Of a stretch of 64,000 bases of DNA, positions 1-64,000 are shown in pieces (position 1 is the stretch's first letter; each line of letters opens with the position of its first letter). The position numbers and the translations under genes are program-made. Source of the DNA: Thiothrix unzii (GTDB lineage Bacteria > Pseudomonadota > Gammaproteobacteria > Thiotrichales > Thiotrichaceae); the NCBI RefSeq assembly GCF_017901175.1, contig NZ_CP072793.1, forward strand, positions 3,410,001 to 3,474,000, given 5' to 3'. The notes beneath the pieces are model-generated. The model was not told the DNA's origin. It made no database searches and saw only the letters and a program-made list of their open reading frames with translations.

Positions 1-597
1 TGCACAAGACATATTCAACTGACCACGCTTGGCGTAGTAGAAGTTTTTGCCTTTGTCGTACCATGCAACCGCTTTGCCTTCTGGTGTCGCGACTTCGATT
101 TTGCTACCACGATTTTCCATCGCGATATGCGCCATCAACTGTGCGATTTTACCTTTGTTCAGTAACGGCTTGCCTTCTTTGTCGACAAAGCCTTCACCAT
201 CACCGTCTGTTTTGCACGCATTCAACGCGCCTTCCAATGTGACAATGGTGTCTTTTTCGGCATCGTACATAGGGTATTTAGTGCGCAGCGTTTTGATGTC
301 GCCCATGCACTCCGCGTAGGTTTTGCCGTTTTTCAACGGTTTTTCCCACATTGCCTTACCTGCATCAACATCAGGTTCGTAAGGGGGGAACTCTTCCATT
401 GTCTGCCACTGTTCTTTCAGATTCGGATCCAGTGCGTAAGCACCGTCTTTGAAATCTGCGAACGGAACATCTTTAAAGGCTTCTTTAAAGTGACCTTGGA
501 AGGCAGCTAAATCTTCTGTCGGACCTGCTTGTGCTGTGCTGAACGCAGAAGCTGCTAAAGCCAGTGCAACGGCTACCGCTGTAAATGCTTTTTTCAT
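1..597 (-). CDS. soxA: SoxA, c-type cytochrome subunit of the SoxAX complex (3' end outside window)
   Basis: SoxA pairs with SoxX in the periplasmic SoxAX cytochrome that links thiosulfate oxidatively to the SoxY cysteine. The visible 199 codons start at 597 with a signal peptide (MKKAFTAVAVALALAAS, likely cut after AQA). They continue through a SoxA-like region (PYEPDVDAGKAMWEKP, then C-MGDIKTLR) and end at GQLNMSCA, the segment preceding the C-terminal haem site. The catalytic part therefore lies beyond the left edge. It is the last visible gene of soxX-Y-Z-A, 16 bases after soxZ. Identification rests on the family sequence pattern plus the operon order and is firm. Confidence 0.93.
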   Translation of the reverse strand, partial: MKKAFTAVAVALALAASAFSTAQAGPTEDLAAFQGHFKEAFKDVPFADFKDGAYALDPNLKEQWQTMEEFPPYEPDVDAGKAMWEKPLKNGKTYAECMGDIKTLRTKYPMYDAEKDTIVTLEGALNACKTDGDGEGFVDKEGKPLLNKGKIAQLMAHIAMENRGSKIEVATPEGKAVAWYDKGKNFYYAKRGQLNMSCA

Positions 598-613
598 GAA
601 AACCTCCACGTAA

Positions 614-922
614 TTAAGCGACATCTGCTTCAGCAGAATCTTTCTCGCCTTTGTTGTCGGTCCAAGACAGCTTGATCTTGTCACCGGCTTTGCCTTTGTA
701 GCTAAAAGCGAGGTACGGGTTTTTAGAAACGGAACCACCCCAGTTAGCGGTGAGGACAGTTTTGTCACCAGCGGTCACGATGATTTCTTTAATGAAATGC
801 GCCGGAACCAGTTCGCCAGTTTTCTTATCCTTACGTTGCCCAGTTTCCATTGGGTGCGTCATCAGTGCCTTGACTTCGACGCTATCGCCTTCTGCTTTGG
901 CTTTGAGTTTAATGCTAGACAT
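614..922 (-). CDS. soxZ: SoxZ, thiosulfate carrier complex subunit
   Basis: SoxZ (102 aa) is the immunoglobulin-fold partner of SoxY. The SoxYZ heterodimer carries sulfur intermediates during periplasmic thiosulfate oxidation. The protein has the usual family length, no signal peptide, and the SoxZ pattern: a K-A-LMTHPMETG-RKDK start of the domain, a FI-E region and a final W-DN-G segment. Lack of a signal peptide fits the known export of SoxZ together with Tat-targeted SoxY. The start at 922 has a GGGGAG ribosome site about 7 bases upstream. It lies 16 bases after soxY and 16 before soxA, so it is clearly in one transcript with them. Confidence 0.95.
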   Translation of the reverse strand: MSSIKLKAKAEGDSVEVKALMTHPMETGQRKDKKTGELVPAHFIKEIIVTAGDKTVLTANWGGSVSKNPYLAFSYKGKAGDKIKLSWTDNKGEKDSAEADVA

Positions 923-938
923 GTGTGTTCTCCCCTAA

Positions 939-1394
939 TTAACCGCCGCAGCCGCCGATGGTGACTTTGACTTCCTGTTTCGCTGAATAGGCTTTATCGC
1001 CTGCTTTGACTAAAGCCACTACGTTTGCGGTTTTGCCCATTTTGATACGGGTAGACGCAGTAGGGTTAGCACCTTCACCGAGGATGAACGTTGCTGCCAG
1101 CGGGGTTGGGTTGCCATCTACCAGCAAGCTGATTTCTTTCACGTCAGCGATAGTGGTAGTCACTTCAACCGGTACAACCGCACCGTTTTCAGCGATTTCA
1201 GGGGCTTTAATGGTAATGTCTTTCGACTCTTCCGGGGTAACAGCCATCGCTTTGAGTGCGTCGTCCATTGATTTTGCATCAAATGCACCGCCGCCTTCTG
1301 CCATAACCATGCTTGGAGTCAGCAAGCCTGCGCTGACCGCAAGACCAGCCGCACCGGCTGCCAGTGTGCCTTGCAAAAATGTTCTGCGTTTCAT
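939..1394 (-). CDS. soxY: SoxY, sulfur carrier protein with C-terminal GGCGG
   Basis: SoxY (151 aa) carries the covalently bound sulfur substrate on a cysteine in a flexible C-terminal arm. The sequence ends in IGGCGG, so the carrier cysteine is residue 149. The N-terminus is a twin-arginine signal (MKRRTFLQG followed by an Ala/Gly-rich hydrophobic stretch), as expected for export with SoxZ as a passenger. The middle is the SoxY beta-sandwich (VPVEVTTTIADVKEISLLVDGNP). The start at 1394 is preceded by a GGAGAGAGGA ribosome site. It sits between soxX and soxZ in the operon. Confidence 0.96.
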   Translation of the reverse strand: MKRRTFLQGTLAAGAAGLAVSAGLLTPSMVMAEGGGAFDAKSMDDALKAMAVTPEESKDITIKAPEIAENGAVVPVEVTTTIADVKEISLLVDGNPTPLAATFILGEGANPTASTRIKMGKTANVVALVKAGDKAYSAKQEVKVTIGGCGG

Positions 1395-1429
1395 AATTCC
1401 TCTCTCCAGAATTTGAGCAAATCTTAGTA

Positions 1430-1828
1430 TTACAGGGTTGAAATGAAGTCCACAACTTTGTCCAATTGTTCATCGTTCAGAATGCCCATTGGGCCGAACG
1501 GAATCATAATGGTGTTGGGATTTGCAACGCGAGCATCGTAGATTTGCGCTTTCAGTTTCGCCTTATCAGGGAAGCGGGCAGCCATACCGATTAATGGCGG
1601 GCCAATGTTGCCGGGCAGTTCGCCGCCAGCAATCATGTGGCAAGCCAAGCAGTTACCCATAGCGCGGTCAAACGCGAGGTCTTTGCCGGTGACTTCCTTC
1701 TTCTCTTCTTTTTTAGGTTCCTCTGCCTTTTTGACAGGATCAGCCGCGTACACGGATGTCATGCCTGCATTCACAGCCAAAACCGAAACGGCTACTGACA
1801 TTGCCAAAGTGCGAAATAGTTTTCGCAT
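1430..1828 (-). CDS. soxX: SoxX, monohaem c-type cytochrome
   Basis: SoxX (132 aa from the chosen start) is the small haem subunit of SoxAX. The mature part has one haem-binding motif, CLACH (residues 60-64), preceded by a G-GNC context, and a C-terminal region with PFGPMGIL that supplies a likely methionine axial ligand. Residues 1-28 form a signal peptide. A Lys/Glu-rich linker (about residues 32-45) precedes the cytochrome domain and is longer than I would expect. The start at 1828 is preferred over an in-frame ATG 93 bases upstream because it directly precedes the signal peptide and has a strong GAGGAGGTAA site. First gene of the operon. Confidence 0.94.
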   Translation of the reverse strand: MRKLFRTLAMSVAVSVLAVNAGMTSVYAADPVKKAEEPKKEEKKEVTGKDLAFDRAMGNCLACHMIAGGELPGNIGPPLIGMAARFPDKAKLKAQIYDARVANPNTIMIPFGPMGILNDEQLDKVVDFISTL

Positions 1829-2038
1829 GATTACCTCCTCTCTAACAGAAATATCACTATCGAAGCCCGGACCCAAGCGAAGGTGAAGTGCTGCGCGATC
1901 ACAACCAGCCCCTTTGCGCATTGAGATATGTCAAGACTTGGAATCGCAGCTTAACCGATTGTTTCCACTCACGCAAAAAAAACTTAATGAAATGAAGTAT
2001 TTATAAGTATATTATTAAATAGTGAATTTCTGATATGG

Positions 2039-2075
2039 AAAATTTGAGAAACATCATTGATATTTCTCAAATTTT
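2039..2075. promoter_or_regulatory. Perfect 13-bp AT-rich inverted repeat upstream of sox
   Basis: AAAATTTGAGAAA at 2039-2051 is exactly mirrored by TTTCTCAAATTTT at 2063-2075 with an 11-base loop. It lies in an AT-rich stretch (about 1970-2095) between the soxX start and the end of the LysM gene. It is 31 bases past the LysM stop, so it may terminate that transcript. It is also about 210 bases upstream of soxX, so it may be an operator. No T-run follows on the minus strand, which weakens the terminator reading. Confidence 0.5.
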
Positions 2076-2105
2076 AACAAAAAAGTAAGCGGGTCTAGTA
2101 TTGCA

Positions 2106-3221
2106 CTAGGGATTGCCGACTTTATAACCTGTGCGGATTTCGCGGGTTGCATCAAGAATCAGCCCGTAACTGACTTTATCAGTGACTTTATAGATCACCA
2201 AATTCGCTGCTTTTTCGGGTGGAAGCTGACTTTCGACAGGAATAACCGCGCCCTCGCGCGTTTTGCGCAGGGTATGAGGGTCGTTAACGGTTTTACCTTG
2301 CGCGTAAAGGCCGAGCGTATGACCCACCTGAATATTGTCACGATGCCCTTTATTAATGGTGGCAATCATGTGAGTGCCGCTAACCGCCTCCGCATCAAAC
2401 AGGGAAATCACATCGGCACGCACGGTAAAGTTCGGCATATGAATCGGTACATTGAGGTACGCAGTTTCGTCAACCGGCTGGAACACCCGATCCCCTTGGC
2501 GGATTTCGCGAATGGCTTCGACCACGGTAGCCGTAGAAGGATCGCCAATGCGGGTAACACGGCTATAACCGTTATAGATCACTTCATAGCCCAATAGCGC
2601 ACCGGTTTGCGGGTCGTGTAAGGCTTTATTCGGGGTGAACAATGCGCAACGGCTGCCCTGTGGGGTGTCGCGCAGATTTTTGATGTAAATCGTCTCGCCG
2701 GAACCAATCAACGTGTGATTGTCTTGAGAAGCCAGCAAGTACGGTGCGTTTTTAATAGTGGCTTCATCCAGTACGCGCGGCCATGCCATGAATGGGGTGA
2801 GGCTGGAAATGGGTTCGCCGGAGCCATGACGGTCAATGCGAATACGCGGAACCAGTTTGTTACCGTTACCTTGCGCGTATTCCAAATGCAGCACATCACC
2901 GGGGTAGATCAGGTGCGGGTTTTTGATGCGCTGGTTTTTATCCCAGACTTCCGGCCAATACCAAGGGGTATTGAGGAATTTACGGGCAATGCCCCACAGC
3001 GTATCGCCTTTTTGTACCACGTAACTGCGCGGTGCGGCAGGGTTTACCACAATGTCGCTGTGGGAGATGGTATTGCGTGAAGTAGTTTCCGGTTGCCCGT
3101 AATAGCGGTCGTAAGGGTCGTGTTCCGGCTTATTCGGGGTTGCGCCGCATCCGCTCAAAACAGCGGCAGAAGCGGTGCTGACTAACAATGCTTTCCAGAA
3201 AAAGGAAGAAGAATGCCTCAT
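2106..3221 (-). CDS. LysM-domain lipoprotein
   Basis: A 371-aa protein with a lipoprotein signal (LSGC, lipidated Cys25) followed by one LysM peptidoglycan-binding domain at about residues 67-112 ([20 protein letters not shown], ending PGDVLHL). The remaining roughly 250 residues match the conserved protein of this kind found divergently next to def in many Gammaproteobacteria; they have no enzyme motif that I recognise. It probably sits at the inner face of the cell envelope and binds peptidoglycan. The start at 3221 is chosen because it begins the signal peptide and follows AAGGATACC; the longer frame upstream crosses the divergent promoter region shared with def. Confidence 0.85.
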
Positions 3222-3319
3222 GGTGGTATCCTTGTGGTTATTATGTGTTGGAGGTTGCGGTTTATAATAAACTACGGTTGGAAAAACATTCAGAACTTTT
3301 AGATTTTCGGTATTTATCA

Positions 3320-3862
3320 ATGGCAGTATTAAACATTTTACATCACCCAGACGCGCGTTTACGTCGCAAAGCTGCTCCCGTAGCGGCGGTGGACGCGGCA
3401 TTACAACAATTCGTGGATGACATGTTTGAAACCATGTACGCCAACCAAGGCATTGGTTTGGCAGCAACGCAGGTCAATAGCTTGCGGCGCGTGGTTACTA
3501 TCGACATCTCTGAGCATAAAGATGAGCGTTTATGCTTGATCAACCCTGAAATTATCCACAAAGAAGGCGAGATTGAGCATGAGGAAGGCTGTTTGTCAGT
3601 GCCGGATTACTACGACAAAGTAACCCGTGCCGAGCGTATCCGGGTGCAAGCCTTGAATCGTGCCGGTGAAACGTTGGAGTTGGAAGCGGATGGCTTGCTG
3701 GCGATTTGCATTCAGCATGAAATTGACCATCTGGATGGCAAGTTGTTTGTGGATTACCTGTCGACCTTAAAGCAACAGCGGGTGCGCAAAAAAATGGAAA
3801 AGTGGGAAAAAGAAAATGCAGGCAAGCCCGCCAAAGCAGAAGCACAGGCGGCGGCTGAATGA
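3320..3862 (+). CDS. def: Peptide deformylase
   Basis: Removes the formyl group from the N-terminal methionine of new proteins in the cytoplasm. All three metal-site motifs are present: GIGLAATQ (residues 44-51), EGCLS (89-93, Cys91) and HEIDH (133-137), so Cys91, His133 and His137 should bind iron. Length is 180 aa, usual for the family; a Lys/Ala-rich tail follows the domain. The start at 3320 (MAVLNIL) matches the conserved N-terminus; an upstream in-frame ATG would add 44 unrelated residues. It overlaps fmt by 4 bases, the classic def-fmt coupling. Confidence 0.97.
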
Positions 3863-4794
3863 GTTTACGGATTGTTTATGCCGGAACCCCTGACTTTGCG
3901 GTTCCCGCTTTAAAAGCCTTGTTAGCGTCACCGCATCAAGTGGTGGCGGTCTATTGCCAGCCGGATCGTCCCGCTGGTCGTGGGCGCAAGCTGACCTTTG
4001 GTGCAGTCAAGCAAGTCGCGGTGGATGCCGGAATTCCAGTGGAACAGCCGTTATCATTAAAACCGTTGGAGGCGCAGGAAACCTTACGCGCGTATGCGCC
4101 GGATGTCATGATAGTGGCGGCGTATGGTTTGATTTTGCCGCAAAGTGTCTTGGATATACCGCGTTATGGTTGCTTGAATATTCATGGTTCGTTGTTACCG
4201 CGCTGGCGTGGAGCAGCTCCGATTCAGCGGGCGATTTACGCAGGGGATGCGCAAACCGGCGTTACCATTATGCAAATGGCGGCGGGTTTGGATACCGGCG
4301 ATATGTTGCATACGGTGGTTTGCCCCATTACCGCGCAAGATGGCGGACAAAGTATTCACGATAAATTAGCGGAACTGGGGGCGAGTGCGCTGCTGGAGAC
4401 ACTGGATGTGTTAATGGCGGGGCAGTTACAGCCGCAGGTGCAAGACGAGGCTTTAGCCAATTACGCGCATAAATTGCAAAAAAGCGAAGCGGAAATTGAC
4501 TGGGCACAGCCCGCCGTTACGATTGACCGGATGATTCGGGCGTTTGATGCGTATCCGACGGCTTACACTTTGTATCACGGGCAACCATTACGGTTTTTCG
4601 CTTCTTCGATTCCTCCTCTTGCTCCCTGTTCCCCTGCTTCCCCCGGTACAGTCATTGCAGAAAGCAAGGCTGGGATTGATATTGCCACCGGTGATGGCGT
4701 GGTGCGGGTGACGAGTTTGCAAATGCCGGGTGGTAAGCGTTTATCAGCGGCGGAATTTCTCAATGGACGCTCGTTATTAGGAGAATGCTTTTGA
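3859..4794 (+). CDS. fmt: Methionyl-tRNA formyltransferase
   Basis: Transfers a formyl group from 10-formyl-tetrahydrofolate to methionyl-tRNA for translation initiation. The 311-aa protein begins with the Rossmann-type [15 protein letters not shown], has the folate-site motif [17 protein letters not shown] (about residues 108-124) and the following Asp in GLDTGDML, then the C-terminal tRNA-binding domain from about residue 205. It overlaps def by 4 bases and rsmB by 10. Residues about 251-263 ([13 protein letters not shown]) come from a pyrimidine-rich stretch and look like an insertion in a surface loop of the C-terminal domain. Confidence 0.97.
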
Positions 4795-6104
4795 GTACTC
4801 GCGCTACTGCTGCCCGTGTGTTGCAACAGGTTATTTACGAAGGGGATTCGCTGACCGAGGTATTGCAACAGCCGTTGGCGCAGGCGATTGCGGCGGCGGA
4901 ACAGCCGTTGCTGCGCGATCTGTGCTTTGGCAGTTTGCGCTGGCACGAACGCTTGAGCGCGGTCTTGAAACAACTGGTCACTAAACCGCTCAAACCCGCT
5001 GATAAAGATGTGGAATGTTTGTTGCGGGTCGGTTTGTATCAGTTGATTTACCAGCGTACCCCTGATCACGCGGCGGTGAATGAAACCGTCAAAGCGGTAA
5101 AAAAGCTCGGTAAAGGCTGGGCGGAAAAGCTGGTTAATGGCGTGTTACGACGGTTTTTGCGCGAACGTGAGGCATTGTTGAGCGCGGCAGATCGGCAGGA
5201 AACCGCATTGTATGCGTTTCCGGCGTGGTTATTGGCGCGGGTGCAGCGTGCTTGGCCTACGGATTGGAAAAACATTGTGCAAGCCAGCAATACACACGCC
5301 GCAATGACGTTGCGGGTGAATCAACGTCAGTACACGGCGGCGGCTTACCAAGCGCAGTTAACCGCGCAAGGGGTAGCGGCGGATACGGTTGAATGCGTTG
5401 CCAGTGCTTTGAATTTACATAAAGCGGTGGGTGTGGAATTGTTGCCGGGGTTTGCGCAGGGCGCGGTGTCGGTGCAAGACGCGGCGGCGCAATTGGCGGC
5501 GTTGTTACTCGATTGCCAGCCCGGAATGCGGGTGTTGGATGCGTGCGCGGCTCCCGGTGGTAAGACGGGGCATTTGCTGGAACATACGGATGAGTTGCAG
5601 CTTACCGCGTTAGATAGTAGTGCCTCGCGTTTGTTGCGGGTCACGGAAAATCTTCAGCGATTGCAATTGAATGCGCACACGGTGGCGGCGGATGCGGGTG
5701 ATGTGGCGAGCTGGTGGGATGGTCAGGCGTTTGAGCGTATTTTGCTGGACGCGCCATGTTCGGCTACCGGAGTGATTCGTCGTCACCCGGATATTAAAGT
5801 GTTGCGGCGTGATAGCGATATTACGGCATTACAACAGGAGCAGGCGCGGTTATTACGGGCATTATGGCAAACGTTAAAACCGGGCGGACATTTGTTGTAC
5901 GCAACCTGTTCGATTTTGCCGGAAGAAAACAGTCAGCAAATTGCGGCATTTGTGGCGGAATACCCCGATGCGCAAGTGTTACCGCTGGGTGATTCATGGG
6001 GGCACGCAATGGCCTTTGGGCGACAAATTTTACCGGGGGATGCGGGGATGGATGGTTTTTACTATGCTTTGTTGCGTAAGCAACACGGGGAGCAAAGCGC
6101 GTGA
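4785..6104 (+). CDS. rsmB: 16S rRNA (cytosine-967-C5)-methyltransferase
   Basis: Methylates C967 of 16S rRNA using SAM. The 439-aa protein has the N-terminal NusB-like RNA-binding domain (residues about 5-140) and the C-terminal methyltransferase domain with LDACAAPGGKTGHLLE (SAM site), APCSATGVIRRHPDI (motif IV cysteine) and YATCSILPEEN (motif VI catalytic cysteine). The ATG at 4785 is only one or two bases after the AGGAG site; TTG at 4791 is better spaced, so the true start may be six bases further in. Fourth in the conserved def-fmt-rsmB run. Confidence 0.96.
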   Translation: MLLSTRATAARVLQQVIYEGDSLTEVLQQPLAQAIAAAEQPLLRDLCFGSLRWHERLSAVLKQLVTKPLKPADKDVECLLRVGLYQLIYQRTPDHAAVNETVKAVKKLGKGWAEKLVNGVLRRFLREREALLSAADRQETALYAFPAWLLARVQRAWPTDWKNIVQASNTHAAMTLRVNQRQYTAAAYQAQLTAQGVAADTVECVASALNLHKAVGVELLPGFAQGAVSVQDAAAQLAALLLDCQPGMRVLDACAAPGGKTGHLLEHTDELQLTALDSSASRLLRVTENLQRLQLNAHTVAADAGDVASWWDGQAFERILLDAPCSATGVIRRHPDIKVLRRDSDITALQQEQARLLRALWQTLKPGGHLLYATCSILPEENSQQIAAFVAEYPDAQVLPLGDSWGHAMAFGRQILPGDAGMDGFYYALLRKQHGEQSA

Positions 6105-6673
6105 GCAAAGTCATCGGGGTGCGATGGTTGTTAGGCGTATTTTTGTGCGTTTGGCTGAGTACAGCAGCGTCTGGCGTGACTCCGGGAATCAGTTTCCGAG
6201 GGTTTGCGGTGACTGAGGGGGAATCGCCGCGCACGTTGGTGACACAGGTGCAACTCGATTACCAACTGACTCAATATTTACGCGATGGCTTGCTCAATGG
6301 CATGACCTTGGAAAACGCGGTGACGTTTGGTTTGGAATGGCATCAAACTTGGTGGTGGAACACCCAGCGGCATTTAGCGAGTGTGAAATCGGAATTGAAA
6401 TATCACCCGTTAACTAAGCAATACCAGTTGGTGCGTTTGGATACCGGCGAAGACTGGAGTTTTTCAACGTTAATCGCAGCTTTGGAACAGATGGGGCATT
6501 TGGAAGATTACCCGTTGCCTGCATTGCCGCAGAATGCTTACGGTAATGATGCGTCGTTGGTGGTTGGCGTGCGCTTGAGTCCCAAAACGCTGCATTTACC
6601 GTTGAAGATACAGGCATTATTTTCTGATCGTTACGCCTTGGAAAGCGAAGGAGTCATGTGGCCGATTCCCTAA
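6101..6673 (+). CDS. DUF4390 family exported protein
   Basis: A 190-aa protein of the DUF4390 family, function unknown. It has a hydrophobic N-terminal signal segment (VRWLLGVFLCVWLSTAASG), then a domain with conserved features such as QLDYQLTQYLRDGLLNGM and a WWWN tryptophan cluster, probably periplasmic. It uses a GTG start overlapping the rsmB stop (GTGA) and runs 16 bases into ntrY, so it is translated in the same coupled chain. In many beta- and gammaproteobacteria this family lies between rsmB and an NtrY-type kinase gene, suggesting a role linked to that sensor, but that is inference from neighbourhood only. Confidence 0.85.
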   Translation: MSKVIGVRWLLGVFLCVWLSTAASGVTPGISFRGFAVTEGESPRTLVTQVQLDYQLTQYLRDGLLNGMTLENAVTFGLEWHQTWWWNTQRHLASVKSELKYHPLTKQYQLVRLDTGEDWSFSTLIAALEQMGHLEDYPLPALPQNAYGNDASLVVGVRLSPKTLHLPLKIQALFSDRYALESEGVMWPIP

Positions 6674-8865
6674 AAAGCCGAGTTTGGCAATGGTTGCCGG
6701 TAGCATTGATTTTTCTGCTGCTGTTGGCCTCCTTGTCGCTGTTAAATATGGCGACCATTGGCCCTGAGAACGCCGCACGTTACGGCAACTGGCATTTTTA
6801 TCTGAGTGCGTTCATCTTATTGCTGTTAACTCTGATTATTTTAGGTAATTTGGTGCGGGTATTTTACCAATGGCGCACTCATCAGGCGGGTTCGCGTTTT
6901 ACCTTGCGCTTAATGAGCAGCTTTTTGGTATTGAGTTTATTGCCGGTGCTGGTGGTGTCATTGTTTTCGATCAATTTGATTGGGGAACGCATTGACCGCT
7001 GGTTTTCGGTATCGGTGGAACGCGCTTTGGACGACTCCATCGAATTAAGTGAAATCGCCTTGAATACCCGTAATCGCCAACATTTAGCCGAATTAGAACG
7101 TTTGAAACTGGCGATTGCTGGTTTGGATCGGCAGTCGATTGCACCGTTGTTGGAGCAGTTTTTGTTACTGGGGGCGCGGGAAGTATTTTTGCTGGATAAC
7201 TCGAACAATATGGTGGTGCTGGCGTTGGCGGATAACAGCGCGTTGATTCCACGTTTGCCGGATCGTGGTGTGTTTCAAGCCCTGAAGTTGCGTGATTATT
7301 ATGCCAAGTTGGAGCCGATTGGGACAAAAGTAGTGTCATCACGGGTAGCAATGCGGGTGCGTTACGGCCTTGAAAACCAGCAGGAAGGTATTTTAACCGC
7401 GTTGTTTCCGATTTCAGAGCGTGAGCAAAGTCTGGCAAATAGCGTGGGCAGTGCGCGTAATGAATACAAGCAACTGAATTTTCAACGTAATGCCACTAAA
7501 GATGCATTTCGGTTGATGATTGTGGTGATTATGGTGCTGACGGTGTTATTCGCGTTGTGGGCAGCTTTTATTTTCTCACGGCGGTTAACCCGCCCGGTAC
7601 GGACTTTAGTCGAAGGCACATTGGCGGTAGCGGCCGGTGATTTGCAAAAGAAATTGCCGGTGTCGGAAAAAGACGATTTCAGTTTGCTGGCGCGGTCGTT
7701 TAATACCATGACCAAACGCTTGTCGGATGCGCAACAAGAACGTGAGCAAACTCGTCGTCAACTTCAGCAGGAACACGATTATTTACACGTGGTGCTGGAA
7801 CATTTGTCATCAGGGGTTATTACGCTGGATGAAGCCGGGGTCATCCGGCGGGTGAATAGCGCGGCGGGCAGTATTTTGCGGCATCCCTTATTGGCGTATG
7901 TGGGCAAGCCCCTGGCTGAGGTGCTAAGTGATATGCCTGCGTTGCATCCGTTTTTGCAGGTGGTGCAGCCACGTTTGGCGGTGCAGGGCGGCGCGGAATG
8001 GCAGTCTGAAATTACCTTGACGACGGAAAGCGGGCGACAATTGCTGGTGTGTCGTGGTGCATCTTTGCCGGTGGATGCCTCGGAGCGGCGCGGTTCGGTG
8101 TTGGTGTTTGACGATGTGACCGATTTGATTCAGGCCGAACACGATGCAGCATGGGGCGAAGTGGCGCGGCGTTTGGCTCATGAAATCAAAAATCCGCTGA
8201 CCCCGATTCAACTTTCCGCTGAACGTTTAGCGCGTAAATTAGCCGGGGAATTGGGTGAAGACTCGGCGAGTTTCCTCAAGCGCATGACTAATACCATTGT
8301 GCAACAGGTCGATAACCTCAAGTTAATGGTGAATGCTTTCAGTGAGTATGCGCGTGCCCCCGCGTTGCATTTACAGCGCGTTGATTTAAACGTGTTGGTG
8401 CAGGAAGTAGTGGAGTTGTACCGGGTCAATGATTCCAAAGTGACACTGAAACTGGAGTTAGATAGCACGGTTCCGGTATTAAAACTCGATATGAACCGTA
8501 TTCGTCAATTACTGGTAAACCTGATTAAAAACGCCTTAGAAGCGTTGGAAGAAAACCCTGTTGCCAATCCTAGCGTTATCTTGCGCACTGCCTATCATGC
8601 GGATACTAAGCAGGTGTCGCTGTGCGTACACGATAACGGCCCCGGTATTCCGGCGGAATTATTGCCGCGCTTATTCGAGCCGTATGTCACCAGTAAACAC
8701 AAGGGTACGGGGCTGGGTTTGGCAATTGTGAAAAAGATTGTGGAAGAACACGCCGGACATCTGACCGCGCGTAACCATGAAAGCGGAGGTGCTATGCTTA
8801 GTATCAGGTTTTCAACAGGATCACTTGAGGACACCCTCACCCCAACCCCGAAGGAGCAGGGATAA
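6658..8865 (+). CDS. ntrY: NtrY-type membrane histidine kinase
   Basis: A 735-aa sensor kinase for the adjacent NtrX. Three N-terminal hydrophobic segments (about residues 10-31, 40-62 and 76-102), a sensory region, a further membrane helix (about 280-305), HAMP (about 305-360), PAS (about 375-490), then the kinase core. The phosphoacceptor is His508 in LAHEIKNPLTPI; the ATPase domain has NLIKNALEAL, DNGPGIP and GTGLGLAIV. GTG start at 6658, with GGAG ahead, inside the end of the DUF4390 gene. The last 12 residues (EDTLTPTPKEQG) fall after the kinase domain and resemble translated intergenic repeat (see findings). NtrYX systems act in nitrogen, redox or envelope control; the signal is not evident here. 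Confidence 0.9.
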   Translation: MADSLKSRVWQWLPVALIFLLLLASLSLLNMATIGPENAARYGNWHFYLSAFILLLLTLIILGNLVRVFYQWRTHQAGSRFTLRLMSSFLVLSLLPVLVVSLFSINLIGERIDRWFSVSVERALDDSIELSEIALNTRNRQHLAELERLKLAIAGLDRQSIAPLLEQFLLLGAREVFLLDNSNNMVVLALADNSALIPRLPDRGVFQALKLRDYYAKLEPIGTKVVSSRVAMRVRYGLENQQEGILTALFPISEREQSLANSVGSARNEYKQLNFQRNATKDAFRLMIVVIMVLTVLFALWAAFIFSRRLTRPVRTLVEGTLAVAAGDLQKKLPVSEKDDFSLLARSFNTMTKRLSDAQQEREQTRRQLQQEHDYLHVVLEHLSSGVITLDEAGVIRRVNSAAGSILRHPLLAYVGKPLAEVLSDMPALHPFLQVVQPRLAVQGGAEWQSEITLTTESGRQLLVCRGASLPVDASERRGSVLVFDDVTDLIQAEHDAAWGEVARRLAHEIKNPLTPIQLSAERLARKLAGELGEDSASFLKRMTNTIVQQVDNLKLMVNAFSEYARAPALHLQRVDLNVLVQEVVELYRVNDSKVTLKLELDSTVPVLKLDMNRIRQLLVNLIKNALEALEENPVANPSVILRTAYHADTKQVSLCVHDNGPGIPAELLPRLFEPYVTSKHKGTGLGLAIVKKIVEEHAGHLTARNHESGGAMLSIRFSTGSLEDTLTPTPKEQG

Positions 8866-10250
8866 TGACAGCACAATACATCATGGTGGTGGATGACGAA
8901 CCCGACATTCGCCAGCTCGTTGGTGAAATCCTCGAAGACGAGGGTTATCGGGTCGTCGTCGCCGAAAACGCGATTAAGGCGCGTGAATTACACCGCAGCC
9001 GCAAACCCGATTTGATCTTGCTCGACATTTGGATGCCGGGGCAGGACGGTATTTCCTTGCTCAAGGAATGGCGCGAAAGCGAAAGCTTGTGTTGCCCGGT
9101 GATTATGATGTCAGGGCACGGCACGATTGAAACTGCTGTGGAAGCCACGAAGCTGGGGGCTTACGATTTCATTGAAAAGCCGTTGTCGATGGCGAAAATG
9201 CTGCTGACGATCAGCAATGCTTTGCGTGTGAGTCAGTTGGAACAGGAAAACCGGGGCTTACGTAAACAGGTAACAACGTCGCCCGATCCGGTCGGTTCGA
9301 GTCAGGTAATGCAACGCCTGCGCGAACAAGCCAAACGCATTGCTCAGCACGATCCGCGTGTGCTGCTTTACGGCGAACCGGGGGTGGGTAAGGAGTCGTT
9401 TGCGCGTTACATCCATTCACGCAGTGCGCGTAAAGACCGTCCGTTTGTGCGTGCTGCCTTATCGGTGGGCAGTAATGCCGGAGCGATTGTCGGCAAGTTA
9501 CTGTTTGGTGCGGAAGACAATGGCAAGGTGCAATACGGTTTGCTTGATGAAGCTAATGGTGGCGTGCTGTATTTAGCAGAAATCTTTGAGCTGGACGGTG
9601 ATACCCAAGTGCGCTTGTTAAACGCTTTGAAAGAGCGGCGTTTTATGCGCAGCGGTGGCAATGAATGGGTAGACTTGGATGTGAGTTTAATGGCTTCATC
9701 CACTCACGATTTGCAGGATGATGTCGTCGGCGGCAAGTTTAACGAGGAATTGTATTACTTGCTGAATGTGGTTCCGTTAATGATTCCACCGTTACGTGAT
9801 CATCCCGAAGATGTCCCGGAATTGCTGAATCATTATGTGGATGTGTTAACCGCGCAGGATGGCTTGCCTTACCGCCATATTTCTTTGTCGGCGCAAAATT
9901 TCCTGCGTAATCATACTTGGCACGGCAATATCCGCGAATTGCGTAATCTGGTGCAACGCTTATTGATTTTAGGCACCGAAACCGAAGTGTCGCTGGAAGA
10001 AGTGGAAGAATCCATTGGCCCGCGTATTCCGGTATTTTCCGAAGCCTTGGGCAAAATTCCTGAAAGCTTATTTGAAATGCCATTACGTCAGGCTCGAGAA
10101 CAGTTTGAACACGATTATTTGATTTACCAATTGAAACAAGCCGACGGTAATGTCAGTAAATTAGCGGATCAGGTCAAAATGGAGCGTACCCATTTATACC
10201 GCAAAATGCGTTCGTTAAACGTTGACCCGAAAAAATACGGCTTGCGGTAA
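8865..10250 (+). CDS. ntrX: NtrX-type response regulator with degenerate AAA+ domain
   Basis: A 461-aa regulator: receiver domain (residues 1-120, phosphoacceptor Asp54 in LLDIWMPG), AAA+ domain (about 145-380) and C-terminal Fis-type helix-turn-helix (about 415-461). Walker A is intact (GEPGVGKES). The sigma-54 contact loop GAFTGA is absent, as in other NtrX proteins, with LLFGAEDNG in its place. Further changes are unusual: Walker B reads GGVLYLAEI with Ala238 where the family has Asp, and the usual FRxDLYYRL reads FNEELYYLL, so Asn293 and Leu299 replace both arginine-finger positions. It likely binds DNA in response to phosphorylation without acting as a classical sigma-54 ATPase. It overlaps the ntrY stop by one base. 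Confidence 0.9.
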   Translation: MTAQYIMVVDDEPDIRQLVGEILEDEGYRVVVAENAIKARELHRSRKPDLILLDIWMPGQDGISLLKEWRESESLCCPVIMMSGHGTIETAVEATKLGAYDFIEKPLSMAKMLLTISNALRVSQLEQENRGLRKQVTTSPDPVGSSQVMQRLREQAKRIAQHDPRVLLYGEPGVGKESFARYIHSRSARKDRPFVRAALSVGSNAGAIVGKLLFGAEDNGKVQYGLLDEANGGVLYLAEIFELDGDTQVRLLNALKERRFMRSGGNEWVDLDVSLMASSTHDLQDDVVGGKFNEELYYLLNVVPLMIPPLRDHPEDVPELLNHYVDVLTAQDGLPYRHISLSAQNFLRNHTWHGNIRELRNLVQRLLILGTETEVSLEEVEESIGPRIPVFSEALGKIPESLFEMPLRQAREQFEHDYLIYQLKQADGNVSKLADQVKMERTHLYRKMRSLNVDPKKYGLR

Positions 10251-10255
10251 GTGCC

Positions 10256-11629
10256 ATGAAAATCCTGATCTTGGGAGCGGGGCAAGTGGGGCGTTCAGTC
10301 GCCGAAGCGTTGGAACACGAAGACAACGACATTACCATCGTTGATACCAATGCGGCGGCGTTACGGGCGTTGCGTGAAAAGCTCGATGTGCGGGTTGAAG
10401 TCGGGCAAGCCTCTTACCCACGGGTGCTGGAGCGCGCTGGAATTGAGGATGCGGACTTACTGATTGCGGTCACAAACAGTGATGAAATCAATATGGTAGC
10501 CTGCCAAGTGGCGCAAACTTTGTACCGCACCCCGAAGAAAATTGCCCGCATCCGCTCCTCGCATTACCTTGATCGGGGCGCATTATTCGCGCCGAATGCC
10601 GTGCCGATTGACGTGTTAATCAGCCCGGAACAATTGGTCACGGATTATATTTTTAATCTGATTTCGCATCCCGGTGCATCCCACGTTTTAAACTTTGCCA
10701 ATGGTACGGTGCAAATGGTGGGGGTAAAAGCTCTGCACGACGGGCCAATGGTCGGGCATGAATTGCGCGAAATGCACGAACACATGCCCGGATTGAAAGC
10801 GCAAGTCGCCGCGATTTTCCGCAAAGGCAAGTCGATTAACGTCAAGGAAACCACCTTGATTGAAGCCGATGACGAGCTGTTTTTTATTGCCAGCCCCAAG
10901 CATATTCGTTCCATTATCAGTGAATTGCGTAAGCTGGATAAACCCTATAAACGCATTGTGTTAGCCGGGGGCGGGAATATCGGTAATCGTTTAGCACGAT
11001 TACTGGAAGACTCGCGCTATCAAGTCAAAATCATTGAAAAAGACCCGGAACGCGCTACCAAACTGGCGGAACGTTTAGACAAAACCATTGTGTTAGAGGG
11101 TGATGTCGCGGACGAAGATTTACTGCTGGAAGAAAATATCGAAAACACCGATGTTTTTATTGCGATTACTAATGATGACGAAGCCAATATTCTGTCGTCG
11201 ATGTTAGCCAAGCGTTTAGGTGCAAGGCGTGTAATGTGCTTGATTAACCGCCTTAGCTACGTGGATTTGGTGGAAAGTAATATCGACATTGCGATTTCCC
11301 CGCAGCAAATTACCATCGGTTCGTTATTAATGCATGTGCGGCGCGGTGATATTGTCGCAGTTCATGCGTTGCGGCGCGGTTCGGCAGAGGTGGTTGAAAT
11401 CATTGTACACGGTGATTTCAAAACTTCGCGGGTGGTAGGGCGACGTTTAGAAGAAATTAATTTACCACCGGGAGCAAGTATTTGTGCGGTATTGCGCGAC
11501 GGCGTATTACAACTGGTGTCTGCCAATTTAGTCATTGCTGCAAATGATCATGTGGTGGTATTTGTGACCGATAAACGCTATGTACCGGCGGTGGAAAAGT
11601 TATTCCAAGTCGGTATTCATTTCTTTTAA
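10256..11629 (+). CDS. trkA: Trk potassium uptake regulatory protein TrkA
   Basis: The cytoplasmic NAD(H)-binding gating subunit of the Trk K+ transporter. The 457-aa length and duplicated layout are typical: RCK/TrkA_N domain beginning MKILILGAGQVGRS, a TrkA_C domain, then a second TrkA_N (RIVLAGGGNIGNRLARLLE) and a second TrkA_C. Both glycine-rich nucleotide motifs are intact. It starts 5 bases after ntrX and ends 3 bases before trkH, so channel and gate are co-expressed with the NtrYX system. Confidence 0.96.
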   Translation: MKILILGAGQVGRSVAEALEHEDNDITIVDTNAAALRALREKLDVRVEVGQASYPRVLERAGIEDADLLIAVTNSDEINMVACQVAQTLYRTPKKIARIRSSHYLDRGALFAPNAVPIDVLISPEQLVTDYIFNLISHPGASHVLNFANGTVQMVGVKALHDGPMVGHELREMHEHMPGLKAQVAAIFRKGKSINVKETTLIEADDELFFIASPKHIRSIISELRKLDKPYKRIVLAGGGNIGNRLARLLEDSRYQVKIIEKDPERATKLAERLDKTIVLEGDVADEDLLLEENIENTDVFIAITNDDEANILSSMLAKRLGARRVMCLINRLSYVDLVESNIDIAISPQQITIGSLLMHVRRGDIVAVHALRRGSAEVVEIIVHGDFKTSRVVGRRLEEINLPPGASICAVLRDGVLQLVSANLVIAANDHVVVFVTDKRYVPAVEKLFQVGIHFF

Positions 11630-11632
11630 GCC

Positions 11633-13084
11633 ATGCAGTACCCCGTTATCCAGCGGATTTTAGGGTTGCTGCTGATGGTATTCAGCCTGACCCTATTACC
11701 GCCGATTTTGGTGGGCGGCATGATGGGCGACCCTGATTTAACCCCATTTTATTGGGGATTCAGTATTACTTTAAGCTGCGGTACGTTGTTGTGGCTACCC
11801 GTGCGACGTGCTAAAGCGACATTGCGCACCCGTGACGGATTTTTGGTCGTTACCTTGTTTTGGACAGTATTGAGCGCGGCTTCCGCCTTGCCGTTTATGT
11901 TTTCAGATACTTTGAATGCAAGCTTGACCGATGCCATGTATGAGGCAATTTCGGGGTTTACCACCACCGGATCAAGCGTTTTTAGTAATTTGGATACGTT
12001 TCCGCGTTCCTTAATGTTTTTCCGTATGGAAATACAGTGGCTGGGCGGAATGGGGATGATCGTATTGGCGGTGGCAATCTTACCCATGTTAGGCGTTGGG
12101 GGAATGCAGCTTTACAAAGCGGAAACTCCGGGACCGGTGAAGGATTCCAAACTTACCCCGCGTATTGCGGAAACTGCCCGCTTATTGTGGTATGTCTATC
12201 TTACCTTGACGCTGGTGTGTGCCTTGGCTTATCGCCTCGCGGGGATGGATTGGTTTGACGCAATTACGCACAGTTTTACCACGTTATCGACTGCCGGTTT
12301 TTCGACCCATGATGCCAGTATTGCGCATTTTGACAGTCAATTGATTGGGTGGATTGCTATTGTTTTTATGTTTTTTGGTGGAGTTAATGCCAGTTTGCAC
12401 TTTGCGGCATGGCATCGTTTAAGTTTGCGCACGTATTGGGAAGATTCTGAGTTTCGCACTTATTTACTGATTGTTTTGCTGGTGTCGTGGTTGGCGGGAA
12501 TCTATTTGTTTGAACGTGGAGTTTATCCTGAGTTTTCAGAATCCATTTACCATTCGACCTTTCAATTTATTTCCAGTATTACCACCACTGGGTTTTCTAC
12601 GACCAGTTATTCAACATGGCCGACGTTTGTTCCGGCATTGTTATTTTTCGTAAGCTTTATTGGCGGGTCGGCGGGGTCAACCGCAGGCGGTATTAAGATT
12701 ATTCGTATCTTATTGTTACTGAAGCAAGGTTGGCGTGAAGTGAATCGTTTGGTTCACCCCAGTGGGCGTTTCGTGATCAAGATTAATGGCAGCCCGTTAC
12801 CTGAAACGGTGGTGGAGGCGGTTTGGGGATTTTTTGCGGCTTACGTGGCAGTGTTTGTGTTCTTTATGTTGGGGGTAATGGCAACCGGAGCTGATCAGGT
12901 AACGGCGTTTTCTGCGGTGGCTTCGTCGCTGAATAACCAAGGTTTGGGTTTGGGGCAGGTTGCCAATAACTACGCGGGTCTAACGGATACGGCAAAATGG
13001 TTGCTGGCCTTGGCAATGTTGATGGGACGCTTGGAGCTGTTTACCTTGTTGGTATTGCTCACACCTGCCTTTTGGCGCAAATGA
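11633..13084 (+). CDS. trkH: Trk potassium uptake membrane protein TrkH
   Basis: The K+-translocating membrane subunit (483 aa) partnering TrkA. It shows the four-fold membrane-pore-membrane arrangement; selectivity-filter segments are visible as ISGFTTTGSSVF, FTTLSTAGFST, ISSITTTGFSTT and ASSLNNQGLGLG. The fourth segment deviates from the TTGxS form as is usual in TrkH. The GGSAGSTAGGIKI segment is the gating-loop region. Last gene of the plus-strand run that starts at def; 150 bases of spacer follow before the pseudopilin gene. Confidence 0.96.
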   Translation: MQYPVIQRILGLLLMVFSLTLLPPILVGGMMGDPDLTPFYWGFSITLSCGTLLWLPVRRAKATLRTRDGFLVVTLFWTVLSAASALPFMFSDTLNASLTDAMYEAISGFTTTGSSVFSNLDTFPRSLMFFRMEIQWLGGMGMIVLAVAILPMLGVGGMQLYKAETPGPVKDSKLTPRIAETARLLWYVYLTLTLVCALAYRLAGMDWFDAITHSFTTLSTAGFSTHDASIAHFDSQLIGWIAIVFMFFGGVNASLHFAAWHRLSLRTYWEDSEFRTYLLIVLLVSWLAGIYLFERGVYPEFSESIYHSTFQFISSITTTGFSTTSYSTWPTFVPALLFFVSFIGGSAGSTAGGIKIIRILLLLKQGWREVNRLVHPSGRFVIKINGSPLPETVVEAVWGFFAAYVAVFVFFMLGVMATGADQVTAFSAVASSLNNQGLGLGQVANNYAGLTDTAKWLLALAMLMGRLELFTLLVLLTPAFWRK

Positions 13085-13238
13085 CAGCGGGCTGTCTGCT
13101 GGGTGCAACCGTTTATCGACCTGACCCCCGCTAAGGTGCGCCGCTCTCGTATACTAACGCCTCAAGGAAGTACGTGCATGGCATGGAAGCCTTTGCCTTT
13201 CTAAGAATCTAACAATAATAGCAGCGGAACGGAAAAGC

Positions 13239-13814
13239 ATGATGAACCCTAAACAGCATGGTATGACGCTGGTTGAACTCATGGTGACACTCGCTGTTGC
13301 CGCGATACTGGTTTCTGCCGCACTCCCCTCGTTAAGCGATATGGCGGCAAACAACCGTTTGAGCGCGTTAAATAATCAATTGGTTTCCTCGTTGAATTAC
13401 GCTCGCAGCGAAGCAGTAAAACGCCGTTACGACGTGGCTCTGTGCGTGCGTAATAGTGCCGGTACAGCGTGTAACGCCAGCGGTGGCTTTGAAAGCGGTT
13501 GGATTATTTTCACCGACTGTAATGGTGATGGGGCGGTGACGGCTACGAATGTATGCGATCTTGACGGCAATGGTGTGAATGAATCAGCGGAAGTGATTTT
13601 ACAAGATAATTTACCCAATACCGACGGGGTGGCGATTAGCAGCAATTTCACCTCACCGCGCCAGATTCGTTATCGACCTAATGGCACGGTGATTGGTGCG
13701 GGCAAATTGACCCTAACGAAAGGTGGTAGCAATATCCACGATGTCAAAGTTGCACTGACAGGCCGGGTTAGTTCGTGTAAATACGGCGCAACCTACGGTG
13801 CGTGTTCGCCCTAA
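13239..13814 (+). CDS. GspH/FimT-type pseudopilin
   Basis: A 191-aa type IV pilin-like protein. The N-terminus MNPKQHG/MTLVELMVTLAVAAIL is a class III signal: cleavage by prepilin peptidase after Gly, with Glu at position 5 of the mature protein, followed by the hydrophobic helix. The C-terminal GspH-type domain includes SGWIIFTDCNGDG and paired cysteines. Minor pseudopilins of this kind prime type IV pilus assembly or have a related role. No other pilus gene lies nearby. The stop is 4 bases from the convergent ispH stop, leaving no room for a terminator. A TATACT box near 13150 could be its promoter. Confidence 0.85.
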   Translation: MMNPKQHGMTLVELMVTLAVAAILVSAALPSLSDMAANNRLSALNNQLVSSLNYARSEAVKRRYDVALCVRNSAGTACNASGGFESGWIIFTDCNGDGAVTATNVCDLDGNGVNESAEVILQDNLPNTDGVAISSNFTSPRQIRYRPNGTVIGAGKLTLTKGGSNIHDVKVALTGRVSSCKYGATYGACSP

Positions 13815-13818
13815 ACGT

Positions 13819-14757
13819 TTAAGATTTGCGCAATTCCTTGGGTAATACGAACGCGACATTTTCGGTAATGCCTGAATCTTGCGCCCGCACGCTCATGCCT
13901 TGCGCTTGCAAATAGGCAATCACGCCTTCCACCAGCACTTCCGGGGCGGATGCACCAGCGGTTACGCCAACAGCGTGTTTGCCGGAAAGCCAATGGGCTT
14001 GGATGTCTTCCGCGCCGTCGATTAAATACGCGGGTGTTCCACGTTTTTCAGCAATTTCACGCAAGCGGTTGGAATTGGAGCTATTGGGCGAGCCAACCAC
14101 TAAAATCAAATCGCATTCATCCGCGAGTTTTTTCAGGGCATCTTGGCGATTTTGGGTGGCGTAGCAAATATCATCCTTCTTAGGGCCAATAATCGCCGGG
14201 TATTTCTGGCGCAAAGCATCAATCACAATCGACGCATCATCCACCGACAGCGTGGTTTGGGTCACAAACGCCAATTTTTCGGGGTTATGTACCTGTAACT
14301 GCGCTACTTCATCCGGGCAATCCACCCGATAAACTGCGCCGCCGAAACTGGGGTCGTATTGTCCCATTGTGCCTTCGACTTCGGGGTGATTCTTGTGACC
14401 GATGAGGATGGTTTCGCGCCCTTCGCGGCTGTAACGCATGACTTCAATATGTACTTTCGTCACTAACGGGCAGGTAGCATCGAACACTTTTAAACCACGG
14501 CGTTTGGCTTCTTGCTGTACCGCCAGCGATACGCCATGCGCACTGAAAATGACGGTGGCATCGTCCGGCACTTCATCGAGTTCTTGCACGAAAATTGCGC
14601 CTTTGTCGCGCAAGTTATTCACTACAAAACGGTTATGCACAACTTCGTGACGCACATAAACGGGTGCGCCTAACACTTCGAGTGCGCGGTCAACGATTTC
14701 AATAGCGCGGTCAACACCGGCACAAAAGCCGCGTGGGTTGGCGAGAATGGCTTGCAT
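13819..14757 (-). CDS. ispH: 4-hydroxy-3-methylbut-2-enyl diphosphate reductase
   Basis: Last enzyme of the MEP isoprenoid pathway, making IPP and DMAPP with a [4Fe-4S] cluster. The 312-aa protein carries the family signatures: [13 protein letters not shown] (Cys12), [12 protein letters not shown] (second cysteine), the catalytic TQTTLSVDD region, [13 protein letters not shown] with the third cysteine region before it, and GASAPE near the end. Full length. Its usual upstream neighbour fkpB is present on the same strand but separated by the divergent XRE/ImmA-PIN module, so ispH here must have its own promoter between 14758 and 14850. Confidence 0.97.
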
Positions 14758-14850
14758 GGTGGAATTCCGTCTGGTCTAAAAGTGATTGTCTGGGGCAACT
14801 GTAAACTAAAGGGTGGTTTCAAGGCTATTTTCCGTAATCATAACTGTGCT

Positions 14851-14893
14851 AAGGTTTACAAAATATACTAAAATCTTATTTTTTGTAAACCTT
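14851..14893. promoter_or_regulatory. 13-bp perfect inverted repeat, likely XRE autoregulatory operator
   Basis: AAGGTTTACAAAA at 14851-14863 is exactly mirrored by TTTTGTAAACCTT at 14881-14893, with a 17-base AT-rich spacer containing TATACT. It lies 17 bases upstream of the XRE/ImmA start, whose ribosome site GGAGG follows the right arm. The position over the promoter region, and the presence of a helix-turn-helix in the first gene, suggest a dimer-binding operator for autoregulation. It could also influence the divergent ispH promoter. Confidence 0.65.
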
Positions 14894-14909
14894 ATAGCTG
14901 GAGGTCGCC

Positions 14910-15980
14910 ATGTACCCTGAACGTCTAAAACGCGCCCGTGAAGCAGCAGGTTTGTCACTGCGTGCGCTGGCAGAGCAAGTGGGGGTTTCCCAAACCGCGA
15001 TCAAAAAATACGAGGATGGCGTTAATACCCCGGATTCCAGCCAATTACTTAAGTTGGCAAAAGCTTTGGCGGTGCGCAGTGAGTATTTCTTCCGTCCCTT
15101 CACTGTCCAGCTTTCGGCGGATGTGGAATACCGCAAGCGTGCGAATACACCTGTTAAACTGTTGAAACGTATTCATGCTGATGTGGAGGAGCAAGCGGAG
15201 CGCTGGCAAGAATTGACGAACATCTACCCTCAATTTCCAATTAAACCGTTTACATTGCCTGCGGGTTTGCCTGCATCGGTGAATACCTTGGATGATGTGG
15301 AGCAAGTAGCCGCATTTGCACGCGAATCTTGGAAACTGGGCGAAGATCAAATAACCGACTTGGTGGATGTTCTGGAAACACAGGGCGTTCTGGTTATTTT
15401 CTCTGCGGTAGAGGCTCAAACCAAGTTTGACGGTTTGGCGGTGCGCATTGGCTCGCAACCCGTTGTCGTGGTGGCTCAACACTGGGCGGGTGATCGTCAA
15501 CGTTTTACGTTAGCCCATGAACTGGGACATTTATTACTTCAAGGACGATTAACCGCAGGGCTGGATGAAGAAAAAGCCTGTAACCGTTTTGCGGGTGCGT
15601 TTTTGCTGCCTGCGACTGCTATCCAACGACAATTGGGACAACACCGCCGGATGATTGAATGGCAAGAGCTTTATCTGCTTAAACATGAATTCGGGTTGAG
15701 CATGATGGGTTGTTTATACCGCCTGCTAGATACTGCGATTATTGACGCTAAAACCTTTGATTACTTATTGAAACGCTATTATTTCAGTGGCTGGCGAACC
15801 CAAGAACCGGGAAATGTCTACCCTGCCGAACATACCATTTTGTTCAAGCAACTGGTTTACCGTGCTTTGGCGGAAAGCTGGATTGGCGAGTCTAAAGCGG
15901 CTGAACTGTTAGGAATGCCGTTAGCCCGATTCCATCGTGAGCGTAAGTTAGAGGGCGCAGATGCAGTTACTGATCAGTGA
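14910..15980 (+). CDS. XRE-family regulator fused to ImmA/IrrE metallopeptidase
   Basis: A 356-aa protein with an N-terminal XRE helix-turn-helix (about residues 1-55: RAREAAGLSLRALAEQVGVSQ) and an ImmA/IrrE (DUF955) zinc peptidase domain with HELGH at residues 203-207. In known members such as ImmA the peptidase cleaves a repressor. It overlaps the following PIN gene by 20 bases, the layout of a toxin-antitoxin-like pair, where this protein would be the regulator and antitoxin-side partner. A strong inverted repeat precedes it. The module sits between ispH and fkpB, which are neighbours in many relatives, pointing to insertion. Biological role not established. Confidence 0.85.
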   Translation: MYPERLKRAREAAGLSLRALAEQVGVSQTAIKKYEDGVNTPDSSQLLKLAKALAVRSEYFFRPFTVQLSADVEYRKRANTPVKLLKRIHADVEEQAERWQELTNIYPQFPIKPFTLPAGLPASVNTLDDVEQVAAFARESWKLGEDQITDLVDVLETQGVLVIFSAVEAQTKFDGLAVRIGSQPVVVVAQHWAGDRQRFTLAHELGHLLLQGRLTAGLDEEKACNRFAGAFLLPATAIQRQLGQHRRMIEWQELYLLKHEFGLSMMGCLYRLLDTAIIDAKTFDYLLKRYYFSGWRTQEPGNVYPAEHTILFKQLVYRALAESWIGESKAAELLGMPLARFHRERKLEGADAVTDQ

Positions 15981-16473
15981 TGCGAATATTCTTATCGACA
16001 TGGAAGAGGGGCAGTTATTGCACGCAATGTTTAGGCTGCCTTTTCAGTTTCAGACCCCAAACCTGCTATTTGCCGATGAGTTGGCAGAACAGCACCCTTA
16101 CTTACCCACCTACGGTTTGCAATTGGGCATTTTGAATGGCGAGAGCATGAACCGGGTTTCGGCGTTGACCCTTAAATACAAAAACACGGGGCGTTATGAC
16201 TGCATGGCACTAGCGTTGGCGCAGCAGGAGCAATGTACTTTGTTGACGGGCGACCAAAACCTGACAAAAGCTGCTAAAGCGGAAAAGGTTGAAACCAGAG
16301 GTAGTATTTGGCTGGTCGAGCAATTAGTCAGCCACCGTATGATTAGCATTGCATCTGCCAGACATAGTTATGCACAAATGGAGGCGAACGGGCGCAGATT
16401 ACCTTGGAAGCAAGCACGTCAACGACTGAACGAGCTGGAGGCTACGTTATTGTCAAATCCGCCAGCTTGCTAA
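15961..16473 (+). CDS. PIN-domain protein, putative toxin partner of the XRE/ImmA protein
   Basis: A 170-aa PIN-fold protein. The four acidic residues expected at a PIN nuclease site are present: Asp7 (LLISDANILID), Glu40 (LFADELAEQ), Asp80 (RYDCMALALA) and Asp98 (LLTGDQN). A roughly 45-residue C-terminal extension with a basic segment (RRLPWKQARQRL) follows the domain. The gene begins 20 bases inside the XRE/ImmA gene and so is probably translationally coupled. PIN toxins usually cleave tRNA or mRNA; substrate unknown here. It differs from the three VapC proteins in this window in length and partner. Confidence 0.82.
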   Translation: MQLLISDANILIDMEEGQLLHAMFRLPFQFQTPNLLFADELAEQHPYLPTYGLQLGILNGESMNRVSALTLKYKNTGRYDCMALALAQQEQCTLLTGDQNLTKAAKAEKVETRGSIWLVEQLVSHRMISIASARHSYAQMEANGRRLPWKQARQRLNELEATLLSNPPAC

Positions 16474-16500
16474 TTTCAAAATGATAAATAGCTGTTACTT

Positions 16501-16932
16501 CTAAAGTATTTCGATAATCTCAAGTTCAAACCGTAAATTATGCCCCGCCAATGGATGATTGAAGTCGACTTGCACGCTATCCGTGCCGATGTGCTGGATT
16601 TTGCCCGGAATTTCCTGTCCAGAGGGCAGCGTGAAACTGATGATATGCCCGATTTGCAATGCCATATCCGTCGGGAAATCGCTCAATGGCAGCGTTTGCA
16701 CTGCGTCAGAGTCTGGCAAACCGAAGGCTTCCGAAGCCATGATGACCAAGCGAATCGGTTCACCTACCGGCAAGCCTACTAATGCTGCTTCAATATTGGG
16801 GTGAAATGCACCCGCGCCGAGTTGCAGAATTTCGCCTTGCGGGTCTTCGCTGGCTTCCACTAAATACCCGTCAGCGAGGTAAAGTTGGTAATGCCAGCGA
16901 ATGCGGCTATCGGCTTGCACAGTATTGCTCAT
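16501..16932 (-). CDS. fkpB: FKBP-type peptidyl-prolyl isomerase (FkpB/SlpA type)
   Basis: A 143-aa SlyD/SlpA-family prolyl isomerase. It shows the FKBP core with inserted IF domain: IRWHYQLYLADG, GAFHPNIEAALVGLPVGE, and the diagnostic DFNHPLAGHNLRFELEI at the end. The start at 16932 (MSNTVQAD) fits the family; an in-frame ATG 33 bases upstream would add a hydrophobic stretch unlikely in this cytoplasmic family. In Enterobacteria fkpB directly precedes ispH; here the same order and strand are kept but the XRE/ImmA-PIN module lies between. It runs convergent with the PIN gene with 27 bases between stops. Confidence 0.9.
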   Translation of the reverse strand: MSNTVQADSRIRWHYQLYLADGYLVEASEDPQGEILQLGAGAFHPNIEAALVGLPVGEPIRLVIMASEAFGLPDSDAVQTLPLSDFPTDMALQIGHIISFTLPSGQEIPGKIQHIGTDSVQVDFNHPLAGHNLRFELEIIEIL

Positions 16933-16974
16933 GGTGTGGGGTGCTGCGAGTAAAAGCGACAGCATAGCAGAAGC

Positions 16975-17307
16975 TTAGGAAACCGGCACAAGGCTATCAA
17001 CATTGAGGTAGCAACTGGGGCGGTGGCTTAAACGCGGGTAAACGTGTAACCAAAATTGCGTGCCGCGCTGGATAATGCCTTCTTGTTCCGCCACCAGATC
17101 GACCAATTGCCCATTGCGCAAGGTGGCGACGCTGGGAGCGTTACTATCGGGGGTGCGGTAACAATTGGCAGAACCGCTGCTGGCGTTAACCACATACACG
17201 GTTGCTACTACGCGCTGTTCGGGAATTTCCACGGGCGTTGCCGGTGCGGTGGAGTCTTTACAGCCACCCAGCAATGCCACTAACACTAACCATCTACAAT
17301 AATACAT
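16975..17307 (-). CDS. Small SH3-like lipoprotein
   Basis: A 110-aa predicted lipoprotein: MYYCRWLVLVALLGGC gives a lipobox (LGGC, lipidated Cys16). After a Pro-rich spacer, the region VYVVNASSGSANCYRTPDSNAPSVATLRNGQLVDLV resembles a bacterial SH3 domain, often involved in envelope binding. Two further cysteines (in ANCYR and PSCYL) could form a disulfide. It lies 42 bases upstream of fkpB on the same strand and diverges from purD. Function unknown. Confidence 0.65.
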   Translation of the reverse strand: MYYCRWLVLVALLGGCKDSTAPATPVEIPEQRVVATVYVVNASSGSANCYRTPDSNAPSVATLRNGQLVDLVAEQEGIIQRGTQFWLHVYPRLSHRPSCYLNVDSLVPVS

Positions 17308-17430
17308 GCGCCTCTCCCGGAGGATTCCTTTTCCGGTATGGAATACATCCTGTTATTTAACGCATCAATGCTTGAAACAGCCATGCAATCCCGCTTTAAT
17401 GGTGCGTTTTTCAGGATTACGGGAGCGAAC

Positions 17431-18717
17431 ATGAAAGTTTTGGTAGTAGGCGGCGGTGGGCGCGAACATGCATTGGCATGGAAAATTGCACAGTCCGGGC
17501 GGGTAAGCGAGGTGCTGGTTGCTCCCGGTAATGCGGGTACGGCGTTAGAACCCAATATGCGCAATGTGCCGATTGCGGCAGAAGACGTGGATGCATTGCT
17601 GGCATACGCGCAGCAACATGCGGTGGAACTGACCGTGGTTGGCCCTGAAGCACCGCTTTCCAAAGGCATCGTGGATAAATTCCGGGCTGCGGGGTTGCGT
17701 TGTTTTGGCCCCACCCAGCAAGCGGCGCAATTGGAATCGTCAAAAGCCTTTGCCAAGGATTTTCTGGCGCGGCATCACATTGCCACTGCCGAATACGCAA
17801 ATTTCACCGAAGTTGAACCGGCGATTGCCTACATCCGCAAAATGGGTGCGCCGATTGTGGTGAAAGCCGACGGGTTGGCGGCGGGCAAGGGCGTGATTTT
17901 GGCGCAAACCGAGGACGAGGCGATTGCAGCGGTGCAGGATATGTTGGCAGGCAATGCCTTCGGTGCAGCGGGCAGTCGCGTGGTGATTGAAGAGTTTTTG
18001 CTGGGTGAAGAAGCCAGTTTCATCGTGATGGTGGATGGCGAACACGTGCTGGCAATGGCGAGTTCGCAAGACCACAAAGCCCGCGATAATGGCGATAAAG
18101 GCCCTAATACTGGTGGTATGGGGGCGTATTCCCCCGCGCCAGTCGTTACCCCGGCGATGCACGAACGCATTATGCAGGAAGTGATTTACCCCACCGTGCG
18201 CGGCATGGCGGCGGATGGCATTCCTTACACCGGTTTTTTGTACGCGGGTGTGATGATTAATGCGCAAGGCGTGCCGAAAGTGCTGGAATTCAATTGCCGC
18301 TTTGGCGACCCCGAAACCCAGCCGATTATGGTGCGTTTGCAGTCCGATTTCGTCGGTTTGCTGGAAGCAGCCTTGGATGCGCGTTTGGATAAAGTGACCG
18401 CAGAATGGGATAGCCGTGCGTCATTGGGCGTGGTGTTGGCGGCTGGCGGCTACCCGGATGCTTATCGCAAGGGTGACAGCATCAGTGGTTTGGAAGCTGC
18501 TGCTAAGCTCGACGGTAAAGTGTTCCATGCAGGAACGTCTGAACAGGACGGGCAAGTTGTTACCAACGGCGGGCGCGTATTGTGCGCAGTCGGTTTGGGT
18601 AATAATGTTACCGAAGCACAGGCGAATGCTTACCAGTTGGTGCAGGCCATTAGCTGGGATGGTGTGTATTATCGCACGGATATTGGGCATCGTGCGGTGG
18701 CACGTGAACAGGGCTGA
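17431..18717 (+). CDS. purD: Phosphoribosylamine-glycine ligase
   Basis: Second step of purine synthesis: joins glycine to phosphoribosylamine using ATP. The 428-aa protein starts MKVLVVGGGGREHALAWK, with the ATP-grasp domain (KADGLAAGKGVILA, DHKARDNGDKGPNTGGMGAYSPAP) and the GARS signature FNCRFGDPETQ. The start at 17431 follows GGGAGC; an upstream in-frame ATG at 17338 would add 31 residues not found in the family. It stands as a single gene; a 9-bp stem lies about 28 bases after the stop. Confidence 0.97.
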   Translation: MKVLVVGGGGREHALAWKIAQSGRVSEVLVAPGNAGTALEPNMRNVPIAAEDVDALLAYAQQHAVELTVVGPEAPLSKGIVDKFRAAGLRCFGPTQQAAQLESSKAFAKDFLARHHIATAEYANFTEVEPAIAYIRKMGAPIVVKADGLAAGKGVILAQTEDEAIAAVQDMLAGNAFGAAGSRVVIEEFLLGEEASFIVMVDGEHVLAMASSQDHKARDNGDKGPNTGGMGAYSPAPVVTPAMHERIMQEVIYPTVRGMAADGIPYTGFLYAGVMINAQGVPKVLEFNCRFGDPETQPIMVRLQSDFVGLLEAALDARLDKVTAEWDSRASLGVVLAAGGYPDAYRKGDSISGLEAAAKLDGKVFHAGTSEQDGQVVTNGGRVLCAVGLGNNVTEAQANAYQLVQAISWDGVYYRTDIGHRAVAREQG

Positions 18718-18744
18718 TTCGCGCCTACGTTAATGTTCCCAAAA

Positions 18745-18779
18745 CGCCACCTTGTTGGATGTAGTCGAGTAAGGTGGCG
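18745..18779. terminator. Stem-loop after purD, possible terminator
   Basis: CGCCACCTT (18745-18753) pairs perfectly with AAGGTGGCG (18771-18779) across a 17-base loop. It lies between the end of purD and the end of the convergent vapC gene. There is no T-run, so intrinsic termination is uncertain. Confidence 0.4.
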
Positions 18780-18842
18780 TAGTGTGGCGCATTGTTGCAA
18801 AGATTGATTCATGGGTGCAACAATACGCCAACACGATTCACG

Positions 18843-19265
18843 CTATAAAAACCAATTTTCAACTTTCACGCCTTGGCATAATTTAAAATGATCCAAGTTA
18901 CGTGTAGCTACGACCAGATTATTAACAAATGCCACTGCTGCAATTTCACCGTCAGCCATTGGAATAGTGATGCCGTTATCACTTGCTCTAGCTGACTCCT
19001 TTCCAAGCCAGTTGGCGGCTTCCTTGTCGAAGGCGATGACTAATAAGCCACGATCTTCAAGTGTCTGCATATAGGCTTCCAACGCTTTACGTTTAGCGCA
19101 AGCCTCCATCTTTTCTATTCCATAGACAAGCTCACGCCACACCGTAGCGGAGGTGCAGACAGAGCCATCGTATTGCTCCAATCGTTCCATCACCCGGACG
19201 TTGGGTTGTTTTTTGGTTGGCTCAGAAATGATACAGGAGTCCAGTAGGTAGATTAGTCCTCCCAT
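18843..19265 (-). CDS. VapC-type PIN-domain toxin
   Basis: A 140-aa PIN-domain ribonuclease toxin. Acidic site residues appear in LLDSCIISE, VWRELVYGIEKM and MADGEIAAVA, followed by ATRNLDHF at the domain end. The start at 19265 gives the usual VapC N-terminus; an ATG 33 bases upstream within the antitoxin frame is less likely. It overlaps the antitoxin gene by 13 bases, typical of a type II toxin-antitoxin operon. First of three vapBC-like pairs in the window. Confidence 0.88.
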   Translation of the reverse strand: MGGLIYLLDSCIISEPTKKQPNVRVMERLEQYDGSVCTSATVWRELVYGIEKMEACAKRKALEAYMQTLEDRGLLVIAFDKEAANWLGKESARASDNGITIPMADGEIAAVAFVNNLVVATRNLDHFKLCQGVKVENWFL

Positions 19266-19528
19266 GAGAAATCCCTTGCTGGTTGGTTCATTCGCCAACT
19301 ACCGATCTCATCATCTGTTAAATCAACCCCACCGTACACATCTCGCCATTCCTTGATACCTAAGAACATGCTGCTTCTTGGTGCTCTCATGGCGTTGAAA
19401 CGTTCCATTGAGATCAATACAGCAACAGGCTTACCATGCCTCGTGAGGTGAATTTCCGCCCCATCTTCAGCTCTATGCACAAGCTGTGTCAGGTGACTTC
19501 TTGCTGCGGCAATTGTTGTTAGTTCCAT
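19253..19528 (-). CDS. Phd/YefM-type antitoxin
   Basis: A 91-aa antitoxin. The N-terminal half has the Phd/YefM fold (TTIAAARSHLTQLVHRAEDG, IHLTRHGKPVAVLISMERF), which binds DNA as a dimer; the C-terminal tail (about residues 55-91) would wrap the PIN toxin encoded immediately downstream. It should neutralise the toxin and repress the operon. The start at 19528 follows GAGGAAT. Confidence 0.87.
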   Translation of the reverse strand: MELTTIAAARSHLTQLVHRAEDGAEIHLTRHGKPVAVLISMERFNAMRAPRSSMFLGIKEWRDVYGGVDLTDDEIGSWRMNQPARDFSWED

Positions 19529-19612
19529 GATATTCCTCGGCTTGCTTAGTTATGTCTATGTAATGGGCATAATCAACCTTAGCAACAATCATGATGCCTG
19601 ACAAGCTTGCCG

Positions 19613-20479
19613 TCAGTATTTGGATGCGACCCGCAAGACATTGCCGTAATACAGCTCTTTACCCGTGGTGGTGCGCATCCATAATTCGCGGATGTCGCAT
19701 CGCTGCGGGGCAAAGTAGTGATGCGCCAAGCGGGTGATTTCTGCCAGACTGATACTCGGTGAATAGGTGTTGAGGATCAGAAAGCCGTTTTTCGCCAGTA
19801 ACCCTTGTGCGCCTTCGATCAGGGCTTCGAGCTTGTTTTCCAGCTTCCATTTTTCGCCTTTCGCGCCTAAACCCCATGCGGGTGGATCCATAATAATGCC
19901 TTGGTAATGCCGTCCGCGTTTGAGTTCGCGCTCGACAAATTTCAGCGCGTCTTCACGTATCCAGTGAATATCGTTTAAACCGCTGCGTTCCATATTGGTG
20001 TGCGCCCAGGTAATCAAGGCTTTTACCGAATCAACGTGCAAGGCTTCTGCCCCGGTTTGGCGTGCGCTACATGATGCAGCACCGGTATACGCAAACAGGT
20101 TGAGAAACCGCCCATCCGCCCGCAGATTTTCGCTGATGTAATCCCAGTTACTGCGCTGTTCGGGGAATAAACCTATGTGTTTAAAACGGGTTAATTCCAG
20201 TTGCAGGCGCAATTGACGGTAGCTGATTTCCCACGTTTTCGGCGCAGCATCGCGTAACGCTTGCCAAGTTCCCGCGTGTTTATCAGTTTCGATGAATTGC
20301 CAGTGGGCGAAGCGTTGCCATTCGCTGAAAGGCTTACCCGGTTTGAAATAGGCTTGCACCTCAGGGCGAATGGTAATGAGGTTGCCCCAGCGTTCCAGCT
20401 TGTTGCCGTTGCCTGCGTCAATGAGTTCGTAATCGTCCCAACCTTGGGTGTAAAGGCGGGGGTTGGTGGTGTCGGGCAT
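19613..20479 (-). CDS. Class I SAM-dependent methyltransferase, RlmI/RlmK (COG1092) type
   Basis: A 288-aa methyltransferase resembling the catalytic part of the RlmI/RlmKL rRNA cytosine or guanine methylases, without an N-terminal PUA or THUMP domain. The SAM-binding region is FLNLFAYTGAASCSARQTGA, an acidic residue follows in ALHVDSV, and the catalytic motif is IIMDPPAWGLG. The substrate is probably a nucleic acid base but cannot be assigned. It shares the short 20480-20553 gap with the divergent MNIO gene. Confidence 0.8.
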   Translation of the reverse strand: MPDTTNPRLYTQGWDDYELIDAGNGNKLERWGNLITIRPEVQAYFKPGKPFSEWQRFAHWQFIETDKHAGTWQALRDAAPKTWEISYRQLRLQLELTRFKHIGLFPEQRSNWDYISENLRADGRFLNLFAYTGAASCSARQTGAEALHVDSVKALITWAHTNMERSGLNDIHWIREDALKFVERELKRGRHYQGIIMDPPAWGLGAKGEKWKLENKLEALIEGAQGLLAKNGFLILNTYSPSISLAEITRLAHHYFAPQRCDIRELWMRTTTGKELYYGNVLRVASKY

Positions 20480-20553
20480 GGTTCGTTGTTACCTGTGTGC
20501 GCATCAGATGGAAATAGCTTATCATCAACAATGAGTAATAACCGAGTATAACC

Positions 20554-21387
20554 ATGCAACAATCACGTTTTCCTGTGTGTGGCGCGGGTTTAGGCTTGCG
20601 CCGCGATCATTTGGACGCGCTGGAGCAACAGGTTCCGGCGTGCATCAACTTCTTTGAAATTGCCCCGGAAAACTGGATTGGAACGGATCGCGTCAGTGCG
20701 CAACGTTTGCGTGCTTTGAGCGAGCGTTTTGGGTTTGTGTGCCACGGTTTGTCATTATCGCTGGGTGGTTTAAATCCACTGAATACCGCGTTGTTACGTG
20801 AAATCAGAACCTTGATGGATGCCCACGGGATTGCGTTGTACAGCGAGCATTTGTCTTGGTGTTCGGATCATGGGCAATTATACGATTTATTGCCGATCCC
20901 CTTTACTGAAGAAGCGGTTAAACATACCGTAGCGCGAATTCGCCAAGCGCAGGATGTATTGGGGCAGCGCATTGCGATTGAAAATGCCTCGTTTTATTTG
21001 CAAGCCCCAATCAGTGAAATGGATGAAGCCAGTTTTATTAATGCGGTGTTGAACGAGGCGGATTGTTGGCTGCATTTGGATGTGAATAATGTGTATGTGA
21101 ATAGCGTGAATCACGCTTATGACCCGCGTGAATTTTTGCGGCAGTTGCCTGCTGAACGGGTGGTTTATATGCACATGGCTGGGCATTACCAGCAAGAGCC
21201 GAATTTATTGATTGATACCCACGGTGAAACGGTGATTGCGCCGGTATGGGAGTTGCTGGATTTTACTTATCAACAGGTTGGGGTGTTACCCACCTTGTTG
21301 GAGCGCGATTACAATATTCCACCGTTAGCGGACTTAGTGCCGGAAGTGGAGCAAATCGCCAGCTTGCAAAGGAAATACGCGCCATGA
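20554..21387 (+). CDS. DUF692 (MNIO, BufB/HvfB-type) iron-dependent oxidative enzyme
   Basis: A 277-aa TIM-barrel protein of the DUF692 family (MNIO), multinuclear non-haem iron enzymes that modify cysteines of ribosomal peptides such as methanobactin and bufferins. Conserved metal-site segments are present: CHGLSLSLGG, SEHLSW, AIENASFYLQ, LHLDVNNVYVNSVNH, MHMAGH and TLLERD. It overlaps the next gene by 4 bases, and that gene encodes the DUF2063 partner, so this is an MbnB/HvfB-HvfC-like pair. The cysteine-rich DUF2282-type precursor that normally precedes such a pair is not present upstream, where only 74 bases separate it from a divergent gene. Confidence 0.9.
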   Translation: MQQSRFPVCGAGLGLRRDHLDALEQQVPACINFFEIAPENWIGTDRVSAQRLRALSERFGFVCHGLSLSLGGLNPLNTALLREIRTLMDAHGIALYSEHLSWCSDHGQLYDLLPIPFTEEAVKHTVARIRQAQDVLGQRIAIENASFYLQAPISEMDEASFINAVLNEADCWLHLDVNNVYVNSVNHAYDPREFLRQLPAERVVYMHMAGHYQQEPNLLIDTHGETVIAPVWELLDFTYQQVGVLPTLLERDYNIPPLADLVPEVEQIASLQRKYAP

Positions 21388-22142
21388 ATGCCACCGAACA
21401 TTACCAACGTACTTTTGCCGCGCACTTGCGTAACCCTGCACTGAATCCACCACCTGCGGGAGTAGACCCGCAGCGCATGGGGGTTTATGTGCGGCTGTTA
21501 TTCAATAATGTGGAAGATTTTCTCAGCGGGTGTTTCCCGGTATTGCGCAGTATTTTGGATAATGCACAGTGGCGCGAATTGGTGCGCCAGTTTTATGCGG
21601 AACATGCGTGCCAGTCACCGTATTTCCGGGAAATTCCGGCAGAATTTGTGCAATGGTTAACGGCGCGGCAAGCGGAGGTGCGTTTAATGGCGCAATTCCC
21701 GTTTTTGCTGGAATTAGCTCATTACGAATGGGTGGAAGTGCCATTATTGCTGGATGATACGCAAGTGGATTGGGCGGCGGTGAATAGTGATGGTGATTTG
21801 CTGGATGAACCATTGGTGTTAAACCCGGTGATGTTGCTGCAAAGTTACCAATATCCGGTGCAGACAATCGCGCCGGATACGTTGCCCAGTGAACCGCAAC
21901 CCACGCACTTACTGTTATTGCGCAATCGTGAAGGGAAAGTGGATTTTGTGGTGCTGAATGCGGTGACTGCACACTTGGTGCAATTGTTGGGGGAAACCAC
22001 AACTGCACGCGAAGCACTATTGCAATTGGCGCAGGCGTTGCAACATCCTGATCCTGAACAGTTATTGGGGTTCGGCATGACCATTTTGCAGCAGTTGCAT
22101 ACCCAGCAAGTCATCTTGGGAACTTCCGCCCATCGGCAATAA
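21384..22142 (+). CDS. DUF2063 (BufC/HvfC-type) partner protein
   Basis: A 252-aa protein of the DUF2063 family, the partner that recruits the precursor peptide to the MNIO enzyme. The N-terminal domain (about residues 1-95) has the recognisable pattern YQRTFAAHLRNP, RMGVYVRLLFNNVEDFLSGCFPVLR and REIPAEFVQWL. The second half (about 110-250) is a more variable domain. It overlaps the MNIO stop (ATGA), so the pair is coupled. The start at 21384 is preferred over longer in-frame options inside the MNIO gene. Confidence 0.88.
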   Translation: MNATEHYQRTFAAHLRNPALNPPPAGVDPQRMGVYVRLLFNNVEDFLSGCFPVLRSILDNAQWRELVRQFYAEHACQSPYFREIPAEFVQWLTARQAEVRLMAQFPFLLELAHYEWVEVPLLLDDTQVDWAAVNSDGDLLDEPLVLNPVMLLQSYQYPVQTIAPDTLPSEPQPTHLLLLRNREGKVDFVVLNAVTAHLVQLLGETTTAREALLQLAQALQHPDPEQLLGFGMTILQQLHTQQVILGTSAHRQ

Positions 22143-22227
22143 GTGCCCGTATTGGTAAACCTAATGTGCCTAAATGCGAAGAATGTGGTATTTAATCGCT
22201 TACAAATCCACTATCGAGGGCGACCCC

Positions 22228-22512
22228 ATGAACATATTCCGCACAAAGCTGTGTGTCAGCTTTGGACTGTTGACGACTAGCGTTTTATTCAGCGGCTGCA
22301 ATGCGATTGCACCCGTGAAAGCCTCACCGGCAACGGCTGCTACACCAGCTAAAGCATCTGATGTCACCGCCAGCAATACCCCAGTGAAAAGCATTGAGGA
22401 AATTGCAAACGAGGCGATGCAAAGTAAAGGGCAATTAAGCCGTGAGCAAATCGACGCATTGATCCGGGCTAATGCTAAGTGCAAGCCGAACGATCCGCGT
22501 TATAACAGTTAA
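22228..22512 (+). CDS. Small predicted lipoprotein downstream of the MNIO pair
   Basis: A 94-aa protein with a clear lipoprotein signal (LLTTSVLFSGC, lipidated Cys24), a low-complexity Ala/Thr/Pro linker, and a C-terminal part SIEEIANEAMQSKGQLSREQIDALIRANAKCKPNDPR. Apart from the lipobox and a signal-peptide cysteine, there is one cysteine, Cys86. It does not look like a DUF2282 bufferin precursor, which has several cysteines in repeated motifs. It starts 85 bases after the DUF2063 gene and ends 6 bases before the AraC gene. Whether it belongs with either is open. Confidence 0.65.
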   Translation: MNIFRTKLCVSFGLLTTSVLFSGCNAIAPVKASPATAATPAKASDVTASNTPVKSIEEIANEAMQSKGQLSREQIDALIRANAKCKPNDPRYNS

Positions 22513-22518
22513 ACCGTT

Positions 22519-23544
22519 ATGGATACCCTTGCGCTGTTATTGATTGGTTTTTCGTTGTTCAGTGCGTTAATTACCGCGCGGACACACTTTCAATGTGCAA
22601 ATTACAAAGGGCAATTGCTCTCGCAAAGCATGGGTATCCTGTTATTGGTGGTATTGGCGGGGCTGCAAGCGGCGCATTTTGCGTATTTGCAGCACGCCTC
22701 GCTGTTTATTCATAGTCCGATGTACGCGGTGTTGCTGTTTGCGGTGGCTCCGACGTTTTACTTGTTTAGCTCCCCGTTATTACACGCAGAAACCACCCCA
22801 CGTTGGTGGCATTTACTGCATTTCGTACCGCTATTAATCGCACCTTGGTTACCGTTTGCTTATGCATTGCCGCTGGCTTTCGCGCTGGGAGCGGGTTATT
22901 TGCTGTGGCTGGCGCGTAGTGTGTATGCCTTGCGGGCGCAGCGTAGTCAGTTTCGACAGGAATTGTGGGCGTTAGCTGGCGTGTTACTGCTGGCGTTACT
23001 GGTATTGCTGTTGGGGCTGGGCTTGCCTTGGTTGTCTGAGCGGGTCTTTTTCAGTGTGTATGCCAGTGCGATTGGCGGTGCATTTTTGCTAATCAGTATG
23101 GCTTTATACACCATGCCGCAGTTACCCACCGAAGTGGTGGAAGCTGCACGTGAAACTTACGCCGTTTCCACCTTGAGCCAAGTTGATTGCGAACAGATGC
23201 TAACCCGGCTGGGTAATTTAATGGATCAGGAACAGGTATACCAAAACCCTGATCTGGATTTGGCGTTATTGGCAGAACGCATGAAGCTTTCCCCGCATCA
23301 ACTATCAGAGCTGATCAATACCCGCATTGGCAAAGGCTTTTCGCGTTACATCCGTGAATATCGGGTGGAAGCTGCCGAAGATTTGCTGCTGGATAAACCG
23401 TCGATGCCGGTATTATCGGTGGGGCTTGAAGTCGGCTTTTCTTCGCAGTCGAATTTCTATGATGCGTTTCGCGAACTGTCTGGGATGACACCGGGACAGT
23501 TTCGGAAGGTACATCAGGTGTTGGCGCAGGGGAGTGGAGACTGA
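22519..23544 (+). CDS. AraC-family regulator with multi-span membrane N-terminus
   Basis: A 341-aa protein with about seven hydrophobic segments in residues 1-200 and an AraC-type double helix-turn-helix at about residues 235-335 (LALLAERMKLSPHQLSELINTRIGKGFSRYIREYRVEAAEDLL, then VGLEVGFSSQSNFYDAFRELSGMTPGQFRK). This layout is known for membrane-bound AraC regulators that sense a lipid, envelope or quorum-type signal; the ligand is unknown. It follows the lipoprotein gene by 6 bases, so the two may be co-transcribed. Confidence 0.85.
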   Translation: MDTLALLLIGFSLFSALITARTHFQCANYKGQLLSQSMGILLLVVLAGLQAAHFAYLQHASLFIHSPMYAVLLFAVAPTFYLFSSPLLHAETTPRWWHLLHFVPLLIAPWLPFAYALPLAFALGAGYLLWLARSVYALRAQRSQFRQELWALAGVLLLALLVLLLGLGLPWLSERVFFSVYASAIGGAFLLISMALYTMPQLPTEVVEAARETYAVSTLSQVDCEQMLTRLGNLMDQEQVYQNPDLDLALLAERMKLSPHQLSELINTRIGKGFSRYIREYRVEAAEDLLLDKPSMPVLSVGLEVGFSSQSNFYDAFRELSGMTPGQFRKVHQVLAQGSGD

Positions 23545-23589
23545 GTGAGGGAGTTATCCGCTACTGCGCAACTTCCTGCTTTTCCAATC

Positions 23590-23621
23590 GGGCAAGGCTA
23601 GAGTATACACAAGCCTTGCCC
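23590..23621. terminator. Bidirectional terminator-like hairpin
   Basis: GGGCAAGGCT (23590-23599) is a perfect inverted repeat with AGCCTTGCCC (23612-23621), with a 12-base loop. It lies between two converging genes, 45 bases past the AraC stop and 16 past the exonuclease stop, so it could end both transcripts. No marked T-run. Confidence 0.6.
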
Positions 23622-23637
23622 ATTGGTGCGTTCCTGC

Positions 23638-25824
23638 TTAATACTTCAATCGTGCATAAAACGTTTTTTGCGCTTCTTCCCGCGCTTGCCGCAAAGTCAG
23701 AATGCCTTTTTCCGCGAGTAACGGAATCAGTTTCAGGAACACTTCCGCCGTCACAATCGAGTCGCCCAGCGCGGTATGCCGCCCGATGACGGTGACGTTA
23801 AAGCGTTCGGCAATCGCTTCCAAGCGGTGCGATTCCTGATTGGGGTGCAGCATAGCGGAAAGCAGCAGGGTATCCAGCACCGGATGATCAAACACAATTC
23901 CCGTGGCTTTTTCTTTGACCTGTAAGCAGCGCATATCGAAAGCGGCATTGTGTGCCACCAATACGGTATCTTGCGCAAAGGTGTGGAAGGCAGGCAGCAC
24001 TTGCCCGATGGTGGGTTGGCCTTTGACCATTTCCGGCTTGATGCCGTGGATGGGGATAGTTTCGGCAGGAATCGTGCGCTTCGGGTCAACCAGTTGATCG
24101 AAGAATTCTTGCTGCAACAGCTTGCCGTTAACAATGCGTACCGCGCCTACCTGAATGATTTCGTCGCCGCCCGCCGGATTAAGTCCCGTGGTTTCGGTGT
24201 CAAATACGGTGTAAGTCAGTTCAGTTAACAAGCGATCTTCCAACGAGCGTGATTGTTCGGAGCTTTGGAATAGGTCGAAATCGTAGTATTCCGGGCGGCT
24301 TTCATTGCGTAAGAACGTAGCGGAAGCCAGCTCTTCCTGCGGCGCGGCAAGCGGTAGTAAAAAGCGGAAAAATGCGCGTACTCCATCGGCATCACGTTCG
24401 TACCAAGAGTCGCCGCCGTGGCGCGTGAGCACGTCTTGCACCGTCAATGATAGGGTTTCTGAGCCGGAACGGATTTGTTCTAACTCCCAGTTCATCATGG
24501 CTTTGATGTCGGGTGTTTGCGGTGTCCACAGCAAATCCAGTTGAGCACGCTGCGCGTTTTCGGCGAGGCGCAATTGCACCGTATCAACCCCGCACTCGAT
24601 ATTTAAGCGGCTACTCAGGTGTACCAATGCCTGTAACAGCGAGAAGCTTTCAACCTTTAACCACAACGAAGTATCCACCGCATCCCACTCGGCACGTACT
24701 GGCAAACTGGTTTCGATGCGGCGCACGGCAGCTTCAATGAAATCCGCACCAAGCATGTCTTCGAGCGGCCAACGTGAGCGCAAATTGTTGGTGGAAGAGG
24801 TCTGCATTTCATCAATGCGTTTTCCCAGCCCCTGAATTTCTTCACGAATCACGTGTAGTAAACGCTCACGCATCTCGACTTCAATATCGGGGTATTCCAG
24901 CACTTCGACGGCGGCTTGCGCATTTGCCAGTGCGGCGCGGCTACCTTCGGTCAGGCTGTACAGCACCCGGTCTTTTTCTGAGTCGGCCTCAAATTCGCGG
25001 GTAATATTGTCGAGCATCAGCACGAAGCCGGTAAGGTCGTTACTCACGGCAATATCCGCAGCACCATCTGGCGATTGCACCGCGCGTACCGGAGCCATTT
25101 GTACCCGCAGCAATTGCCCCGCATGGGTGGTGGTAACAAATTGTGCGGAAGGGCTGGCAGCACCGCGTTGCAGGCGATGTTGAATATTTTCCAGCGCGTG
25201 TGTCACTAATTTGCGGTCAAAAACACTGTAAATCGAACGTCCTAAGCCCACCAGTTCTGCACCACCTGCGACACCGGGAGCTTTAGATAAGGCGCGGAAT
25301 TGCATTCGGGCGCGGTTGTTGTACAGCAAAATGCGCCCGTCTAAATTGCACACTACCACGCTCTTGGTTAACTCTGACATTAACGCCGCGAGGCGGCTTT
25401 TTTCCATTTCGGTATTGCGGCTGGCTTCCTGCACGCGCACATCCATTTCCGAACGCAAGGCTTCGCGCTGCTCCACCAGTTGATTAAACAGATCAGTCAG
25501 ACGGCGATTTTCCACGCTGCCTTGCGCCACTAAGCGGCGTTTGACATCCGTTCCCAGCAACACTTGCGCCTCTTCCGCCAACCGTGCCGGTGCGGTCATA
25601 AAGTAGGCCACCAGTTGCCGCAATACCGCCCCAACCGCCGCCAGCGATACCGCCCACATCACCACCAATAACACCACCCGTGGCCCCACAGCATTGATCA
25701 CTGCTTCACGATCCGGCTCTTCCAGTGCCGCCCAAATCAGGCCGCCTGTCACCAATAGCCACACCAAACACACCACCCCGACAATGCCGACCCCGATAAT
25801 AATGCGCCAATCGACCTTTCTCAT
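23638..25824 (-). CDS. Membrane PAS protein with C-terminal DnaQ-like 3'-5' exonuclease domain
   Basis: A 728-aa protein. Two N-terminal membrane helices (about residues 7-31 and 50-72), a HAMP-like linker, a PAS domain (about 130-270, SVVVCNLDGRILLYNNRARMQF), a kinase-like central region without a recognisable phosphoacceptor or full ATPase motifs, and a C-terminal DEDDh exonuclease domain (about 535-715). Its catalytic motifs are YTVFDTETTGLNP, VLVAHNAAFDMR and HTALGDSIVTA. It overlaps the receiver gene by 4 bases in an operon with a transporter-histidine kinase. Such exonuclease genes are seen beside sodium:solute symporter sensors in other Proteobacteria, but how a nuclease joins this signalling is unknown. 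Confidence 0.85.
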   Translation of the reverse strand: MRKVDWRIIIGVGIVGVVCLVWLLVTGGLIWAALEEPDREAVINAVGPRVVLLVVMWAVSLAAVGAVLRQLVAYFMTAPARLAEEAQVLLGTDVKRRLVAQGSVENRRLTDLFNQLVEQREALRSEMDVRVQEASRNTEMEKSRLAALMSELTKSVVVCNLDGRILLYNNRARMQFRALSKAPGVAGGAELVGLGRSIYSVFDRKLVTHALENIQHRLQRGAASPSAQFVTTTHAGQLLRVQMAPVRAVQSPDGAADIAVSNDLTGFVLMLDNITREFEADSEKDRVLYSLTEGSRAALANAQAAVEVLEYPDIEVEMRERLLHVIREEIQGLGKRIDEMQTSSTNNLRSRWPLEDMLGADFIEAAVRRIETSLPVRAEWDAVDTSLWLKVESFSLLQALVHLSSRLNIECGVDTVQLRLAENAQRAQLDLLWTPQTPDIKAMMNWELEQIRSGSETLSLTVQDVLTRHGGDSWYERDADGVRAFFRFLLPLAAPQEELASATFLRNESRPEYYDFDLFQSSEQSRSLEDRLLTELTYTVFDTETTGLNPAGGDEIIQVGAVRIVNGKLLQQEFFDQLVDPKRTIPAETIPIHGIKPEMVKGQPTIGQVLPAFHTFAQDTVLVAHNAAFDMRCLQVKEKATGIVFDHPVLDTLLLSAMLHPNQESHRLEAIAERFNVTVIGRHTALGDSIVTAEVFLKLIPLLAEKGILTLRQAREEAQKTFYARLKY

Positions 25825-26195
25825 GCGCCCGTCTCCAGCAAGGTTTTAACTTTCTGTACCAGCTCTTTGGTGGAAAACGGTTTAATCATGTAAGCGTTCG
25901 CACCCAAGGCCAAACCTTTGGATAAATCCGTGTCACGTCCTTTTGCGGTTAACATCAGGATTAACACCTTGGCGCACAGTGGGTTAGCCCGCACACTTTG
26001 GCAGACTTCCAGTCCGGTTTTCTTGGGCATCATTACATCGAGTAATACCAAGTGCGGTTGTTCACGCACGATGGTATCGAGTGCTTCTTGTCCATCACGT
26101 GCGACTAACACGTTGAAACCTTCACGTTTTAACAGGTATTCCAGCGAAATCACGATATTGGGTTCGTCATCCGCAATCAAAATGGTCTGGCTCAT
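25821..26195 (-). CDS. Receiver-only response regulator
   Basis: A 124-aa stand-alone receiver domain with no output domain. The phosphorylation site is Asp53 (VLLDVMMPKKTG), with Asp9/Asp10, the Thr of LMLTAKG and the Lys of MIKPFS all in place. It overlaps both neighbours by 4 bases: the kinase upstream and the PAS/exonuclease downstream. It is therefore the probable phosphoacceptor for the transporter-kinase and may pass the signal by protein contact. Confidence 0.93.
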   Translation of the reverse strand: MSQTILIADDEPNIVISLEYLLKREGFNVLVARDGQEALDTIVREQPHLVLLDVMMPKKTGLEVCQSVRANPLCAKVLILMLTAKGRDTDLSKGLALGANAYMIKPFSTKELVQKVKTLLETGA

Positions 26196-28945
26196 GATGT
26201 TGTTGTCTCCTCCTGATTTACTGTTTGCTTGCTAGGGTCGCGTGGCAAGTAAAAGCTAAAACACGCACCCTCTCCCGGTGCTGATTCCAGCCATAACCGC
26301 CCCCCAAAATGTTCCACAATCTGCCGACTGATCGGCAAACCTAATCCGGTGCCTTGGATGGTTTGCTCCATACCGCTGACTTGCCGGAATTTTTCAAATA
26401 CTTGTGTCTGTTGTTCAACAGCAATGCCGCAGCCATTGTCCTGCACTGCCACGGTGATACCGTCGGACGTATCGTGCAGGTAAACATCAACCCGCCCGTG
26501 TTCTCGCGGAATGAATTTCAGCGCGTTTGAGAGCAAATTCAACATCACTTGCATCAAACGATCAGCATCCGCCCGCAGCGGCGGCAATGCGCCCGTGCCG
26601 TGTACCGTCAACGTCGCACCTTGTTCATGGTAACGGCTGGCAATGCTATTGACGGCTTGCGTTACCAGTGCGTGCATATCCACGTCGCTGTTATGCCATT
26701 CGGCGTGTCCGGCTTCAATTTTCGCCATGTCGAGCACTTGGTTGACTAAACGGCTCAAACGCTCGGTTTCTGCCACGATAATACCCAAAAATTGCTGGCG
26801 GTGCTCCGTCGGCATTTCCTCATCATCCAACATCATTTCCGATAATGCACGGATAGATGTCAAGGGAGTGCGTAATTCATGGGTAACAGACGACATAAAA
26901 TCGTCTTTCAAGTGATCCAAGCTCTTGAGTTGCTCATTGGCGGCGCGTAATTCAGCCGTAGCGCGTTCCAGCGAGCGCGATTTATCCTCCAGTGCCTGCG
27001 AATAGGCGCGTAATTGCGAGGCTTCTTCCAAAATACGCAACACATCGTCGAGTTCAAGGGCTTCTTCTTCCACCACCGAAGCCACCATCACCCGTGCCGA
27101 AGCACTGCCAATCGCTCCCGCCAACTGGGTTTCGACAAATTGCACCAACGACGCATCCGCTGGAATTTGCGCAATGCGTGCGACGTTAACCTGTTGCGCG
27201 TACTGCGTTAGCAGGTTTTGGGTTTTATTTTCCCCCAAAAAGCGAATCAGTAATGCTTGTAAATCGCTGACTTTGGCGCGGCCTTGCCAAAACACCGGAT
27301 TGGCCGAGGCAGTGCGCTCAAATACATCCACAAACAGCAATGCCTGACTGGTTTCTGCCGCCGACGGGCGACTACTCAGCGACACCAACACGTAAGCACT
27401 GACATTGGCAAACAAGCTCCAAAATAACGAGTGGGTTAAGTTATCCAAGCCCTGTAAGCCCAGAAACTGTTCCGGTTTGAGCCATGCCAGCCCCCACAAA
27501 CCCGCTTCCAGAAAATCTGCCGACATCCACCCTGATTTTGCCAATGACGGTAACATTAAGGTGTAAGCCCAAAACGCAAACCCCATCAGTAAACCGACTA
27601 ACACCCCGCGTCGCGTACCGTGTTTCCAATACATTCCGCCCAATACCGCCGGAGCAAATTGCGCCACCGCCGCAAAGCTGATTAACCCAATACTGACCAG
27701 TGCGTAAGCTTCCCCAGCGAGGTGGAAATACACATACCCCAGCAACAGCATTCCTAAAATCGCCACACGCCGTATCGTTAACAGCAAGCGCGTAACATCG
27801 CCATGTCCGGCAAAATGTGCGGTACGTAACAGCAACGGCATTACCAAGTCATTACACACCATCGTCGACACCGCAATGGCCTCCACAATCACCATCCCGG
27901 TAGCCGCCGACAGGCCACCGACAAACACGAACAAAGCCAAACCGGTTTCGCCCTGCGCTAACGGTAATGACAAGACAAAGAATTCGGGGTTGGTTTGCCC
28001 CGCGCCAAAATACAGCAAGCCGCCCAATGCAATCGGTAGCACAAATAAGTTAATCAGCAGCAAATACAACGGAAACACCCAAACCGCGCGTTTGAGGTGA
28101 CGCTCATCCACATTTTCCACCACCATTACCTGAAATTGGCGCGGCAAAAAAATGACTGAAAGCATCGCGAGTAGGGTGAGTGCAAACCATTGCGGGTAAG
28201 CAAAGCTTTTACCCTGATCAAATTGCAGCAAGGCTGCTAAGTCTGGCTTAGCCATTGCCTGCGCAAAAATATCTGTTACCCCGTTAAACAAGCCGTAAGT
28301 GACGAATAATCCCACCGCCAAAAACGCCACCAGTTTCACAATGGATTCAAATGCAATCGCTGCTACCATGCCTTCGTGACGTTCGGTGCTATCTAAGTGG
28401 CGTGTGCCGAAGATAATGGTGAAACCGGCGAGTGCCAACGCAATATACAGCGTGCTATCCGCCCACCAATGCGCTGCTGGCAAGACTTGCGCCCCGCTCG
28501 GCGTGGTTAAGAGCGCGTAACCGCTGGCAATCGCTTTCAATTGCAACGCCATGTACGGCACGATCCCCACCACGGTAATCAGCGTAACTAAACCGGCTAA
28601 CAACGGGCTTTTACCGTAGCGACTGCCAATAAAATCAGCGATAGAGGTAATCCGGTAGGTTTTGGCAATGCGGATCATTTTGCGCACCACAATCCAAGCC
28701 AGCACCATCGCCAACATCGGCCCCAAATAAATCGGCAAAAACCACACACCTGCGTTGGCGGCACGCCCGACACTGCCGAAATACGTCCAAGCCGTGCAAT
28801 ACACCGCCATCGACAGCGCGTAAACCCACGGGCTGGCAATAATCGAACGCCCTTGCGCGGCACGCTTATCACCAAACCATGCCACCGCGAAAAGCAGCAC
28901 TAAATACGCAAACGATGCGCCAATAACCACTGTGCTTGATAACAT
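26192..28945 (-). CDS. Sodium:solute symporter-histidine kinase fusion (CbrA-like)
   Basis: A 917-aa fusion. Residues about 1-520 form the 13-helix sodium:solute symporter (SLC5-type) domain (SPWVYALSMAVYCTAWTYFGSVG near the start). Residues about 560-660 are a linker resembling the STAC domain of CbrA-type sensors, then a coiled coil (SQALEDKSRSLERATAELRAANEQL) and the kinase core. The phosphoacceptor is His689 in THELRTPLTSI; the ATPase domain has LLSNALKFIP, DNGCGIA and GTGLGLPIS. Such proteins couple nutrient transport or binding to signalling. It begins 3 bases after the small membrane protein and is coupled to a receiver-only regulator. Confidence 0.92.
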   Translation of the reverse strand: MLSSTVVIGASFAYLVLLFAVAWFGDKRAAQGRSIIASPWVYALSMAVYCTAWTYFGSVGRAANAGVWFLPIYLGPMLAMVLAWIVVRKMIRIAKTYRITSIADFIGSRYGKSPLLAGLVTLITVVGIVPYMALQLKAIASGYALLTTPSGAQVLPAAHWWADSTLYIALALAGFTIIFGTRHLDSTERHEGMVAAIAFESIVKLVAFLAVGLFVTYGLFNGVTDIFAQAMAKPDLAALLQFDQGKSFAYPQWFALTLLAMLSVIFLPRQFQVMVVENVDERHLKRAVWVFPLYLLLINLFVLPIALGGLLYFGAGQTNPEFFVLSLPLAQGETGLALFVFVGGLSAATGMVIVEAIAVSTMVCNDLVMPLLLRTAHFAGHGDVTRLLLTIRRVAILGMLLLGYVYFHLAGEAYALVSIGLISFAAVAQFAPAVLGGMYWKHGTRRGVLVGLLMGFAFWAYTLMLPSLAKSGWMSADFLEAGLWGLAWLKPEQFLGLQGLDNLTHSLFWSLFANVSAYVLVSLSSRPSAAETSQALLFVDVFERTASANPVFWQGRAKVSDLQALLIRFLGENKTQNLLTQYAQQVNVARIAQIPADASLVQFVETQLAGAIGSASARVMVASVVEEEALELDDVLRILEEASQLRAYSQALEDKSRSLERATAELRAANEQLKSLDHLKDDFMSSVTHELRTPLTSIRALSEMMLDDEEMPTEHRQQFLGIIVAETERLSRLVNQVLDMAKIEAGHAEWHNSDVDMHALVTQAVNSIASRYHEQGATLTVHGTGALPPLRADADRLMQVMLNLLSNALKFIPREHGRVDVYLHDTSDGITVAVQDNGCGIAVEQQTQVFEKFRQVSGMEQTIQGTGLGLPISRQIVEHFGGRLWLESAPGEGACFSFYLPRDPSKQTVNQEETTTS

Positions 28946-28948
28946 TGC

Positions 28949-29152
28949 TTACCTGCCGTGTTCGTGGGTTTCCATTAACCATGCCAGCACGATGATCAAC
29001 ACCGCCCAAATCAGGAATAAACCCGCCGGAAACAGCGGAATTCCCCATAACATCGCCTGATGATCCCACAGTGCCAGCAACGGAAAATTCAACGCAGCCC
29101 AGCCGAGAATAAATAACGCGAGCAAGCGTTCCGAGTGAATACCTTTAAGCAT
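28949..29152 (-). CDS. Small two-helix membrane protein upstream of the symporter-kinase
   Basis: A 67-aa protein with two hydrophobic helices (about residues 9-30 and 34-59: LLALFILGWAALNFPLLAL and LFPAGLFLIWAVLIIVLAW) ending in a charged tail. Its stop is 3 bases from the start of the symporter-kinase gene. Small membrane partners encoded just ahead of sodium:solute symporters are well known (DUF485, DUF4212, DUF3311 types), and this has the same layout, so it is probably a subunit or stabiliser of the transporter-sensor. Family membership not certain. Confidence 0.7.
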   Translation of the reverse strand: MLKGIHSERLLALFILGWAALNFPLLALWDHQAMLWGIPLFPAGLFLIWAVLIIVLAWLMETHEHGR

Positions 29153-29157
29153 GGGGT

Positions 29158-29204
29158 GTTACTGCCTTTTTCGCCAAATACAGTGTCCATCATAGGGCAG
29201 TAAC
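29158..29204. promoter_or_regulatory. 9-bp inverted repeat ahead of the symporter-kinase operon
   Basis: GTTACTGCC (29158-29166) is exactly mirrored by GGCAGTAAC (29196-29204). It starts 6 bases upstream of the small membrane protein start (transcribed leftward), so it covers the leader and probably the promoter. It may be an operator or a leader hairpin. Confidence 0.4.
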
Positions 29205-29276
29205 GTAATGAACCCTATACAAAAAGGTCAAGCAAGCGATAAACTGGTGGGTTACTCCCGCTGGTATTCCCTAGGG

Positions 29277-29305
29277 TTGACCTTAAGGATAATCCGGCTT
29301 AATGT
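29277..29305 (+). promoter_or_regulatory. Candidate sigma-70 promoter for rpoZ-spoT-ridA
   Basis: TTGACC (29277-29282) and TAATGT (29300-29305) are separated by 17 bases, giving a reasonable housekeeping promoter 31 bases upstream of the rpoZ start. The leader would be about 24 bases. Assigned by pattern and position only. Confidence 0.5.
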
Positions 29306-29335
29306 AATCCCATTAAATTTTGGAAATAGAACACT

Positions 29336-29551
29336 ATGGCACGTATTACCGTTGAAGACTGCCTCGCGCACGTCGATAACAATTTTGCATTGGTCTTGAA
29401 AGCAGCGAAACGCGCACGCGACATTTCCCACGGTGCACAACCCTTGGTTCCTGAAGAAGGTGATAAACCCACAGTGGTTGCCTTGCGTGAAATCGCCGAA
29501 GGTTTGCTAAACCCGAAACCAGTGGTCGTCACACTGCCTGATCAGGATTAA
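29336..29551 (+). CDS. rpoZ: RNA polymerase omega subunit
   Basis: The omega subunit (71 aa) helps assemble RNA polymerase and contributes to one ppGpp-binding site in Proteobacteria. The conserved N-terminus [10 protein letters not shown] followed by [15 protein letters not shown] and the [13 protein letters not shown] helix are all present. The C-terminal tail is short, giving a length slightly below that of E. coli. It lies 41 bases upstream of spoT, the usual rpoZ-spoT neighbourhood. Confidence 0.96.
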
Positions 29552-29592
29552 ACCATAGGCCGCTGGCGGTAAAGCCGGGTGAGGAGGGGTGA

Positions 29593-31752
29593 ATGAATAT
29601 ATTCCGCGCCCAAGACCTGATGCGTTTGATTGAACGCTACATGGACGAGGCCAGTGTGCGCAAAGTTTACGATGCGTTCTTGTTGGCGGCTGATGCTCAC
29701 GATGGGGTTTTCCGCAAAGATGGCATCACGCCTTATATCGCTCACCCGATAGAAGTGGCGCATATCCTTGCTGATTTGCACCTCGACGCGGATACCTTGT
29801 GTGCCGCGCTGTTGCACGATGTGTTGGAGGACACCCACTACCAACACGCCGATTTAAGCCAGCCGTTTGGGAAAGCGGTTGCCGATTTGGTCGATGGTGT
29901 GACCAAACTCGAAAAAGACGAAGTGTTGACCACCAAGCACGCTGTCACCATTGCCAGTTACCGTAAAATGATGCACGCCATGACCGATGATTTTCGGGTG
30001 GTGCTGATTAAATTAGCCGATCGTCTGCACAATATGAGCACGCTCGATAATATGAAGCCGGATGCACGGCGACGTATTGCAGACGAAACTTTTGCCAAAT
30101 ACATTCCGCTTGCCCGCCGTTTCGGGATGAATGAAATCCGCCGTCAGTTACAGCAATACGCTTTCAAAAGTTTGTATCCTTGGCGGAGTCAGGTATTAGA
30201 ACACGCCCTCGAAACCTATTTGGATGCGCACGAGCAAGAGCACGAAACTATTGTGCAGCAAGTGACTGACACGCTGGCAGTTTCGATTCCCAATGTTTCG
30301 GTGTTTATGTGGGATAAGAACCTGTTCCGCATGTACGAGCAATGCAAGCGTGAAGGCATGACCTTCCATCAGCAGTGCGGTTTGCTGGAAATCCGGGTGT
30401 TGGTGCGTGAGCGTAACGAGTGTTACCGCGCGTTAGGGATTTTGCACGAGTTGTATCGCCCACGCTTGGGGACGCTGAATGATTTTATTGCGACACCGAA
30501 AGGCGGTTACGGTTTTCAGGCGTTGCAAACCACGGTGATTACCAGTGCGCATCAATCGGTGCGTTTCCAGATTCAAACTCGCGATATGTTTCAGGTGGCG
30601 CAATACGGTTTGGCGGCGCAATGGCGTTACCCGGATATGCGCACGACCGGTAAGGCCGAATACACCCAAGCGGTATTGGGGCGGTGGTTGGCGCAAGTGA
30701 AAGAGCTGGAAAGCCAAGCCGATAACCCCGATGAGTTTTACGAAGACATGCAGGCGGATTTATTCCACGCTGAAGTGTATGCGTATACCCCGCGCGGTGA
30801 TGTGAAAGATTTCCCCAAAGGTGCGACCTTGGTGGATTTTGCTTACGCCGTACATACCCAAGTGGGGCATCATTGCATCAGCGCGAAAGTCGACGGCATG
30901 GAACGCCCGTTACATACCCGTATTCCGCACATGGCAGTGGTGGAAATTATTACTGATCCTGCCGCTTCGCCCCAGCCATCTTGGTTAAATTTCGTGGTGA
31001 CGGGGCGGGCGAAATCGTATATCCGCACTTGGTTACGCTTACAAACTGCCGAGGCGCAACAATCGTTGGGGCAGGAACGCTTAATCAGTGTGTTACGAGG
31101 GCGCGGTTGCGATTTAACCAGTTTGGAACCAGAGCGTCTTGAAGCCACCCTGAAAGCATCCGGCTATGAAACGATTGAAGCCCTTTACCAAGCGATTGGG
31201 CGCGGCGATGAATGTTCCAAATTGCTCTCGGAACGCTTACTGGGCAATTTGAAAGGCGCGGATACTAAGCAAGATACGCCGTTGCTGATCAAAGGAACCA
31301 CCGGTTTAGCGATTAAATTTGCGGCGTGTTGTTTGCCCTTACCCCCCGAAAACATTCTGGCGCGGCAACACCAGCAGCACGGTCTGGAAATTCACCGTGC
31401 AGATTGCCCGCATATTCATCATTTGCAACAAGGCGACTCACTGTTTTCGGTAGCTTGGGCGCAAGATATGGTGGATAAAAAGTTTTCGGCGGGGATTGTG
31501 ATTGACGTGCGCGATGTGCGCGGCATGTTACACAATATCACCAAAAGTTTAGCTGACATGGACGTAAATATTGAAGACCTGAACATCACCGGGGCGGGTC
31601 AAGTCAAACAAGATACCCTAATCATTCAAGTTAACGATCTTGAGCATTTACAAGAGGTCATGCGTCAGCTAAAACACATCCCTAATGTTTTAAATGTTTC
31701 ACGGTTGACGAAAAAGGATTCCCATGAGCCGCATCATCATTTCCACGACTGA
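29593..31752 (+). CDS. spoT: SpoT/RelA-family (p)ppGpp hydrolase with degenerate synthetase domain
   Basis: A 719-aa long RSH protein. The HD hydrolase domain (about residues 20-190) is intact: [17 protein letters not shown] (His75, Asp76, Glu79, Asp80) and KLADRLHNM. The synthetase domain (about 225-350) lacks key residues. The aspartate that begins the usual D-xx-AxR strand is Gly263; the usual EVQIRT reads RFQIQT with Arg324 for the catalytic glutamate; the usual GYQSLHT reads YGFQALQT; and GREK reads MWDK. TGS (about 385-450) and C-terminal ACT (about 640-715) domains remain. It probably degrades but does not make (p)ppGpp. It overlaps ridA by 29 bases. Confidence 0.93.
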
Positions 31753-32110
31753 CGCACCGCAAGCCATTGGCACGTATTCGCAAGCTGTTCGCGCGGGCGA
31801 TACCGTTTACCTTTCCGGGCAGATTCCCTTGGTTCCCGCTACGATGCAAATGGTGGAAGGCGATATTGCTGCGCAAGTGCGCCAAGTGTTTAGCAACTTA
31901 GCGGCAGTGGCAGCGGCGGCGGGCGGGTCGTTAAACGATTGCGTGAAAGTGCATGTGTTCCTCACTGATTTGGTGAATTTCCCAGTGGTTAATGAAGTCA
32001 TGGCGGAGTTTTTCACCGAACCTTACCCCGCACGGGCGGCGATTGGCGTAGCAGCGTTACCGCGTGGCGCACAAGTCGAAGTTGATGCCATTATGGTATT
32101 GAATTCCTGA
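31724..32110 (+). CDS. ridA: RidA-family enamine/imine deaminase
   Basis: A 128-aa RidA (YjgF/YER057c/UK114) protein that hydrolyses reactive enamine and imine intermediates such as those from threonine dehydratase. The signature is present: [20 protein letters not shown], the Arg of [23 protein letters not shown], and an [12 protein letters not shown] strand. Full length. It starts 29 bases inside the spoT end and belongs to that transcript, a common order in beta- and gammaproteobacteria. Confidence 0.95.
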
Positions 32111-32113
32111 TTG

Positions 32114-32153
32114 ACCCCTCACCCCAGCCCTTCTCCCTCAAGGGGCGAGGGGT
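32114..32153. repeat. REP-like palindromic intergenic element
   Basis: ACCCCTC (32114-32120) mirrors GAGGGGT (32147-32153), with an inner GCCCTT/AAGGGGC pair at 32127-32132 and 32140-32146. The left part (CCCTCACCCCA) also occurs at the end of ntrY near 8830, so this may be a dispersed repeat. It fills most of the gap between ridA and ppx and could form a transcript hairpin. Confidence 0.5.
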
Positions 32154-32167
32154 AAGAGTCTTGTGCT

Positions 32168-33652
32168 ATGCGTAAATTAGCGGCGATTGATTTAGGTTCC
32201 AATAGCTTTCACATGATTGTGGTGCAAATCGACGATCACGGGCAGCTTACGGTATTGGATCGCTTGCGTGAGTCGGTGCGGCTTGGCGGTGGTTTGGACG
32301 CGAAAGGCAATCTCACCAAAGAAGCGCAGCAACGCGCCCTTGGGTGTTTGCAGCGTTTTGGGGAGCGGTTGCGCGATTTCCCTTCTGATCAGGTGGCAGC
32401 AGTTGGCACGAATACGTTGCGTCAAACCAAAAATGCTCGCGAATTTCTGGTGTTGGCGGAAGCGGCATTGGGGCATCCGATTGCGATTATCAGTGGGCGT
32501 GAAGAAGCGCGGTTGATTTACGTAGGGGTGGCGCATTCACTGGCGCAGGAACAACCGGGTAAGCGGTTCGTAATGGACATCGGCGGCGGCAGCACTGAGT
32601 TAATCATTGGGCAGGGGTTTGAGCCATTGCACCTTGAAAGCTTACGCATGGGGTGTGTTACCAGCAGCCAGCGATTTTTCCCCGATGGTAACTTAGCCAA
32701 AAGTTGCTGGGAAAAAGCCTTAACCGCTGCACATTTAGAGCTAATGCCGATTAAAGCCAGCTATCGCGAAATTGGCTGGGAATCCGCCACGGGTGCGTCG
32801 GGGACGATTCGCGCGGTGAAAAAGGTGATTCAGCAAACCGGATTAGCACCTTACGGCATTACGTTGGACAATTTGCAGCGGTTACGCGGCATGATGACTG
32901 AGGCAGGGCATGTGGATAAGCTCAAATTGCCCGGTTTGAGTGATGAGCGCAAGCCAGTGTTTGCCGGTGGTCTGGCAATTTTGATTGCGGTATTTGAGGC
33001 GTTAAAAATTCGCCGGATGTTTGTGTCAGACGGAGCCTTGCGCGAAGGTTTGGTGTATGACCGTCTCGACCGTTACCAGCATGAAGATTTACGTGAGAAA
33101 ACCGTGCGTGGGTTCCAACAGCGTTTTCAGGTGAATCTGGCGCAGGCGGAATTTGTGCATAAAACGGCGCATAAATTGTTTAATCGTTGCCGCGATGAAT
33201 GGAAATTGCCGGAGCATCTCGATACCTTGCTGGGCTGGGCGGCGGATTTGCACGAATTGGGTTTGGCGATTGCGCACAGCAGTTATCACAAGCACGGTGG
33301 GTATTTGTTGGAAAATGCCGATTTATTGGGATTTTCCAGCGAAGAACAACGCTGGTTAAGCGTATTGGTGCGCACCCATCGCCAGAAACTTTCCCCGAAA
33401 CTGTTTGAAGTGGTGGATGCAGGGCAGCGTCAGGCGGCGTTGTACCTCAGTGTGCTCTTGCGGCTTGCGGTATTATTACACCGTTCGCACAACGAACACG
33501 CGCCGCGCATTGAGCGCATTAAGCCGGGTAAAAATCGCTTGGAATTGCGCTTTACCGAAACCGACTTAGCCGGAAAACGCCCGTTGTTGTTGGCTGACCT
33601 TGAGCGCGAACAGGCGTTTTTGGCGGCGGTGGATTTTACCCTGTCGTTTTAA
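32168..33652 (+). CDS. ppx: Exopolyphosphatase / pppGpp phosphatase (Ppx/GppA)
   Basis: A 494-aa Ppx/GppA-family enzyme that shortens polyphosphate or converts pppGpp to ppGpp. The ASKHA-fold phosphate motifs are [18 protein letters not shown] at the N-terminus and [15 protein letters not shown] at about residue 136-150; the C-terminal half (about 310-494) is the HD-like domain with [23 protein letters not shown]. Length fits a Ppx with the HD domain. The two activities cannot be separated from sequence. It ends overlapping the convergent DUF808 stop. Confidence 0.92.
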
Positions 33653-34593
33653 GCGGCTTGCCGAAAGTGGCCAACCAACTTGGTGGCGGGGGCAACAATC
33701 AGCAGTACCAAAGCCCCTGCGATTACGCCAAACAAGCCGTTCAGAATCGTTGGGGTAATGGCTGCTAACACGCCGCCGACCCAGCCGACCTGATGCACAA
33801 AGTTTTCCGCACCGTGCAGGACATCATGTGAGTGCGGAATGCCGTGCAGCAAAATCCCGCCGCCGACGAGGAACATCGCGGCAGTTCCCACCACTGACAA
33901 AGTTTTCATTAACCAAGGTGCGAACCACAAAATGCCGCGTCCTAACGCTAGGCGTAAACCGGTAGCTTTGTCTTTAATCAGGTGAAAGCCGAGGTCGTCG
34001 AGTTTGACAATGCCCGCGACTAGGCCGTACACACCGATGGTCATTACGATGGCAATGGCTGCTAAAGCCAACACTTGTTGTAGGAACGGCATTTTTTCCA
34101 CCACGCCCAGCGCAATCACAATGATTTCCGCCGACAACACGAAATCGGTACGAATCGCGCCTTTAATTTTATCCTGCTCAAACGTCACCATGTCGATGTC
34201 AGGGTTGTGTGCCACGGCGAGCAACTCAGCATCTTCGGCGTGTTCTTGCGCATCGCTGTGGGTGAGCTTGTGGTAGATTTTCTCGAAACCCTCGAAGCAC
34301 AAATACGCCCCGCCCAACATTAATAACGGGGTGATTAACCAAGGTGCAATCGCACTGATCAACAATGCCGCAGGCACTAAAATTAATTTATTAACGAACG
34401 AGCCTTTCGCCACCGCCCACACCACGGGCAATTCGCGTTCGGCTTGCACGCCTGCTACTTGTTGCGCGTTCAACGCAAGGTCATCACCCAGTACCCCGGC
34501 GGTTTTTTTCGCGGCTATTTTAGTCATGACAGAAACGTCATCAAGTACGGTGGTAATGTCATCGAGTAAGGCTAAAAGACTCCCGGCAGCCAT
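33649..34593 (-). CDS. DUF808 (YedI-like) inner membrane protein
   Basis: A 314-aa DUF808 family membrane protein. It begins [46 protein letters not shown], a characteristic conserved N-terminus, and has about six to seven hydrophobic segments including [23 protein letters not shown] and the C-terminal [24 protein letters not shown]. Function unknown. Stand-alone gene, convergent with ppx with overlapping stops. Confidence 0.88.
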
Positions 34594-34678
34594 GTAAAAC
34601 TCCTGATTAGCAATGGTTTATTGGGGCGGTATGCTACACGGATGCGCTGTAGGGGTCTATCGCTAGGGTTTTGTGTAA

Positions 34679-34702
34679 ATATCGGAGTTGAACTCCAGAT
34701 AT
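34679..34702 (-). terminator. Hairpin downstream of the DUF1016 gene
   Basis: ATATC-GGAGT-TGA-ACTCC-A-GATAT forms a near-perfect 24-base stem-loop, 42 bases past the end of the leftward DUF1016 gene. A T/A-rich stretch follows on the minus strand. Probably the terminator of the vapBC-DUF1016 transcript. Confidence 0.5.
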
Positions 34703-34744
34703 TCAGCGGAAATCTTGTAACGCATTGTTTTATTATGCTTGTAT

Positions 34745-35815
34745 TCATGGTGTTGTGCGGTAAATTGCGCGTTGTTCAGCCATTGCGGTTTCGATCAGGC
34801 TGCGATCACGCTCCAGCTCCAGCCGCAATTCCTCTTCGGTCGGCAGGTACAGGCTGTATTTGCTGGCAAACAAGTGCGGGTTATCTGCCAGTTGTGAATA
34901 TTTGGCAACCGCTTGATTGCGCTCGGAACACAGCAGCAAACCCAGCGTCGGGTTGTCGCCTTCGCCACGGTATTGTTCCTCGAACACACGCACGTACATA
35001 TCCATTTGCCCCACATCCTGATGCGTCAGCTTGCCGATTTTGAGGTCAATTAGCACAAAGCATTTCAACAGGTAGTTGTAGAACACCAAGTCGACGAAGC
35101 AATCCTCGCCTTCAACCCGCAGGTGTTTTTGCCGTGCGACGAAGGCGAAGCCTTTGCCGAGTTCCATCAGGAATTGTTGGAGCTGGTCGATCAAACCCTG
35201 TTCCAGATCTTTTTCGTACAAACCCGCATCCACCTTGGCTTGCAGAAATTCCAGCACGTAAGGGTCACGGATGAAATCACGCGGGTCGGGTGGTGCTTGT
35301 TCGGCAATCAATTGCCGGGCTTCGGCAGCGACTCCCGTTTTGTGCGCATCACCGCTGGATAGCAGGCATTCGTAAAACAACGTGCTGATCTGGCGGTCAA
35401 GGGCGAGGGTGCTCCAGCCTTGGGTGATGGCTTCGTTGGCGTACCAGTCGCGGGCGGTGGGGTTTTCGACCCGCAGCAGGTGGCGGTAATGTGTCCACGT
35501 CAATTCGCCACTCACTGCGTGGCGAATTGGAAAAGTCAGGTAAAACTGGCGGAAATATTTGATGTTTGAAACGTTGAAGCCTTTGCCAAACTCCCGACTG
35601 AGCTTGTTGGACAGGTATTGCAAGGTCTGTTTGCCGTACTCTGCACGTGCTTCACCGCCTTGCTCATATTCCACGATCATGCGCCCGATTTCCCAATAGC
35701 ATTGCACCATCGCGTGATTGATGGCTGCTTGCACCTGTGTTTGTGCCGTTTGCAAGAGTTGGCGGATTTGGGCGTAGAGTTGTTCGGGCGGGGTGGCTAG
35801 TGGTGTTGTGGGCAT
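34745..35815 (-). CDS. DUF1016 (YhcG-type) PDDEXK nuclease-family protein
   Basis: A 356-aa protein of the YhcG/DUF1016 family. The N-terminal DUF1016 domain (about residues 10-150) includes NHAMVQCYWEIGRMIVEYEQGG and LSREFGKGFNVSNIKYFRQFY. The C-terminal domain carries a PDDEXK-type nuclease core (CFVDLVFYN, then FVLIDLKIGKLTHQDVGQMDMYV). Members are linked to DNA repair or defence in various genomes; the role is not settled. The start at 35815 makes TAATG with the stop of the upstream PIN toxin gene, so it seems translationally coupled to that vapBC pair. Confidence 0.88.
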   Translation of the reverse strand: MPTTPLATPPEQLYAQIRQLLQTAQTQVQAAINHAMVQCYWEIGRMIVEYEQGGEARAEYGKQTLQYLSNKLSREFGKGFNVSNIKYFRQFYLTFPIRHAVSGELTWTHYRHLLRVENPTARDWYANEAITQGWSTLALDRQISTLFYECLLSSGDAHKTGVAAEARQLIAEQAPPDPRDFIRDPYVLEFLQAKVDAGLYEKDLEQGLIDQLQQFLMELGKGFAFVARQKHLRVEGEDCFVDLVFYNYLLKCFVLIDLKIGKLTHQDVGQMDMYVRVFEEQYRGEGDNPTLGLLLCSERNQAVAKYSQLADNPHLFASKYSLYLPTEEELRLELERDRSLIETAMAEQRAIYRTTP

Positions 35816-36219
35816 TAGGTATCCTTTGAATGTTTCCAAATCACATCAACGCCATAATCAGCAAAATGCCCGTCGGCACTGAGCAGCACCAACTGATCGC
35901 ACAATGCCTGCGCAATCAGCAAGCGGTCAAACGGATCACGGTGATGGAATGGCAGGGTTTGAACCTGCTGGCAGTGACTCAGGCTGATCGGCAAAAGCTG
36001 GACAGCGTTGTCATCACACCATGTTTTCAGGTGAGCCAATGCATTGTCGTCCAGTTCAATCTTGCCGAGACTCATCTTGATAGCGAGTTCCCAGAAGCTG
36101 GCAATGCTGATGAAAAGGGCATTGTTTTCGTCTTCGCAGATGGCTGCGACGGTGGCTGGCAGTTTGTCAGGGCTGTCAACCACCCATAGCAGGGTATGGG
36201 TATCCAATAATGCCCTCAT
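35815..36219 (-). CDS. VapC-type PIN-domain toxin
   Basis: A 134-aa PIN toxin of the type beginning MRALLDTHTLLWVVD (Asp6), with Glu in SFWELAIKMSLGK, Asp in RDPFDRLLIAQAL and Asp in LLSADGHFADY. All four acidic positions are present, so it should be an active ribonuclease. It overlaps its antitoxin gene by 4 bases and the DUF1016 gene by 1 base, forming a three-gene unit. Confidence 0.92.
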   Translation of the reverse strand: MRALLDTHTLLWVVDSPDKLPATVAAICEDENNALFISIASFWELAIKMSLGKIELDDNALAHLKTWCDDNAVQLLPISLSHCQQVQTLPFHHRDPFDRLLIAQALCDQLVLLSADGHFADYGVDVIWKHSKDT

Positions 36220-36443
36220 GCCATGTATTCCTGAAAATCATCCAGCGGTGCGTCGAAATCATCAGCGATATGTTTGACCAAACCACGTAGTGAACCGAGC
36301 TTGCGCTTGGCGGGGGGCTTGGTGAGGGCTTGCAGGCGCACCACGGGTTGATTATTGCGGGCGATGATGACCTCCTCCCCGTTCAGAACGCATTGTATGA
36401 GGTGGGAAAGCTGGGTTTTGGCTTCGTGGATGTTGACTTGCAT
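36216..36443 (-). CDS. Phd/YefM-type antitoxin
   Basis: A 75-aa antitoxin: MQVNIHEAKTQLSHLIQCVLNGEEVIIARNNQPVVRLQ is a typical Phd/YefM DNA-binding N-terminal domain. The C-terminal part (LGSLRGLVKHIADDFDAPLDDFQEYMA) matches the toxin-binding tail common to this group. It is coupled to the PIN toxin by a 4-base overlap. TTAGCTAA lies within the short upstream region and could be part of an operator. Confidence 0.9.
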   Translation of the reverse strand: MQVNIHEAKTQLSHLIQCVLNGEEVIIARNNQPVVRLQALTKPPAKRKLGSLRGLVKHIADDFDAPLDDFQEYMA

Positions 36444-36521
36444 GGCTAGTTCCTTGGTTAGTCATAACTTTAGCTAAGCTGTTGGGTGCTGGCAAGTACA
36501 AAGGTCGTTCACATCCAGCCG

Positions 36522-37112
36522 TTAGTCTGCTATTAGCGATTCTGTCCGAAACTCCCCCGCATACCGAAACACCTCACCAAACCACGGATGTGTCAGCCGG
36601 AAATCCATCGCAAACCCGCCCGTATCCAACGCCGTTTCCACAATCGTGGTATGCCCCAACACCAGCCATTCGGGGATCGGGATCAGCACACGCCCCAGCT
36701 TCAGCACCAAATGCCGCCCGCTGTAATGCAGCTTGCCATCCACCACCGACACCGCCATGCGCAAACCCATGAACGGACTGACATACTCAATCACTTCATT
36801 GCCACCCGCGTACACCCAGTGGCTTTTAAACACCACCACCTTGCCATCGGGAAATGTAATCGTGCGTTGCCAGCGTTGGGTATCGCCTTCCATCCACTTT
36901 TCCACCGTGGTCGGGACAGTTTTGCCACGGCGGTTGACCAGCGCACCCAACAGTCGCAAAAAGTGCAGGTAAGGCTGCATCGGCGCGGGGTAGTCAATAT
37001 CCAGCGCACCGACATCGGTGTTCCTGCCCTGTTGGTAATGTGCTTGTAACGCGGGTGGCAGTTGCTGCCATTGCGTACCAAGAGCTTGTTGCATCAAGGG
37101 AATCGCGCTCAT
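36522..37112 (-). CDS. DUF4166 domain protein
   Basis: A 196-aa DUF4166 family protein, function unknown. Residues about 10-190 show the family pattern: ALGTQWQQLPPALQAHY at the start, RTITFPDGKVVVFKSHWV in the middle and MDFRLTHPWFGEVFRYAGEF at the end. No signal peptide or membrane segment. It is the last of three leftward genes (SDR oxidoreductase, DUF2269, DUF4166) with almost no spacing, a set I recognise from other Proteobacteria. Confidence 0.82.
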   Translation of the reverse strand: MSAIPLMQQALGTQWQQLPPALQAHYQQGRNTDVGALDIDYPAPMQPYLHFLRLLGALVNRRGKTVPTTVEKWMEGDTQRWQRTITFPDGKVVVFKSHWVYAGGNEVIEYVSPFMGLRMAVSVVDGKLHYSGRHLVLKLGRVLIPIPEWLVLGHTTIVETALDTGGFAMDFRLTHPWFGEVFRYAGEFRTESLIAD

Positions 37113-37113
37113 A

Positions 37114-37587
37114 TCAATCTCCGAAACTGGTTTTGAATACCATCAAAAACACCACGCCCACCATCGCCACGAAAGCAGGCACACCCAGCCAAAACCACAC
37201 CCGCGCATACCACCAGTATTCGGCAGGCAACGGCGTTTGTGCCATGAGCGCGGCATCGGCAAGGTTACGCATCCGAATTTGTAGCCACACCACCGGCAAC
37301 CAGCACAAGCCCGCGAAAACATACAAGCCCAAACTAAGCGCAATCCACGGCGTAGCCAGCGGCAAACCTAGCAGATACACCATCCACAACCCGCTCAACG
37401 GCTGGAAAATTACCGTCGGTGTGGTGAAAATCCAGTCCGCCAGCACCACATGGCGATTCACCACCGCAATATGCGCCAGATTGCCGCTACGATCCGCCAT
37501 CCACTTGTAAAACGCACTACCCAAACCCGTGCCGAACAGCAACACCATGCTCAAAATGTGTAAGTATTTTAAACTCAGATACAGCAT
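37114..37587 (-). CDS. DUF2269 integral membrane protein
   Basis: A 157-aa DUF2269 family membrane protein with four hydrophobic helices. The N-terminus LYLSLKYLHILSMVLLFGTGLGSAFYKWMADRS and the central TTPTVIFQPLSGLWMVYLLG are characteristic. Function unknown. It overlaps the end of the SDR gene by 13 bases and is one base from the DUF4166 gene, so the three are translationally linked. Confidence 0.85.
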   Translation of the reverse strand: MLYLSLKYLHILSMVLLFGTGLGSAFYKWMADRSGNLAHIAVVNRHVVLADWIFTTPTVIFQPLSGLWMVYLLGLPLATPWIALSLGLYVFAGLCWLPVVWLQIRMRNLADAALMAQTPLPAEYWWYARVWFWLGVPAFVAMVGVVFLMVFKTSFGD

Positions 37588-38414
37588 AAACCCTCCTCCA
37601 CACTCAGCGGCATTCTGCCCAAAAACGCTGCCAGCGGTGTTACGTCGGCGACATTACCGCGTTGCAACATGCGTAAATTATCCGGGTGCAACAGCGGCAT
37701 CACCAACCGCCCGACGTGCGCACTTGCCATGACTGCGGCAAACGGAATCGCCAGCGTCGGGGCAGGGTGTTTACCCGCAGCGCGGCGTAACTGTTGCAAC
37801 CATTCCACGAATGTTAACGGCTGCGCACCCACCACATCCAAGGTACGTTGCGCGGGAAGTGTGTGCAAACACTGCAACACGGTTGCCACCACATCGCTAA
37901 TGTGTACGGGTTGCACCCGGTATTGTCCATCGCCCACCAGCGGAATCAGCGGTAAGTTGGCAAGGCGTTGAAACAAAGCCATGCTTGCCCCGCCTTGCCC
38001 GTAAACCAGCGAAGGGCGCAACACCACCCCTTCCAGCGGCAAGCGGCGCAATACCTCATCTGCTGCGTACTTGCTCAACTGATACGGGGTAAACGCCTGT
38101 GCATCCGCACCCAAGGCGGAAATTTGCACCACGCGACGAATCCCCGCCTGTTCACATGCCCGAAACAACGCTGCTGGGGCGCGGTGATGTAATTTTTCAA
38201 AGGTTTGCCCACGGATTTCGGCAATAATGCCCACGCTATTGATCACCGCATCCACGCCTTGCAAAAAGGGTAGCCATGCCTCTGGCGTTAACAGGGTTTG
38301 CATATCCTGCCCGTTACGGCGCGAAATTGGCGTGACCTGATGTCCCTCAGCGGTTAACGCTTGTGCAAGGTGACGACCGATAAAGCCGCTTGCACCCGTC
38401 AGTAAAATCTTCAT
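37575..38414 (-). CDS. NAD(P)-dependent SDR-family oxidoreductase
   Basis: A 279-aa extended/atypical short-chain dehydrogenase. MKILLTGASGFIGRHLAQALTAEGH is the Rossmann nucleotide motif. The second half reads more like the complex I NDUFA9-like atypical SDRs (VVLRPSLVYGQGGASMALFQRLANLP) and a Tyr-xxx-Lys pair appears in YQLSKYAAD. The substrate is unknown. The start at 38414 is the one that begins the nucleotide-binding strand. First gene of the SDR-DUF2269-DUF4166 set. Confidence 0.85.
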   Translation of the reverse strand: MKILLTGASGFIGRHLAQALTAEGHQVTPISRRNGQDMQTLLTPEAWLPFLQGVDAVINSVGIIAEIRGQTFEKLHHRAPAALFRACEQAGIRRVVQISALGADAQAFTPYQLSKYAADEVLRRLPLEGVVLRPSLVYGQGGASMALFQRLANLPLIPLVGDGQYRVQPVHISDVVATVLQCLHTLPAQRTLDVVGAQPLTFVEWLQQLRRAAGKHPAPTLAIPFAAVMASAHVGRLVMPLLHPDNLRMLQRGNVADVTPLAAFLGRMPLSVEEGLCCI

Positions 38415-38541
38415 CAGGATTCCTTGAAACACAGTTGATTGAGGCTCTAGCGTAAAGCGTTGCGCTGCCCGAAACCTCCGGTTTGATAGAGTTGGAGGTT
38501 ATTTCGTTTAGGAAAAGATCATTTCGGAGTGTTGGCTTGGG

Positions 38542-38649
38542 GGAAGTTCATCGGCACTGTATTTGAAAGAACCGCTCAAGCTGGATTACCTGTGGGCAGG
38601 TTTATGCCTGCTAGGAGCGGTGTATTTTATGTTTCGGGATAGGCTTTAA
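38542..38649 (+). pseudogene. 3' remnant of a DUF486 (DMT-type) membrane protein gene
   Basis: Between the SDR start and the DUF2339 stop there is an open stretch reading SALYLKEPLKLDYLWAGLC followed by LLGAVYFMFRDRL and a stop at 38647. This matches the C-terminal helix of DUF486 membrane proteins. No start codon or N-terminal helices are found upstream (38415-38541 shows nothing recognisable), so only the last 30 or so codons remain. The stop overlaps the end of the DUF2339 gene. Identification is from memory of the family pattern. Confidence 0.55.
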
Positions 38650-41303
38650 TCCGTGCTTTTATCAATTGCCTGCTCCGCCGGAGGCAACGGCGCAAGGTAG
38701 CCAATAAACAGCAGCAGCACCCCAACGCTTAAGAACGAAACAATCCGCGCTACCGTTCCCGAAGCCGCAAAGTCCACCACGAACAGTTTTAACACCACTG
38801 CACCGAGCAAAACTGCCCCAAAGACCCACAGCTTGCGCTTGCCAAGGCGGTTAGCTTGCCATGTCAGAGCCATTCCGCCCAACGTCCAAGCAATCGCGAG
38901 CAAGGTTTGGGTGCTGGGTTGGAGCAGCAAGTCAGGAAACGCCCAGGCCAAACCATTCCAGTGGTGTTGGGCGCGTAAAATCAGCGTATTTGCCCACAAG
39001 AACGCAAGCCCCACGCCGGTGTAACGCAGTAATTGGGTGTTCGAGGGGGAGTGAGCAATTTCCGGGTGTTGATAAAGCTGCCAGCCGAGGTAGGCGATGA
39101 CCAGTGTAACCACATCCAACGGGTTCAACAGCGGAATCCAAGTTGTGGGCGGGGTTGCCCCGTTGTTATGCAAGGACATTAGCACCCACAGCCCTAAGAT
39201 CCCTGCCATTGGGAACGCGACAAAGTGCAATAAACTCGCTGCGTAATCGGGTAGCGGCCAGCGCGTACCACGCAGCAGCCAACCTAGCATTACCACGCCA
39301 ATCAGTGGCAGGCTGGCAATATCCCACGTGCTGCCCACGGCGACTAAGGTTTGTACTTGCACCGATAACTCGTGGCTGAGTAGCGCAAACCCTAACCACA
39401 GCAAAGCGACATGGGTGAAATGCAGCCAACTCGTAAACCAACCGCGTTGTTGCAGCCTAAACGCCGCTAGGTACAAGCTGATAAACGCTGCCGCCCACGC
39501 CAACCATTCCCAGCCAACGGTGATGGAGACGTTATCCCCCAAAACATTAAGTATCGCCAAGCCCACCAACAGCAACGCCATCGGTAGCAGATAAGGTGAT
39601 AGTGACCACAGCTTGAACCGCGCGAGGATGCTCAAACCAATACCAATCACGGTTGCATAGCCCAAGTGCAGTGCGGTGATATGTTGGTGCAGCCTAAAGT
39701 CACCGATTTGCTTTTCAAATAGCAAACTCAGGAACAACCAAGCGGCAAAGAACAGCACCGTCGCAACCGGTTGCTCAAAGTCACGTTTGTCGTCGAAATC
39801 GTCAGACAGCAAGCGACTGGCAATCAGCAGCGCGGCACTGACCAGCACGACTGACAGGAATTCTCCGTTCAAAAATGCACGGCTATCGCTCAGGTCGGGT
39901 GGGGTGAAAGACAAAACTTCCAGCAGTAAGGCGACTAACGAGGCCAATTGCAGCAAGACCGCAAACACCCGCCGCCAAGGTTGCTGCTGACGGATGCTGA
40001 CCCAGAGGATGCCAACGCCTTCCACCGCCCACGCCGTTGCGGTTTTAATGCCATCGACTGCGAACGGGATTGCCAATGTCAGGAACACCACACCGAGAGC
40101 AAGGAACGTTTCCATCAACAATTGTTGTTGCTTACCGAAACGTCGCCATAGCCCAGCGCACATTGCCAAATAAAATAGCCCCATGCCTGCCGCGCTTAGT
40201 GCGATGCCGTATTCAAACTCGCGCACTAAGCTGGTTTGCATCAGGAAACCCAGAATCGGCGTGCCAAATACCAAGGTACTATCCACCTTGTCTTTGAAAT
40301 TGACAGGGGTGCGGGTAGCAAACAGCACCGCAATCGCTAGATAAAACAGGAAGAATAGGATCAAGAACGGCTCAGTCGTGGCAAAATTTTCCGGTTGGTA
40401 ACTAAACCAGCCCCACAGCGAAGCAATCACAAAGGTAAACACAAACCCCAGCAAATTCAGCAATCGCCAGGTTTTGAACCACGCCACCGCGACGATTCCG
40501 GCATTGAGCAGGGCGTAAAAACTGAATAAACCGATGTAGTTATTACTGCCCGTGGAAGTCAGCAACGGTGCGAGAAAACCCCCGGTCGCAGCAAACGCTG
40601 CCAGTGGCAAGCTGTCTTGTTTTACCGCCAACACCGTTGCCGCCACCACGATCAGCAGTAACACCGCAAAGGCCAACAGCGCAGGCACAAGCTGATACAA
40701 ACTAAACGCAGCGAACACGGTGAGGTACAGCAAACCAATGCCGCCCGCTTGTAAAATCAGCCCGTAAGCCCCGCTACGGTTACGCAATTTCCAACCGTAT
40801 CCCAACAGCGCGAACGCCCCTGTCGCCGCACCCAGCAAGCGCAATTCCACAGGCAATAAACCTTGTTCCAGCGAATAACGCATCAGGAACACCACGCCAA
40901 TAAACAGCAAGATAATACCGACCCGGACGAAGGGATTGCCCCCGGTAAGCCAACTCCAAGCCGACGCAAACGCCTTATCCAGCGCGTTGCCTTCTGGCGG
41001 GCGATAAGCAGGCGCGGAGGGAACAGATGCAACAACCGGCGGCACAAGTGGGCGCGACGGTTCAAGCGTTGTTGGCAGCGGCGTGGGTTTGGGTGGGGAA
41101 GCAACGATAGGTGTGGGCGGGCGTTCACTCACGGGCTGCGGTGGTGGAGCAGGGTGGCGTTGGGCTTGTTCCAACTGTTGCACCCGCTGAGACAGGCCGT
41201 AAACCCACGCCAGTAACGCGCCGATTACACCGCCCAGCAACGGGGATTCATCTAACGCCCCCATCAGGAGCGCGGCAGCAATAAAACTGAAGATGACTAA
41301 CAT
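38646..41303 (-). CDS. DUF2339 multi-span membrane protein
   Basis: An 885-aa DUF2339 family membrane protein with over 20 predicted helices. After an N-terminal hydrophobic segment and short coiled coil (YGLSQRVQQLEQAQRH) there is a Pro-rich linker (about residues 50-105), then ALDKAFASAWSWLTGGNPFVRVGIILLFIGVVFLMRY, the family hallmark. Function unknown. The start at 41303 (MLVIFSFIAAALL) has AGG at a proper distance; in-frame ATGs at 41324 and 41396 are possible. No coupled neighbour. Confidence 0.85.
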   Translation of the reverse strand: MLVIFSFIAAALLMGALDESPLLGGVIGALLAWVYGLSQRVQQLEQAQRHPAPPPQPVSERPPTPIVASPPKPTPLPTTLEPSRPLVPPVVASVPSAPAYRPPEGNALDKAFASAWSWLTGGNPFVRVGIILLFIGVVFLMRYSLEQGLLPVELRLLGAATGAFALLGYGWKLRNRSGAYGLILQAGGIGLLYLTVFAAFSLYQLVPALLAFAVLLLIVVAATVLAVKQDSLPLAAFAATGGFLAPLLTSTGSNNYIGLFSFYALLNAGIVAVAWFKTWRLLNLLGFVFTFVIASLWGWFSYQPENFATTEPFLILFFLFYLAIAVLFATRTPVNFKDKVDSTLVFGTPILGFLMQTSLVREFEYGIALSAAGMGLFYLAMCAGLWRRFGKQQQLLMETFLALGVVFLTLAIPFAVDGIKTATAWAVEGVGILWVSIRQQQPWRRVFAVLLQLASLVALLLEVLSFTPPDLSDSRAFLNGEFLSVVLVSAALLIASRLLSDDFDDKRDFEQPVATVLFFAAWLFLSLLFEKQIGDFRLHQHITALHLGYATVIGIGLSILARFKLWSLSPYLLPMALLLVGLAILNVLGDNVSITVGWEWLAWAAAFISLYLAAFRLQQRGWFTSWLHFTHVALLWLGFALLSHELSVQVQTLVAVGSTWDIASLPLIGVVMLGWLLRGTRWPLPDYAASLLHFVAFPMAGILGLWVLMSLHNNGATPPTTWIPLLNPLDVVTLVIAYLGWQLYQHPEIAHSPSNTQLLRYTGVGLAFLWANTLILRAQHHWNGLAWAFPDLLLQPSTQTLLAIAWTLGGMALTWQANRLGKRKLWVFGAVLLGAVVLKLFVVDFAASGTVARIVSFLSVGVLLLFIGYLAPLPPAEQAIDKSTD

Positions 41304-41435
41304 AAGCAACCTATCTGAAAGCATTACTCGCAGTATAGGCGAACAGATTCCGACTGACAGCAAGCAACAAGACAGGTGGCAATAACCGCGCCGCAAGGTA
41401 GCGTATGATGCTACGTGTGCGGTACTTGGTGGGAA

Positions 41436-41855
41436 TCAGAATGGTTGGGCTCGATTTGTCTTCCAATCAATACAGCACGCAATATCCGTTTCACCGAAGT
41501 CATTACCCTTAAACAGCAGCGGTTCGTCATAAGCCACCGCTGCGGCATACGAAAAGCAGTCACCAAAATTGAGTTTGGCGGGATGCCTGCCTTTGCCATA
41601 ACGCTCGTAAGCCTGCCGTGCCAATGTCGCTTGTTCGGGTGTCACCGCAACGGTTTCAATACCTGCTTCCTGCAAAAAGGCATCCAGTTCCGTAACTCCT
41701 GCCTCACCGCGACGGTTCAGGATGACAATGCTGGTTTCCACCACGGATACGGCTGAAATTAGATGTACCGGATCATCGGCAATCGCCTCAATCAAGCGTG
41801 CTGCTTCTGGCTCATTTTCAAGGATGGCAATTAAAACCGACGAATCAATCATCAT
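41436..41855 (-). CDS. VapC-type PIN-domain toxin
   Basis: A 139-aa PIN toxin of the MMIDSSVLIAILENEPEA type (Asp4), with Glu in VSVVETSIVI, Asp in KLNFGDCFSYAAAVA and Asp in LLFKGNDFGETDI. The acidic quartet and the NFGDCFSYA segment mark a well-defined VapC subfamily. It overlaps the antitoxin gene by 4 bases. Confidence 0.93.
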   Translation of the reverse strand: MMIDSSVLIAILENEPEAARLIEAIADDPVHLISAVSVVETSIVILNRRGEAGVTELDAFLQEAGIETVAVTPEQATLARQAYERYGKGRHPAKLNFGDCFSYAAAVAYDEPLLFKGNDFGETDIACCIDWKTNRAQPF

Positions 41856-42118
41856 GCGCTTGGCATCCCGTAATCGTCGTAACCCAGAATCTCATCGGGT
41901 GTGCGGCGGTCAAGCAGAGGCAATGCGGCACAACGCTTGGCAATGGTTAACAAGCGTTCTTTGAGTGCTGTTTGAGAGGTCGTTTGTGCCGTTTCCGTTT
42001 TTTCGGGCATCAGCATGATCACCTTCACCTGCCGATTTTTGCTGATACGCTGGAGCAGATGTGCTGGGATTTCCAGCGTATTGCCTTTTATAAAGGATTC
42101 AAATTCTACTGCGTACAT
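41852..42118 (-). CDS. Antitoxin partner of the PIN toxin
   Basis: An 88-aa protein upstream of and overlapping the toxin by 4 bases. The N-terminal part (EFESFIKGNTLEIPAHLLQRISKNRQVKVIMLMPE) resembles an AbrB/SpoVT- or DUF2281-like small antitoxin domain, and the tail LLDRRTPDEILGYDDYGMPSA is the kind of C-terminal arm that inserts into VapC. Family assignment is approximate; the antitoxin role is inferred from position. Confidence 0.8.
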   Translation of the reverse strand: MYAVEFESFIKGNTLEIPAHLLQRISKNRQVKVIMLMPEKTETAQTTSQTALKERLLTIAKRCAALPLLDRRTPDEILGYDDYGMPSA

Positions 42119-42309
42119 AATCGTTTACCTATCAAGGGTGTCAGATGATGATACTACGCTTGTTGGTTTGCGGCTATCTGCCGCCGCGTTTTGTGCTGTT
42201 CCTGCGTTTTGGCTGTGTGGCGCATCAAGTCCATATTGCCCGCCGCCACGTCGTCGAAGAGCTTGATAGGCTCGTGATCCGTGTGTTTAAAGGTTTGAAA
42301 AACGAGGGA

Positions 42310-42923
42310 TTAGCTTTTCCAGCTTTTTTGGATAGTGTGTTTATCCAGCAAAAAATAGATCCATTCCCGGTCTTCTTTCTGCTTGCGGAATAACCCCAGA
42401 TCTATCAGACCATTGAGTGCTGCCGCCGCTGTGTTGTAGGAACAGCCGAGGTTGTTTTCTACGCCTCTTACCGTAAAACGTTGATGGTGATCATCCTTAG
42501 CGATATTGAATAGTATCCGTTGATTGTCATTCAGTTGGCGATACAGTCCGCTATCCCACAGCCAACGGTCAAACGCCTCAATGTCGCGTCGTATTTTCTG
42601 GTAAGTATCGAGGAATCCCTGAATCGCCCGCACAATAATCCTGCATTGGTAATCAATGAAGTAGGTTAAATCCATGCCATCCGTTTCGCTGTAAAGGTAA
42701 GATTTTCCGTACTGGATCGGGGCTTTTTTCAATACAGACCACGCGCGACCCGCCCATTGCCATCACGGAACGGGTGTTCATACCCGATGGTAAAGTGCAG
42801 GGTAATCGCCTTGATCAGTGTGTGGATGTAGGCATTGCTTTCTGCATAGATAAAACCGCATTTTTGTTTCAAAATATATAAAATTTGAGATAAATAGATA
42901 AGGCGACACGTATGAGCAGCCAC
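42310..42923 (-). pseudogene. Broken fic gene (5' truncation and internal deletion)
   Basis: Two adjacent frames together encode a damaged Fic protein. The upstream piece (42923 to 42729) has HTLIKAITLHFTIGYEHPFRDGNGRVARG, including the AMPylation motif HPFxDGNGRxxR, then a stop. The downstream piece (from 42732) continues LKKAPIQYGKSYLYSETDGMDLTYFIDYQ and a winged-helix C-terminus. In intact relatives some 20 residues (a FYWxMLKxGYWLFEY-like helix) join these parts, so a short deletion with frameshift has occurred. The N-terminal domain is also gone, cut where the divergent nucleotidyltransferase gene begins. Not expected to be functional. Confidence 0.85.
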
Positions 42924-43820
42924 ATCCAGTCACTCCAACAAAAAAAGCTCCTGCCCAGCCCGCCGGATTTTCTTAGCAGTGCCGTGCAGTACGAAGTCAT
43001 CATGGGTTCGGTGGCGTATGGGGTTAGCAACGACAGTTCGGACATGGACATCTACGCCTTTGCGATTCCGCCCAAGACCATGATGTTTCCGCATTTGCGC
43101 GGCGAAATTCCGGGTTTTGACAGCTATTCGGTGCAATTCGAGCAGTACCAGCAGCACCATATCCGCGATGCGGCGGCGTTGGGTGGCAAGGGGCGGGTAT
43201 ATGACGTGACGGTGTTTGCGATTGCCAAGTATTTCCGCCTGCTGACCGAGAATAACCCCAACATTATCGACAGCCTGTATGTGCCGGAAAATTGCGTGCT
43301 GTATGCCTCGCCCATCGGCAAGCTGGTGCGTGAGCGGCGGCAATTGTTTTTGCACAAGGGCTGCTGGGCGAAGTTCAAGGGTTATGCCTACGGGCAGATG
43401 CACAAAATTCGTACCAAACAGCCGGAGGGCAAGCGCAAGGCGTTGACGGAGCAATTCGGTTATGACGTGAAATTTGCCTACCATGTGGTGCGCTTGTTAG
43501 GTGAGGTTGAGCAATTGCTGATGCATCAGGACATGGATTTGCAGCGCGATGCCGAGCAGATGAAAGCGATCCGCCGGGGTGAATGGACGTTGCCGCAACT
43601 GGAAGATTACTTTGCCCGCAAGGAAGCCGATCTGGAACGGGTATATCTCGCCAGCCGCTTGCCGAATGCGCCGGATACGGATGCCATCCGCCAATTGCTG
43701 ACGGATTGTCTGGAACAGCATTTCGGCTCGATCAGTGAGGCGGTGAGCCGTCCGCACGCGGCGAAGCGGGCGTTGGAGGAGATTGGGCAGGTGTTGCAGC
43801 GGTATCAGGGGAAGGTGTAA
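42912..43820 (+). CDS. Nucleotidyltransferase (RlaP/COG3541-like), first of two
   Basis: A 302-aa protein of the DNA polymerase beta-type nucleotidyltransferase superfamily. The motif is IMGSVAYGVSNDSSDMDIYAFAIPP (about residues 30-55), i.e. GS-x(n)-DxD, with a following YDVTVFAIAKYFRLLTENNPNIIDSLY segment seen in proteins like the phage T4 RlaP group. Length and layout fit that group; substrate unknown. It directly precedes a second nucleotidyltransferase with no gap. The start lies 12 bases inside the broken, divergent fic remnant. Confidence 0.82.
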   Translation: MSSHIQSLQQKKLLPSPPDFLSSAVQYEVIMGSVAYGVSNDSSDMDIYAFAIPPKTMMFPHLRGEIPGFDSYSVQFEQYQQHHIRDAAALGGKGRVYDVTVFAIAKYFRLLTENNPNIIDSLYVPENCVLYASPIGKLVRERRQLFLHKGCWAKFKGYAYGQMHKIRTKQPEGKRKALTEQFGYDVKFAYHVVRLLGEVEQLLMHQDMDLQRDAEQMKAIRRGEWTLPQLEDYFARKEADLERVYLASRLPNAPDTDAIRQLLTDCLEQHFGSISEAVSRPHAAKRALEEIGQVLQRYQGKV

Positions 43821-44603
43821 ATGCAGGAACGGATTAATACCAGCATCCGCGCGGAAGTGTTGGGCAAGCTGGAGGCGCTGGCTCGCCAGCATCAGGTGAC
43901 GATTATTAGCGCGATTGAAAGCGGCAGCCGTTCGTGGGGCTTTCCTTCGCCGGACAGCGATTACGACGTGCGTTTTGTGTATGCCCATGCGCCGGAGTGG
44001 TACATCCAGCTTGACCCGGAACGCGATGTGATCGAATTGCCCGTCAATGCGGTGCTGGATATTGGCGGCTGGGATGTGCGTAAGGCGATGACACTCGCTA
44101 ACAGCGGCAACAGCGTGATTCAGGAATGGCTGATTTCACCGCTGGTTTACCGCGAAGACCCGCAACGGGCGGCAGTGCTGCGCGAGATGGTCGAACGTAC
44201 TTTCAACGCCAAGGCGACTTTCCACCATTACAGCGCGATGGCGCACAACATGATTGCTGCGCTGGATGCGCCGGACATCAAGCTGAAGCGGTTCTTTTAC
44301 ATCAGCCGTGCCACCCTGAGTGCGTTGTGGGTGATGCGCGAACACACGATGCCTACCGTGGTGTTCCCGGACTTGTTGCAGGCATTGACGGATGATACGG
44401 CGGTGTTGGAGGCGTTTCAGCGGCAGATTCGGGACAAGGCGACCAAAACCGAAGTGGAAACGGGGGCGGTTGATCCGTTGTGTATGGCGTTTGTGCGGGC
44501 GGCGTATCGGGAAGTGATGGCGGCGGATGTGGATAAACTACCGCCGCGTCGGTGGGCGTTGGGGAATGGAGATTTGCGGGAGTTTTTGATGATTGGTATT
44601 TAA
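43821..44603 (+). CDS. Nucleotidyltransferase (RlaP/COG3541-like), second of two
   Basis: A 260-aa nucleotidyltransferase-superfamily protein. IISAIESGSRSWGFPSPDSDYDVRFVYAHAPEWYI (about residues 29-63) is the GS-DxD catalytic signature; IELPVNAVLDIGGWDVRKAMTLANSGNSVIQEWLISP is a second block typical of this family. It starts at the base after the stop of the first nucleotidyltransferase, so the two are co-translated. The proteins are clearly different subfamilies rather than a recent duplication. Biological role not established; such genes are found with RNA repair or in accessory regions. Confidence 0.82.
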   Translation: MQERINTSIRAEVLGKLEALARQHQVTIISAIESGSRSWGFPSPDSDYDVRFVYAHAPEWYIQLDPERDVIELPVNAVLDIGGWDVRKAMTLANSGNSVIQEWLISPLVYREDPQRAAVLREMVERTFNAKATFHHYSAMAHNMIAALDAPDIKLKRFFYISRATLSALWVMREHTMPTVVFPDLLQALTDDTAVLEAFQRQIRDKATKTEVETGAVDPLCMAFVRAAYREVMAADVDKLPPRRWALGNGDLREFLMIGI

Positions 44604-44676
44604 TCGACCTGCTCTGGTTATTAACAGATTTCAATCAGCATCCAGTAGAATACTGAAAACGCTGTAGGGGTAGAAT

Positions 44677-46797
44677 ATGGCAGGACGAGGGCAGCACTTC
44701 ATTCCACAACATTTTCAAAAGCCATTTGTGATTCCTGATGGCAAAGATCAGCTATGGATGTATCGTAGAGGTAGTTCAACTGCAATACCCGTAGCCAGAA
44801 AAGATGCTGCAAAGGAACGGGACTTCAATTCCCCACCTTCACTTGATGGTCTCCCTACTCTTGACGATCTGATAACTGATTACGAAAAACGTCTATTTCC
44901 AATGGTTGATCAGATTCGTGGGTTGAAAAGTGGGCAGATAATCCCCGCTGATATGATAGCTGAAATTGCCGTCCATCTATCAATCAGGACTGCGTATGTT
45001 CGTAGGGTATTTACAGAAATTGTCGGTAAGCTTTTTTCGAGTCTCACTGATGTTCTTGAGAAACCTGAGAACTTCATGTCAGGCAATACATTTCCTGCAT
45101 ACGTGATTCCCCCTAAAATTGAAGAGCTTCTTATCGAAAAAATTGAAGAGATGGCGTGGTATAAATCGGTAGGAATTTCCAGCTCCACACTTGCACGCAT
45201 AGGGTATTTTCATTTACGCGAACGAAAGGAAGAGGTATCAAAGAAAGTACCTGATATTCTTGGTTTATTAAGAGATAGTCCTCTTGCTGATCCACGAAAT
45301 CTTATTGCTGGTTCACACAATAAAATACTCTCTCAAGAATTTGCGCCAAAAGCTCGTGTCGAAGAACTTAGCAAATTGGATTGGTTTGTAGTTGCACATA
45401 ATCAAGCATCTGCGATTTTGCCTGACTGTGTTTGTTTCGGCGTTGATAGTAATGGTGATGCCAAACCATTTCTCTTATTGGAGAAAGACAAAATCGAAAT
45501 TGTAGTCCTTCCATTATCTCCATCAACTCTGGCGGTTGGTCGGCACGGAAATTATTCTGAATTTGATCCTGCCAAATATAATCAGTTAGCTGCAAGGATG
45601 TCTTTTGACTTTTTTCTCACGAATGAGAAGAAACCGGAACTATTAGAATTCCTTTCAGGAGCGACAGGGAATGTGCGTCATGATCTACATACATTGGTGA
45701 AAGGTGCTCTTTCTGAAAATCAATGGGGACTGTTTGTAGATGATCAACCTGACTCAAATCGGGAAACCACCAGTTTTTTTGAAAAAATACAGCCTAAAGA
45801 AGATGATGAATATAACTCTTTGAACCTTAGTTTTATCGGCTGTGCTGATCAAGAAAGGGCTAACTTGATCGGACGGCATGTGTGTTACATTATTGCTCAG
45901 TTTCTGTCTCCAACGGTTGCCTCATTTTTAGATGGAGTGACTTTTGCGGCGGATTATGAAGATGCACTAAATAATTGCAGTCGTGGTTTTGAGCCAAGTA
46001 GAAAATTGCAATCTTATCAAGGTGACGATGGTGTGGGTGTCGCCATGCCTATTCTGGTGGTCAGAGATGGAAACTACAAAGTTCGAATAATTGCACGTTG
46101 CTATATTGGAGACTTATTTCTTTCAGAAAATGAAGACGATTATAAACTCGCACTGGCAGCAATAACCCATGCATTGGCGAATGCCGAGTTTCTTTATATT
46201 CAGCATGAAAGATTTCCAGATCAAATTCTTAAGTCAATTAGTGATCCCATTGAAGGGTTTCTGCAATTTTATTCAGGAGGTGTATTCGCTACTTACTACA
46301 TCACGCGTGTTGCAGGGCATCCGTTGGAGACGGTTGTGGAACAAGAGGCTAAATTGACTAAAAAGATAGCTCTGTTCTTTCAAGAGGTTATTGAGAAACG
46401 TCGTGCTTACCGCACGGATGAGAACCTTGATGAATTTTTTTCTTTCGCAGTATCTAAAGCCTGTGATCTTTTGAATTGCTTCGCAAAACTTTTTGCCTCA
46501 AGGAGATCAATTGAGGATGAGCCACCACGAACAGAAGCATTTGTGAAGATCTTGGTTCGTCATGATCTGATTGATTGGGCTTCGTTGTTTGAGCGGGATC
46601 TCGATGATTTTTATGAAGGTTTACCCATATGGAGCGATTATAAAAAGTTGTTTTTCATAAATAGGCATCTAGAACGCTTGCTGTTCATGTTTGGGATTTT
46701 AGTTGAGTTGCAGAATGGTGGGCAAATTTATATTCACGTGCCTTTAGGAAATGATGCGAATTATCTGAACAACTTAATTCAGAATTTGCAGAGCTGA
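44677..46797 (+). CDS. DUF4238 domain protein, AT-rich, probably acquired
   Basis: A 706-aa protein whose N-terminus (MAGRGQHFIPQHFQKPFVI, then LWMYRRGSS and a region of predicted helices to about residue 300) matches DUF4238, a family of unknown function. It is much longer than the usual 250-400 residues; the C-terminal 350 residues show no motif that I recognise. Base composition is visibly AT-rich compared with its neighbours, suggesting recent transfer. It follows the nucleotidyltransferase pair by 73 bases on the same strand and converges with the intact fic gene. A role in defence is possible but not shown. Confidence 0.75.
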   Translation: MAGRGQHFIPQHFQKPFVIPDGKDQLWMYRRGSSTAIPVARKDAAKERDFNSPPSLDGLPTLDDLITDYEKRLFPMVDQIRGLKSGQIIPADMIAEIAVHLSIRTAYVRRVFTEIVGKLFSSLTDVLEKPENFMSGNTFPAYVIPPKIEELLIEKIEEMAWYKSVGISSSTLARIGYFHLRERKEEVSKKVPDILGLLRDSPLADPRNLIAGSHNKILSQEFAPKARVEELSKLDWFVVAHNQASAILPDCVCFGVDSNGDAKPFLLLEKDKIEIVVLPLSPSTLAVGRHGNYSEFDPAKYNQLAARMSFDFFLTNEKKPELLEFLSGATGNVRHDLHTLVKGALSENQWGLFVDDQPDSNRETTSFFEKIQPKEDDEYNSLNLSFIGCADQERANLIGRHVCYIIAQFLSPTVASFLDGVTFAADYEDALNNCSRGFEPSRKLQSYQGDDGVGVAMPILVVRDGNYKVRIIARCYIGDLFLSENEDDYKLALAAITHALANAEFLYIQHERFPDQILKSISDPIEGFLQFYSGGVFATYYITRVAGHPLETVVEQEAKLTKKIALFFQEVIEKRRAYRTDENLDEFFSFAVSKACDLLNCFAKLFASRRSIEDEPPRTEAFVKILVRHDLIDWASLFERDLDDFYEGLPIWSDYKKLFFINRHLERLLFMFGILVELQNGGQIYIHVPLGNDANYLNNLIQNLQS

Positions 46798-46841
46798 GCA
46801 CATGGACTGTTGCTAGCTATGCTTTTATGGGTGATGAATTT

Positions 46842-47978
46842 TTATCTTGTGAATAGAGCAAGATATTCCCTAAACACAAACAACCGATTCCGCCGCTGCC
46901 CGGTGATTTCAGCCAACACCCCATAACTAACCAAGTCATCAACCAGCGACCCCGCTGTTTTTTGCGTGATTTCCAAAAGCTCCGTAACCGTTTTCACATC
47001 AACAACTGGCTTCCGGTAGAGGTAGCGCATAAGCTGTTGCGCATTCTCCTGCCGACGAACACCGAAGCGTGGCAATACATCTCTGTCGATACGCTCTTTG
47101 AGCAGTAATATGCTTTTGAATACGGCAATGGAGGATTGCGCCGTTTCCGCCACGCCATGCAAAAAGAACAGCAGCCATTCACGCAGGTGGTTGCCTTGCC
47201 TGACTGCCATCAGGTGATCGACATAAGCCGTCTTGTTACGCTCAAAGTAATCCGACAAATACAACGCCGGTTTGGCAAGAATCTGTTCGGAAGCCAGATA
47301 CAGCGGAACCAGCAACCGCCCCAGCCGCCCATTGCCATCCAGAAACGGGTGAATCGTTTCAAACTGGTAATGTGCAATCGCAATCTTGAGCAGCGGTGAT
47401 ACGTAGTGCGTGTCGTCGTGCAGGAATTTTTCCAGATCACTCATCAACTCGCCAACTCGCTCATGGTGTGGGGGAACAAACACCGCGTTTTTCAGGCTAA
47501 TGCCAATCCAGTTCTGGCTGGTGCGAAATTCACCGGGCTGTTTGGTTGCACCCCTGACACCTTGCAACAGGGTGGCGTGCGCCTCTCGCAACAAGCGATT
47601 GGATAGGGGCAGGGTTTCCAGCCGTGCCACCGCATAATTCAGCGCCTGAATGTAGTTTTGCACTTCCGCCCAATCGTCACGTTTCTCTGGCGCGACATCA
47701 TCAGCATCCTTGAAAGCGTCTTCGACATTCGTTTGCGTGCCTTCAATGCGGCTTGAATAAGTCGCTTCCTTGGCAACATACATCTGGATGAAAAAGTCGA
47801 CATTTGGCACCAATTGCGAAAACGCATTCAGCTCACCCAATGCGCGGTCAGCCTGACTCAGTAGGTGCGACAGGGCAGGATCAGCGATCACCCAAGGATG
47901 ATTGATCAGGGATGGCATGAAGCTCTGGTACTCATATTGAGCTTCATAATGACCAGATTGGTACTCAGATAGATTCAT
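46842..47978 (-). CDS. Fic-family protein with N-terminal inhibitory helix
   Basis: A 378-aa Fic protein, likely an AMP-transferase acting on a cellular protein. An N-terminal Fic_N region (about residues 10-90) includes TYSSRIEGT, the inhibitory (S/T)xxxE(G/N) motif, so it is the self-inhibited class. The Fic core has HPFLDGNGRLGR (about residues 213-224). The C-terminal part (about 300-378) is a winged-helix domain (VDVKTVTELLEITQKTAGSLVDDLVSYGVL). The gene stands alone, with repeated elements in its upstream region that may be operators. It is not closely related to the broken fic at 42310-42923. Confidence 0.92.
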   Translation of the reverse strand: MNLSEYQSGHYEAQYEYQSFMPSLINHPWVIADPALSHLLSQADRALGELNAFSQLVPNVDFFIQMYVAKEATYSSRIEGTQTNVEDAFKDADDVAPEKRDDWAEVQNYIQALNYAVARLETLPLSNRLLREAHATLLQGVRGATKQPGEFRTSQNWIGISLKNAVFVPPHHERVGELMSDLEKFLHDDTHYVSPLLKIAIAHYQFETIHPFLDGNGRLGRLLVPLYLASEQILAKPALYLSDYFERNKTAYVDHLMAVRQGNHLREWLLFFLHGVAETAQSSIAVFKSILLLKERIDRDVLPRFGVRRQENAQQLMRYLYRKPVVDVKTVTELLEITQKTAGSLVDDLVSYGVLAEITGQRRNRLFVFREYLALFTR

Positions 47979-47982
47979 ATTT

Positions 47983-48094
47983 TAGAAAGTGGCATAGTTT
48001 CTACAATAAGAAAAACTATAATGGAGATTCTCACCGTAGCCAAGCTATTATTGGAGAAACTTACCCACTTTCTACCATAAGAAAATTCATATGG
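47983..48094. promoter_or_regulatory. Direct and inverted repeats in the fic promoter region
   Basis: TTTCTACAATAAGAAA (47998-48013) and TTTCTACCATAAGAAA (48069-48084) are direct repeats, each with an internal TTTCT/AGAAA dyad, and the similarity extends to ATGG in both. In addition TAGAAAGTGG (47983-47992) is mirrored by CCACTTTCTA (48065-48074). All lie just upstream of the leftward fic gene (start 47978). The arrangement suggests two operator sites, perhaps for the winged-helix domain of Fic. Confidence 0.5.
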
Positions 48095-48172
48095 TAATTT
48101 CAGCTAGCTTTTCGGGGATAAGCCCCCATCTACAGTGCTTGGTAATACTGCACACACTGCATGAGTAGTTAT

Positions 48173-50563
48173 CTACCTGCTGCGATGTTTCGGTTTGCCC
48201 GGCGGTTTTGGCTTATTACCGCCCATATCCGCCCGTGGCTTCGGCGGCAACCCCGTATGCTGCGTCAACATTTTCCCACCCTGCGGCTTACCCGCATTCG
48301 GTTTGTTCGCTGCCGCTTGCGCGGGTTTGCCAGTATTGGGTTTACCAGCCGCTGCACTTTGCACAGGTTTACCATAATTCGGCTTACCCGCCGTTGCAGC
48401 CGCGACAGGTTTCCCCACCCGCTTCTGATGTTCCCCACCTTTATTCTTGCGCCGATGCGCCTCATACACCAACTGTTCTTCGCCCGCCTTGTAATGCGGG
48501 ATCAACTGGTTCTCGCCATCGCCAATCAGTTCCTGCCGCCCCATCGCCGCTATCGCCTTACGCAGCAGTGGCCAGTTCTTGGGGTCGTGCCAGCGCAAGA
48601 AGGCTTTGTGCAGCTTGCGCTGTTCCGGCGTTTTGGCGGTGGCGACCTTTTCGCTTTTGTAGGTGACTTGGTGCAGCGGGTTCTTTTCGCTGTAGTACAT
48701 GGTGGTGGCGGAGGCCATCGGCGAGGGGTAAAACGCTTGCACTTGGTCGGCGCGGAAGCCGTTTTTCTTCAGCCACAGCGCGAGGTTGAGCATGTCTTCG
48801 TCGGACGTGCCGGGGTGCGCGGCGATGAAATACGGGATCAGGTATTGTTCCTTGCCTGCCTCCTTGGTGTATTTCTCGAAGAGCTGCTTGAATTTGTCGT
48901 AAGTGCCGATGCCCGGTTTCATCATCTTGGAAAGCGGCGCGGATTCGGTGTGTTCCGGGGCAATTTTTAAATAGCCGCCGACGTGGTGCGTGACCAGTTC
49001 CTTGATGTATTCCGGGTCTTTAACCGCCAGATCGTAACGCAAACCGGAACCAATCAGCACCTTTTTAATGCCCGGTAAATTCCGTGCGGTGCGGTACAGT
49101 TCTTTTAACGCGGCGTGGTCGGTGTTGAGGTTTTGGCAAATGTCGGGGTAAACACACGCGGGTTTGCGGCACGACGCTTCGATCTTCGGGTCTTTGCAGG
49201 CGAGGCGGTACATATTCGCGGTGGGGCCGCCGAGGTCGGAAATGACTCCGGTGAAACCCGGCACTTTGTCGCGGATTTCTTCGACTTCGCGGATGATGGA
49301 TTCCTGCGAACGGTTCTGGATAATGCGCCCTTCGTGTTCGGTAATCGAACAGAAGGTGCAGCCGCCAAAGCAGCCGCGCATGATGTTCACCGAGAAGCGG
49401 ATCATCTCATACGCAGGGATGCGTTCGCCTTTATAGGACGGGTGCGGCAAGCGGGCGTAGGGCAGCCCGAACACATAATCCATTTCCGGCGTGGTCAGCG
49501 GGATGGGTGGCGGGTTGATCCACACGTCCACCGTGCCGTGTTTTTGCACCAAAGCGCGGGCATTGCCGGGGTTGGTTTCCAAATGCAGCACGCGGTTGGC
49601 GTGGGCGTACAAGGCTTTGTCTTTGCTGACCTTTTCAAACGACGGTAGGCGGATCACGGTCTTGTCGCGTTGCAAGCGGGCACGGGGGTGGAAGGTGAGT
49701 TTGTGTTCGTCGGTGCGTTTGCTGCGCGGGTCTTCGTAGCTGAACCATTGCACATTGCGCTTTTCGACCTCGCATTCGTCCATCTCGGTGGTGTTCAAAT
49801 ACGGGTTGATAATGCGGTCGATTTTGCCCGGTTGGTCGATGCGGCTGGAGTCGATTTCCATCCAGCCCTGCGGGGTGTCGCGGCGCACGAAGGCCGTGCC
49901 GCGCACGTCGGTGATCTGCGCCACTGGTTCACCGGAAGCGATGCGGTGCGCGACTTCGACAATGGCGCGTTCGGCATTGCCGTACAGCAGCAGGTCGGCG
50001 GCGGCATCCATTAGGATCGAGGTGCGCACTTTTTCCTGCCAATAATCGAAGTGCGCAATGCGGCGCAACGAGGCTTCGATCCCGCCGATAATGATTGGCA
50101 CGTCGGGGAAGGCTTCGCGGCAGCGGTGCGAATAAATCAGCGTGGCGCGGTCAGGGCGTTTGCCCGCCATCCCGCCGGGGGTGTAAGCGTCGTCGGAGCG
50201 CGTTTTGCGGTCGGCGGTGTAGCGGTTGATCATCGAGTCCATATTGCCCGCCGCCACGCCGAAAAACAGGTTGGGTGCGCCCAGTGCCATGAACGGGTCT
50301 TTGGAATGCCAATCCGGTTGCGCAATGATGCCAACGCGGAAACCTTGTGCTTCCAGCACCCGCCCGATCACCGCCATGCCGAACGAAGGGTGGTCTACGT
50401 AAGCGTCCCCGGTGACGATAATAATGTCACAGGAATCCCAGCCCAGCGCGTCCATTTCCGCACGGCTGGTGGGGAGATAGTCGGACGTGCCATAGCATTC
50501 CGCCCAGTATTTAGGGTGGTCGAATAAGTTCGGGGCTACGTGGGGGCTGGCGTTGGGCGGCAT
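48173..50563 (-). CDS. YgiQ-family radical SAM protein with C-terminal Gly-Lys-Pro repeats
   Basis: A 796-aa YgiQ (UPF0313) protein. N-terminal B12-binding-like domain (about residues 40-150), central radical SAM domain with [20 protein letters not shown] (the CxxxCxxC cluster site), and the family block [27 protein letters not shown] at about 580-610. The reaction is unknown. After about residue 715 a low-complexity basic tail contains repeated AAGKPN/GKPV units up to the end; it may bind nucleic acid or be disordered. Stand-alone gene between fic and dacB. Confidence 0.92.
48190..48430. repeat. Imperfect tandem repeats encoding GKP units in the YgiQ tail
   Basis: Several imperfect copies of a unit encoding Ala-Ala-(x)-Gly-Lys-Pro-Asn-(x)-Gly-Lys-Pro occur here, at the 3' end of the leftward ygiQ-like gene. 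Copy number could vary by slippage or recombination. Confidence 0.6.
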
Positions 50564-50656
50564 TAGGGCATTTCCATCAGATTTCAGTTGCCGATTGTAC
50601 CAAAAGCCCCATCTGTGTGTTGAAAGGATTGAATGTGAAACAGGGTAATCGCATTT

Positions 50657-50689
50657 GAGAGGGATGGGGCATTGCGCCTCATCCTCCTC
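50657..50689 (-). terminator. Hairpin downstream of the dacB gene
   Basis: GAGGGATGGGGC (50659-50670) pairs with GCCTCATCCTC (50676-50686), one mismatch, with a 5-base loop. It lies 22 bases past the stop of the leftward dacB gene. GC-rich stem but no T-run on the minus strand. Confidence 0.5.
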
Positions 50690-50710
50690 AATACCGTCTA
50701 AGCGTTGGGT

Positions 50711-52180
50711 TTAACGCGCACTGGCAACGTTATTTTGCCCGCCGAAATAGACCCACTCAACCAGATCATCGTGCGCCTCTTTAGCCGTTGCACGAATATT
50801 CGCATCGTTGTGTAAGATGGAAATCACGTAAGGTTGCCCGTTAGCAGCCGTCAAATAACCCGCCAACGCCCGCACGTCACGCAACGTACCAGTTTTGAAC
50901 TTGCCGCGCCCTGCGAGGTTTTTCATGCGGTTTTTCACCGTGCCGTCTACACCCAGCACTGCCATTGATGACATCAGTTCATCACGGTAAGGGCTGTTGT
51001 AAATATCGACCAGCATTTCACCCATTTCACGCGCGGAAATGCGTTCCGAGCGACTTAGGCCAGAACCGTTTTCAATGCGTAAATTGCTAAAGCGTAACCC
51101 ACGGCTTTCGAGGAATTGCCCAACCGCTGACGCGCCTTTTTGAGTGGTTCCCGGTGCGCCGTGTTGTTTCGCGCCCATGCTCAACAGTAATTGCCGCGCC
51201 ATCACGTTATTGCTGTCTTTATTGATTTCCACAATGACATTGCGCAACGGGGTGGAGTGGTGGGTATGTACCAATTGTGCGCCACCCGGTAAGCCCGCAA
51301 CTTGCAAGCCGCCGCCGACACGTCCGCCCATTTCACCGACCCAAATGCGCCAGAAGTCGCCGAATAAGTTGGCGTTCAAGTCATTGCTGTTGCGCGGGGC
51401 AATCGGGCAAATGCGCTGAATCTGTCCGGCTTTGCCACGCATTTCATAGCAACTGCCGCGTTCGTTATACAGCAGGGCTTCGGGTAAAGCGTTGTAAGCC
51501 GCGCCTTCGTTGCCGTCAATACTGCCTTGATTCGGTACGCTGAAGTAGGTTTTGTCGATGACAAAATTACCTGCAATATTGCGTACCCCACGAGCGCGTA
51601 ACGCTTGCAGCAATTGGCGGAAATCGCCTTCACGGAAATCAGGGTTGCCGTAACCTTTAATAATAACGTCGCCTTGCAAGGTATCGCCAGCCAGATTACC
51701 CGTGGTGTAAATTTCGGTAGGCCAGCGGTAATCCGGCCCCAGAACACCCAACGCGGAATACGTCGTTACTAGTTTCATGGTGGAAGCGGGATTGCGCGGG
51801 GTATCAGCATAAGCGGTTAACAACGGTTGCCCGCCGCTGGCCGGACGAATGTACGCGCCCATGTTCTGTTCGGCTAAACCACGTAACCGCAAACTGTTGG
51901 CAATGTTGTCTGGAAAACGGTTTAAACGGCCTTCACCCCGGAACGTTTTATCACCACCAGCGGATGCCAGATTGGCAGGCTGTTGCTGCGCACCGGAAGC
52001 ATTATTGTGGTTTGCATAGTTGGATTGACTAGGGCGACGCGGGGGCGTAGGTGAAGATTGCAACACATCATCGCTGTAGGTGCTTTGACCCGCAGCCGCA
52101 TTTTGCGGTGCAGGTTGTGAGCTGCAAGCAGCAAGTGACATGGACAAAACAGTTAAGGCAGTGATGCGCCAATTCAGCAT
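50711..52180 (-). CDS. dacB: D-alanyl-D-alanine carboxypeptidase/endopeptidase, PBP4 type
   Basis: A 489-aa class C penicillin-binding protein (peptidase S13), cutting D-Ala cross-links in peptidoglycan. The three active-site motifs are present: SxxK in NPASTMKLVTT, SxN in NKDSNNVMARQ, and KTG in KFKTGTLRDV. The N-terminus has a lipoprotein signal (LSMSLAAC), unlike soluble E. coli PBP4, followed by a Ser/Gln/Asn-rich linker of about 70 residues. The start at 52180 follows GGGGAG and begins the signal peptide; longer starts add 23 unrelated residues. Confidence 0.92.
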   Translation of the reverse strand: MLNWRITALTVLSMSLAACSSQPAPQNAAAGQSTYSDDVLQSSPTPPRRPSQSNYANHNNASGAQQQPANLASAGGDKTFRGEGRLNRFPDNIANSLRLRGLAEQNMGAYIRPASGGQPLLTAYADTPRNPASTMKLVTTYSALGVLGPDYRWPTEIYTTGNLAGDTLQGDVIIKGYGNPDFREGDFRQLLQALRARGVRNIAGNFVIDKTYFSVPNQGSIDGNEGAAYNALPEALLYNERGSCYEMRGKAGQIQRICPIAPRNSNDLNANLFGDFWRIWVGEMGGRVGGGLQVAGLPGGAQLVHTHHSTPLRNVIVEINKDSNNVMARQLLLSMGAKQHGAPGTTQKGASAVGQFLESRGLRFSNLRIENGSGLSRSERISAREMGEMLVDIYNSPYRDELMSSMAVLGVDGTVKNRMKNLAGRGKFKTGTLRDVRALAGYLTAANGQPYVISILHNDANIRATAKEAHDDLVEWVYFGGQNNVASAR

Positions 52181-52297
52181 ACGTGCTCCCCTCATGATAA
52201 TAGCTGGTGGATAAGTGCCTAGCGTAGAAGCAGGCCGCTCAAAACTCAAGTGTCAAGCCACTTTCTGTCCACATTTAGTCAACGAAAGTCCACTTGC

Positions 52298-53527
52298 CTA
52301 GCGATACGCCCGTAATGACACCAAATTGCGCTGCATATCGGCAGTGTTTTCGGGAAATTCCGCAGGGGCTAAATCGCTCAATACATCCAGCAAGGCTTTG
52401 TCGTCGGTAACACTATGGATATTGCTGACCGTCCTGTCCGGCGGCATAACCGGCGCAAGGGGTTCCACACTGGCAAAAGCCAGCGGCTTGATGGGTGTTA
52501 CTGCGGGTGCTGGGTGATCTGTCAAGGTGGCAGAAACGTCAGACACCGCACGTTCCAGCGTCGCCAGCATTTGCCGCGCATTGGCAACACCGTTGTGTAG
52601 GTCGGTGGAAATCTGGTCGGTCAAATCCAGCGTTTTGCTGATGCGCTCGACCCGTAAGTGATCAATTTGCTCAAATTGCTGAATAATGCGGCGGGTCAGG
52701 TCGTCGCTTTGGGCTTCACGCAGGCGCATATCGCTCAGGTGTTGACGGCTTTCATCCAAGCCCGCCACCAGTTCAGCGCGTGCTTGATCGGTGGTTTGGA
52801 ATAGGCCGGTAAAATGCTCACTCGCCTGATTTTCCAAGCCGGACATTTCTTGGCTAAAGCTGTTGAATACCGCATCAGCATCTTGCTGGTAACGTTTCAT
52901 TTGTTCCAGTAAATGACTGGATTCTTTAAGCATATCTTCCAAGCGGGTATGCACGGCTGCGGACAAGCGCGAGTTTTCTTGTTGGTTTTGCACTTGCTCT
53001 TGGTGATGTTCGATCAACTTGCGGGTAAAACCTTGCGCCATTTTCTCTTGGTCACGCAAGCGAAACAAGCTGTCGTCGACATGTTCCAAACCTTCTTTGA
53101 GTTTGCCTTTGATGCGTTGCACACTTTCAATGGAATCGCCGAGTTGCTCATCCCAGTAGCTTTGTAAGTGCTGCAAGCGTTCGCCCAATTGGGTGGAAAT
53201 ATCGCGCATTTCGTGTTCAGCGGCACTGACCCGCTCGATAATGCGTTCGGCTTGTTCAATTTTGGTTTGGCTGGTTTGGTAATTTTGGCTGACTTCGTTA
53301 ACTTGGGTACGCAACTTTTGCACCAAGCTCTCTGCATCTTTCGCACCGTGTTGGGTTACTTCCAGCACATCAGCAATGCGCTTACGGTCTTTTTCCGCTT
53401 GCAGGCGTAAATCGCGCAGTGCGGTTTGCGTGGTGTTATCACCCGTTGGAAGGAAAAATAGCAGCAGTGCGATTCCCATCGCAATCAAGGCGATTAAGAT
53501 AATGATCCAATCTATGTAACTCAACAT
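52298..53527 (-). CDS. Membrane-anchored coiled-coil protein of unknown function
   Basis: A 409-aa protein with one N-terminal membrane helix (about residues 5-27: IDWIIILIALIAMGIALLLFFL) and a long, highly charged coiled-coil region (about 35-340) rich in Gln, Glu, Arg and Lys with heptad spacing. A Pro-rich segment follows and the C-terminal 40 residues are globular-looking. It resembles an RmuC- or chemoreceptor-like rod only in general form; no family was recognised. It lies between dacB and mltA in a cluster of cell wall genes, so a role in envelope organisation is possible. Confidence 0.7.
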   Translation of the reverse strand: MLSYIDWIIILIALIAMGIALLLFFLPTGDNTTQTALRDLRLQAEKDRKRIADVLEVTQHGAKDAESLVQKLRTQVNEVSQNYQTSQTKIEQAERIIERVSAAEHEMRDISTQLGERLQHLQSYWDEQLGDSIESVQRIKGKLKEGLEHVDDSLFRLRDQEKMAQGFTRKLIEHHQEQVQNQQENSRLSAAVHTRLEDMLKESSHLLEQMKRYQQDADAVFNSFSQEMSGLENQASEHFTGLFQTTDQARAELVAGLDESRQHLSDMRLREAQSDDLTRRIIQQFEQIDHLRVERISKTLDLTDQISTDLHNGVANARQMLATLERAVSDVSATLTDHPAPAVTPIKPLAFASVEPLAPVMPPDRTVSNIHSVTDDKALLDVLSDLAPAEFPENTADMQRNLVSLRAYR

Positions 53528-53600
53528 GAATAGCCCCCTATTCGATTTTGATTATTCTTATGCCAGATCTAAGACCTGCCTGAAGCAGGAAACGATGCGG

Positions 53601-54701
53601 CTATGAGCCGCTTTGTAGCAGAAAAGCCCTTCCTGCCGGGAAAAAACGTTGCGCCTCTAAGCGGCCTGCTTCGCCTTCACCCGTGTAAATGCCGATGCGG
53701 ACAACGCCCTGATCATCCGACCGACGATCACTTGCCAGCAATAAACGCCACTCATGTTGCACGATTTTACCGTTGTTGTCACGTATCGGTAACTCGACCA
53801 ATAACACCGAACCGAAAGGAATCATACTGTTATCCACCGAAGCGGTATGCCCTGCGATGACGGGCAGGGTCGACGCGCTACGCACTACGTCTTTCACTGG
53901 GCGGAAAAACACAAACGATGGATTCGCGCCTAATACTTCGTCCAATTTATCGGGATTTAGTTTCAACCATTGACGCACGGCGGTGTTGGATAAGTTATCA
54001 GTACGCAAATAGCCTTTATCTTGCATGTAACGCCCGATGCTGACGTAAGCCTGAGTATTTTTACCCGCGAACCCTAGCAACTGCGTTTTACCATCGGGAA
54101 AGCGAATTAACCCGGAGCCTTGCACCTGCATGAAATAGTAACCAATCGGATCGTTAGTCCAAGCAATTTCCAAGCCTTTGCCTTTGAGCGCACCTTGCAT
54201 GATTTCACGGCGCGAAGGCAGTGTGGCATCACCTTTAGGTTTGGCGTAAAGCGGGTAGCGGTATTCCGCCGATTCGTGGGCTTGCACCGCTAATTGCGGG
54301 GTGAAGTAACCACCGTATTGCACCGGACGTTTATCTTGCGGATCACCCAATGCATAAAAATCGAATTGTTGCCCCAGCGGTTTTTTGGAGCTGGATTTAC
54401 CGTCTAACCAAGTGACCAATTGTTCCACGGTATTGATGAGGCGTTGTTTATCCATTGGCCCGTGGTAGGTGGGGGCGGTGAGTTTGCTGGCATCAGTGGA
54501 TTGCAAATACACTGCCATATCGACTAAAGCACGTCGCAATTCCGGGGTTTTGCGGATGCAAGCCTCATCTAAATTTAAACTGGAACCCTGAATTTGCACG
54601 TCGCAATGGACAGGTTTTGGTGTATTTTCGACGGCATTCGCCGTATAGCACGCACTCAGCAGCCATAACCCAATGGTTAGCCCTATTTTCCGTTGCATCA
54701 A
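53601..54701 (-). CDS. MltA-family lytic transglycosylase, diverged copy
   Basis: A 366-aa MltA-like lipoprotein (LLSAC, lipidated Cys18). MltA domain (about residues 130-270: YGGYFTPQLAVQAHESAEYRYPLYAKP, GIEI-type AWTNDPIGYYFMQVQGSGLIRFPDG) and C-terminal 3D domain (PVIAGHTASVDNSMIPFGSVLLVELP). In the 3D domain the family block D-x-GG-x-IKG then R-x-D reads ASDRRSDDQGVVRIG: the first Asp stays, but the GG and IKG parts and the second Asp are lost. The gene lies 77 bases from its paralogue and the start could be M2 instead. Confidence 0.9.
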   Translation of the reverse strand: MMQRKIGLTIGLWLLSACYTANAVENTPKPVHCDVQIQGSSLNLDEACIRKTPELRRALVDMAVYLQSTDASKLTAPTYHGPMDKQRLINTVEQLVTWLDGKSSSKKPLGQQFDFYALGDPQDKRPVQYGGYFTPQLAVQAHESAEYRYPLYAKPKGDATLPSRREIMQGALKGKGLEIAWTNDPIGYYFMQVQGSGLIRFPDGKTQLLGFAGKNTQAYVSIGRYMQDKGYLRTDNLSNTAVRQWLKLNPDKLDEVLGANPSFVFFRPVKDVVRSASTLPVIAGHTASVDNSMIPFGSVLLVELPIRDNNGKIVQHEWRLLLASDRRSDDQGVVRIGIYTGEGEAGRLEAQRFFPAGRAFLLQSGS

Positions 54702-54778
54702 AAGCCCCTCAACATTCCATGACAGACAGTATCAGGATTGATTTTATGCGCAAACTTGTGCTTTGCCTATCAAATTCC

Positions 54779-56029
54779 TTAACGTTCTGCCATGTTGGTA
54801 TTGCCCCCGTAAGCCGGTTTGCGCACCAGCATATAAGCCTTACGGAAGCCGGTAATCCCGTGTGCAATGTTTTCTGCTTGTCGCCCGAAGCCTGTGTATA
54901 AATCCAAACGCCCCGCGCCTTTGATATTACCGCCTTGGTCTTGTGCAAACAGTAATCGCCAATCTCGCCCAATTTCGCGCCCATTGGCATCAATGCGTGG
55001 TACTTCCGCCAGTAAAACCGCACCGAGCGGGATGTAGTTACGATCCACCGCTACGGTATGTCCCGGAATCACCCGCGTGCCGGAAGCGGTCGTTGGTAAA
55101 CCTGCGGTTAGTTTAAAAAACACATAGCGCGGATTCGAGGTAATGATTTCCCCCGCACGTTGTGGATTTGCCCGCAACCAATCGCGGATGGCCTCATTGC
55201 CGTAATTGCGCAATTTTATTCCGCGTTGTTTCATGTATGCAGCAATACTGCTGAAAGTTCTGCCGTTATCCCCGGCGTATTCCAGCATCATTTCCTTGCC
55301 ATCAGGGAAACGCGCGATCCCAGAGCCTTGCACTTGTGCAAAAAATAAATTGGCAAGATCATTCGTCCATGCTACTTCCAAGCCTTTACCGCCTAAGGCG
55401 CGACGTGCAATATCTGCATGACTGAGTTGTGCTAACTGACCGTTAGGCTTGCGGTAAATGGGAATGCGGTACTCGCTGTTGGGGTGGGTACGCACTTCCA
55501 GCAATGGGGTGAAATAGCCGGTGTATTCAGCTTTGGCATCGCCGCGCCATGAGCTGATTTCCCGCAGTGAAAAGCGTTGTTGTAACGTACCGGGCGCAAT
55601 CCCATCGTGCCAATTTAGCAATTCGTGCACCGTTTCCAGCAGGGCAGCATTGGAAATATTGCCCCAACCCACGCCGACTTTTTGTGCTGCTGGTACGCGC
55701 TTGAGGTAACTGGCTTGTGTTTGCAACCCTTCACGGGTGTAGGCATTTTTGCGAATGCACTGATCCGGGAGCTGCAATGCTTGTGCGTAACCGCATTCGA
55801 GTGAATCGTCGAACGGCAACGCTGAGCCATAAGCGGTTTGACGGTATACCGGATTGCCTTGGCGAGGCGGCGCGTATTCGCGGCGTTGCTGTTGGTAAGG
55901 TTGCGCGTAGGGCTGCGGAGTATAAACCGGTCGCCATGATTCCCATGCGGGTACATTCGCCATGACTGACTGAGGTAGCACTAAGCTGCCTAGTATCAAT
56001 GCGGTTGCGACAAAGTAATGTCTGAACAT
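54779..56029 (-). CDS. mltA: Membrane-bound lytic murein transglycosylase A (MltA)
   Basis: A 416-aa MltA that cleaves peptidoglycan with formation of an anhydro-sugar. Signal peptide (MFRHYFVATALILGSLVLPQSVMA) with no lipobox cysteine, a Tyr/Gln/Pro-rich linker, MltA domain (YTGYFTPLLEVRTHPNSEYRIPIYRKP, AWTNDLANLFFAQVQGSGIARFPDG), and 3D domain with the complete block LLFAQDQGGNIKGAGRLDLYTGFG. This is the canonical copy of the tandem pair. It diverges from the large adhesin-like gene. Confidence 0.93.
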   Translation of the reverse strand: MFRHYFVATALILGSLVLPQSVMANVPAWESWRPVYTPQPYAQPYQQQRREYAPPRQGNPVYRQTAYGSALPFDDSLECGYAQALQLPDQCIRKNAYTREGLQTQASYLKRVPAAQKVGVGWGNISNAALLETVHELLNWHDGIAPGTLQQRFSLREISSWRGDAKAEYTGYFTPLLEVRTHPNSEYRIPIYRKPNGQLAQLSHADIARRALGGKGLEVAWTNDLANLFFAQVQGSGIARFPDGKEMMLEYAGDNGRTFSSIAAYMKQRGIKLRNYGNEAIRDWLRANPQRAGEIITSNPRYVFFKLTAGLPTTASGTRVIPGHTVAVDRNYIPLGAVLLAEVPRIDANGREIGRDWRLLFAQDQGGNIKGAGRLDLYTGFGRQAENIAHGITGFRKAYMLVRKPAYGGNTNMAER

Positions 56030-56098
56030 GAAAGCTACCCTGTGCGTCGTTGTTATTATTGTTGTCTAGTTTGGGTAGGGTTGATTATGCGGGCAAAG

Positions 56099-56129
56099 TT
56101 GACTTCACGACACCGACCAATGGTAGTAT
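56099..56129 (+). promoter_or_regulatory. Weak candidate promoter for the large repeat protein
   Basis: TTGACT (56099-56104) and TAGTAT (56124-56129) with a 19-base spacer lie 112 bases upstream of the large gene start. Spacing is long, so this is tentative. The rest of 56030-56240 shows no clear element. Confidence 0.3.
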
Positions 56130-56240
56130 CAGACAAGCGGCGCGTTTAAACTGGAAACGTAGGCGTTTAATGCAGTAACATTATCGTTACAAGTGCCACG
56201 TTGGGGCGTAGCACACCATAATAAACAAAAGAACCGGGCT

Positions 56241-59200
56241 ATGAAAATAAAGACAATCCGTGCAGGAACGTTGGTTTGGTCTGTCCTTACCGCCGTACTT
56301 GCAGGCTTGAGCAGTACCGCTAGTGCTGGACTCAGTTTCAATCCGAACGTTACACCCGCCCAGATGGCTGCCGTTTTAGACGGCCCAGGGTTGAGTATTC
56401 AAAATGCACAAATCACGCGCGGTGCGGGCGAGCAGTATGGCGTTCTCGGCGGTGCTAAAGCCTTGCTGGGTTTTGAGTCGGGTATTTTTCTTACCACCGG
56501 ACGGGTTGCCAGTTTACAGCCGCCTAACAACACCGGCTCTTACAGTTACGATACCCCCCAAGCTCTCTATCGTGATGCTGATTTATTAGCTATTAGCCCT
56601 TATGCAAAATATGACCCGGTGGCTTTTGAGTTCGATATTGTGCCGCAGGGTGATAGAGCAAATTTCGTTTTCAGCTTCGGTTCGGAAGAATACCCAGAAT
56701 TCGTGTGCAGCCAATACAACGATGCATTCGGCCTATTTATTACCGGGCCGGGGATTTCAGGTACACGTAACGCGGCTTTTTTGCCGAATACCCAGACGCC
56801 GATTGCGGTTAATAATGTGAATGGTGGTGCGGCTGGCTCTCAAGCGGATGGTGCGGCGTGCCAGTTGTCAAATACCGGCTATTTTATCGACAATGGTAAC
56901 GGTACGGGCAGTAGTGCTTCGCAGTTGGATGGTTTTACCAAGACTTTGACCACTGCGATTACAGGTTTGCAAGCGGGGCAGGTTTACCATGTGAAATTGG
57001 CAATGGCAGATGCTCGCGATTCAGGGTACGACTCTGGTGCAGCTTTTAAATGGCTTACCAGTACTAATTCCACGCCGGTTGATTTGGCGTTGACTGCCAG
57101 CACTAACCGCCCGAATCCTAGTTATAACAGCACGGTAGAGTTAACTTGGACGGTAAGTAACAGTTCGGCAACAGCCGCAAGTTTGACGCAGGTTGGTTTG
57201 GAATGGCCAGCGGGATTGACTTGGCTTAGTGATAATGCAGGTGGAGCTTACAACCCTGCAACGGGTGAGTGGCAGGCTGGGGATATTCCGGCGGGTGGTT
57301 CCAAAAGCATCACGATTCGGGCGCAAGTTGCTACGGCGGCACAATACGCTATTGTCGGTGAAATTCTGTATGCGTTTAATGAAGATCCCGATTCAACTCC
57401 CTTCAATCGCCATATCAATGCCAATGAAGACGATACTGCAACAGTACTGTTAAGCCCGGTTGAGAACAATGCGCCGACTATGCCTGCTACCGCAACGGCA
57501 ACTGCTGCCGAAAATCAGTATGCCGTAACCCCGGCGGTACAAGCGGTTGACCCTGATGGTGATGTATTAAGCTACAGCATCAGTGGTGGTGCAGATGCGG
57601 GGAGGTTCTTAGTGAACTCCAGCACGGGGGTATTAACGTTCATCGCGGCTCCCGATTACGAAAAACCCGTTGACGCAGATAAAAATAACAGCTACGTGGT
57701 ACAAGTAACGGTCAGTGATGGCAAGCTAAGCGCGACACAAACGCTAACGATCACGGTTGGCAACGTTAACGAAGCACCAACATTACCTGCAACTACTATA
57801 TTTCCGGTACTGGAAAACCAAACGATAGCGGCTACGGTGAGTGGCACGGATGTTGATGGCAATGTCCTCAATTACAGTATTAGTGGTGGAGCAGATGCTG
57901 CAAAGTTTGCTGTGAACGCCAGCACAGGGGGGCTCATGTTCATCGCGGCTCCCGATTACGAAAAACCCGCTGACGCAGATAAAAACAACAGCTACGTGGT
58001 GCAGGTGACTGTCAGTGACGGCAAGCTAAGCGCGACACAAACGCTAACGATCACGGTCGGCAACGTTAACGAGAAACCGACTCTGCCAGCTAGTGCCACT
58101 GTTTCGGTGTTGGAAAATCAAACGGTAGTGACCCCGGCGGTACAAGCCGTTGACCCTGATGGTGAGGCATTAAGTTACAGCATCAGTGGTGGTGCAGATG
58201 CAGGGAAGTTCGTGGTGAATGCCAGCACGGGGGTATTAACATTCATTGCAGCTCCCGATTACGAAAACCCCGCTGACGCAGATAAAAATAACAGCTACGT
58301 AGTGCAGGTGACAGTCAGCGATGGCAAGTTAATGGCAACGCAAACGGTGACTGTCAATGTCACTAACGACACCACTGAAAACGCTTTACCCGTAATCCTT
58401 CCCGGTAACAATGCCGCTACGCATACCCAAAACTATGTGGAAAATAGCACTAACTTGCTAGTGCTTGATTACGATGCAACCGACGCAGATGGTGATACAG
58501 AGGGTAGCGGTTTAACTTGGTTGCTGACGGGCGGTGATGATAAATGGGCGTTTACGATTCATCCGACCGAGGGTTGGTTAGAATTTACCGGTGCGCCGGA
58601 TTTTGAACGCCCATTGGATGCGGATAAAAAGAATACTTACGAGGTGCAAGTCACGGTTTGTGACAGTAAAGGCGGTTGTGCGAGTCAAAAACTAACAGTG
58701 GCGTTAACCAATGTGGCTGAAGATAGTGATGGTGATGGAATTCCCGACGCATTGGAAATTCAGGAGGGAATAGCTGACCCTTACACGGACGGCAAGGATA
58801 CCGATGGAGATAAAGTGCCCGATTACTTGGATAATGATGACGATGGCGATGGTTTGCTGACCCAATATGAAGTGGCTGATCCGAATACAGATGGAGATTT
58901 AGCCGATGCTCGTGATACGGATGGGGACAAAATACCGGATTACCTGGATGCCGATGATGATGGCGATGGTAAGCCGACAGCTACCGAAAAAGCTGATCTG
59001 AATGGTGATAAAAATCCGGCTGATGCGGTTGATAGTGATGATGATGGCATTCCCAATTACCTCGATAACAACGATGAGCCTAGCGTGCATTTGTCGGTGC
59101 GGGCGTATTTGCAGGGAGCGTATAACACTCAGACGGGTTTAATGACCGACAAACTTTTGACGAAGGGGTTTCTGCCTAAGCCACAACCGTTTGATAAGTT

Positions 59201-59897
59201 AGTGACCAGTTTTGGCTATACCGTATTTGAGGGTGTTCCGCCTTTTAATCACTTCGGTAAGGAGGTCATGAGTGATAGCGTTAAAGCAATGCCCGCAGGG
59301 AATACTCCCGTGGATTGGATGTTATTGGAGTTACGTGATGTGGATGATCCGGTAAAACGGGTGGCAGCGAAAGCGACGCTGCTGCAACGCGATGGTGATG
59401 TCATCAATGCAGAGACAGGTTCTACTAACATTGTGTTCCGAGGGGTTCCGCCGGGGGATTACTACGTGGTTTTGCGTCATCGTAATCACATTGGCGTTAT
59501 GACGGCAACGCGACTGAGCTTAACTGAAACGGCTACAGTGATTGATTTTACCCAACCCAGTTACGCAGTCTACGGTAATAATCAGCGTTATTTGGCAGGT
59601 GATAAAGCCTTTTTGTGGGCAGGTGATGCCAATAACAGTAATTCCGTGGTGGGTTCGGGGCCGGGTAGTGATGCTAATATCATGTTGGGCTCACTGTTGA
59701 TCTCACCTGATAACACCTTGGTGACCACACATTTTAAAATGGCGGGTTATTACGCTACTGACTTGAATCTGGATGGGTTAACGGTGTTTTCGGGGCCGGG
59801 TAATGATCTGAATTTGTTATTCGGCAACATTATGGTGCATCCGCTTAATGACAATTCCAATGCGAACTTCGTTATCTATGGTGCAGTGCCACGCTAA
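56241..59897 (+). CDS. Large secreted repeat protein: choice-of-anchor L, cadherin-like repeats, type 3 thrombospondin-like repeats, dockerin-like C-terminus
   Basis: A 1218-aa surface or secreted protein. Signal peptide (about residues 1-30); choice-of-anchor L domain (about 35-270, FSFGSEEYPEFVCSQYNDAFGLFITG); a DUF11-like segment (about 275-395, LTWTVSNSSATAASLTQVGL); four cadherin-like repeats (about 410-820), the first three nearly identical with SYSISGGADAGKF and YVVQVTVSDGKL; Ca-binding DxDxDGIPD repeats (about 830-945); and a C-terminal region (about 950-1218) with GDYYVVLRHRNHIGVMTA and two EF-hand-like segments (GDANNSNS, TDLNLDGLTVF). Probably a calcium-binding adhesin or matrix protein; exporter not found in the window. 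Confidence 0.85.
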   Translation: MKIKTIRAGTLVWSVLTAVLAGLSSTASAGLSFNPNVTPAQMAAVLDGPGLSIQNAQITRGAGEQYGVLGGAKALLGFESGIFLTTGRVASLQPPNNTGSYSYDTPQALYRDADLLAISPYAKYDPVAFEFDIVPQGDRANFVFSFGSEEYPEFVCSQYNDAFGLFITGPGISGTRNAAFLPNTQTPIAVNNVNGGAAGSQADGAACQLSNTGYFIDNGNGTGSSASQLDGFTKTLTTAITGLQAGQVYHVKLAMADARDSGYDSGAAFKWLTSTNSTPVDLALTASTNRPNPSYNSTVELTWTVSNSSATAASLTQVGLEWPAGLTWLSDNAGGAYNPATGEWQAGDIPAGGSKSITIRAQVATAAQYAIVGEILYAFNEDPDSTPFNRHINANEDDTATVLLSPVENNAPTMPATATATAAENQYAVTPAVQAVDPDGDVLSYSISGGADAGRFLVNSSTGVLTFIAAPDYEKPVDADKNNSYVVQVTVSDGKLSATQTLTITVGNVNEAPTLPATTIFPVLENQTIAATVSGTDVDGNVLNYSISGGADAAKFAVNASTGGLMFIAAPDYEKPADADKNNSYVVQVTVSDGKLSATQTLTITVGNVNEKPTLPASATVSVLENQTVVTPAVQAVDPDGEALSYSISGGADAGKFVVNASTGVLTFIAAPDYENPADADKNNSYVVQVTVSDGKLMATQTVTVNVTNDTTENALPVILPGNNAATHTQNYVENSTNLLVLDYDATDADGDTEGSGLTWLLTGGDDKWAFTIHPTEGWLEFTGAPDFERPLDADKKNTYEVQVTVCDSKGGCASQKLTVALTNVAEDSDGDGIPDALEIQEGIADPYTDGKDTDGDKVPDYLDNDDDGDGLLTQYEVADPNTDGDLADARDTDGDKIPDYLDADDDGDGKPTATEKADLNGDKNPADAVDSDDDGIPNYLDNNDEPSVHLSVRAYLQGAYNTQTGLMTDKLLTKGFLPKPQPFDKLVTSFGYTVFEGVPPFNHFGKEVMSDSVKAMPAGNTPVDWMLLELRDVDDPVKRVAAKATLLQRDGDVINAETGSTNIVFRGVPPGDYYVVLRHRNHIGVMTATRLSLTETATVIDFTQPSYAVYGNNQRYLAGDKAFLWAGDANNSNSVVGSGPGSDANIMLGSLLISPDNTLVTTHFKMAGYYATDLNLDGLTVFSGPGNDLNLLFGNIMVHPLNDNSNANFVIYGAVPR
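57471..58370 (+). repeat. Three tandem 300-bp repeats (cadherin-like) within the large gene
   Basis: The segments 57471-57770, 57771-58070 and 58071-58370 are tandem copies of about 300 bp. The GCAGATGC in ISGGADA recurs at 57591, 57891 and about 58194. The central 140 bases of each copy are nearly identical at the DNA level, suggesting recent duplication or gene conversion; a fourth, diverged copy follows to about 58720. Confidence 0.85.
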
Positions 59898-59918
59898 ACG
59901 GCGGGATAGTTGCCCCCG

Positions 59919-59950
59919 ATAAGCGGCTTGCCTTATAGTAAGCCGCTTAT
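59919..59950 (+). terminator. Stem-loop after the large repeat protein gene
   Basis: ATAAGCGGCTT (59919-59929) is perfectly mirrored by AAGCCGCTTAT (59940-59950) with a 10-base loop, 22 bases past the stop of the large gene and 50 before gatA. Likely the terminator, though no long T-run follows. Confidence 0.6.
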
Positions 59951-60000
59951 TGCATGGTTATTGCTTACCCCTTGCCGGGACTATAAAAACTGGAGAACGC

Positions 60001-61473
60001 ATGTCCAACCCAATTCATACCCTATCGCTGAAGGAACTTCGCGATGGGATTCATTCAGGGCAATTTTCTGTCATGGAAGCTACCGATGCGTATCTCAATC
60101 GTATCGGACGTTTTAACCCTGAACTTAATGCTTATATCACCGTTACGGCTGAAACCGCTCAAGCGCAAGCGGTCGCTATTGATAACCGCATTCGCCAAGG
60201 CGAGTTGAGCGGGGCAATGGCGGGCGTGCCTTACGCGTTGAAAGATTTATTTTGCTCGCAAGACGTGCGCACCACTTGCGCCTCCAATATGTTGAGCAAC
60301 TTTATTGCGCCTTACGATGCTCACGTTGCTGCAAAACTCAAAGCTGCTGGCGGTGTATTGCTCGGCAAAAATAATATGGACGAGTTTGCGATGGGGTCGT
60401 CTAATGAAACCTCTGCGTTTGGCAATGTGCGTAACCCGTGGGATACCGACAAAGTACCCGGCGGCAGTTCCGGCGGCGGTGCGGCAACGATTGCGGCGCG
60501 TTTAGCCCCGATGACCTTGGGTACGGATACGGGCGGTTCGATTCGCCAACCTGCGTCATTTTGTAATATCACCGGGATTAAACCGACCTACGGGCGCATT
60601 TCGCGTTACGGCATGATTGCGTTTGCCTCCAGTTTGGATCAGTGCGGGCCAATGGCGGCATCGGCGGAAGATTGCGCGATTACTCTGAACGTAATTTCTG
60701 GCTTGGACGAGCGCGATTCCACCAGCGTTGACCGTGCAGTACCGGATTACACCGCAACCTTGAACGATTCCATCGCGGGCTTGCGCATTGGTTTGCCGAA
60801 GGAGTTCTTTGCCGAAGGTTTGAATCCGCAAGTGGCGGAAGTCATTGAAAAAGCGGTCAAAGAGTTTGAAGCCAAGGGCGCGATCATTAAAGAAGTGACC
60901 TTGCCGAATAGTCATTTAGCCGTTCCGGTGTATTACGTGGTGGCTCCGGCGGAATGTTCCTCGAACTTGGCGCGTTTCGATGGGGTGCGTTTTGGGCATC
61001 GTTGCTCTAACCCGCAAGACCTGAAAGATTTGTACGAGCGCAGTCGTTGGGAAGGTTTCGGCGCGGAAGTGAAACGCCGCATTATGATCGGGACTTACGC
61101 GCTGTCGTCGGGCTATTATGACGCTTACTATTTGAAAGCGCAGAAAATTCGCCGCTTGATCCAACAAGATTTCGTCGAAGCCTTTAACGAGGTTGATGTG
61201 ATTATGGGGCCGTCTTGCCCGACCACAGCATTTGGCATTGGGGCAAAAACAGATGACCCCATTTCAATGTACCTCGAAGATTTGTACACCATTCCGGTCA
61301 GTTTGGCAGGTTTGCCGGGGATGACGTTCCCGGTCGGTTTTGCGGCGGATGGTTTGCCCGTCGGTATCCAATTGGTCGGCAATTATTTCGAGGAAGCGCG
61401 GATGTTAAACATTGCGCATCAATACCAACAATGGACAGGCTGGCACAAACAACTGCCAACCGCGTTCGCGTAA
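60001..61473 (+). CDS. gatA: Asp/Glu-tRNA amidotransferase subunit A
   Basis: The amidase subunit (490 aa) that releases ammonia from glutamine for conversion of Glu-tRNA(Gln) or Asp-tRNA(Asn). The Ser-cisSer-Lys triad is visible: Lys in [10 protein letters not shown] and the two serines in [17 protein letters not shown] followed by [14 protein letters not shown]. The start at 60001 ([16 protein letters not shown], after GGAG) fits the family; an in-frame ATG at 59950 would add 17 residues starting inside the hairpin. Its product works with GatB and GatC encoded directly after. Confidence 0.97.
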
Positions 61474-61485
61474 GGAGGTCGGCAC

Positions 61486-62916
61486 ATGGAATGGGAAACC
61501 GTCATCGGGCTGGAAATCCACGCCCAACTGTCCACTAAGAGTAAAATCTTTTCGGGTTCATCCACTGCGTATGGCGCAGAACCTAACACTCAAGCCAGCC
61601 TGATTGACTTGGGAATGCCGGGTGTATTGCCTGTCTTGAATAAAGAAGCCGTGCACATGGCGGTGAAATTCGGCTTGGCAATTGACGCGCACTTAGCACC
61701 ACGTTCGGTGTTTGCCCGCAAAAACTATTTCTACCCCGATTTGCCGAAAGGCTACCAAATCAGCCAGTACGAATTACCCATCGTTGGCATTGGTCACATG
61801 GATATTGAGCTGGAAGACGGTTCAATCAAACGCATTGGCGTAACCCGTGCGCATTTGGAAGAGGATGCGGGTAAATCCCTCCACGAAGATTTCCAAGGCC
61901 AAACCGGGATTGACTTAAACCGTGCGGGTACGCCATTGCTGGAAATCGTGTCCGAACCGGATATGCGCAACGCCAAAGAAGCGGTCGCGTACATGAAAAA
62001 ATTGCACGCACTGGTGCGTTACTTGGGCGTGTGCGACGGTAATATGCAGGAAGGCTCATTCCGCTGTGATGCGAACGTGTCGGTACGTCGCCCCGGTGCG
62101 GAATTTGGCACACGCGCGGAAATCAAAAACCTGAACTCATTCAAGTTCATTGAACGCGCCATCAATCACGAAGTTGAACGCCAAATCGACATTATCGAAT
62201 CCGGCGGCAAAGTGGTACAGGAAACCCGTTTGTACGACCCTGACCGCAACGAAACCCGCTCGATGCGCAGCAAGGAAGATGCGAACGACTACCGCTATTT
62301 CCCCGACCCGGATTTGCTGCCGGTGGAGTTAACCCCGGAATTCATCGAATCGGTGCGGGCAACCTTGCCAGAATTGCCGAATGCGAAAAAAGTACGTTTC
62401 ATGGATGCGTACAAGCTCAGTGCTTATGACGCGGATATGCTGACCCAAAGCCGCGATGTGGCGGATTACTTTGAAGCTGTGGCTCAAGCCTGCGGCGATG
62501 CCAAACTTGCCGCCAACTGGGTAAATGGTGAATTGGCAGCCGCTTTGAATCGCGCAGGTATCGAATTAGCTGACGTGCCAGTCACGGCGGATGCTTTCGC
62601 AGGTTTACTCAAACGCATTCTGGACAACACCATTTCTGGCAAAATTGCCAAAGAAGTGTTCGACGCAATGTGGAATGGCGAAGGCGATGCCGACACCGTT
62701 ATCGACAAAAAAGGCTTGAAGCAAATCACCGACACGGGCGCGATTGAAGCCATGATCGACGATATTATCGCCGCTAACCCTAAGCAAACCGAAGAATACC
62801 GTGCGGGTAAAGACAAGCTGTTCGGTTTCTTTGTCGGCGCGGCAATGAAAGCATCCAAAGGCAAGGCGAACCCTGATCAGGTCAACGCCATCCTCAAACA
62901 GAAATTGGCAGGTTAA
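61486..62916 (+). CDS. gatB: Asp/Glu-tRNA amidotransferase subunit B
   Basis: The tRNA-binding kinase/transferase subunit (476 aa). It begins [22 protein letters not shown], has [19 protein letters not shown] and EDAGKSLHE, and a C-terminal tail domain (about residues 330-476) with [19 protein letters not shown]. It is preceded by a strong AAGGAGGTCGG ribosome site 12 bases after gatA and ends in TAATG overlap with gatC. Confidence 0.97.
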
Positions 62917-63206
62917 TGATGGCTATTACTGAAACTGAAGTTCGTAAAGTCGCACATTTGGCGCGTTTGGCAATGCCTGATGAATATATCGACGCTTACA
63001 CCAAAAACTTGTCCAATATTTTGGATTTAGTGGCGCAAATGGAAGCGGTGGATACCGATGGTGTGGCTCCGATGGCGCACCCGCTGGACATGGTACAACG
63101 CTTGCGTGCCGACGTGGTGACAGAAACCAATCAGCGCGATTATTACCAAGGTATTGCCCCCGAAACGGAAGACGGATTGTATTTAGTCCCGAAGGTGCTT
63201 GAATAA
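62916..63206 (+). CDS. gatC: Asp/Glu-tRNA amidotransferase subunit C
   Basis: The small (96 aa) subunit that joins GatA and GatB. Characteristic segments are [34 protein letters not shown] and [16 protein letters not shown]. The ATG at 62916 overlaps the gatB stop by one base; the second ATG at 62919 is an equally good start. The gene order A-B-C differs from the C-A-B order seen in many Gammaproteobacteria. Confidence 0.95.
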
Positions 63207-63240
63207 GTTATCCGTGCGATACGCCGTTTAATCTGGATTT

Positions 63241-63265
63241 GCCTGCCCTGTAACGCTGGGCAGGC
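63241..63265 (+). terminator. Hairpin after gatC
   Basis: GCCTGCCC (63241-63248) and GGGCAGGC (63258-63265) form a perfect 8-bp GC-rich stem with a 9-base loop, 35 bases past gatC. It is followed by TATACT, which could be the -10 box of the next gene. Confidence 0.5.
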
Positions 63266-63308
63266 TATACTGCTGGCTTGATTCCTCAAATTATCAGGAT
63301 AGCCTGCT

Positions 63309-64000
63309 ATGAATGACAATAATCCTTACTCTCCGCCTCAGTCCGATGTTACCCCGCCGCCTTTACCAAGCTCCAATGGTGAGTTGTTAGCTGAACCACG
63401 TTCTTTACCTGCGAGTGCCGCGTTTCAGTGGTTAGCGCAAAGCTGGGCGTTGGTTAAAACGAATTTGGGCTTGTGGGTGTTAATGACACTGGCGTTGTTT
63501 GCCATTCAGGCCGTGATGGGATTTGTGCCGGTGTTAGGTGATATTGCCACGTCTTTATTAAATCCGGTTTTCACAGGCGGTCTGTTGCTGGGAATGCGAG
63601 CCGTTGAGCGTGGCGAAGCGTTGCGCTTTGACTATTTATTTGAAGGTTTTAAACAAAAATTTGCGCCTTTATTGGGTGTGGGTGCGTTAACCTTTGGCGT
63701 GTTGATTTTGTTTATGATCATCATCGGTGGTTTGCTGGTCGGAATGAATCTGGATGCCATTCAAGAAGGTGGTTTTGATCCAACAAAAATGCTGAATGGC
63801 CTGAGCGTTGGTTTGCTGGCGGTGAGCGTCATTATCGGGATTTTGGTGATGATGCTGTTTTGGTTTACCACGCAATTAATCACGCTCAACGATGTGCCCG
63901 TGTTTGAGTCATTGAGCCGCAGTTTTCAGGGGTGCTTGCGCAACCCGTTATCGCTGTTGGTTTATGTGTTGGTCGTTATGGTCATTATGTTGGCACTGAT
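63309..64000 (+). CDS. BPSS1780-type membrane protein (3' end outside window)
   Basis: The visible 230 codons encode an N-terminal Pro-rich segment (NNPYSPPQSDVTPPPLPSS) and then at least four hydrophobic segments: LGLWVLMTLALFAIQAVMGFV, LGVGALTFGVLILFMIIIGG, LSVGLLAVSVIIGILVMMLF and LSLLVYVLVVMVIMLAL. The segment PVFTGGLLLGMRAVERGEALRFDYLFEGF is typical of BPSS1780 family proteins, a small group of integral membrane proteins of unknown function. It begins 102 bases after gatC. The stop lies beyond 64000. Confidence 0.75.
   Translation, partial: MNDNNPYSPPQSDVTPPPLPSSNGELLAEPRSLPASAAFQWLAQSWALVKTNLGLWVLMTLALFAIQAVMGFVPVLGDIATSLLNPVFTGGLLLGMRAVERGEALRFDYLFEGFKQKFAPLLGVGALTFGVLILFMIIIGGLLVGMNLDAIQEGGFDPTKMLNGLSVGLLAVSVIIGILVMMLFWFTTQLITLNDVPVFESLSRSFQGCLRNPLSLLVYVLVVMVIMLAL

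Follow-up and report, generated by a model that had tools for sequence, protein, structure and literature searches.

The window, the whole 64,000-nucleotide stretch of Thiothrix unzii DNA that was analyzed, carries the genes hvfB and hvfC, followed by a small lipoprotein gene (F6) and an AraC-family regulator gene (Table 1). HvfB is a multinuclear iron-dependent oxidase (MNIO), and HvfC is the partner that recognizes the precursor; the known precursor of HvfB is HvfA, with EGKCG motifs, and not a DUF2282 protein. The two open reading frames (ORFs) overlap by four bases, and hvfB starts at position C2:3430554 of the contig. Both are full length and free of internal stops, with products 78.2% and 63.5% identical, respectively, to those of the congeneric genome G014. 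hvfB and a methyltransferase gene are divergent, separated by 74 bases.

Table 1. Positions of the genes and sites discussed (window coordinates unless a contig or locus label is given)
Feature	Position	Strand	Basis or remark
SAM-dependent methyltransferase gene, rearranged side, common to G003	19613-20479	-	
74-base gap before hvfB, site of the operon break	20480-20553		
hvfB, MNIO (DUF692) RiPP maturase, 277 aa	20554-21387	+	NF003818 HvfB match
hvfC, DUF2063 and NGO1945_C partner, 252 aa	21384-22142	+	ATG 21384; NF050145, PF09836, PF22106
F6, small lipoprotein, 94 aa	22228-22512	+	Best start ATG 22228; mechanical ORF from 22174
AraC-family regulator, usual neighbor of the lipoprotein gene	22519-23544	+	PF12833, gene order
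hvfA, putative precursor, 172 residues	C2:3491585-3492103 = L034:17585-18103	-	NF050137, EF-hand matches
GKCGA/GSCGA lipoproteins of other Thiothrix genomes	L041:10410-10688, L036:8279-8566, L038:8713-8988, L043:10822-11103, L048:11066-11377		

Pfam assigned PF05114 to the hvfB product (345.8 bits) and both PF09836 (95 bits) and PF22106, NGO1945_C (86.5 bits), to the hvfC product. Against the NCBIfam models, the hvfB product scored 402.9 bits for HvfB (NF003818; cut-off, 360) and the hvfC product 290.6 bits for HvfC (NF050145; cut-off, 142), which places both in these families. The BufB model gave the hvfB product 274.6 bits, below its cut-off of 310, and the locus does not classify as a bufferin cluster. 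The top solved structure for HvfB by sequence score was 3bww, a DUF692 protein, followed by 8hci and the MbnB structures with much weaker scores. The genome contains a single MNIO gene. Judged by these family models, the pair is an ordinary HvfB–HvfC pair of a known system, and what is new here is a member with a split cluster.

Since HvfB scored above its cut-off and BufB below, the precursor to be expected is HvfA with EGKCG motifs rather than DUF2282. An earlier, sequence-only reading of this DNA had described a coupled DUF692 and DUF2063 pair, with only 74 bases upstream and no DUF2282-type gene. All three observations were borne out, the last one throughout the genome: the DUF2282 search returned no match in the whole T. 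unzii genome and did detect the family in the control genome, that of Caulobacter vibrioides. However, DUF2282 is the wrong precursor for the HvfB subtype, so its absence says little, and it was rejected as the expected precursor.

A Cys-rich antisense ORF inside hvfC (21845-22114, minus strand) was set aside as a coding-strand shadow, judged on position alone. On the far side of the methyltransferase gene, overlapping genes for a Phd/YefM-family antitoxin and a PIN-domain, VapC-like toxin occupy 18843-19528 (minus strand), the VapC models scoring below their NCBIfam cut-offs; the segment 18825-19620 is unmatched in the equivalent region of the sister genome G003.

A distant hvfA gene

The relatives compared were 15 congeneric Thiothrix genomes (G001 to G015), which with T. 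unzii make 16 genus genomes. NF050137 alone detected HvfA in 3 of the 16, and profile A2, built from ten of the 16, detected it in 14. Both searches found one intact HvfA-family precursor ORF in T. unzii. This gene, hvfA, lies on the same contig as hvfB, 61 kb from it and 17.6 kb outside the window, and its product scored 22.1 bits against the NF050137 HvfA model (cut-off, 19.5; margin, 2.6 bits). The EGKCG pattern had two matches in the genome, both in the hvfA ORF, and none in the backward control. EF-hand models matched the product in the profile scan, five of its six cysteines stand directly before glycine, and its start, read by eye, looks signal-peptide-like. The precursor expected of an hvf cluster is therefore present in the same genome, although adjacency to hvfB, which is usual and not strictly defining, is missing. 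The EF-hand segment also had a weak match to the lanmodulin model (28.8 bits; cut-off, 135), so a metal different from copper may bind to the EF-hand half of HvfA.

The genome search that the sequence-only reading had proposed thus yielded no DUF2282 gene and one EGKCG-type HvfA. Its proposal that the substrate is encoded elsewhere holds, with an intact hvfA 61 kb away; its other suggestion, an unusual peptide, does not, because this combination of EGKCG motifs and EF-hands is a described type in the available text of PMC12452194.

The HvfA/HvfBC system, its 5-thiooxazole product, and the EGKCG|EF-hand precursor type are described in the available portions of PMC12452194, PMC13419390, and PMC13097082. 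With the hvf (oxazolin) cluster of nontypeable Haemophilus influenzae (HvfA, HvfB, HvfC, and HvfX), the T. unzii genes share the HvfB and HvfC families and an HvfA-family precursor. They differ from it in the 61-kb distance to the precursor, in having no DoxX match among the five genes scanned with Pfam at the hvfBC locus, and in a precursor that combines EF-hands with scattered Cys-Gly instead of the three AEGKCGEGKCG units given for Haemophilus HvfA in the accessible part of PMC13419390. The Buf_EGKCG|EF-hand_5 precursors, as presented in the available text of PMC12452194, have the same EGKCG-type segment joined to EF-hands, whereas the precursor gene here is not beside the MNIO gene; the same text already mentions stand-alone precursor genes. 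According to the accessible sections of PMC13097082, the fontiphorin and captophorin clusters (PME1) combine the same MNIO and DUF2063 partner with a Lys-Cys type precursor and yield a 5-thiooxazole, recognizable by a change of about −4 Da per modified Cys and by absorbance near 305 nm; their precursor architecture differs from the one here.

A stable hairpin (−22.1 kcal/mol; z, −3.92) with a weak T-run follows the hvfA stop and would suit a gene standing alone. Terminator-like sites around hvfA were not in excess (1, against a shuffle mean of 2.1). A sigma-70 scan, whose yield of 3 was below the shuffle mean of 4.5, placed no promoter-like site in the 74-base gap upstream of hvfB and none before hvfA; it says little and does not tell the two genes apart. 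A GSCGA-repeat lipoprotein was rejected as a precursor in T. unzii, as a profile search of the genome found none, and a loose GSCGA DNA pattern gave 21 scattered matches, one of them inside hvfA, against 34 in the backward control, with no repeat-like cluster.

Gene order in Thiothrix and the operon break

HvfB is present at 76 to 81% identity in 14 of the 15 relatives (exception, G005) and an EF-hand hvfA in 13 (exceptions, G005 and G006). In 11 of the 15, hvfB directly follows hvfA, with a 3-base gap in 10 (G001, G004, G007, G008, and G010 to G015) and a 71-base gap in G009, where the hvfB start is as mechanically called. One protease-like gene in opposite orientation lies between the two in G002, and they are far apart in G003. 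G006 has hvfB and lacks an EF-hand hvfA, with a divergent GSCGA-repeat lipoprotein gene and a DoxX gene nearby. G005 has no EF-hand hvfA, and no HvfB-like match there exceeds 42% identity; its best MNIO passes the BufB model (373.9 bits, cut-off 310) and falls short of the HvfB model (270 bits, cut-off 360), and a second MNIO-like match is weaker, at 31% identity. Ribonucleotide reductase, followed divergently by hvfA-hvfB-hvfC-lipoprotein-AraC, is the order in 10 of the 15, in some with an extra gene inside. On a wider set, the best 80 of 262 relatives, 64 of 80 loci had, within the fetched flanks, an ORF carrying two or more EGKCG-like motifs, a count with no chance control. The remaining 16 lack such an ORF, yet one of them (L134, the G011 record) has an adjacent hvfA, so the motif count misses some precursors.

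In T. unzii, hvfA has kept ribonucleotide reductase as its neighbor, and hvfBC has kept the lipoprotein and AraC genes, which places the break between hvfA and hvfB. G003 has the same two junctions: at the first, the thioredoxin-like gene, hvfA, and ribonucleotide reductase form a segment of 5280 bases that is 88% identical, and at the second, the methyltransferase gene, 98 to 99% identical, lies beside the lipoprotein-AraC side. Judged by these junctions, a rearrangement common to T. unzii and G003 broke the hvfA–hvfB linkage. A simple 61-kb inversion would fit the orientations, but it predicts that the methyltransferase and thioredoxin-like genes are adjacent in relatives; among G001 to G010 the two lie far apart on one contig in G001, G004, G005, G006, and G010. 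Only a rearrangement is therefore claimed. The neighborhood comparison thus found the very arrangement that the sequence-only reading had named in advance as speaking against it: a standard precursor that adjoins the enzymes in most relatives (the 11 of 15 above) and that a rearrangement has moved away from them here.

At this site (L106, around 8333-8535), hvfBC has since disappeared from G003 except for 17 bases at the start of hvfB and about 22 at the end of hvfC. G003 has a second HvfB-type pair elsewhere, 95.0% and 87.3% identical to that of G006 and 78.7% and 66.1% identical to that of T. unzii. The hvfA genes of T. unzii and G003 encode products with 93.2% amino acid identity (161 codons; dN/dS, 0.07; no internal stops), and few protein changes have occurred since the split. 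Because G003 has kept its orphan hvfA although the native hvfBC was deleted, the low dN/dS is no proof of dependence on the native pair.

Lipoproteins with GKCGA/GSCGA motifs lie beside hvfBC in five Thiothrix genomes (Table 1), three between hvfC and F6 and two divergently before hvfB; they are possibly lipid-anchored HvfA-like precursors. The one scanned (L043) had no Pfam or NCBIfam match. In both genomes with the divergent arrangement (G006, locus L036; G003, locus L041), a second MNIO gene lies 7 to 8 kb away, and the one near the G003 hvfBC pair is BufB-type. The GSCGA lipoprotein profile also matches strongly in G001, G007, G010, and G011, where a single stop interrupts each match.

Presumed modification in trans and the alternatives

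We consider it very probable (roughly 90%) that the pair is HvfBC of an operon split by the rearrangement shared with G003, with the HvfA encoded 61 kb away presumably modified in trans. The hvfA-hvfB-hvfC operon has been broken between its first two genes, and HvfA, with its signal-peptide-like start, Cys-Gly motifs, and EF-hands, would still be modified across that distance. By analogy with the hvf and fon systems, HvfBC would oxidize HvfA cysteines to 5-thiooxazoles, and the exported product would bind copper; we infer this chemistry and copper binding for T. unzii from that likeness.

Alternatively, separation from its precursor and original promoter could have left the pair a relic that is on its way to being lost, as the hvfBC remnants at the same site in G003 might suggest. 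With hvfB and hvfC full length, uninterrupted, and still similar to their G014 counterparts, and with hvfA intact as well, this is unlikely.

A substrate, or second substrate, could also be sought in F6, to which the sequence-only reading had linked the pair, noting a single cysteine outside its signal and lipobox. That cysteine is residue 85 and is invariant in 11 of 11 aligned homologs. F6 begins 85 bases after hvfC, follows hvfBC in 12 of the 16 genus genomes, and, in a search of 40 genomes with a profile derived from 11 of these 16, was found in 16 of 16 genus genomes, T. unzii included, and in none of 24 others. The link itself is not supported, because F6 also occurs in genomes that lack hvfBC next to it. 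F6 stays at the site without hvfBC in G003, G005, and G006 and lies far from hvfABC in G009, with the cysteine kept in all four; in G005 it persists though the best MNIO is BufB. Moreover, 10 of the 12 genomes with F6 after hvfBC have hvfA directly before hvfB. The F6 cysteine is followed by K, R, S, or T and then proline, unlike the Cys-Gly of HvfA, and, according to the available portion of PMC13097082, FonBC did not process those tested substrates in which the cysteine precedes a charged residue. Modification of F6 by HvfBC at this C-terminal cysteine is thus highly improbable. Given its persistence without a neighboring hvfBC, F6 is probably no substrate; its distribution suggests a conserved genus neighbor paired with the AraC gene and probably outside the maturation system.

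That the pair is a bufferin-type maturase that has lost its DUF2282-type precursor can practically be dismissed: MNIO and DUF2063 proteins occur in bufferin clusters too and the BufB model alignment spans nearly the whole hvfB product, but only the HvfB model passes its cut-off, the genome has no DUF2282 gene, and hvfA adjoins hvfB in most congeneric genomes.

In addition to the reading of HvfBC acting in trans, we put forward a tentative and rather doubtful extension, that precursor and enzymes are exchangeable modules: G003 would mature its orphan EF-hand HvfA with the second, other-lineage hvfBC, which stands beside a GSCGA-repeat lipoprotein precursor. If so, the G003 precursor would have survived the loss of its native enzyme by relying on one from another lineage.

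The T. unzii locus clearly illustrates how an MNIO pair can look precursor-less by neighborhood while a standard precursor is encoded elsewhere in the genome, and mining restricted to neighborhoods will therefore count false orphans. Thiothrix offers a natural series of an intact operon, a split operon, an enzyme deletion, and a second hvfBC, which is suited to testing the action of HvfBC in trans.
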